33,417 nucleotides of DNA from Bacteroidota bacterium (GCA_027490225.1 JAIXYK010000030.1:1-33417); one strand, 5' to 3'; shown: positions 1 through 33,417, counted from the stretch's first letter. Numbers and translations are program-made. Notes: a model not told the origin generated them from the letters alone.

Positions 1-83
1 GAATAATGAATAATGAATAATGAATAATGAATAATGAATAATGAATAATGAATAATGAATAACGAATAATGAATAATGAATAA
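1..83. repeat. Heptanucleotide tandem array (GAATAAT)n, left end
   Basis: About twelve head-to-tail copies of GAATAAT start at the first base. One unit at 57-63 reads GAATAAC, and the array decays to GAATAAA at 78-84. Because 7 is not a multiple of 3, every reading frame meets TAA or TGA, so it cannot be coding. The same array in the same orientation closes the window at 33345-33417. Confidence 0.95.
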
Positions 84-158
84 ATATTATTTTAAAATGA
101 ATGCTTGATATTAATTTAAACTGCACCACCAGCCGTGGGAAAATAAACTATATATAAA

Positions 159-344
159 ATGAATACTACAGAAATGAAAGGAAATTGGAACGAGCAAAAA
201 GGTAAACTCAAACAAAAATTTGCCATTCTAACAGACGATGACTTAATGCTTGCAGAAGGAAAAATGGACGAAATGATGGGTAAAATTCAAAAGAAAATCG
301 GAAAGACTAAAGAAGAACTTCAAACAATTATTGCGGGACTTTAA
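159..344 (+). CDS. CsbD-like stress protein
   Basis: A 61-residue, highly charged, probably helical protein that matches the CsbD family pattern: an N-terminal MKGNWNEQKGKLKQKF segment, then an acidic middle with a DDDL motif, then GKMDEMMGKIQ leading into a Lys/Glu-rich C-terminal helix. CsbD proteins are small general-stress proteins of unknown biochemical role. In Bacteroidota they are usually single genes of this length. The ATG follows an A-rich leader (TATATAAAATG), usual for the phylum, and a good intrinsic terminator lies 27 bases after the stop, so the gene is probably monocistronic. The family call is from sequence pattern; involvement in stress is family knowledge only. Confidence 0.88.
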   Translation: MNTTEMKGNWNEQKGKLKQKFAILTDDDLMLAEGKMDEMMGKIQKKIGKTKEELQTIIAGL

Positions 345-371
345 AAATTAACTACCAGAACAGATCAGATT

Positions 372-405
372 AAATCGTTAGCTTTTTTAGTTAACGATTT
401 TTTTT
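372..405 (+). terminator. Rho-independent terminator after the csbD-like gene
   Basis: AAATCGTTAGCT and AGTTAACGATTT form a 12-bp stem (one G-T wobble) around a short T-rich loop. The 3' arm runs into eight Ts at 398-405. It sits just past the CsbD-like stop codon. Confidence 0.85.
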
Positions 406-645
406 ATGGCGTAGCCTTCAAGAATTATATTATATAGAAATTTAAATTTTGTGAATTAACTAATTACAATAACATATGAGAAATGATATTGATTTTTAGC
501 AATACTATTACTATTTATCAATTCAAAACTTTGCATATTTGCTGATTAATTGAATGATAATACACCTACCATTTCAAAAACAGTTATGTGTAACTAAAAC
601 ATTTTTACTTGCAGAATGTTAGGATACCAACAAAATTAAAAAAAA
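406..645. other. Noncoding spacer before the DUF3050 gene
   Basis: An AT-rich stretch with no plausible ORF or RNA gene. It presumably carries the promoter for the DUF3050-VOC pair, whose ATG follows an A-rich run (AAAATTAAAAAAAAATG). No convincing -33/-7 boxes were identified. Confidence 0.5.
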
Positions 646-1464
646 ATGACGGAGCAAATAGATAAACTTAAAAATACAATAGCCCCTTTAAGACAAGAGA
701 TAATCAATCATAAAGTTTACTCTATAATTAAAGACATTGACGATTTGAGAGTTTTTATGCAATATCATGTTTACGCTGTTTGGGATTTCATGTCATTACT
801 CAAAACATTGCAAAACAACTTGACCTGCACAACAGTTCCATGGTTTCCAAAAGGTTCGGCAGACACTAGACATCTGATAAATGAAATTGTTGTTGGTGAA
901 GAGTCAGATGTTGACTTAAATGGCATAAGAAAAAGTCATTTTGAATTATATCTAGACGCTATGCAGCAGTGTGGTGCCGACACCTCTAAAATTGAAAAAT
1001 ATATTGATGTTTTAAAAAATACTGGCGATTTCAATGCTGCTTTTATCTCTTCAGAAACACCAACAGAGGCAAAAGAATTTGTTGACTTTACATTTGAAAT
1101 TATAAGAAGCGATAAAGATTATTTACAAGCTGCAATATTCACTTTTGGGCGTGAAGACCTTATCCCAGGAATGTTTGTTTCGCTTGTAAACGACATTTGT
1201 AAAAATTTTCCCGACAGCATTTCAATTTTTAAATATTATCTTGAAAGGCACATAGAAGTAGACGGAGATCATCACAGTCATCTTGCATTACAAATGACAT
1301 CTATTCTATGCGGTACAAACGAGCAATTTTGGATAGAAGCACAACAGGCAACTATCGCATCACTGCAAAAGCGAATTGACCTTTGGAACGGCGCTTACAA
1401 TCAAATAATGAATAAAAACGTTGCTAAAGTGAACGGTGTTTTAGAGGTTGAAAGTGCACTTTGA
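646..1464 (+). CDS. DUF3050 protein, heme-oxygenase-like fold
   Basis: 272 residues matching the DUF3050 family across its length: the N-terminal helix with FMQYHVYAVWDFMSLLK (His41), a VPWFPKG segment near 65-70, RHLINEIVVGEESD at 75-88 and the signature RHIEVDGDHHSH at 201-212. DUF3050 proteins are relatives of the heme-oxygenase/TenA-like helical fold, many members of which bind iron. A homologue (MgoB) is implicated in mangotoxin production in Pseudomonas. The conserved Glu, Asp and His residues are compatible with a metal site, but that is inference. A VOC-fold gene follows 24 bases downstream on the same strand, so the two are probably co-transcribed. Substrate unknown. Confidence 0.85.
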   Translation: MTEQIDKLKNTIAPLRQEIINHKVYSIIKDIDDLRVFMQYHVYAVWDFMSLLKTLQNNLTCTTVPWFPKGSADTRHLINEIVVGEESDVDLNGIRKSHFELYLDAMQQCGADTSKIEKYIDVLKNTGDFNAAFISSETPTEAKEFVDFTFEIIRSDKDYLQAAIFTFGREDLIPGMFVSLVNDICKNFPDSISIFKYYLERHIEVDGDHHSHLALQMTSILCGTNEQFWIEAQQATIASLQKRIDLWNGAYNQIMNKNVAKVNGVLEVESAL

Positions 1465-1488
1465 AACAATTGAAATACACTTATTCTG

Positions 1489-1854
1489 ATGCAATTTCCC
1501 AAATCTATTCGCCCATTTATAGGTGCAAAAAATTATGAAGAATCTAGAAATTTCTACAGAGATTTAGGATTTGAAGAATCTGTTTTATCTCCCAATATGT
1601 GTTATTTTGACATGGATGGTTTTGGGTTTTATCTTCAAAATGCCTACGTAAAGGATTGGGTAGATAACACCATGATTTTTATGGAAGTAACTGATGTAAA
1701 AGAATTTTGGAAAAAATTAATGGCTTTAAATCTTCCTGCTAAATATGAAACTACCAGATTAGTTCCCATTCGAGAATTAGACTGGGGAAGAGAATGTTTT
1801 GTACACGACCCTTCCGGAATTTTATGGCATTTTGGGGAATTTAATGATGCATAG
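1489..1854 (+). CDS. VOC (glyoxalase/bleomycin-resistance fold) protein
   Basis: 121 residues with a typical vicinal-oxygen-chelate layout: PFIGAKNYEESRNFYRDLGF at the start, a central MIFMEVTDVKEFWKKL segment (second beta-alpha unit), and the closing HDPSGILWHFGEF strand. VOC proteins cover dioxygenases, glyoxalases, epimerases and drug-binding proteins, so the reaction cannot be named. Spacing suggests an operon with the preceding DUF3050 gene. Its 3' end overlaps the convergent desaturase gene by 14 bases (1841-1854), so there is no room for a separate terminator between them. Confidence 0.85.
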   Translation: MQFPKSIRPFIGAKNYEESRNFYRDLGFEESVLSPNMCYFDMDGFGFYLQNAYVKDWVDNTMIFMEVTDVKEFWKKLMALNLPAKYETTRLVPIRELDWGRECFVHDPSGILWHFGEFNDA

Positions 1855-2929
1855 CTTCGGCACCCAGTACTTTCAGCGTTTTAACATGAGAAGAAAATGC
1901 ATTAGCAAAGCTAGGTTTTAGATTATATGGATAGCCATGTTCATTTGCAACCTTTTTTACAATTGGTGCTATTTTCTTGTAATGAATATGACAAATATTT
2001 GGAAATAAATGGTGTTCTATTTGAAAGTTTAAACCGCCTACATACCAGCTCAAAAATCTATTAGAATGCGCAAAATCAGCAGTTGTCTTTAATTGGTGAA
2101 CGTGCCAGTTTTCATACTTTTCTTCAGCCCCAATTGGTTGTTCAGCACCTTCTACCACATGTGCCAATTGAAATACTAAACTCAAAATTATACTTGCTAC
2201 CCAATGCATAATTATAAATCCAATTAGAACTTGCCAGAAGCTAAAATTTGTTATTAAAACAGGTAATCCAATAATAATAGATAAGTAAACAAATTTCCTT
2301 AAAACCATTTTAATAAATTCTGATTTTACGCTGCCATGGTGGGAACGAACCAAACCTTGTCGGTTGTAAAGAAATAAATTAGGAAAATCATTGATCAATT
2401 TCACAATTGTCATCATTCCATAAAAAAAGAAAGCAAAAACAAACTGAAATCTATGGTGCTTTTTCAAAAGTGTTTTAAATGCTAAACGAATAGGACCTTT
2501 TGTATTGATATCCTCATCAACTCCCGAAATATTAGTGTAAGTATGGTGAAGTACATTGTGTTGAATTTTCCAATTTAAAACATTGTTTCCCAAAAGATAT
2601 AATGTACCTCCCAATGTGTAATTTATCCATTCTCTTTTTGAGTATGAACCATGACAAGCATCGTGCATTACGCTCATACCAACTCCAGCAATGCCAACGC
2701 CCATCAATACAGTTAATGCCAATGCTGATAGCAATGACATTGGAAACATTAGGATTATTATAAAAGGGAAAACATATAAACTCAACATTACAATGGTTTT
2801 TAAAACCATAGCGAAATTTGCTTTTGTTGATATATTATTTGCAAGAAAATACTCCCCTACTTCATTTCTTAATTGATTTACAAATTGTTTTTCAGCCAAC
2901 GCCCCTGACCCAAATTTAATATTTTTCAT
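1841..2929 (-). CDS. Membrane acyl-lipid/acyl-CoA desaturase
   Basis: 362 residues of the membrane fatty acid desaturase family with all three histidine boxes: HDACH at 89-93, HNVLHH at 124-129 and QIEHH at 303-307. The third box has the Q-I-E-H-H form seen in front-end (delta-5/6-like) and linoleoyl-CoA desaturases, although there is no N-terminal cytochrome b5 domain. Hydrophobic segments fall at about 44-62, 65-85, 163-180 and 212-255. The enzyme would be an inner-membrane di-iron oxygenase that introduces a double bond into lipid acyl chains; regioselectivity cannot be read from the sequence. The gene is monocistronic as far as can be seen and convergent with the VOC gene. Confidence 0.92.
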   Translation of the reverse strand: MKNIKFGSGALAEKQFVNQLRNEVGEYFLANNISTKANFAMVLKTIVMLSLYVFPFIIILMFPMSLLSALALTVLMGVGIAGVGMSVMHDACHGSYSKREWINYTLGGTLYLLGNNVLNWKIQHNVLHHTYTNISGVDEDINTKGPIRLAFKTLLKKHHRFQFVFAFFFYGMMTIVKLINDFPNLFLYNRQGLVRSHHGSVKSEFIKMVLRKFVYLSIIIGLPVLITNFSFWQVLIGFIIMHWVASIILSLVFQLAHVVEGAEQPIGAEEKYENWHVHQLKTTADFAHSNRFLSWYVGGLNFQIEHHLFPNICHIHYKKIAPIVKKVANEHGYPYNLKPSFANAFSSHVKTLKVLGAEAMHH

Positions 2930-3006
2930 TCAATGCTATTAAAAAACAAACATAAGCTTAAAAAGTTAAACCTTCTAATGTTTTAGAATCTTTAAAATTG
3001 AATAAT

Positions 3007-3567
3007 TTAAGGCTTTTCAAACTCTGAAATTAATTTAGAAAACAAAATTGAATCTTCAAAATTACCATTCACATTGTAATGTTTTCTTAATATTCCTTCT
3101 TGAACAAATCCAAATTTCGCCAACAATTTAAGAGAAGGATTATTATTGGGGGCTACAAGTGCTTCAATTCTTTGCAAATCCATTTTTGTAAATCCATGAT
3201 AAATAATTGCTTCCAAAGCTTCTGTCATTAAACCTTTATTCAAATAATTTGAATTTGAAATTGCATATCCTAATTCTGCCCGCTGATGAAGTGGGTACCA
3301 ATTATGAAAACCGCATCCTCCAATAATTTCATTTGAATCTCGGTAAATTAATTGAAATGGTTCTATGCTTTGGTTATAAGTTGTAAATCCTTTCAAATAC
3401 CTATTTTTCTCTTTTTCAAAATCTTGCTCGGTTTTTAAACCTAAAACATGTTTAATTTCTGATTCAGAATAATTCTCAAAAAGAAATATGAAATTTGATG
3501 GAGAAATTTTCCTTAGGATTAATCTCTCAGTTTGAATTAATTCGAAATTTAATTCTTCCATCAGCAT
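3007..3567 (-). CDS. GNAT acetyltransferase, RimJ/RimL type
   Basis: 186 residues with the N-terminal QTERLILRKISPSNF strand-helix typical of RimJ/RimL-like N-acetyltransferases, a central GGCGFHNW strand, and ELGYAISNSNYLNKGLMTEA, which contains the acetyl-CoA binding region (here N-x-x-N-K-G-L rather than the ideal R/Q-x-x-G-x-G/A). It continues into RIEALVAPNNNPSLKLLAKF (Asn-pairs helix), also standard. Acetyl acceptor unknown; small-molecule or protein N-termini are both possible. Two in-frame ATGs lie two codons apart (3567 and 3561); MEELNF at 3561 could be the true start. Confidence 0.85.
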   Translation of the reverse strand: MLMEELNFELIQTERLILRKISPSNFIFLFENYSESEIKHVLGLKTEQDFEKEKNRYLKGFTTYNQSIEPFQLIYRDSNEIIGGCGFHNWYPLHQRAELGYAISNSNYLNKGLMTEALEAIIYHGFTKMDLQRIEALVAPNNNPSLKLLAKFGFVQEGILRKHYNVNGNFEDSILFSKLISEFEKP

Positions 3568-3617
3568 GAGCCAGAATAATTTAATTTTATTTTTAAATTT
3601 AAAAAATCAATTTCATA

Positions 3618-6600
3618 TCAATCAACCAATACCATTCGCTTGGTTGCGTTAAATCCATCTGAAGTAGTTAATTTATAAAAGTAAATTCCAGCTGAAAGTG
3701 TTCCTTTTTGAATCGTTACCATTTGTTTTCCTCCTCCATTTACTTCTTTTTTCTGCATTAATTTACCATCCACACTAAATATCTCAACTTTGGATATTGT
3801 ATTTGTTAACGAGACCTCAAATTCAATCAAAGTAAAGTCGCTAAAAGGATTTGGTTTATTTTGATACAATACGCTGGATGCAAATGCTTCGAAGTTTTGG
3901 TAAGTCGTAGTAGTATCTTCTATTCTGCAAGCAGTTACAAATGTTTTTCTACAATTAGCCGCCCATTGAGGAGTTCCACAAGCAGGAATGGCTCCATTCG
4001 CAATTGGAGTAACAAACACGGCGAATGTTCTTCCGCTGTTTAAACCACCTGCACTTTGTGGATCAAAACTAATTCCAGCACCTGTAAGTGTAGTACCTGT
4101 AATGTTTGGTGAAGTGGAATTTGTGTTCCATCCGCTTGGAACTGCACCTCCCGTTGGACAATTTCCATTTGAAGATTCCCTGAAATGCCAGCGCCATTGG
4201 TAAGCGCCTGAACCAATTGGATTTTGACTTAAAGTTATATTTGCAGGATTTCCAGTATTGCAGAAAGTTTGGTCTCCCGAGAGTATTGTACCAGGATTAA
4301 ATGCTGGTAAAATTGTAATATTTCTCACTCCGGAAGCCCATTGTCCGTTGCTTCCTGTTGGACTTACAAAACATGCATAAGTGCGCGTTTGCGTTAATTC
4401 TGCCGGAGGGTCATAACTTGCAGAAGTTGCTAAATTTATAACTGTCCAACCTGCAAGATTACTTCCTGTTGGTGCAGCAACATTTCCATTTTGAAAATAC
4501 CATTGATAATTAAAACCAATTGCTCCAGTTGGGGCAGTGGAGAAATTTATGATAGCAGGATCTCCGCCTGTTGCACACAATGTTTGGTTACCAGCTGCTA
4601 ATGTACCATAGTTTACATTTCCGCCAACAGTATTTACAGTAATTTGTCTTGCACCTGTTGCCCAGCCAGCTGTTCCACAAGTTGGGATTCCTGTTGGCGT
4701 AACAAAACAAGCATAAGTTCTGCTAACAGTTAATCCTGAAGGAGGGTCATAAGAATTGGTAGTAGCCGTTTGAATTAAGTTCCAGCCTGTTAAAGAATTT
4801 CCGGTTGGAGCAGCTACAACTCCATCTCTTTGGTACCATTGAAAAGAAAAACTGCCAGAGCCAACTGGTTGTGTTGAAAATGTGATGTTTGATGGATCTC
4901 CTCCTGCATTAATACTTTGATTTCCGTTGGTCAAAGTACCTCTGTTTAAAACAGGTGGAACAAATATTTTACGACAATTATTTGCCCATTGTGCAGTTCC
5001 ACAAGCTGGTGTAGTTCCTGATGCTATTGGAGTTACCATCACTGCAAATGTTCTATTGGTAGTAGTTGCACCAGCCGCAGGATCAAAATTGGTATTGGTT
5101 GCTCCATTAATTAAAGACCAACCTGCAGTATTATTTCCTAAAGGACAATTTACGGTTTGATTTATAAAATACCACTGGTAAGTAAATCCTCCTGAACCTA
5201 CTGGTAAATTTGATAATGTAATGTTTGCAGGGTCAGCAGGACTGCACAAGGTTTGGTCTCCAGCTGTAACAGTTGCATTTTGAAATGCTGGTAAAATTGT
5301 AATTTGTCTTGCTCCATTTGCCCATAGACCCGTTCCGCCAGTTGGAGTTACGAAACAAGCATAAGTAGTGCTTTGAGTAAGACCTGCAGGAGGATCATAA
5401 CTGTTTGTGTTTGCTCCGTTTATTAAGTTCCAGCTCGTAGTTAAATCTGTAGTTGGTGCATTTACAATTCCTATTTTAGAATACCATTGAAAAGTAACAG
5501 TAGCTCCGGTAGGTAGTGTACTAAAAATAATGTTGGAAGGGTCTCCTCCGGTAGCGCAGAAAGTCTGATTTCCGGCACTCAATACTCCTGGATTAATTTG
5601 CGGTATTATTGTAATTTGCCTTACTCCAAATGCCCAGGTAAATCCCGTACAATCAGGTTGACGAATGGGATCAATCATTAGTGCATAAGAAATAGTTGCA
5701 TTTTGAACAGGTGGATCATATGAAGAGGATGTTGCTCCTGGAATCGCCGTCCAATTTGATGGTACAGTTGTACCTGTAGGAGCTTGCTGCTGAATTCCAG
5801 GAGCAGAATACCATTGAAAAAATCCTTCTATGGTTTGTTGTCCTCCACCAACGGTACCTTCACCGCCTAAAGTAATAACCGAAGGGTCGCCGCTTCCCGT
5901 AAAGGTTTGATTTCCTTGATTCAAATAACCGACAAAAGTTAAGACATTTATGGTAATTTTTCTTGAACCAATTGCCCAACGAGATGTAAATCCTGGCATT
6001 GAAACCAAGCAGGCATAACTTGTATTTGTAATAACTCCAGCTGGAGGATTGTATGCATTAGATGTTGCTCCAGTTATTAAACTCCAACCTGAAACATTAT
6101 TGCTATTGGTAGATGGTGTAGATGAACCATTAAAAGAATACCATTGATAAGTAATTTGTCCTGTTCCAATTGGCGCTACTGAAAAAGTTATATTATTGGG
6201 ATCAGCTGGGCTGCAAATATTTTCATCTGCAACAGTAATTTCACCTGGATAAAAACCAGCAGAAAGAATAGAAATTCTATAATCTTCTGCTTGACCATAT
6301 AATAGATTACTGCATGCTTGTAAATTATCAGGATTAGTATTTACATCACTTACTACGCGCATTCTAAGCCAAGTATCTATTTGTGCATTTAAAGGAACTG
6401 TAAAAGTATTGGAAACAGTTTGGTAAGTGGAAGTTCCATTTACAGATAAAATTACCTCGTTAAGTTCAAAATTTCCATTTGCATTAAAATCAATATAAGC
6501 TCTTACATTTTGAATGGTTGCCCCTGTTGTTACCCAAATTGAATAAGTTCCACCCACTACTAAATCGGTTGTTTGGTTGCATGTAAAATCTTGAAATGGA

Positions 6601-8003
6601 CCAACATTCGCCGCAGAAGAATAGTTATCAATTGTATTAAGAACCACTCTTGTTGGACCAGAATAAGTTGTATTATTAGGATTACTTGTAGTTGGACTGC
6701 ATGATAATGGAATTGAACTCGAATTAGGTGAAACATTTAAACAAAGGGAGTTCGTCACTGAATTTCTTATTAAATTTCCAGGTAAAGGACCAAAACCATT
6801 GTTAAAATTAACCCCAGTTGAAGTTAAATGGCAATAACTCATAATTGTTCCTCCATTTACAGGTGCAGGTCCTGTTGCACAACCACCTTCAGTAGTGTAA
6901 CAATTATCTATAGCACCGCCGGGCCATGAGCAAGCATGTGTATGCGGAGAACCCAGGTTATGACCAATTTCATGCGTTACCACATTTATTGTCCAAGAAT
7001 AGGAAGGGAAATTATTATAAGAATTGTTGATGTTGCTATATGCATAAGATACTGACGGACTGCACAATGCAGTTAAATATGCTATTCCACCATAATTTGT
7101 ATTTCTTGTGCTAAGTAAATGAGCTAAATCTCCATTAAATGAAGTTCTGTAAGTCCTATAAGCGTTGAGATAATTACTAGAACTGCTATTTGTTGAAAAA
7201 GGATCAGTTGTTGTCCAAACAAAAATTTCGGAGATTTGAGAGACAATACTTTCATTTGCAAAAATGGTATTCACGACATTGTACATTCCTGTAACAAAAT
7301 TTACCACATTGGTTACATTGCTTTGTCGTTTTGTGTAAAAATCATAATCACATTCAAAATACATCCTAAAAATCCTCGTACAATTCCATGAAGGTGGTAA
7401 TGCTTGTGTTGATTGCAAGTTCATCGGAGTTTCATCGGAAGTTTCGCAGGTGAATGGAATTTTTCGAGAAATTTCATTGGCATCCACCATTACGTATCTA
7501 TTTGTATCTCCAAATTTTCCAATATCATAGGTTTTCCCTTCTATGCTAATGACGCCCATTACATCATTTTCAAAAATACTCAGCGCCACCAAAGAACTGT
7601 TTTGTCCTACAATTTTCCCTTTATAAAAAACCGAATTTGCTATAATGGAAGCAGCTTCTATATTTTTTCCATCTGAAGTTCTTACTTTAAAATCTTTTGT
7701 AACAACTTCGTTTTTTGTGAGTTGAATTGTCCAGATTTCTCCATTTTCCATACTTGGAATAGTAATTTCCACTTCATTTTGTTTTTTGGACAAAAGCTGA
7801 TTTAAGGAATTAATATTTAGAAAAATCTCTTGATTATTAATACGGGCATTATTTTCAATTCTTTTCCATTCGCCAGAAAAAAGAGAAAGGGCGTTTTTAC
7901 TATTATTCTGAGCTGTTATGGGTAAAACAATTATCCAAATTAATAAAATCAATAAATGGCGCAAAAAACTGCAACCCGAAATTACAGGTAAAGTAAACTT
8001 CAT
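3618..8003 (-). CDS. Secreted reprolysin-like zinc metalloprotease, T9SS tail
   Basis: 1461 residues. The order is: signal peptide (1-31, ending ITAQ); a pro-domain (about 40-190); and a metzincin catalytic domain with HEIGHNLGSPHTH, so His344, Glu345, His348 and His354 form the zinc site, and the Met-turn IMSY at Met388. A GEVED-type beta domain follows at about 465-582 (YIDFNANGNFELNE, AEDYRISI). Then come seven Ig-like repeats of about 102-112 residues, starting near 584, 694, 805, 908, 1020, 1131 and 1238, each with a GNQT/GDQT start, a QWY core and a closing strand such as ARQITIL. The last 85 residues (YQNKPNPFSDFTLIEFEV..., GIYFYKL) are a type A T9SS sorting domain. The protein should be exported through Sec, cross the outer membrane by T9SS and be released or anchored. 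It is a single gene with its own leader. Substrate unknown. Confidence 0.93.
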   Translation of the reverse strand: MKFTLPVISGCSFLRHLLILLIWIIVLPITAQNNSKNALSLFSGEWKRIENNARINNQEIFLNINSLNQLLSKKQNEVEITIPSMENGEIWTIQLTKNEVVTKDFKVRTSDGKNIEAASIIANSVFYKGKIVGQNSSLVALSIFENDVMGVISIEGKTYDIGKFGDTNRYVMVDANEISRKIPFTCETSDETPMNLQSTQALPPSWNCTRIFRMYFECDYDFYTKRQSNVTNVVNFVTGMYNVVNTIFANESIVSQISEIFVWTTTDPFSTNSSSSNYLNAYRTYRTSFNGDLAHLLSTRNTNYGGIAYLTALCSPSVSYAYSNINNSYNNFPSYSWTINVVTHEIGHNLGSPHTHACSWPGGAIDNCYTTEGGCATGPAPVNGGTIMSYCHLTSTGVNFNNGFGPLPGNLIRNSVTNSLCLNVSPNSSSIPLSCSPTTSNPNNTTYSGPTRVVLNTIDNYSSAANVGPFQDFTCNQTTDLVVGGTYSIWVTTGATIQNVRAYIDFNANGNFELNEVILSVNGTSTYQTVSNTFTVPLNAQIDTWLRMRVVSDVNTNPDNLQACSNLLYGQAEDYRISILSAGFYPGEITVADENICSPADPNNITFSVAPIGTGQITYQWYSFNGSSTPSTNSNNVSGWSLITGATSNAYNPPAGVITNTSYACLVSMPGFTSRWAIGSRKITINVLTFVGYLNQGNQTFTGSGDPSVITLGGEGTVGGGQQTIEGFFQWYSAPGIQQQAPTGTTVPSNWTAIPGATSSSYDPPVQNATISYALMIDPIRQPDCTGFTWAFGVRQITIIPQINPGVLSAGNQTFCATGGDPSNIIFSTLPTGATVTFQWYSKIGIVNAPTTDLTTSWNLINGANTNSYDPPAGLTQSTTYACFVTPTGGTGLWANGARQITILPAFQNATVTAGDQTLCSPADPANITLSNLPVGSGGFTYQWYFINQTVNCPLGNNTAGWSLINGATNTNFDPAAGATTTNRTFAVMVTPIASGTTPACGTAQWANNCRKIFVPPVLNRGTLTNGNQSINAGGDPSNITFSTQPVGSGSFSFQWYQRDGVVAAPTGNSLTGWNLIQTATTNSYDPPSGLTVSRTYACFVTPTGIPTCGTAGWATGARQITVNTVGGNVNYGTLAAGNQTLCATGGDPAIINFSTAPTGAIGFNYQWYFQNGNVAAPTGSNLAGWTVINLATSASYDPPAELTQTRTYACFVSPTGSNGQWASGVRNITILPAFNPGTILSGDQTFCNTGNPANITLSQNPIGSGAYQWRWHFRESSNGNCPTGGAVPSGWNTNSTSPNITGTTLTGAGISFDPQSAGGLNSGRTFAVFVTPIANGAIPACGTPQWAANCRKTFVTACRIEDTTTTYQNFEAFASSVLYQNKPNPFSDFTLIEFEVSLTNTISKVEIFSVDGKLMQKKEVNGGGKQMVTIQKGTLSAGIYFYKLTTSDGFNATKRMVLVD

Positions 8004-8072
8004 AAGTCGGAAATTAAAATTCTAGTTAAGTAGGTAATTACAAATATAATGTAATTTATTTAGTTTCATATT

Positions 8073-8107
8073 TTTGTGGTTTATCTGTCAATATTTAGTT
8101 AACTTTC
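8073..8107 (+). promoter_or_regulatory. Candidate Bacteroidota promoter of the cbpA-like gene
   Basis: TTTG at 8073-8076 and TAACTTTC at 8100-8107 resemble the Bacteroidota -33 TTTG / -7 TAnnTTTG pair, with the last base of the -7 box wrong and a spacing at the long end (23 nt). It lies 27 bases before the ATG. Weak evidence. Confidence 0.25.
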
Positions 8108-8134
8108 CATCTTATAGATATTACAATTTATTAG

Positions 8135-9031
8135 ATGGAATATAAAGATTATTATAAAATTTTAGAACTTAATAAAGATGCAACTGAAGCTGATATTAAG
8201 AAAGCATACCGCAAACTTGCGCGCAAATATCATCCTGACCTTAATCCAAATAACAAAGAGGCCGAAGCACGTTTTAAGGAACTAAATGAAGCCAACGAAG
8301 TGTTGAGCAATGCTGAAAACAGGAAAAAATATGACCAACACGGCGCCGAATGGAAAAATGCGGAGGCTTATGAAAAAGCAAGACAGGCAAATCAATCGCA
8401 ACAAAATCCATTTGGTAGAAATACAAGACAAGATAGCGGTGAAGATTTTTCGGATTTTTTTTCTTCTATGTTTGGGGGCGGAAACACGCGTTCAGGCAAT
8501 AGAAATGTAAAATTCCGAGGACAAGATTATTCAGCAGTTTTAAAGTTAAATTTAACTGAAGTTTTTATCACGCATCAGCGCACCTTAACTGTTGGAGGAA
8601 AAAATATAAGATTAACTATTCCGGCAGGAGTAAAAGATGGACAAATCATAAAAATTGCTGGGCATGGTGGCCCAGGAGAAAATGGTGGCCCGAATGGTGA
8701 TTTATTGTTAACCTTTGAAATTGAAAACAATACCCATTTTAAAAGAGATAATGAGCATTTATATGCCATTATTAATTTAGATATTTATACAGCAACGCTC
8801 GGGGGAGAAATTACAATTGATACGATAGATAGCAAAGTAAAACTTACTGTAAAACCAGAAACCCAAAACGGTACAAAAGTGAAATTAAAAGGAAAAGGAT
8901 TTCCTGTATACAAAAAAGATGGAGCATTTGGAGATTTGATAATTACTTATAATGTTCAAATACCAACTAATTTATCTGAGAAAGAAAAGGAATTATTTAC
9001 TGAATTATCTAAACTTAGAAATCAATTATGA
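8135..9031 (+). CDS. cbpA: CbpA-type DnaJ (Hsp40) co-chaperone
   Basis: 298 residues. The J domain occupies 1-68 with the HPD motif at 33-35 that stimulates DnaK ATPase, followed by a Gly/Phe-rich linker (about 90-125, FGGGNTRSGN). Two beta-sandwich substrate-binding domains follow (130-290). The CxxCxGxG zinc-finger repeats of true DnaJ are absent, so this is the class B/CbpA form. In Escherichia coli CbpA works with DnaK and binds DNA; here the neighbour supports the assignment, because the stop codon overlaps the start of a CbpM-like gene by four bases (ATGA). Confidence 0.93.
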   Translation: MEYKDYYKILELNKDATEADIKKAYRKLARKYHPDLNPNNKEAEARFKELNEANEVLSNAENRKKYDQHGAEWKNAEAYEKARQANQSQQNPFGRNTRQDSGEDFSDFFSSMFGGGNTRSGNRNVKFRGQDYSAVLKLNLTEVFITHQRTLTVGGKNIRLTIPAGVKDGQIIKIAGHGGPGENGGPNGDLLLTFEIENNTHFKRDNEHLYAIINLDIYTATLGGEITIDTIDSKVKLTVKPETQNGTKVKLKGKGFPVYKKDGAFGDLIITYNVQIPTNLSEKEKELFTELSKLRNQL

Positions 9032-9315
9032 TACAACATGCTACAATAGCCCAAATAATTGAATATTATCCTATAGAAATTAATTCATTGTACCGTTTAA
9101 ATGAATCAGGAATAATAAAAATACTTACTATAGAGGAGATAGAATATATCCATCACGAAGAACTCCCTGAATTAGAAAGAATTATAAGGATTCAACAAGA
9201 ATTAAATATTAATTTTGAGGCAATGGATATTGTATTAAATTTAATAGAGAAAATAAAAGAGTTGCAATTAGAAAATAATATATTAAAAATCCGATTACAA
9301 AATTCTGAATACTAA
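9028..9315 (+). CDS. cbpM: CbpM-like chaperone modulator
   Basis: 95 residues, MerR-like helical N-terminus (IEYYPIEINSLYRLNESGII), then a C-terminal coiled-coil-like helix (IEKIKELQLENNILKIRL). This size and layout match CbpM, which binds the J domain of CbpA and blocks its work with DnaK. The ATG lies inside the end of the cbpA reading frame (ATGA overlap), so translation is coupled, as in proteobacterial cbpAM. The sequence is divergent and the call rests largely on the pairing with cbpA. Confidence 0.85.
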   Translation: MIQHATIAQIIEYYPIEINSLYRLNESGIIKILTIEEIEYIHHEELPELERIIRIQQELNINFEAMDIVLNLIEKIKELQLENNILKIRLQNSEY

Positions 9316-9384
9316 ATATTTTAATTGTAGTCATATTTGAATTTATTTTTACATATTTGATTCATCAACTAAAAACTACACGCT

Positions 9385-9867
9385 ATGAAGAAATATCAAA
9401 TTGAACTAAAATGGGCACTCGTTTTTGTAGGAATGACGCTAATTTGGATGATTGGAGAAAAGCTACTTGGGTATCACAGCGAAAAAATTGCTCAACATGA
9501 AGTTACTACAAACTTTATAGCAATACCAGCTATTGCTGTTTATGTTTTTGCATTACTCGATAAGAAAAAGAATTTCTATAACGGCCACATGAACTATCTG
9601 CAAGGCTTCATTTCAGGAATTATTATTTCAGTAATTGTAGCTGCAATAAGTCCTTTAACACAATACTTAACCTCTGTTGTTATTTCTCCTGAATATTTCC
9701 CTAACATAATAAAATACGCAGTAGATAACGGTAAAGCAACACAGGCTGAAGCCATCAGTTATTTCAATCTCAAAAGTTATATTACTTACGGAGTTATTGG
9801 AGCCTTAGGAATGGGGGCAGTAACATCAGCAATTGTTGCAATTTTCGTAAAATCGAAAAATAAATAA
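9385..9867 (+). CDS. DUF4199 membrane protein
   Basis: 160 residues with about four hydrophobic segments: about 8-27 (WALVFVGMTLIWMIG), 42-58 (FIAIPAIAVYVFALL), 72-95 (FISGIIISVIVAAI) and 130-155 (GVIGALGMGAVTSAIVAIFV). The MNYLQGFISG stretch after the second segment and the overall spacing fit DUF4199, a family of small inner-membrane proteins found mostly in Bacteroidota, with no assigned function. It starts 69 bases after cbpM, and the next gene starts 5 bases after its stop, so it is probably co-transcribed with the DJ-1/PfpI gene. Confidence 0.8.
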   Translation: MKKYQIELKWALVFVGMTLIWMIGEKLLGYHSEKIAQHEVTTNFIAIPAIAVYVFALLDKKKNFYNGHMNYLQGFISGIIISVIVAAISPLTQYLTSVVISPEYFPNIIKYAVDNGKATQAEAISYFNLKSYITYGVIGALGMGAVTSAIVAIFVKSKNK

Positions 9868-9872
9868 TAACT

Positions 9873-10454
9873 ATGAAAAAAGTGCTTTTACTTTTGGCAG
9901 ATGGATTCGAAATATTTGAAGCCAGCGTATTTATTGATGTTATTGGATGGAATTTATTAGAAGGCGATAAATCTACCCAGCTTTTTACCTGCGCATTAAA
10001 AAAAGAAATAAAAAGTTCATTTAATCAAAGATTTATTGTTGATTTTACAATTGAAGAAGTAAACATTGAAGATTATGTAGCACTCGCCATTCCTGGAGGC
10101 TTTGAAGATTATGGATTTTATATAGATGCCTATCATCCTGATTTTTTAGATGTAATTAGAAAATTCGAAAATCAACAAAAAACAATTGCATCAATTTGCA
10201 CTGGTGCTTTACCTGTAGCAGAAAGTAATATCCTGAAAAATAGAAATGGGACTACTTATAATTTAAATCCAAAGAGACAAAATGCGCTTCGCGATAAATT
10301 GGTAAATGTTTTAAACCAACCAATTGTAGAAGATGGAAATATTATTACATCTTGGAATCCTTCTACAGCAATGGATGTAGCCTTTTTATTATTAGAAAAA
10401 TTGACAAATAAAGAAAATACCAATAATGTTAAACGATTAATGGGATTTAATTAA
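9873..10454 (+). CDS. DJ-1/PfpI-family protein
   Basis: 193 residues of the class I glutamine amidotransferase-like (DJ-1/ThiJ/PfpI) fold. The N-terminus KKVLLLLADGFEIFEASVF carries the conserved acidic residue (Glu16). The nucleophile elbow is ASICTGALPVAES with Cys109, and AIPGGFEDYG is the preceding strand-loop. A late ITSWNPSTAMDVAFLLLEKL is typical of DJ-1-like bacterial members. Family members act as glyoxalase/deglycase-like enzymes, proteases or stress sensors, so no reaction is claimed. The gene lies five bases behind the DUF4199 gene and ends 56 bases from the convergent GNAT gene. Confidence 0.9.
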   Translation: MKKVLLLLADGFEIFEASVFIDVIGWNLLEGDKSTQLFTCALKKEIKSSFNQRFIVDFTIEEVNIEDYVALAIPGGFEDYGFYIDAYHPDFLDVIRKFENQQKTIASICTGALPVAESNILKNRNGTTYNLNPKRQNALRDKLVNVLNQPIVEDGNIITSWNPSTAMDVAFLLLEKLTNKENTNNVKRLMGFN

Positions 10455-10510
10455 ATATTAATTAATTCAAATAATGTCTTTGACGACTTTCTTTATTCCG
10501 GAAATAACAA

Positions 10511-11680
10511 TTATTTCCCTTCAGGAATTGGATACCTTTTAAACGGTGCATTTCTATCAAATAAATACCTGTAAGTAATGTATTTCTTAGCAGATTCTGC
10601 ACCAACCGATTCCCACAATTTGCGCATCGGAGGATTAAAATCGCCCACCCAAGAAAATTCAAGTTCTTTGTATTGTGGCATTTCTTCGAATACTTTTTCT
10701 AAATGGTAAATAAATGCCGATTCAATTCCTAAACCCTGGAAACGAGGCACAACGCCCATTAACACACTTCTTGCCCTTGTTATTTTTCTGGTTTTCACCA
10801 TGTAAAGCAATTTCAATTTATTTATTAAATTTAATTTCCCATTAAATGTTTTAAATATTTGATTAACGTCTGGATACATTAAATAAATAGCAACTGGTTC
10901 CCCCTCAAAATAAGCAATCCAAATAAATTTCTCTTCAAGCACCATTTTCGCTTTTTTAATAAAAGTGCGCACATAATCGGTTTCCATGGGTTCAAAATCC
11001 TCTTTAAAGTCTTTCCATGCCTCATTAAAAACCTTGGTAAAATCAACAGCATATTTATCCATTTCATTGAATTTAAAATGCTCAAAACTGTACCCCGGTT
11101 TTTTCGTTATCCATTCTGCAATTTTCTTAAAACGAGGTGGAATACCACGTTCTAAATAAAAATGAAAGCCTTCTTGGTTGTAATACACTTCAAATCCATA
11201 AGCCTCAAATAGATTCTTATAATAAGGTAAATTATAGGCTACATTGTACGATGGTTGTGTAAAACCATCCACCAAACAACCCCAGAATTTATCCGGTTCG
11301 CCAAAATTTATGGGGCCATTCATGGCTTCCATTTTATTTTCCTGCAGCCATTTTTTTGAAGTATCGAAAAGTAAATTTGCAGTAGGTTGGTCGTTTATAC
11401 AATCAAAAAAACCAACACCACCTGTTGGTTGACCAGATTCATTGGCCTTTTTAAAATCAATAAAAGCAGCAATTCTACCAATTAATTTCCCCTTTTCGTC
11501 CTTTACAATCCAGCGTTTTGCAATTCCATGTTTAAAATACGGATTCACATTCTCATCAAAAATCCCATTCAATTCCTCATCCATTGGACAAACCCAGGCA
11601 GCATCGTTTTTATAAATCTCCCGCGCCACATCCAAAAATACCCGCTTCGTTTGCTCATTATTAACTTCAATAATCTTCAT
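10511..11680 (-). CDS. YghO-like N-acetyltransferase family protein
   Basis: 389 residues. The N-terminal part (1-110) has a divergent GNAT-like pattern (FLDVAREIYKNDAAWVCP, GKLIGRIAAFID). The middle has NGPINFGEPDKFWGCLVDGF at 121-140, characteristic of the large YghO-like family common in Bacteroidota. The C-terminal GNAT domain holds the acetyl-CoA loop GVVPRFQGLGIES, with R-x-x-G-x-G at 313-318. Family members are often left as hypothetical proteins, and the substrate is unknown. The gene is solitary and convergent with the DJ-1/PfpI gene. It starts at the ATG at 11680, and a noncoding repeat region follows immediately upstream. Confidence 0.75.
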   Translation of the reverse strand: MKIIEVNNEQTKRVFLDVAREIYKNDAAWVCPMDEELNGIFDENVNPYFKHGIAKRWIVKDEKGKLIGRIAAFIDFKKANESGQPTGGVGFFDCINDQPTANLLFDTSKKWLQENKMEAMNGPINFGEPDKFWGCLVDGFTQPSYNVAYNLPYYKNLFEAYGFEVYYNQEGFHFYLERGIPPRFKKIAEWITKKPGYSFEHFKFNEMDKYAVDFTKVFNEAWKDFKEDFEPMETDYVRTFIKKAKMVLEEKFIWIAYFEGEPVAIYLMYPDVNQIFKTFNGKLNLINKLKLLYMVKTRKITRARSVLMGVVPRFQGLGIESAFIYHLEKVFEEMPQYKELEFSWVGDFNPPMRKLWESVGAESAKKYITYRYLFDRNAPFKRYPIPEGK

Positions 11681-12392
11681 ATTTCCTATAAAATTTAAAC
11701 ATCGCTCATTGCTTGCTTTTGGGCGTTCCCCTTCGGGTCGCGTCTTCGGCTATAAGTCCTCACCTGCTGCGCCAAATATATATTATTTATTGGTTTGGCG
11801 CTGCAGGTTCCGGGCTTCCGCCTCAACCGCTAACGCGGGCATTCGTCTAATTTGAGAAGTAAGTTCAAATTCAGCATTTGAAGCATTCGTCAAGTAAGTA
11901 TAAAAATTAGCATTCATAAAACATCGTTTTTTGGTATTGCGCTTTAAAATATGTTGGTTTGATACATATTTATGGGGTGTCCCTAACCTCCCTCCGCCGG
12001 TTTCAACCTACCATTTTAACAAACATTATAGATGTAGGCTTTTGAAAAAAGTATTAACAAAATGCATAATTATCTTGGTTAAAAAAGTTGAATTAATAAT
12101 CAAAATCAACTATAAGATTCTGCCATTGTTAACATCTCAAAAGAAATATTTAGAATCGATATTTTAAAACTGATAAATTGTTTCTCTTTGGCAGATGAAT
12201 ATTACTTCAACAATTTATTAGGAATTAACTTAGTTATATATCATTTTATTCGACATCAAAAATATGAAGAGTAAAATTGAGTTGTAAACATCGCTCAGTG
12301 GGTTACAGTTGTTTAATTAGTAACTCAAAGAAATAATAACAATCATGAACAAACCTTAAGTAGGTTTTGTTAAACGTCAAACATCAAAAAAA
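11681..12392. other. 712-base noncoding stretch with repeats
   Basis: No convincing gene. It holds a GC-richer repeat element (11711-11850, listed separately). A 13-base direct repeat, TAAACATCGCTCA, occurs at 11696-11708 and 12285-12297, on either side of most of the stretch. An ORF at 11931-12167 has a low-complexity translation and no recognisable domain. AT-rich sequence just before 12393 is the likely leader of the CIA30 gene. Confidence 0.6.
11711..11850. repeat. GC-rich dispersed palindromic repeat element
   Basis: This segment is much richer in GC than its surroundings and is made of small inverted repeats. The largest has arms at 11763-11776 (CCTGCTGCGCCAAA) and 11794-11807 (TTTGGCGCTGCAGG), 13 of 14 bases pairing. 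Flanking blocks such as CCCCTTCGGG and CCGCTAACGCGGG form further short hairpins. The style matches dispersed intergenic repeats of Bacteroidota. Copy number cannot be tested here. Confidence 0.65.
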
Positions 12393-12950
12393 ATGAAAGC
12401 AATTCTAATTCTATTTTTCGGGTTATCATCGAATATCATTTCAAAAAGTGATATGATATTCAATTTTGGAAGTGGGCAAAATCAGATTAATAATTGGGTT
12501 TTGATTTCTGACAATATCATGGGTGGTGTTTCAAAATCTAATCTAGAATACACAGACAACACAATGATTTTAAAAGGAGATATTTCTTTGAGAAACTTCG
12601 GCGGATTTGCTTCAGTAAAGACTCAATTTGGAAAACATGACATTTCTCAATTCAAAGGAATTAAGATAAAATTCAAATCCACAAATCAGAAGTTCGCATT
12701 CACCCTTGAGGACAGTAACAACTGGACATTACCAAACTACAAAGGATCATTCTATTCAACTAGTTCCAATACTTGGGAAGAGAAGACTATTTTTTTTAAG
12801 GACTTTAAACAATACCAAGTTGGAGAGGCTACTGGAAAAAAGTTAGAAGATTCAAAGCTGAAAAGCATAGTCAGAATGGGTATAATTACAACTGAGAAGA
12901 AGGAAGGTCCTTTCTCAATTGAGATTGATTATATTGAATTTGTGAAATAA
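12393..12950 (+). CDS. CIA30-family exported protein
   Basis: 185 residues. An N-terminal hydrophobic stretch (MKAILILFFGLSSNIISKSD) looks like a signal peptide. The rest matches the CIA30 (complex I intermediate-associated protein 30) beta-sandwich: WVLISDNIMGGVS near 32-44, FGGFASVKTQF near 70-80, FKGIKIKFKS, then a terminal GPFSIEIDYIEF strand. CIA30 helps assemble respiratory complex I in mitochondria. Bacterial members are often exported and their role is unknown, so no respiratory function is claimed. The gene is single, with an AT-rich leader of the Bacteroidota type and a convergent acyl-CoA synthetase downstream. Confidence 0.85.
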   Translation: MKAILILFFGLSSNIISKSDMIFNFGSGQNQINNWVLISDNIMGGVSKSNLEYTDNTMILKGDISLRNFGGFASVKTQFGKHDISQFKGIKIKFKSTNQKFAFTLEDSNNWTLPNYKGSFYSTSSNTWEEKTIFFKDFKQYQVGEATGKKLEDSKLKSIVRMGIITTEKKEGPFSIEIDYIEFVK

Positions 12951-13029
12951 ATAATTAAAGAAGTTATCTCTACTTTAAAAAGTACCCTTATCGAATGAGA
13001 AAGGCCTTTTTTTATTATATTATTAATTC

Positions 13030-14814
13030 CTAATTTAATTCACCACGAAAAATCTCTTCTACCAATTTATAATATTTTTCCATCAGTACTTTCCTTTTTA
13101 ATTTGAGCGTTGGTGAAAGCTCACCAGTAGCTACATTCCATTCATCGGGAACTAATTTAAATCGCTTTATTTTTTCGTCGCTTCCCAATGTTTTATTATA
13201 ATTTATGGCTATTTTATGGTATAGGTCGAGAACTGCTTTTTCTTTGATTAAATCGGCTTTATTTTCTGTTGCAATTTGTTGTGTTTTTGCCCAACTTTTT
13301 AGTGCCTCAAAATTGGGAGAAACCAAGGCACTAGCATACTTCTCGCCTTCGCCAATAACTAAAATTTGGTCTATATAAACAGATTCCTTGTAAATGTTTT
13401 CTATGGCCGCTGGTGCTACATATTTTCCATTTGATAATTTAAAAATCTCTTTTTTGCGGTCGGTAATTCTTAGAAATTTACCTTCTTCTAACACTCCAAT
13501 ATCACCGGTTTTAAAAAATCCATGCACATCGAATGCTTCTTCGGTAGCTTTTTCGTCTTTGTAATAACCCATCATTACGTTTGGTCCTTTACACAAAATT
13601 TCTCCACTTTCATCCAACTTTAATGTTACGTTTTCTATCACAGCACCAACAGTTCCAAGCTTAATCAAAGGTGCTTGATTTCTATTAATTGTAATGATTG
13701 GAGATGTTTCGGTAAGACCATACATATTGATTAACTTAATGCCTGCAGCCCAAAAAACACGCTCCATCTTGGGACTTAATGCCGCTCCACCTACTCCAAT
13801 ATGCAATACTTCATTTCCCATCACTTCGCGCCATTTGCTAAAAATTAACTTATTGGCCAATTTCAATTGTAACTCATAAAAGGCTCCATTTTTCCCGTTT
13901 AGTTGATATTTATAACCTAAATCTAATGCCCAAAAGAACAGCATTTTCTTAACGCCCGTTAAGGAATGTCCTTTGTCCATAATCTTATCGAATACTTTTT
14001 CCAAAATCCTTGGAACAGCGCCAAAACCATGAGGTTTTACAGCTTTTAAATCCGCCGCAACTGAGGCAATGCTCTCTGCATAATAAATACTAACTCCAGA
14101 ATATTGCAATTGATAATTTGCCATGCGTTCGCCAACATGGCAAATGGGTAAAATACTTAAATACCTATGTGCTGGTTTTAGTTGAAATACAGCTGCTGCT
14201 GCCAGTGCATTGCTTACCAAATTTTGATGTGATAATAAAACACCTTTAGAAGTTCCTGTGGTGCCTGAAGTATAAATAAGCGTGGCACAATCTGTAGGTT
14301 TTATTATAGCTTTTATTCCCTGTAATTCATCTTTATAAAAATTGGCATTTTCTTTTCCGAGTTCCACCAAGTTTTTCCAATTTCCAATTCCTTCAATTTC
14401 ATCAAAGCTGCATAAGCTTTTTACTGTTTGCAAGTTTGGTTCAATGGCCTTGGCTATTTTTGCAAGGTGCTTATCAGAAACCACCAACATTTTGGCTTCA
14501 GAATGATTTAATAAATGCGTGTAAGCTGGTCCATCAAGCGTTGCAAATAAAGGAACATGTATTATTCCTAATTGTGCCATGCCCAAATCCATGAAATTCC
14601 ATTCGGGGCGATTGTTGGAGATGGTGGCTATTTTATCTCCTTTTTTTAGCCCCAATTTCATGAATGCATAGCTAATGTTATTGGCAAAATCTATATATTC
14701 TTGTGCGCTATACTTTATCCATTCGCCTTTTTCTTTGCATACTAATGCATCTGTTTTATCGCTAAAATTGGTGGAATATCTTTCTAATAAATCGAATGTT
14801 CTGCTTATTTCCAT
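13030..14814 (-). CDS. Long-chain acyl-CoA synthetase (AMP-forming)
   Basis: 594 residues of the ANL adenylating superfamily, long-chain fatty acyl-CoA ligase branch. Motifs in order are the ATP-binding loop YTSGTTGTSKG at 181-191, then LINMYGLTETSP, then the hinge region with FKTGDIG and ITDRKKEIFKLSNGKYVAP, which is the long-chain form of the motif, and a C-terminal GELSPTLKLKRK. It would activate a free fatty acid to acyl-AMP and then acyl-CoA at the membrane or in the cytosol. The gene is on the same strand as the polyketide synthase but about 1 kb downstream, past repeats and a broken gene, so it is probably a separate unit. It could feed or process a PKS product; that is only inference. 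Confidence 0.93.
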   Translation of the reverse strand: MEISRTFDLLERYSTNFSDKTDALVCKEKGEWIKYSAQEYIDFANNISYAFMKLGLKKGDKIATISNNRPEWNFMDLGMAQLGIIHVPLFATLDGPAYTHLLNHSEAKMLVVSDKHLAKIAKAIEPNLQTVKSLCSFDEIEGIGNWKNLVELGKENANFYKDELQGIKAIIKPTDCATLIYTSGTTGTSKGVLLSHQNLVSNALAAAAVFQLKPAHRYLSILPICHVGERMANYQLQYSGVSIYYAESIASVAADLKAVKPHGFGAVPRILEKVFDKIMDKGHSLTGVKKMLFFWALDLGYKYQLNGKNGAFYELQLKLANKLIFSKWREVMGNEVLHIGVGGAALSPKMERVFWAAGIKLINMYGLTETSPIITINRNQAPLIKLGTVGAVIENVTLKLDESGEILCKGPNVMMGYYKDEKATEEAFDVHGFFKTGDIGVLEEGKFLRITDRKKEIFKLSNGKYVAPAAIENIYKESVYIDQILVIGEGEKYASALVSPNFEALKSWAKTQQIATENKADLIKEKAVLDLYHKIAINYNKTLGSDEKIKRFKLVPDEWNVATGELSPTLKLKRKVLMEKYYKLVEEIFRGELN

Positions 14815-15046
14815 TGTTGATTGAAGGCTATTTTTTTATCTCCTTGATGCTTGAATATTGCATCAAAGTGGTCAGCAATATACTTAAGAATTTGCTATTG
14901 ATGCTACTGAATGGGAGTTTAAGTGTTTTAAACGTTTATATATGTTTAAAAAACGGCTTTGCAAATAGTAAATGTTAGTTTTGATAAAGCAACAATAGCA
15001 AAATGCGGAACTTCAAATAACATTTTAACAAAACCCAAATAAGGCT

Positions 15047-15289
15047 ATGAATAAATTAGAATTGATTCCAGAAATAATAATAGCAAACAAAATATACCTG
15101 ATTAGGAAAAAAAAGGTAATGCTTTCTTTTGATTTAGCAGAGCTTTATGAAGTGGAAACTAAAAGATTGAATGAGCAAGTAAAAAGAAATATTGGAAAGT
15201 TTCCAGAAAGATTTATGTTTCAGTTAACCCAAGATGAATATGTGTTTTAAAGGTCGCAAAATGCGACCTTTAAAATGAAGGTGCCTTAA
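15047..15289 (+). pseudogene. Truncated ORF6N-domain gene
   Basis: The first 67 codons match the start of ORF6N proteins (phage-type KilA-N/ORF6N DNA-binding proteins): [20 protein letters not shown], then [22 protein letters not shown] at 15248-15250 stops the frame just where the family has its conserved L-R-S-Q-N-A-T stretch. Reading on in frame gives RSQNATFKMKVP and a second stop at 15287-15289. The C-terminal half of the family is missing, so the gene looks broken by a nonsense change and then truncated. It could be expressed as a 67-residue fragment, but a decayed mobile-element or phage relic is more likely. Confidence 0.75.
15245..15275. repeat. Perfect 14-bp inverted repeat
   Basis: TTTTAAAGGTCGCA (15245-15258), a 3-base AAA loop and its exact complement TGCGACCTTTAAAA (15262-15275). 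It spans the premature stop of the ORF6N fragment. No T-run follows, so it is not a classic terminator. Confidence 0.85.
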
Positions 15290-15321
15290 TCATTTAATGG
15301 GCAATCATGATATTAAATTGC

Positions 15322-15375
15322 CATGGGTTTTAACCCATGACTAAAGTTTTTTCGAATGATCAAGGGTTTTAACCC
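15322..15375. repeat. REP-like pair of GGGTTTTAACCC palindromes
   Basis: GGGTTTTAACCC occurs twice, at 15325-15336 and 15364-15375. The first is extended to an 8-bp stem, CATGGGTT/AACCCATG, with a two-base loop. Paired palindromes of this kind resemble repetitive extragenic elements of Bacteroidota. No transposase gene is adjacent. Confidence 0.65.
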
Positions 15376-15440
15376 AATAATTAAGGAGAAGGTATAATTT
15401 TACAATATTGTTGCATACGAATTTTAATTTTGTCTTTCTG

Positions 15441-15620
15441 CCTTCGGCACGACTTCCTTTTGTCTTGACACAAAAGGAAGCAAAAAGTCAAGAAGCTCCA
15501 AAGAGCTGTCCTTCGGACCACTCGGCACTTTCCGCCAGAGCCCGCAATGCCAGTGCTTCGGAAAAGCCTTCGTTCAGCTTGCTGGAGCTTCCAACATTTC
15601 GATAACGCTACGGGGCATTT
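15441..15620. repeat. Dispersed repeat with a CTTCCTTTTGT/ACAAAAGGAAG hairpin
   Basis: CTTCCTTTTGT (15453-15463), a 6-base CTTGAC loop and the exact complement ACAAAAGGAAG (15470-15480) are followed by AAAAAGTCAAG and a GC-rich tail with short CTTCGG blocks. I recognise the 'TTTTGTCTTGACACAAAAG' core as a recurrent intergenic repeat of Bacteroidota genomes; this is from memory, not a search. The ORF at 15408-15605 over it is an artefact of the repeat. Confidence 0.65.
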
Positions 15621-15760
15621 TAAGAAGTATGAAAATTATTTTACCCCCAGCGACCTCAAAATATCCACCATTCGAATTTACAAAACATGGAATTTTAATG
15701 TTGTCGAGCATGTTGAAAAGTGAAAAAGCCGATAAAGTTTAATGGAACTAAAATGCCACG

Positions 15761-15826
15761 CCCCTGATAGAAGCGGTAGCCCGCAGCCCCCCTTTTTTGG
15801 GGCGAGGACTACAAGCGAATAGCAGG
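15761..15826. ncRNA. Flavo-1-like structured element
   Basis: The plus strand has CTGATAGAAGCGG at its left, a central CCCC-TTTTTT-GGGG hairpin (15789-15802) and AAGCGAATAGCAGG at its right. The pairing ends (CCTG/CAGG) and the GATAG/AATAG plus AAGCG blocks resemble the Flavo-1 RNA motif / dispersed repeat of Bacteroidota. It overlaps the 3' end of the phosphopantetheinyl transferase gene, supplying its stop codon. Whether it is a transcribed RNA or a DNA repeat is unresolved. Confidence 0.5.
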
Positions 15827-16573
15827 AAAAGGCGCCAAAAAATCTGAAATAACTGCATTTTCCTGACTGTAAAACAAGGTACAAACGAATCCTTCGGCTG
15901 GAAAAACGTTTTTTATTTTCCAATCTACCTGCTCAAAAAATCCTTTGACTTCGAGCAATTTATAATTTCCATTTTCAACTTTAAACTCCAGACTATCTGG
16001 TGTTAAACGCATACCCTCGCCTATTGCTTTTAAATACCCTTCTTTAACGGTCCAAAACTTAAAGAAACGAGCAAGTTTTTCTTCCTCCATTTTGCGAATG
16101 TAGGCTGCTTCATTCTTTGAAAAATTCTTATCGATAAGTTCTTCAATGTCTGGTAATGGCCTAATATGCTCTAAATCAATACCTACTTCACCAGCTCGAG
16201 ATATGGCATAAACAACCCTGTTGCCTGAATTTGAAATGTTGAATGTGAGGGAATAATCATCCTGAGAAAATGGTTTTCCCTTGTTATGCCGGCCAATTTT
16301 TAAATCTATTGGAGGAATGCCTAAATAGGCTGAAAGCAACAATCTCAAGCCTCCTTGGCTAACAATAAAGTTATTTTGTGCATCTTGAAATTTATAGTAG
16401 TTAATTCTACTTTTTTCTAAATCTGTTAATGCTGAATGGCATTTTGCAATGAAGTCATCAGAATCTCTGCTACTTGCTGTCCATAAATGAATTTCACCTT
16501 TGGATAAAATAGGAAAGGGCCGTTTGGAACCATTTGCTCCAAACAACCCTTCGTTTCCTGATAATTCAGACAT
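15809..16573 (-). CDS. Sfp-type 4'-phosphopantetheinyl transferase
   Basis: 254 residues of the Sfp/AcpT family. Motifs are KGKPF (98-102) and FNISNSG (111-117), then GIDLEHI at 131-137 whose Asp133 and Glu135 bind Mg, and FWTVKEGYLKAIGEG with W174 and K177/E178, the W-x-x-K-E-x-x-x-K motif. The enzyme moves phosphopantetheine from CoA onto the Ser of a carrier protein. It begins six bases after the polyketide synthase stop and lies on the same strand, so it is almost certainly made with it to activate the PKS ACP (Ser2488). The last residues (roughly FPAIRL and the TAG stop) fall inside a repeat element. The N-terminus (about 25 residues before EIHLW) is longer than usual and a later start cannot be excluded. 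Confidence 0.95.
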   Translation of the reverse strand: MSELSGNEGLFGANGSKRPFPILSKGEIHLWTASSRDSDDFIAKCHSALTDLEKSRINYYKFQDAQNNFIVSQGGLRLLLSAYLGIPPIDLKIGRHNKGKPFSQDDYSLTFNISNSGNRVVYAISRAGEVGIDLEHIRPLPDIEELIDKNFSKNEAAYIRKMEEEKLARFFKFWTVKEGYLKAIGEGMRLTPDSLEFKVENGNYKLLEVKGFFEQVDWKIKNVFPAEGFVCTLFYSQENAVISDFLAPFPAIRL

Positions 16574-16579
16574 TGTCGG

Positions 16580-19500
16580 TTAAGCCATTACGCTGTCTGA
16601 CAATTCTGTAGTTAATATTTCAAGCAGTTCTTCTTTGTTATCTCTACAAAACAAGTGACCACCATTTACAGTTCTAAATTTAAACGTAGAATTGGTATGT
16701 TGTTTCCAACCTCTTAATTGCTCTTCTGTAAATACAACATCATCAGTTCCTGCAATAGCCGTAAGCGGACAATCTAAAGGAGCTGCATCTAAGTATTTGT
16801 AGCGCTTACCTAATAAAATATCTGCTCTCAAAGAAGGCAACATTTCATTAAATACCTCATTGTTTTCGATTACAGATTCAGGAATCTCTAATGATCTCAA
16901 GTGATTTTTAATGTTTGGAATATTTTTGTCCTTGTAAACTTCATCGTCGGCAATAGCTTCTAGGAATTTAAATGGACTCACCAAATGAGGAGCTCTCCAG
17001 CCACCAACTATAAACATGGTTGGATTCACGTCTTTCTCTTTTCTCAAATAACGCGTCAATTCTAAAGCTATACCAGCGCCAGAGCTGTGTGCATAAAATG
17101 CAATTGGCGTAGTTAATAATGGCTCGATAACTTCTGTCATTTTCTTTACCAATTCATTCACATCATCAAATGGTTTTTCATCTCCACGCTCTTCACGACC
17201 TGGTAATTGTACTGCACATACTTCAATGTCATCTGGCAAGAATTCGTGCCAAGAAGTGAAGATAGATGCACCACCCGCGAAATATGGTAAACAAAACAAC
17301 CTTAATCTTGGATGTTCAATTTTCTTACTGCGGATTATCCATTTATCCAATTCACTTTTCTCCACCAATACACCTTCTCCACCACTCGATTGTCCTGTTA
17401 ATTCATCGATAATCTGAACGCTCATTTCTTCCATTGTAGGACCACGCATGATGCGCATCATAGAATAATCGACCGTTACGTTACTTTGAATCCAGTTACG
17501 GATTTGGTTTGCCATTAAAGAATCTAAACCGTATTTGGTAACAGGTTCGGAAGTGCTTACTTTATCGGCAGTTGTACCCAATACTCTTGCGAATGTATCT
17601 TTTAATTGGGTTAACAAGATTTCAGTTTGTTCTCCGGGTTTTGCTTCTAACAAGGTAATTTTCAATGAACCATTTCCAGCGCCAGAAGATGTTCCTGAGC
17701 TCAACTCTTTTTCGCGAATCAAGTGAGAGAAACGACTAGATTTTGCAGAATGCGGGAAGAAACTTCCAATCATTTCCCAATCAGAATCTGTAGCCACACG
17801 CTGCACTGGATTGTTTAATAGCATTTGCTCCAACACAACCAATGCCTGTTGCAAGCTAAATGCTTTCCAGCCTTGTTTGTACAATAAGCCGCCAACGTTA
17901 CCGCTACGTGCCACAAAACCTACATCACCAATAACACCCCAATTGATGGTCATTGCTGTTAAGCCTTGAGCTCTTCTCCAAGAAGAGAAATTATCTAAGA
18001 AGCTATTTGCTCCCACATAACTCACCTGACCTGGATTTCCGTAAATTGCTGAAATAGAAGAATATGAAACGAAATGTTCTAAATCCATTTCTTTGGTAGC
18101 TTCATGTAAATGCCAGCAACCAACAGCTTTAGGAATAAAAACTTTCATGTATCGGTCGTAATCAATTTCAGGAATACTGCCGTCATCTAAAACCATGGCC
18201 GCATGCTGAATTCCTTTTAAAGGAGGCATTGTAGCTTTGATTTCTGCAAAAACACGCTCCACATCTTGTTTATTCGAAACGTCAGCCTTAGCAATCATTA
18301 CATTAGTTCCGTGAGCAATCATTTTCTCAACAATTGCTTTTTCATGCTCAGTTTTTGGTCCACTGCGGCTCATTAAAACTAAGTTCTTCGCACCTTTGGT
18401 GGTCATCCATTCTGCAACAGACAATCCGAAACCTGAAGCTCCACCAGTTAATAAGTAAGTAGCATCTGCTTTAAACTCGATTGCTGCTGGAGGTGCGATT
18501 TGAACTTCACCTTCCATTGCAACGATAATTTTACCAATGTGACGCGCGCCTGCCATGTATTGGAAAGCATCCGCCAATTTAGAAACAGGGAATACTTTTA
18601 CAGGATGTGGGGCAAATTTATTGGCCACAAAATAATCGATAGATTCTTGGAATAATCTTCCACCGAAGATGTCTTTTTGCTTAAATAAGCGGTCAACATC
18701 TACTCCAAAATAAGTAAGGTTATTTCCAAATGGCTCTAAGCCTAATTTGCTGTTGCGGTAAATATCTGTTTTACCAATTTCTACAAATCGGCCGTAAGCT
18801 GCAAGGCATTTTACGCTCTTGTAAATGGCTTCACCTGAAAGTGAATTCAACACTACGTCAACTCCTCTTCCACCTGTTTTTGCCATGATTTCATCAGAAA
18901 AATCTAAGTTACGAGAACTCATGATGTTTTCTGGTTTAACACCGATTGATTCGATATACGCGCGTTTGTCAGCGCTACTAACAGTTGCAAAAATCTCTGC
19001 TCCTATTGCTTTTGCGATGTGAATGGCTGCAATACCAACTCCACCAGCTGCTGCATGTATCAATACTGTTTCGCCTTTTTCTAAACGGCAATGGTGAATC
19101 AAAGAGAAATAAGCAGTAGTATAGACAACTGGTAAGCTGGCTGCTTCGTTCCAGTTGATTCCTGTTGGTTTCTTCACGCAATGAACTGCTAATGGATAAG
19201 CAAATCCGCCCAAGCAAGATGGCGCGGTTGCCATTACCTCATCGCCAATTTTTACATTGCTTACATTTTTACCAATGCGTGTTACAACACCAGCGCATTC
19301 TAAACCGAATGTTCTCCCGAATAATCCACCTTCAACGGCTGCATCAGATAACAAGCCCATTGCAATCATAATATCGCGGAAGTTTAAAGCTGATGCCTTA
19401 ATACTTACTTCCACCTCATTGTCTGCCGGGTCTTTTCTTTCTGTTTCACGCAACACAAGGTTGTCAAGAACACCATACTCTGAAATAGTTGCTGTATAAG

Positions 19501-22500
19501 CCGTTCCTTCTGCTGAAACTGTCTTTTTAGCTTGTTGTGAAATGGTGTCTTTGGAGATTCTTTCCAGCTTATTGAAGTATCTTTTTCTACCTCTGAATGC
19601 AATTTCATCTTCGCTATCGGTGCTGAAAAACTCTTCTACCAATGCATCAATTTCAACTTGTTCAACAGTTGCGCTGAAATCTACCATGCGCGATTTGAAC
19701 AATGGAAATTCGTTTACCACTACTCTACTCACTCCACGCAAACCTTCTTGAGCAAGGTTAATAATTTCAGGAGATCCACCAATTGATTGTGCACCACTAG
19801 ACAATAACCAAATGCTTGGTTTGTCTTTGTAGTTTGTAGTATTCAATTTGCGCATTACATTCATCAACATGATAGAAGATTGCTCTTCTGATGAAATAAT
19901 GGTAGCTTCTGAAAGTTGCTCATTCGAAACAGCATCTAATCCCCAAGCGAAAACAATTCCTTGAAGATTTCCATTGGCAGCTGCATGCTCAATAACTGCG
20001 TCTGCGCCTTCCTGGCCTAAAGTATCGATCTCAAATTCATGCTCAGAAACTTTATTGAATGCATTGCTCTTTTTTACAACAGTAATGGTTTTATTCAAAG
20101 ATTTTAACTGTTGAATAATTTTATCTGCAGTTCCATTTTCATCAGCAAATACTAACCAATCAGCCGCAGTTGTCTTAGCTACATTTTCTACTTTTACAGT
20201 ATTTAAATCTAACTTTTCCGCTCTTGCAAGAATTACACTTTGGCAAGAAACATCATTCTTTTCGAAATCGCTGTACATGGCAACATCAGAGAAACCGTTT
20301 GCTTGTAAAACAGTTTTCCAGGTTTCAGGAGCCATAGTAGCATGCAATGGACGAATGTCCATATCTTCAAACAACCACCAGCCTTCTGTCATCCCGAAAA
20401 TAAAATCGAGGTAAACCGGAGAATTGGTTACTTCCAACATCATTAAGATTCCTTCAGATGCTAGTAGCTTCTTAGCATTTCCCAGAGAAACAGAAAGATT
20501 TCTTGTAGCATGAATAACATCAGAAGCAATGATTAAATCGAAAGAATTCAAATCAATTCCTTGTGTTGCAGGATCTTTCTCAATATCCATGATGCGGTAT
20601 TGCACAAATGGATATCTCGCAAATCGTTGTTGTGCTTTTAACAAGAACATGTGCGATAAATCAGTATACACATATTCTGTTCTATCTGCTGGTAACATTG
20701 GCAAGATAGCTTGAGTCATACCTCCTGTTCCAGCTCCGATTTCTAACACGCGCAGAGTTTGGTCGGCTGGTAGATTAGCAATTAACTCGCTAATTGATTT
20801 TGCAGCTATGTCGTTGTATTTCTTAAATGCGAAACCTTCTACGTAATATTTCACAATTGCATCCCATTTATCTTCAGGGAAAATCAATTGGATTGGGTCT
20901 ATCGTTCCTTGTAAAACTCCTGCTATTTCAGGTCCACAACGCCCTAACAAAGTAGATTCGTGGTGAAATTGTGGATATTTTCCATGTAATTCATCCATCC
21001 AAGCACGTGTATCTCTGAAAGATGGAGTTTTGATGATAGTATACACACCGTTATCTCCACTTACAAAACCTGCATTTTTCAATAACAAGAACATGTGGTG
21101 AAACAAGCGATTGTGTTCCTTCACTACCTTAAAGTCTGCAGCAGCTTGTTCTACATTGATTACTTTACCAACTTCGAAATTTAAACCGAGTTCTTTTAAG
21201 GCATTTGCGATGTAGCCAATGGTTAATTTCCATTGTTCAGGCTCATATAAATCGTAATATTCTTTTTGTTCGTGACGTGCATTTACCTCATTGAGCGTTT
21301 TTGCTACTTCGGTTCTAATTGAATTTGGTGAAGGAAGATATTCGCCTGGATTGCGCAACAATTGTTGGTCGGTACGAGGTTTCATGTTCCATTTATATTC
21401 GTAGAACCATTTATCTTCATCACCTCCATTTTCACCTCGAGAACCCTTTAAGTATTGCGACTTAAATCCATGGAATTCAGCAACTAAACTTCCATCATCG
21501 TTAAAAATCCATAATTCACCTAAAGCGTATTCATCTGTCCATTCGCGTAAGCGGCCATGTACAATTAACTTGAATGAATTTGGTTTTGTATAGAATTTAA
21601 TTCTGTCGATATGTACAGGAATGTAAACTCCCATTTTCTTGTTTACATCTTCGCGTTCGTTGAAAATTCCGAACACCGTTTGGAAACAGCTGTCTAAAAC
21701 ACCTGGATGCAAATTGAACTGGAAAAACTCCGAACGAATGCTTTCGTGTACTTCAATCTCACTGATAGATTCCCACAATCCGTTACTTCTGTATAACTTT
21801 TTGATGGCACGGAATGATGGACCGAGGTATAAACCGCTTTCCAGCAATTCATCGTGCATGCTTTTCACAGGAACCGGAATGGTAACACGCTTGCGAATTT
21901 CTTCTAAGTTTACTGGAATCGGTGTAAATGCATCACCAATGTGGTTCATTTTTCCGTTTGAACACATTGTCCATTGTGCATCTTTACCTTTGGGCTTTGT
22001 GTAAATGAAATAGTTACCACCATCATGCGAAATATCCATTTGTATGTATGGAGGTTCTCCTGAATCAGGTAAGAATAATGCACGTTCGAAATTAAGGTCT
22101 TCTAAAAACCCGAATTTCTCTCCAAACGTCTGTAAACCGGCTGAAATAGATAAATCTACGTGACCAGCGCCAGGGAAAATAATTGGCCCTTGTACTTTAT
22201 GGTCTTCGATGTACGGATAAGTGCGTTTGTCTAAAGTGATATCCCAAAGAACATTGCTGCTTTCTCTTGCAGAAACAACTTTTTTGGTCAAATGTGGATG
22301 TTCGAAAATTCCTAAACGTTGTTGTTTTCCTTCTGCAGTTTCAATCCAATAAGATTCTTTTTGCCAAGGATATTTTGGAAGTTTTATGAATGCATTATCA
22401 TTACCATAAAACGATTTCCAGTCAATTTTAGCTCCCCAAGTATGCAATGCTGCAGCACTTGATAAGAAAATTGCTTTTTCGTTTTCTTTTCTTCTTAAAG

Positions 22501-24982
22501 AAGGAATCACCAATCCTTTTTTCTTTTTCTTTGAGAGCAAGTCGTTTACACCAATTGCATGAATTGGATGTGGTCCTAATTCAATAAATGTATCAAAACC
22601 ATCATTTATTTGCGCCTCTACAGCTGCTGTAAAATAAACAGGTTCGCGCACGTTTCTAAACCAATACATTGGATTTAAATCTTCCCCATTCACCTTATTT
22701 CCTTCAACTGTAGAATAGAAAGGAATTTTGGTAGCAACAGTTTTAAATTCTCCTAATGATGCCAATAATTCATCCTTTAGAGGCTCCATGTGATGGCTAT
22801 GGAAAGGCACATTCACTTCTAATAATCTGTGGAAAATATCTTTGGCGTTTAATTCAGCTGCAATTTCTTCAATTACATCTGTATCACCTGATAATGCTAC
22901 CATTGATGGACCATTTACAGCTCCAACAGAAACGCGGTCTTCTTTTCCTTCAATCAATTTTAATGCGGCCTCAAAAGGAACGCCTACAGCCATCATTCTT
23001 CCTTTATCGGTAGCTTTTTGTTGCACACGACTTCTATGAAAAATCAACAATACCGCTTGTTCTAAAGTTAAGGCACCCGAAACATAACCAGCTGCAACTT
23101 CACCAATACTATGTCCAACAACTGCGGATGGGTGAATGCCCATTGCTTTCCACATTTCGAACAAAGCAATTTGAATGGAGAATAAAGAAGGTTGCGCAAT
23201 ATTTGTTTCGCTGATGCGAGATGTTTCTTCTGTTTTAGTCAATTCTTCAATCAACGACCAATCTGCATGCACAGAAAGCATTTTATCTAATTTCTCGATG
23301 GTTGCACGGAAGATTGGTTCATTTTCGAACAATTGTCTTCCCATTCCCCACCATTGCGGACCTTGACCAGAAAAAATAAATACTATCTTTTCTTTAACAG
23401 TATTAGCACGTCCTTCTGATATCCCTGTAAGCGTTTCTCCATTTAAGTAAACTTGAAGACTATCTGCCAATTCCTCTTTGGAAGAAGCAACAATTGCCAA
23501 TCGAATATCGTGGTGAGAGCTGCGTAATGCAGTTGAAAAACAAATATCACTGAAACTTGCTTTGTTTTCTGGGTCTTTTAAGAATGCAATGTACTGTGCA
23601 GCTTTTGCTTTTAATGCTTCATGGCTGGTTGCTGATAAAGTACAAATTTGTAATCCTTTTTTATCGTTTGCTTTTGATGGAACAACTGCATCATAACCTT
23701 GCAATACTACGTGTGCATTAGAACCTCCAAATCCAAAGGAGTTTACGCCACCATATCTTGCCTTGCCGTTTGGTTTCCAAGAAACTTCGTCGGTTGGAAC
23801 TTTTAACTTTAAATCATCAAAAGGAATGTTTGGATTTCCTTTTAAAAAGTGAATGTTCGGAGCAATAACGCCATGTTTCAACGCTAAGGCTAATTTACTT
23901 ATACCAGCAACACCTGAAGCTGGTTCTAAGTGACCAATATTTGATTTTACAGAACCGATGTAACAGAAATCTTCTCTGTCTGTTCCAATTACTTTACCTA
24001 TAGAATTTGTTTCAATTGGGTCACCAACGAAAGTACCTGTTCCATGCGCTTCCACATAATTTACCATATGTGGGTCAATTCCTGCATCTTTATAAGCATC
24101 TACCAATAAATCTTGCTGAGCAATTGGATTAGGAACTGAAATTCCTTTTGTGGCGCCATCTTGATTTACGGCAGTACCAATGATTAATGCATAAATATTG
24201 TCACCATCTTTTTCAGCTTGCGCCAAAGTTTTGATGATGATTAATCCAGCGCCTTCGCTACGAACATAACCATTTCCTCTTTCATCAAATGAATAACAAA
24301 TACCATCAGGCGAAAGGAAACCACCTTTACTGAAACCCATTTGAGGTTCCGGTTTAAGGATTGAATTTACACCACCTGCGAAAGCTAAATCTGCATCACC
24401 TTCCCAAATGGCGCGACAGGCAGAATGCACTGCATTTAATGAAGAAGAACAAGCTGTATCGATTGCGAAACTTGGTCCTTTTAAGTTGTAAGAATAAGAA
24501 ACACGGTTTGCGGCGATACAAAGTGCCGAACCAACATTGGTATGCGCTCCGATGTTAACGCGTTCTATTGGAGTATTTTGAATATCTCCATAATCGTGCG
24601 CTGAGATACCTAAGAAAACAGCTGCTTTTGAATTATCAAGATCGTCTAGACGTAAACCTGCATCTTGGATTGCTTCGTAAGAAACTTCCAAAACCATGCG
24701 CTGCTGAGGGTCCATTCTCATAGCTTCCAACGGAGAAATACCAAAGAATCCAGCATCAAACTTGTCAACTTCTTTAATGAAACCGCCACGTTTAACACTT
24801 ATTTTGGACGCTCTTCTGAACTCAGGAGCAAACATTGCTTCTACATTCCAACGATCGGCGGGAATTTCACCCAAAGCATCTTTTTTTCCACTTAATAAAT
24901 CCCAAAATTCTTCAGGAGAATTTACGTCTCCGGGAAATCTGCATCCGATCCCAATGATTGCTAAAGGTTCTCTTTTCTTCAT
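16580..24982 (-). CDS. Single-module highly reducing polyketide synthase
   Basis: 2800 residues in one frame. Domains: KS 5-428 (Cys178 in DTACSSS, His313, His351). AT about 534-830 (GHSIGE, Ser625; VPFHSH at 725-730); Ile after the Ser and Phe in the second motif suggest malonyl-CoA. DH about 890-1180 (H928xxxG932xxxxP937, Asp1097 in LDSCFQ). C-methyltransferase about 1370-1590 (LEIGAGTGG from 1413). Structural KR-like region about 1600-1830. ER about 1838-2158 (HAAAGGVG at 1976-1983). KR about 2172-2350 (TGGASGFG; Ser2309, Tyr2322, Asn2326; LDD at 2265-2267, the B-type signature). ACP about 2452-2530 (GLDSLM, Ser2488). TE about 2556-2795 (AHSSG, Ser2633; His2776). It should build an acyl chain from malonyl units, methylate it at some steps, reduce it fully or partly, and release it. 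Iterative use is inferred from the single module. The next gene is its phosphopantetheinyl transferase. Confidence 0.96.
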   Translation of the reverse strand: MKKREPLAIIGIGCRFPGDVNSPEEFWDLLSGKKDALGEIPADRWNVEAMFAPEFRRASKISVKRGGFIKEVDKFDAGFFGISPLEAMRMDPQQRMVLEVSYEAIQDAGLRLDDLDNSKAAVFLGISAHDYGDIQNTPIERVNIGAHTNVGSALCIAANRVSYSYNLKGPSFAIDTACSSSLNAVHSACRAIWEGDADLAFAGGVNSILKPEPQMGFSKGGFLSPDGICYSFDERGNGYVRSEGAGLIIIKTLAQAEKDGDNIYALIIGTAVNQDGATKGISVPNPIAQQDLLVDAYKDAGIDPHMVNYVEAHGTGTFVGDPIETNSIGKVIGTDREDFCYIGSVKSNIGHLEPASGVAGISKLALALKHGVIAPNIHFLKGNPNIPFDDLKLKVPTDEVSWKPNGKARYGGVNSFGFGGSNAHVVLQGYDAVVPSKANDKKGLQICTLSATSHEALKAKAAQYIAFLKDPENKASFSDICFSTALRSSHHDIRLAIVASSKEELADSLQVYLNGETLTGISEGRANTVKEKIVFIFSGQGPQWWGMGRQLFENEPIFRATIEKLDKMLSVHADWSLIEELTKTEETSRISETNIAQPSLFSIQIALFEMWKAMGIHPSAVVGHSIGEVAAGYVSGALTLEQAVLLIFHRSRVQQKATDKGRMMAVGVPFEAALKLIEGKEDRVSVGAVNGPSMVALSGDTDVIEEIAAELNAKDIFHRLLEVNVPFHSHHMEPLKDELLASLGEFKTVATKIPFYSTVEGNKVNGEDLNPMYWFRNVREPVYFTAAVEAQINDGFDTFIELGPHPIHAIGVNDLLSKKKKKGLVIPSLRRKENEKAIFLSSAAALHTWGAKIDWKSFYGNDNAFIKLPKYPWQKESYWIETAEGKQQRLGIFEHPHLTKKVVSARESSNVLWDITLDKRTYPYIEDHKVQGPIIFPGAGHVDLSISAGLQTFGEKFGFLEDLNFERALFLPDSGEPPYIQMDISHDGGNYFIYTKPKGKDAQWTMCSNGKMNHIGDAFTPIPVNLEEIRKRVTIPVPVKSMHDELLESGLYLGPSFRAIKKLYRSNGLWESISEIEVHESIRSEFFQFNLHPGVLDSCFQTVFGIFNEREDVNKKMGVYIPVHIDRIKFYTKPNSFKLIVHGRLREWTDEYALGELWIFNDDGSLVAEFHGFKSQYLKGSRGENGGDEDKWFYEYKWNMKPRTDQQLLRNPGEYLPSPNSIRTEVAKTLNEVNARHEQKEYYDLYEPEQWKLTIGYIANALKELGLNFEVGKVINVEQAAADFKVVKEHNRLFHHMFLLLKNAGFVSGDNGVYTIIKTPSFRDTRAWMDELHGKYPQFHHESTLLGRCGPEIAGVLQGTIDPIQLIFPEDKWDAIVKYYVEGFAFKKYNDIAAKSISELIANLPADQTLRVLEIGAGTGGMTQAILPMLPADRTEYVYTDLSHMFLLKAQQRFARYPFVQYRIMDIEKDPATQGIDLNSFDLIIASDVIHATRNLSVSLGNAKKLLASEGILMMLEVTNSPVYLDFIFGMTEGWWLFEDMDIRPLHATMAPETWKTVLQANGFSDVAMYSDFEKNDVSCQSVILARAEKLDLNTVKVENVAKTTAADWLVFADENGTADKIIQQLKSLNKTITVVKKSNAFNKVSEHEFEIDTLGQEGADAVIEHAAANGNLQGIVFAWGLDAVSNEQLSEATIISSEEQSSIMLMNVMRKLNTTNYKDKPSIWLLSSGAQSIGGSPEIINLAQEGLRGVSRVVVNEFPLFKSRMVDFSATVEQVEIDALVEEFFSTDSEDEIAFRGRKRYFNKLERISKDTISQQAKKTVSAEGTAYTATISEYGVLDNLVLRETERKDPADNEVEVSIKASALNFRDIMIAMGLLSDAAVEGGLFGRTFGLECAGVVTRIGKNVSNVKIGDEVMATAPSCLGGFAYPLAVHCVKKPTGINWNEAASLPVVYTTAYFSLIHHCRLEKGETVLIHAAAGGVGIAAIHIAKAIGAEIFATVSSADKRAYIESIGVKPENIMSSRNLDFSDEIMAKTGGRGVDVVLNSLSGEAIYKSVKCLAAYGRFVEIGKTDIYRNSKLGLEPFGNNLTYFGVDVDRLFKQKDIFGGRLFQESIDYFVANKFAPHPVKVFPVSKLADAFQYMAGARHIGKIIVAMEGEVQIAPPAAIEFKADATYLLTGGASGFGLSVAEWMTTKGAKNLVLMSRSGPKTEHEKAIVEKMIAHGTNVMIAKADVSNKQDVERVFAEIKATMPPLKGIQHAAMVLDDGSIPEIDYDRYMKVFIPKAVGCWHLHEATKEMDLEHFVSYSSISAIYGNPGQVSYVGANSFLDNFSSWRRAQGLTAMTINWGVIGDVGFVARSGNVGGLLYKQGWKAFSLQQALVVLEQMLLNNPVQRVATDSDWEMIGSFFPHSAKSSRFSHLIREKELSSGTSSGAGNGSLKITLLEAKPGEQTEILLTQLKDTFARVLGTTADKVSTSEPVTKYGLDSLMANQIRNWIQSNVTVDYSMMRIMRGPTMEEMSVQIIDELTGQSSGGEGVLVEKSELDKWIIRSKKIEHPRLRLFCLPYFAGGASIFTSWHEFLPDDIEVCAVQLPGREERGDEKPFDDVNELVKKMTEVIEPLLTTPIAFYAHSSGAGIALELTRYLRKEKDVNPTMFIVGGWRAPHLVSPFKFLEAIADDEVYKDKNIPNIKNHLRSLEIPESVIENNEVFNEMLPSLRADILLGKRYKYLDAAPLDCPLTAIAGTDDVVFTEEQLRGWKQHTNSTFKFRTVNGGHLFCRDNKEELLEILTTELSDSVMA

Positions 24983-25017
24983 TTTTAATCTTGTTTACTT
25001 TATTTTAAAAAAACGCA

Positions 25018-25043
25018 GCAAAGTAGGTGAAAAAATGAACAAA
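25018..25043 (-). promoter_or_regulatory. Candidate PKS promoter
   Basis: On the minus strand TTTG (25043-25040) and TACTTTGC (25025-25018) lie about 36 bases before the PKS ATG. TACTTTG is one base short of the ideal TAnnTTTG and the spacing (14 nt) is below the usual one. The 91-base gap to the upstream gene could still allow read-through from the L,D-transpeptidase gene. Confidence 0.25.
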
Positions 25044-25073
25044 TAAGGCATTTCTTAATAACTAAAATTTAGT

Positions 25074-25817
25074 TTAATGTGAATAATTCCCCAAAACATC
25101 TACTTTCCAAACTCCAACTTTCTGATTTTCTTGGAAATAACTGTAGACTGTTTTTAAATTCTCCCAAAAAAATTGTTGAGATTTTCCAAAGTCGGTGTGA
25201 ATTGCCATTCTCAAATTCTTCTCTGTCATTTCAAATGGAAAAATATGAACAGGAATTTCCTTTTGACCTGCACTTTTTGCGCATACTGCCAGCATATAAA
25301 CTTCTTCAATCCATTCGTCTGTTAAAGGCAAACAACCTATAGTAACACATTTTCCATGTATAAAAATATCTCCGCCAAGGTCTTTCGCTTTCGAACGCTT
25401 TTTATCGGCTGCATTCGGGTAATTCAATCCCAATGATAAATAATATGTTGAAGTTGGATTAAAACGATTGATGGTGTAGACTCCTTCTGGAACTTGGCCA
25501 TCTCCTTGTTTCATTTTCGGTCCAAGTACTCCGCTCTTAGCGCACACCTCGTAAGTTTTGAGTAGCACATATTTTAAATCGGTTTTATTTTTCCCCCAAA
25601 TTTCTAATTTATCTTCTGTTTTAAAAGCACGAATAAAAATTTCAAGTTTATCCGTTGAGATTTTTTTATCGGACAATAGCTTTTTGATAGAACTACCTTT
25701 ATTGGTCCAGGCTTTCTTAACTCTTGAATTATTTAACTGAGAAGTTAAAAATGTTTGAGAATAAATGTTAAATTTTATAAAAATAAAAAATAATAAAAAA
25801 CGGAAGTTTAATTTCAT
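25074..25817 (-). CDS. L,D-transpeptidase (YkuD) family protein
   Basis: 247 residues with an N-terminal hydrophobic signal (about 1-20, FLLFFIFIKFNIYS). The catalytic domain shows GDGQVPEGVYTINRFNP at 105-121, then IFIHGKCVTIGCLPLTD, where His154 and Cys162 match the HGxxx-S/T-x-G-C active site of YkuD enzymes. The N-terminal half (LKYVLLKTYEVCAKSG) is a usual lead-in. YkuD enzymes cut and cross-link peptidoglycan stem peptides in the periplasm; a YafK/ErfK-like Bacteroidota relative is the best match. It lies 91 bases upstream of the PKS and 192 bases downstream of the permease gene, all on one strand; a functional link is not shown. Confidence 0.88.
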   Translation of the reverse strand: MKLNFRFLLFFIFIKFNIYSQTFLTSQLNNSRVKKAWTNKGSSIKKLLSDKKISTDKLEIFIRAFKTEDKLEIWGKNKTDLKYVLLKTYEVCAKSGVLGPKMKQGDGQVPEGVYTINRFNPTSTYYLSLGLNYPNAADKKRSKAKDLGGDIFIHGKCVTIGCLPLTDEWIEEVYMLAVCAKSAGQKEIPVHIFPFEMTEKNLRMAIHTDFGKSQQFFWENLKTVYSYFQENQKVGVWKVDVLGNYSH

Positions 25818-26009
25818 AAAGTAATATTATTCAAATAGTTATTATAAAATAAATTCGAACTTAAAATGTGATTTTATTTTTGGAATACTACAATTCTGAT
25901 GAAACGATAATAATTACTTTTTCTTATTCTCTTCATAACAGGAGCCATATGCATGGAATTTTAAACAATTGCTTTTAATTGAAAAAGTCAATTACTTAAC
26001 TAGAAAACG

Positions 26010-27332
26010 TTATTCATTATTCAACACTTCGCGCAATCTTTCTCCTAAAACATAAAATGAAACAACAGTAAAAAATATCGCTAAACCAGGGAAAACCACC
26101 ATCCACCAGGCATCAAATTGCTGTCTTCCTGCACTAAGAATCGAGCCCCAGGTAACAACTTCATCGGGAACACCAATTCCTAAAAAAGACAAGCTACTTT
26201 CAATTATAATGCTGCCTGCAATTAAAAAAGTAATTTCAATAATAACTGGCGTAAGTACAGCAGGTAGAGCATGCTTATATAATATTCTTAAATCACTAAA
26301 ACCCATTGTTTTGGCCGCGTCTAAGTAGCTTAGTTCTCGGGTGCGTAACATTTCTGCTCTTGCAAATCTCGAAACAACAGTCCAATTACTTAGACCAATT
26401 ATAGCAATCACTAAGCCCACACTTTTTTCTTTAAAAATGGCAGCAAGTGTAATAATGATAAGTAACTTAGGCAATGCTTCAAAAACTTCACTTCCTCTTT
26501 GAATGAGCATATCAAGCGGAAAAGAATTTTTGTTTTTTAACCATTTTACCTTCCAAAAAAACCTACCAAACCAGGCAAAAACAAGCGAAGTACCAATACA
26601 GACAATTATACTCCAACTTATTTGTAAGGTTGCGAACCAGAAGCCTATTTCCATAGCATCGAACAGTACATAAAATCGCGCTATAAATGCCCAGAAAAAG
26701 CCCAATATTAATCCGATTATCGCAAGAATTACAGATGCATTGCTACTATATAAATGTGAATCTCCGTAATAACCAGAAATAAGCCCCAACAATATTCCAA
26801 TTATTCCCGCGATGATTGCCGACATCAAGCCTATTTTTAGTGAAATAGCTGTACCATGAATAATTCCGGCCAATACATCATTGCCGCGCTGATTGGTTCC
26901 CAAATGATGTCTGAAAATAAAAGGCGCATCAACAACATTTCCATCCTTGCTGCTATATTGTTTATCAAATGGGCTTGTATAGTCGCGGTTAAAAATATCA
27001 GGACCTTCTGCAGCCCATGGAATTGGTGCCCAAATCACAAATTCAAGGTCCATTTTTTTCCATTCAGCAATGTCAAATTGTATCGTTTCTTTTGCTTTGG
27101 TAATAGGATCTTCTGCGATTTCTGTTCTTTCTTCATTCCACAACGATGTAAATGCAGGAAACCAAATGTTATCTTTATATTTTACAAAAAGTGGTTGATC
27201 GGTTGCAATTAAATCTGCGAAGACGCCTACAAATAATAAAAATAAAATAAAGTATCCTGCAATGCGCCCCGAGGGTTTCCGCTTTACATTTTTCCAAATA
27301 AACTTTATATGCTGAATACTTCTTTTAATCAC
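26010..27332 (-). CDS. Oligopeptide/dipeptide ABC permease, OppC-like
   Basis: 440 residues; usual OppC/DppC length is near 300. After the N-terminal membrane segment (about 24-44) there is a long loop (about 45-150) before FRHHLGTNQRGNDVLAGIIHG, the family block. A second insertion of about 75 residues after LGLISGYYGDS holds two extra hydrophobic stretches (VILAIIGLILGFFWAFIA and a later one ending SLVFAWFG). The EAA loop (AAKTMGFSDLRILYKHALP) and the SSLSFLGIGVP segment are intact. Its ATG overlaps the stop of the OppB-like gene by four bases. It should form the membrane half of an importer with OppB. Confidence 0.92.
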   Translation of the reverse strand: MIKRSIQHIKFIWKNVKRKPSGRIAGYFILFLLFVGVFADLIATDQPLFVKYKDNIWFPAFTSLWNEERTEIAEDPITKAKETIQFDIAEWKKMDLEFVIWAPIPWAAEGPDIFNRDYTSPFDKQYSSKDGNVVDAPFIFRHHLGTNQRGNDVLAGIIHGTAISLKIGLMSAIIAGIIGILLGLISGYYGDSHLYSSNASVILAIIGLILGFFWAFIARFYVLFDAMEIGFWFATLQISWSIIVCIGTSLVFAWFGRFFWKVKWLKNKNSFPLDMLIQRGSEVFEALPKLLIIITLAAIFKEKSVGLVIAIIGLSNWTVVSRFARAEMLRTRELSYLDAAKTMGFSDLRILYKHALPAVLTPVIIEITFLIAGSIIIESSLSFLGIGVPDEVVTWGSILSAGRQQFDAWWMVVFPGLAIFFTVVSFYVLGERLREVLNNE

Positions 27333-28807
27333 TTTTTATTAAATCTATTGAATTTTATTCTTGGGTCTACTAAAGCATAACCAATATCTGCCAATAAATA
27401 CCCAGCCATTGTAAATACACCAAATAAAGTAAACACTGCAATAATCATTGGGTAATCGAGATTTTGAATACTTTCATAAATTTCTAATCCCATCCCTGGA
27501 ATTGAAAAAATGGTTTCAATAATTACTGAACCACCAAATGCAAGGGGCAGCATATTTCCTAGTATTGTTATCATAGGTAACAAAGAATTCCTAAGGGCAT
27601 GTTTCATTACAACATTCCATTCAGTAAGACCTTTAGCGCGCGCTGTCCTGATGTAGTCTTTACTAAGTTGCTCATTTAAACTGCTTTTTAATTGTGCAGC
27701 AATAAAAGCCACAGAACCATAAGTATATGTTATTATTGGCAAAACTAAATAAGGTAAATAATGTAAAATTCTTTTTCCTAATGGCCAATTGGGGTCAAAA
27801 ATTCCTGGGTCTTTTACACCAGAAGCAGGAAACCAATCAAGCATATCTGGGTTTGCAAAAAGCACCAATAGCAATATTCCTCCAAAGAAACTTGGAATTG
27901 CATATAAAATAAAAGTTATAGTTTTTGAGATGTTATCAAACCAACCGTTGTTTTTATATGCTGAATAAATCCCAACTGGTATGCTTATTAAAAATGCCAA
28001 AAAGATTGAAAGTACAGCAAGTGCCAAAGACCATTTTATTTTAGGAATCATTCTATCCATTATAGGTTGTCCATCGCGGTAAGACACTCCAAAATCTCCT
28101 TTTAATATTCCTTTTCGTTCTTCCCCATTTCCAAATAACCATTTGTGGTATTGATTTTTTAATCCATGAAAATGAATATGAGGAATCCATTTTAAGTACC
28201 ATTTTGGTTGTTTTTCTATATCGATAAGTAAGTTACTTGCTTTCTTCCAAGAAATGCGGGCATCATAGAATCCTGCGTTTAAACTTATGAGCGAAGTAAT
28301 AGAATCGCATTTTGATTCCCTTTGTTTTTTAGAAACTGTTTGTAATAATTCATTAGATAATACAATTGTTTTATTTAAAATTTCTTCAAACTGTGGTGTT
28401 ATTTTTATGGTGTTATTTGCCAATTGATTTTTAAGAATTTTGTTGGTGTTCAACACTTCATAATACCAGCTTAATACTAAATTTTGATCACCAGATTCTA
28501 GCACCATGCGTTTTAATGTTTCATGGTGTGAATTTTCAAGAATTAGGTTGATGGTATCAATATCTGCTGCAGTTTCTAAACTAAAGTAAAAAGCAGGTAA
28601 GTCAAGCCCCATTTTCACTCTTAGTTCCTTTGCTGTTTTATTTATATCCAATTTTGAAGATTGCTGGGATCCATCTTGCTCAGCTGAACTCAAAATACGT
28701 TGAACAGGATCTCCAGGAGCCTTAATACTGATAATAAACGCCAATAACGTAATGATGAATAACGATGGAATAAATAATAAAATACGCTTCAGAATATATA
28801 TCCACAT
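27329..28807 (-). CDS. Oligopeptide/dipeptide ABC permease, OppB-like
   Basis: 492 residues, against about 310-340 for standard OppB/DppB. The N-terminus (ILKRILLFIPSLFIITLLAF) and the PGDPV and MGLDLP blocks are normal. Then about 140 extra residues (about 78-215), mostly predicted soluble and helical, come before GDFGVSYRDGQPIMDR at 237 onward. The EAA loop TARAKGLTEWNVVMKHALRN and the closing GGSVIIETIFSIPGMG are intact. The insertion sits between the first and second membrane segments, thus on the periplasmic side. The gene starts three bases after the substrate-binding protein gene and overlaps the OppC-like gene by ATGA. Confidence 0.93.
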   Translation of the reverse strand: MWIYILKRILLFIPSLFIITLLAFIISIKAPGDPVQRILSSAEQDGSQQSSKLDINKTAKELRVKMGLDLPAFYFSLETAADIDTINLILENSHHETLKRMVLESGDQNLVLSWYYEVLNTNKILKNQLANNTIKITPQFEEILNKTIVLSNELLQTVSKKQRESKCDSITSLISLNAGFYDARISWKKASNLLIDIEKQPKWYLKWIPHIHFHGLKNQYHKWLFGNGEERKGILKGDFGVSYRDGQPIMDRMIPKIKWSLALAVLSIFLAFLISIPVGIYSAYKNNGWFDNISKTITFILYAIPSFFGGILLLVLFANPDMLDWFPASGVKDPGIFDPNWPLGKRILHYLPYLVLPIITYTYGSVAFIAAQLKSSLNEQLSKDYIRTARAKGLTEWNVVMKHALRNSLLPMITILGNMLPLAFGGSVIIETIFSIPGMGLEIYESIQNLDYPMIIAVFTLFGVFTMAGYLLADIGYALVDPRIKFNRFNKK

Positions 28808-28810
28808 GGT

Positions 28811-30580
28811 TTATCGAATCATATCGTTTGTTAACCCACCAATTGATTTCAATTTTAGGTAATTATACAAAATATGAGGACGCTCAGGATACATTCCTCT
28901 ATTTTCGAATCTTGTTGAAATAGCAATTTTTTTAGTAGCATTAAATAAAAATACATAGGGTTGTTCTTCCCAAACTAAGCGTTGAATCTCGCCCATAATT
29001 AATTCGCGTTTTGCTGGATTCATTTCAACATTCGCTTTTTCAATAAGGCTGTCAGAATACTCATTTCCAAAACCAACAAAATTACTTCCATTAGTTTTCC
29101 AGCTTTCTGTGTGCCACAACTGACGTGGATCTTCCGGAGTTGAACTTGTAGACCAGGAGCCTAACATAGCATCAAAATCATGATTTTGAACAGTTTGATA
29201 AAAAATCGAGAAATCCATTGGATTTGAACTTACCTCAATACCAGCTTTATAAAGTTCACTTCTAATAATTTGTACAATCTCTTTCGTAACCGGAGAAATC
29301 ATATAACTTAATTGGAAATTAAACTTTACTCTTTTGCCTGCAATTAGTTTATCACGCACATTATCACCATCTGTGTCTTTCCAGCCAGCTTCTTCGAGTA
29401 AATCTTTCGCTTTGTTTAAATCGTGAGCAATAAGTGGAAGAGTTTTATTAAATTCTGCTTGGTCGGGCAAAACAAAACTGGCGATTCTCTTTGCATGTCC
29501 TTTTGCAATAATTTGAATTATCTCATCAACAGGAACCAAATGTGCGATGGCACGGCGCACTCGTTTGTCGGTAAAAAATGCATTTTTGCTATTTCCCGGT
29601 TTTGTATTTAGGCCAACATAGGTGTAACTAAAAGAACCTACATAAGCGGATTCATAGTTTTTATTAAAATAATCTCGCTTTTGCAGTTTATTCAAAGCAA
29701 CACCAGAAAGTTCGCATGAAACATCAATGTCTTGCTTTTTAAGCGCCAAAACAGTTGGCTCCATGTCTTTTATAATAGTAAAAATTATTTTTTCAGGGTA
29801 TGCTGCTTCTTCATGCTTTGTGCTTTTTTGGCCCCACCAATTTTTCTTTTTTAACAAAGTAATGCTGCTTCCGGTTTGCCAATCGCTCACATAATAAGGA
29901 CCTAAACCATCAAACTTTTGCGGTAAACGACCATTATCTGAAGCATTAAATTGTTTTACTAATTCAGAAAGCGCTTTTTCATTTTCAGGTTTAAAAGCAA
30001 TATTCTGAAAATCTTCAATAGAGTATTTTCTTAAAATATGAGTTGGGTCCCATTTATTTTCTTGCATAATTGGAGCATATGATAGCATGCTTGCATTATC
30101 GAAATATCTTTTGCTATTAATTATTTTAAATTGAAGAGAATCGCTTTTATCAACAATAACATTCAATAGATTTTTAAAATACGATTTTTGGTCAGGGTTA
30201 TTAACCAGCGGACAAACAATCATTTTTAAAGTGAATAAAACATCAGCAACAGTAAGTGGAGCGCCATTGTCCCATAAAATTCCTTTTCTCAATTTACAAG
30301 CATATTGCAGGCTGTCGTCTAAAATTTGAGGCATTGATTCCAATAAATCTGGAGCAAGTTTATTGTTTGTGATATCTACATTTATAAGTCGCTTTTGGGT
30401 AAGTTGAAAAATAATTCTTTGGTAAGAGCTATTGTCGTTAGTAAGATGAAGGCTCTTAGGTTCTGCTAGAAAATGTACCAAAAGGGCATTTTGTGTTAAA
30501 TCTCTTTTATGCGTGCAAGCGAGACTTAAACACAATAATAAGACGAACAAAGTTGTTTTGGTAGCTTTAAAAATCTGCAT
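28811..30580 (-). CDS. Family 5 ABC substrate-binding lipoprotein
   Basis: 589 residues with a lipoprotein signal (LSLAC, Cys22) and the SBP_bac_5 (OppA/DppA/NikA) fold: LRKGILWDNGAPLTVADVLF is the hallmark near the N-terminus, TILKDMEP-like and HLVPVDEIIQIIAKG segments follow, then LNKAKDLLEEAGWKDTDGD. It should capture a peptide or similar ligand in the periplasm (or at the outer face, as a lipoprotein) and pass it to the two permeases that follow at 3-base and overlapping spacing. No oppD/oppF ATPase gene is in the window. The ligand cannot be read from the sequence. Confidence 0.93.
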   Translation of the reverse strand: MQIFKATKTTLFVLLLCLSLACTHKRDLTQNALLVHFLAEPKSLHLTNDNSSYQRIIFQLTQKRLINVDITNNKLAPDLLESMPQILDDSLQYACKLRKGILWDNGAPLTVADVLFTLKMIVCPLVNNPDQKSYFKNLLNVIVDKSDSLQFKIINSKRYFDNASMLSYAPIMQENKWDPTHILRKYSIEDFQNIAFKPENEKALSELVKQFNASDNGRLPQKFDGLGPYYVSDWQTGSSITLLKKKNWWGQKSTKHEEAAYPEKIIFTIIKDMEPTVLALKKQDIDVSCELSGVALNKLQKRDYFNKNYESAYVGSFSYTYVGLNTKPGNSKNAFFTDKRVRRAIAHLVPVDEIIQIIAKGHAKRIASFVLPDQAEFNKTLPLIAHDLNKAKDLLEEAGWKDTDGDNVRDKLIAGKRVKFNFQLSYMISPVTKEIVQIIRSELYKAGIEVSSNPMDFSIFYQTVQNHDFDAMLGSWSTSSTPEDPRQLWHTESWKTNGSNFVGFGNEYSDSLIEKANVEMNPAKRELIMGEIQRLVWEEQPYVFLFNATKKIAISTRFENRGMYPERPHILYNYLKLKSIGGLTNDMIR

Positions 30581-30668
30581 AATTTGATTGTCTCAAACAT
30601 ACTTAATTCAAAAGCAATTGTGCAAAAAATATTTTTAAAACTTATAACACATTAATATTATTACAAAG

Positions 30669-31370
30669 ATGGATTACTTACTTTGCAGCATGATTCGAAA
30701 CGTTGTCTTATTTTTAATTTTTAACTTGATTGGTGCGGCAAATTTATTGGCACAAGGTTCCTTTTCTATTGGATTGTTAAAATACAGCGGTGGAGGTGAT
30801 TGGTATGCAAATCCTACAGCACTGCCCAATTTAATAGCTTTCTCAAATAAGAATTTAGGGGCCAATATTTCTGCAGAGCCAGTTACCATAGATGCAGGAA
30901 ATCCTGAAATATTCAGTTTGCCTTTTGTGCACATGACTGGACACGGTAATGTTATCTTCTCTTCATCAGATGCAGAAAACCTAAGAAGCTACCTTATTGG
31001 CGGTGGATTTTTGCACATTGATGATAATTTCGGGATGGATCCCTTTATTCGTCCACAGTTAAAACGCCTGTTTCCTGAATTAGAATTAATTGAATTGCCT
31101 CCATCTCATCCGATATTTCATCAGAAGTTCGATTTTCCAGGTGGCTTGCCCAAAATTCATGAACATGATGGAAAACCTTCGCAAGCATTTGGGTTGTTTT
31201 GGGAAGGAAGATTAACTGTTTTATACACCTTTGAATGCGATTTGGGAGATGGTTGGGAAAACCCATCCGTTCACAAAGATTCAGAACCAACTCGCCAAAA
31301 AGCTTTGAAAATGGGAGCTAATATTTTGCAATTTGTTTTAATGGCAAATGACCCGGTGAAGAGGCAGTGA
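30669..31370 (+). CDS. DUF4159 exported protein
   Basis: 233 residues. Met8 (30690) begins a good signal peptide (MIRNVVLFLIFNLIGAANLLAQG) and is a likelier start than Met1. The mature part matches DUF4159: GLLKYSGGGDWYANPTALPNL, then FVHMTGHGNVIFS and GGGFLHIDDNFG, with a HPIFHQKFDFPGGLP block. DUF4159 proteins are found in Bacteroidota, often near aerotolerance-type (Bat) or von Willebrand genes; the domain has a ThuA-like look (glutamine amidotransferase-like) but no assigned reaction. The gene is divergent from the substrate-binding protein gene, sharing an 88-base spacer. Confidence 0.88.
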   Translation: MDYLLCSMIRNVVLFLIFNLIGAANLLAQGSFSIGLLKYSGGGDWYANPTALPNLIAFSNKNLGANISAEPVTIDAGNPEIFSLPFVHMTGHGNVIFSSSDAENLRSYLIGGGFLHIDDNFGMDPFIRPQLKRLFPELELIELPPSHPIFHQKFDFPGGLPKIHEHDGKPSQAFGLFWEGRLTVLYTFECDLGDGWENPSVHKDSEPTRQKALKMGANILQFVLMANDPVKRQ

Positions 31371-31372
31371 AA

Positions 31373-31446
31373 AGTAGAAAGTTGAAAGTATAAAGTATAA
31401 AGGGGAAAGTACAAAGTTGAAAGTGGAAAGGTTGAAAGTAAAAAGT
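31373..31446. repeat. Degenerate heptamer repeat (AGTNNAA)n
   Basis: About ten units of the form AGTNNAA (AGTAGAA, AGTTGAA, AGTATAA, AGTACAA, AGTGGAA and so on) in tandem, with one extra base in one unit. It starts immediately after the DUF4159 stop. It shares the 7-base period of the end arrays but has different bases. Confidence 0.85.
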
Positions 31447-31522
31447 TTGCTGATTAGTAAATGGGAATTTATTTGTGGTAATTAAGAACAGACATTGATA
31501 GTAAAAAACATATAAATAAATC

Positions 31523-33346
31523 ATGAAATTTACTGCGAAACCAAGTTTATCTGCTATATATATTATTTGTTTATTATTATCAATTTATAGAATTACTCAT
31601 GTTCGTGAGAACGAGATTTCTTGGGATGTTTTGGGTTATTACATTTATTTACCAGCAACTTTCGTGCATCAAGACCCATTATTAAAAGATATAACCTGGC
31701 TAAAAAAGACCAACGAAGAGAAGAAACTTGCAGGCACATTATATATGATTTCTCAGAATGAAAAGGGAGAAACGATGTATTTCTTTTTAATGGGAATGGC
31801 AATATTGTATTTACCATTCTTTTTTGGTGGAAGTTTATTTTCTTATTTATTGGGTTTTCCTTTAGATGGATTTAGTCCTCCATATCAATATGCAATTGCA
31901 ATTGGTTGTTTGTTTTACAGCCTTGTTGGGCTCTTTTTTTTACGGAAAATTTTACTTCAATACTTTAATGAAAAAATAGTTGTCGCATTACTATTTATTA
32001 TTGTTTTTGGAACCAATGCCATTCAATATTTCACGATAGATAATACAGGAACTGCCAATATCTTATTTATGTTCACCACATTAGTGGTTTGGTTTACTAT
32101 AAAATGGCATGAAGAAAAAAAAAGCTATCAATTAATTTTAATTGGATGTTTTGCAACTTTTTCGGTTTTAGCAAAACCAAGTGAAGTATTTATTTTTCTT
32201 ATTCCACTCATTTGGAATGTATATTCATTTAAATCACTCCAAGAAAAATTAATTTTACTATATAACAATAAGATTACAATTCTATTTACAGCTGCCATTT
32301 GCTTATTGATTGTTTCACCTCAATTGCTCTATTGGCATACAATGACAGGACATTATATTTACGATAGTTACAAAAATCCTGGTGTTGGTTTGGATATTTA
32401 TTCCCCACATATTTATGAGGTATTATTTAGCTATAGAAAAGGCTGGTTGCTTTATACACCCATTATGATTTTCTCTTTAATTGGATTTAAATATTTTTAT
32501 CAAAATAATAAGAAAGTATTTTTTGCAGGTTTTTTCTATTTTATTGTATCATTTTATATTATTTCGAGTTGGTCAGAATGGTGGTATGGAGCCGCTTTTT
32601 CTATACGTCCCTTAATTGCAACATATCCAATTTTAGCGATTAGTTTAGGATATTTTATTCAATTTATTAATACAAGAAAATTGATTATTAGTTTAGGTAT
32701 TTCAAGTGTTTTAATTGTTTTAATATTTTTTAATCAATTTCAATGGTGGCAATATAAAAACTATGTAATTGATCCTTACAGAACTACCAAAGCATATTAT
32801 TGGGCTACTTTTCTAAAAACCAAAGTATCAGAAGCCGATAAGCAGTTGTTACTGGTATACAGAGATTTTACAGGCAGTTTTCAATTTGATAACAGAGATA
32901 TGTATCAATCTAATATTGTTTATTTCGAAGACTTTCAACAAGAAAACAATAAAGGAAACCAACAAGAAGAAAGCAATAATTATTTTAGATTTAAACCTGA
33001 AGACGAGTTTTTTCCTCTTTTAGAATCGGCTTATAATAACATTTCTCAAAAAGACCATTTCTGGTTAAAGGCGAGTTTTAACATCAGATTTCCTTCAAAT
33101 TTTGAAGGGCAACCTCCTTGTTTTGTTAATACGCTTGGCCGCCTAGAAGGAACTTATGGTTATGCAGCAACAGACTTAAAAATAGATTCTGCTTCAACAA
33201 ATAATTGGAAAAGAATGGAAGTGTTTTATCTCACTCCAGAAATAAGAGATGGAAAAGACAATTTCAAATCTTACTTATGGAAACGCAGCGCCAGCCAATT
33301 CGACATCGATAATATTAAAATTGAATTGTACCAGAAAAAGGAATGA
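31523..33346 (+). CDS. Polytopic membrane protein, GT-C glycosyltransferase-like
   Basis: 607 residues. About ten hydrophobic segments fill 8-400, and a soluble C-terminal domain follows (about 400-607, with a FYLTPEIRDGKDN stretch). A short loop after the first membrane segment holds ISWDVLGYYIYLPATF (Asp35), the place where GT-C enzymes (ArnT/PMT-like) carry a catalytic Asp. A further loop has GHYIYDSYKNPG and EWWYGAAFSIRPLIATYP, also seen in Bacteroidota GT-C-like proteins. It probably moves a sugar from a polyprenyl carrier, or is an inactive relative; the acceptor is unknown. The TGA stop is the first bases of the terminal heptamer array. Confidence 0.75.
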   Translation: MKFTAKPSLSAIYIICLLLSIYRITHVRENEISWDVLGYYIYLPATFVHQDPLLKDITWLKKTNEEKKLAGTLYMISQNEKGETMYFFLMGMAILYLPFFFGGSLFSYLLGFPLDGFSPPYQYAIAIGCLFYSLVGLFFLRKILLQYFNEKIVVALLFIIVFGTNAIQYFTIDNTGTANILFMFTTLVVWFTIKWHEEKKSYQLILIGCFATFSVLAKPSEVFIFLIPLIWNVYSFKSLQEKLILLYNNKITILFTAAICLLIVSPQLLYWHTMTGHYIYDSYKNPGVGLDIYSPHIYEVLFSYRKGWLLYTPIMIFSLIGFKYFYQNNKKVFFAGFFYFIVSFYIISSWSEWWYGAAFSIRPLIATYPILAISLGYFIQFINTRKLIISLGISSVLIVLIFFNQFQWWQYKNYVIDPYRTTKAYYWATFLKTKVSEADKQLLLVYRDFTGSFQFDNRDMYQSNIVYFEDFQQENNKGNQQEESNNYFRFKPEDEFFPLLESAYNNISQKDHFWLKASFNIRFPSNFEGQPPCFVNTLGRLEGTYGYAATDLKIDSASTNNWKRMEVFYLTPEIRDGKDNFKSYLWKRSASQFDIDNIKIELYQKKE

Positions 33347-33417
33347 ATAATGAATAATGAATAATGAATAATGAATAATGAATAATGAATAATGAATAAT
33401 GAATAATGAATAATGAA
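33345..33417. repeat. Heptanucleotide tandem array (GAATAAT)n, right end
   Basis: A little over ten perfect copies of GAATAAT run to the last base. The array starts within the stop codon of the GT-C-like gene (TGA at 33344-33346). It has the same unit and orientation as the array at 1-83. Confidence 0.95.

Follow-up and report, generated by a model that had tools for sequence, protein, structure and literature searches.

A monomodular PKS with cMT and TE domains, a linked PPTase and recurring acyl ligase partners: a candidate lipid pathway in scattered Bacteroidota

The stretch of Bacteroidota DNA that was analysed (33,417 nucleotides, referred to here as the window) encodes a PKS in which the domains KS-AT-DH-cMT-psiKR-ER-KR-ACP-TE are found within one protein (identified by means of Pfam, except for a putative psiKR), and this gene is accompanied by those for an Sfp-type PPTase and a long-chain acyl ligase. 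Homologs of this PKS are present in scattered, mostly uncultured Bacteroidota, and the observations described below suggest a bacterial lipid pathway, as yet unstudied, that appears to have moved between lineages. It is moderately probable that the protein works as an iterative, monomodular, fully reducing synthase of methyl-branched acids, which would be released by the TE, activated by the ligase and then transferred to membrane lipids. Bacterial monomodular PKSs that make lipids are already known (MAS, SgaA, SupA/SwfA). However, a survey of the open-access literature turned up no description of this Bacteroidota family, of a cMT-plus-TE architecture with a linked PPTase, or of its ligase and acyltransferase partners.

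The features identified in the window are summarized in Table 1. The PKS open reading frame begins with an ATG codon, and the domain order and intact catalytic residues that the initial annotation had described for it were borne out by the Pfam searches and motif alignments. The motifs DTACSSSL, EAHGTGT, KSNIGHLE, GHSIGE and GLDSL, the H and D motifs of the DH and the SAM-binding GxGxG are all present, as are the His/Glu dyad of the cMT, the S-Y-N residues of the KR and the Ser and His of the TE. The AT motif suggests a malonyl-type specificity. Within the cMT, Pfam distinguishes a helical part (PF18558, residues 1225-1313) and a SAM domain (residues 1413-1567); its nearest match is the cMT of CurJ (5thy; 240 bits), and both residues of the dyad are retained. 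Across residues ~1600-1830, where a structural KR is expected, no Pfam match to a KR was obtained, but because this gap precedes the ER and the protein aligns from residue 1692 onward to the psiKR-ER-KR portion of MAS, we infer that a structural KR is located here. The TE is closest to the type II thioesterases RedJ and RifR, which we take to be the proteins of the matched structures 3qmw and 3fla. Both RedJ and RifR are hydrolases.

Table 1. Location of the PKS, its domains and the neighbouring genes in the window
Feature	Coordinates	Strand	Evidence
PKS gene, 2800 aa	16580..24982	-	ORF call, Pfam, motif alignment
KS with C-terminal extension, residues 5-481	23540..24970	-	PF00109/PF02801/PF16197; KS tree
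AT, residues 534-851, GHSIGE and VPFHS	22430..23383	-	PF00698; motif conserved
DH, residues 895-1179	21446..22300	-	PF21089/PF14765; H and D motifs
C-methyltransferase (cMT), residues 1225-1567, SAM motif and His/Glu dyad	20282..21310	-	PF18558/PF08242
Putative structural (pseudo) KR, residues ~1600-1830, limits approximate	19493..20185	-	Partial alignment to MAS psiKR-ER-KR
ER, residues 1833-2155	18518..19486	-	TIGR02824, PF08240/PF00107
KR, residues 2174-2351, LDD motif, S-Y-N	17930..18463	-	PF08659
ACP, residues 2459-2529, GLDSL	17396..17608	-	PF23297/PF00550
TE, residues 2561-2792	16607..17302	-	PF00975; PDB 3qmw/3fla
Sfp-type PPTase, 254 aa	15809..16573	-	PF01648 3.4e-16 (Pfam)
Long-chain acyl-CoA-synthetase-type ligase, 594 aa	13030..14814	-	PF00501/PF23562; FadD11-like (NCBIfam)
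GNAT-like acyltransferase, 389 aa, possible partner	10511..11680	-	62% to L046 gene

In the alignment of the complete orthologues, the catalytic motifs are either identical or conservatively changed and the cMT dyad is invariant, a degree of conservation that lies far beyond chance. At one TE position of the L042 sequence the residue is given as X, reflecting a low-quality base. For the one pair of relatives compared in this manner (L049 and L050), dN/dS was 0.034 for the whole PKS and 0.016-0.055 for the individual domains (cMT, 0.020). The intact open reading frames, together with this strong purifying selection in relatives, rule out an artefact or a pseudogene, and as this contig also carries a Por secretion tail gene, contamination is ruled out as well. 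No Rfam match was observed anywhere in the window. As the initial annotation had maintained, the synthase consists of a single module, no second PKS module being found in the window locus or in the flanks of the orthologues.

The stop codon of the PKS (TAA, 16580-16582) is followed, after the 6 bases noted initially, by the ATG codon of the PPTase. An orthologue of this PPTase is linked to the PKS in 10 of the 12 informative loci and unlinked in two; it was found in all seven PKS genomes checked, the unlinked cases included, and in neither of the two PKS-less relatives checked. In the window, the ligase lies 1 kb downstream of the PKS-PPTase pair, with non-coding DNA in between. A ligase adjoins the pair in seven of the 12 informative loci (the window, L042, L046, L047, L052, L053, and L070), and these PKS-linked ligases are 60-85% identical among loci, the ligase of the window showing 60-62% identity to those of L042, L046, L047, L052, and L053. 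Near the PKS of L043-L045 no ligase was found. Because a conserved acyl ligase is located 1 kb downstream, the statement in the initial annotation that no tailoring enzyme is present is incorrect, and the recurrence of this ligase in seven loci, along with that of lipid acyltransferases, speaks against its suggestion that the PKS and PPTase form a complete two-gene pathway.

Two kinds of acyltransferases recur with these genes. In two genomes (G585 and G660) the PKS stands alone, whereas the PPTase (55-57% identical to that of the window), an LpxL-like acyltransferase (PF03279) and the ligase (69-70% identical to that of L047) are clustered elsewhere in the genome (L113/L114). The same LpxL-like gene, in an interrupted form, is found between the PPTase and the ligase in L042 (genome G423). 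Additionally, a 260-aa PlsC-like acyltransferase containing an HX4D motif is encoded next to the PKS in L042, L047, L052, and L070; it is present in four of seven PKS genomes and in none of 10 PKS-less genomes, congeners among them. Since the genome from which the window derives lacks a PlsC-like gene and its best LpxL match is merely 35% identical, the final acyltransferase in this organism is uncertain.

The KS tree, which contained 62 rows and few modular references, places this family together with the KSs of Persicobacter and Aureibacter (support 99/97), and these next with two plasmid-encoded synthases from Deinococcus (99/95). The clade so formed is apart from the CurL, Streptomyces modular, MAS, trans-AT and PUFA-like KSs that were sampled. 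Its nearness to the SgaA-type synthases is weakly supported (80/68), and its deeper placement is also weak. The family thus belongs to a clade of monomodular enzymes outside the modular assembly-line KSs sampled. In comparisons with KSs of solved structure, where LovB and the animal FAS proteins (not part of the tree) could be included, CurL gave a score of 441 bits, LovB 336 and animal FAS 294-307, and the bacterial CurL, PikA and Pks13 all ranked above LovB. Based upon these scores and the tree, the KS appears to be bacterial; the score ranking speaks against a fungal affiliation, and no sign of an animal one was observed. Although the domain order does match that of the fungal HR-PKSs, as pointed out in the initial annotation, this similarity is uninformative, because the same order is common to fully reducing cis-AT modules and, with a TE, to animal FAS. 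For the whole protein there was no close characterised match; the best matches of solved structure were MAS and CurL, and the NCBIfam equivalog cut-offs were missed (for the Pks2 model NF041183, 1215 bits versus a cut-off of 2400).

Twelve further loci encode a PKS with 65-80% identity to that of the window, in MAGs that span several Bacteroidota orders; among the 13 distinct loci, the window included, these proteins are 65-97% identical to one another. A scan of named genomes gave seven loci (67-78% identity), all of them in MAGs, including Flavobacteriales NORP27, Salinivirgaceae GH45 and Bacteroidales GMC8. A sampling of 394 other Bacteroidia genomes identified six further carriers, two of which correspond to the L042 and L047 loci, and one additional carrier was found in the order of G705; carriers account for ~2% of the sampled Bacteroidia. 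The distribution is sparse within groups as well, with carriers in none of nine other genomes of the window's order, two of 36 in one genus, and two of 42 and two of seven in two orders. More distantly, Persicobacter and Aureibacter contain two PKS-PPTase pairs whose synthases (about 2410 aa) show 43-44% identity to the family. The window PKS is therefore not unique in Bacteroidota, and the initial view that it has no described counterpart there is at odds with these genomes, although no paper on the relatives was encountered in the open-access literature. The Persicobacter and Aureibacter proteins retain the C-terminal TE and the adjacent PPTase, whereas the cMT is absent from them, which suggests that the core shared more widely comprises the PKS, TE and PPTase.

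The PKS copies of the congeners G705 and G768 are not sisters: one of them pairs with the copy of a Salinivirgaceae MAG and the other with that of BWSM_53, and a topology forcing the two together was rejected (AU test, p 4e-5), which rules out strict vertical inheritance. Between the window and other groups, PKS identity (74-80%) equals or exceeds that of FabF (68-75%), whereas within the genus of G705 and G768 it is below that of FabF (78 vs. 83.5). The split congeners and this pattern of identities therefore indicate that the PKS has moved horizontally, at least in part. The host genome carries its own FabF, and replacement of FAS II by the PKS is thereby ruled out.

In the pathway that we favour, the PPTase would load phosphopantetheine onto the ACP, the AT would supply malonyl units and the KS would elongate the chain, with the cMT carrying out alpha-methylation in some or all rounds and the KR, DH and ER reducing the growing chain. 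The RedJ/RifR-like TE at the C-terminus would then hydrolyse the product to a free methyl-branched fatty acid, which the ligase would activate, probably to acyl-CoA, and a PlsC-like or LpxL-like acyltransferase would transfer to a membrane or outer-membrane lipid; in the window's genome the GNAT-like protein is perhaps the attaching acyltransferase. The iterative mode, the length and methylation pattern of the chain, its release as a free acid and its lipid destination are all predicted here. A reduced, methyl-branched acid is a likely product of this reducing synthase with its cMT and dedicated PPTase, in agreement with the initial proposal, and the clustering of the ligase, PPTase and LpxL-like gene even apart from the PKS supports the pathway as a whole.

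Rather than building the entire chain, the PKS might add one or a few rounds to an acyl primer from FAS II, yielding 2-methyl (or 2,4-dimethyl) long-chain acids in the manner of MAS and Pks2. MAS is the best full-length match of solved structure, the ligase and acyltransferase partners recall the mycobacterial FadD/acyltransferase logic, and the FabF of the host is in accordance with such a role; however, neither a loading domain nor a dedicated enzyme for starter activation is found repeatedly upstream, and the malonyl-type AT motif and the cMT are unlike MAS, so that we regard this mode as rather unlikely. A free, diffusible, partly reduced polyketide (a signal, antibiotic or similar), with the ligase and acyltransferases as chance neighbours, would suit the patchy, horizontally moving distribution, which is typical of secondary metabolism, as well as the ligase-less loci L043-L045, and fungal HR-PKSs of the same order are generally known to use their reducing domains selectively. 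Such a product is nevertheless unlikely, as the ligase, PPTase and LpxL-like gene remain clustered when split from the PKS, only those of the checked genomes that have the PKS contain the PlsC-like gene, and genes for export, regulation or resistance do not recur across the flanks of the orthologues.

In L046 the GNAT-like gene directly follows the PKS, PPTase and ligase, and in the window it is located shortly past the ligase. Its distant homologues adjoin lipid genes, namely an alpha-oxoamine-synthase-type PLP enzyme in Aureispira (28% identity) and a sterol desaturase in Roseomonas (26%), and its product may resemble a bacterial ceramide synthase. That the PKS product serves as the N-acyl chain of a sphingolipid, attached by this protein as a ceramide-synthase-like N-acyltransferase using the acyl-CoA from the ligase, is quite improbable, since the gene is found in two loci only, it shares little identity with the sphingolipid-linked homologue, its fold was modelled with low confidence (pLDDT 42), and a profile search gave no credible match to a solved structure.

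If the proposed pathway of branched acid synthesis, release and activation is correct, it has implications for lipid synthesis in this phylum. The branched acyl chains of Bacteroidota are thought to be made by FAS II from iso and anteiso starters, and the PKS would be an additional source of branched lipids, and a mobile one, with dedicated partners for activating and transferring the acyl chains and possibly distinctive lipid biomarkers. More tentatively, these genes could form a mobile lipid-remodelling module, in which methyl-branched chains made by the PKS-TE are placed in the membrane lipids of uncultured Bacteroidota, in parallel to the branched fatty acids of FAS II, by the ligase and interchangeable PlsC-, LpxL- or ceramide-synthase-like acyltransferases. 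A compact, self-releasing synthase containing a cMT could also be used for producing branched fatty acids in E. coli.

Of the known systems, MAS and Pks2 of mycobacteria are similar in being monomodular, iterative, reducing PKSs that form methyl-branched lipid acids and have fatty-acyl ligase and acyltransferase partners. MAS uses methylmalonyl-CoA and has no cMT or TE, whereas the window PKS contains both of these domains and an FHS-type AT motif, its KS branches elsewhere in the tree, and its score with the Pks2 model is well under the cut-off. The animal type I FAS, which is also iterative, has the same domain order, including the psiKR and a C-terminal TE. In contrast to its dead psiME, the cMT described here looks functional, with the SAM motif and dyad retained; the TE is of the RedJ/RifR type, and of the solved KSs listed, those of animal FAS are among the lowest in score. 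The fungal HR-PKSs, such as LovB, share the order KS-AT-DH-cMT-psiKR-(ER)-KR-ACP but usually lack a TE, which the window PKS carries at its C-terminus.

SgaA of Pseudomonas fluorescens MYb115 is likewise a monomodular iterative PKS from a bacterium; its partner is an alpha-oxoamine synthase, the product is a sphinganine, and the chain becomes part of a lipid, so that the logic of PfSgaAB is comparable (PMC12134224). Synthases of a similar type fall, with weak support, in the same large region of the KS tree. In the plasmid relatives examined, however, the match stops at the ACP and a PLP enzyme adjoins, while no alpha-oxoamine synthase is adjacent in the window locus and no PLP enzyme was found in the window or in the profiled flanking proteins of the orthologues. 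SupA and SwfA of sponge symbionts are also monomodular PKS/FAS proteins of uncultured bacteria (PMC3908369, PMC4245539, PMC9864124), and for SupA the synthesis of branched fatty acids has been proposed (PMC4245539, PMC9864124). SwfA differs in its KS-AT-DH-ER-KR-ACP order and its reductase-sulphotransferase and radical SAM partners, a TE or a linked PPTase being unreported, and in KSs of the SupA/SwfA type DPQQR is replaced by DPQI/VR and HGTGT by HATGT (PMC3908369); the window KS retains DPQQR and HGTGT, and its partners are different. The Persicobacter and Aureibacter pairs, in which neither a cMT nor, in the stretches read, an adjoining ligase homologue is present, share with the window family an adjacent PKS-TE and PPTase and form its sister clade in the KS tree.

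On two Deinococcus plasmids (loci L029 and L030), the gene for the PPTase is followed by that for a monomodular PKS, in which the cMT region is degenerate, and then by thioester reductase, aminotransferase and GNAT genes. This set of genes probably constitutes an acyl-amine pathway. On a Sulfitobacter dubius plasmid (L092), genes for an MMPL transporter and an outer-membrane lipoprotein-sorting protein come after that for a type I PKS, and these neighbours suggest that a PKS lipid may be exported. In the SgaA-type plasmid clusters of Paraburkholderia and Caballeronia (L075 and L087), the PKS and the PLP enzyme are adjoined by a UDP-3-O-acyl N-acetylglycosamine deacetylase and by a protein of the LTA synthase family. 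In two Bacteroidota genomes from outside the class of the window organism (G287 and G385; loci L061 and L062, respectively), a single protein of some 3440 aa contains two KS domains separated by about 2570 residues; these proteins belong to a PKS group other than the window family.

Locations of features in the window and at other loci
Feature	Location	Strand	Position or context
CIA30-family (complex I intermediate-associated) protein	window 12393-12950	opposite	between ligase and GNAT-like gene
Non-coding spacer	window 14815-15808		between ligase and PPTase
Palindromic repeat (example)	window 15245-15275		within spacer
GGGTTTTAACCC units (palindromic repeats)	window near 15322-15385		within spacer
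LpxL-like acyltransferase gene, split by a stop	L042 (G423:C117) 18121-18618		between PPTase and ligase
PKS cluster	L092 7953-18787		S. dubius plasmid

As the LpxL-like gene of L042, one of the near-orthologous loci, is interrupted, it is either decaying or the stop reflects an error of assembly. In the window, the ligase and PPTase genes are about 1 kb apart, whereas at other loci the gap between them is usually 10–200 bp.
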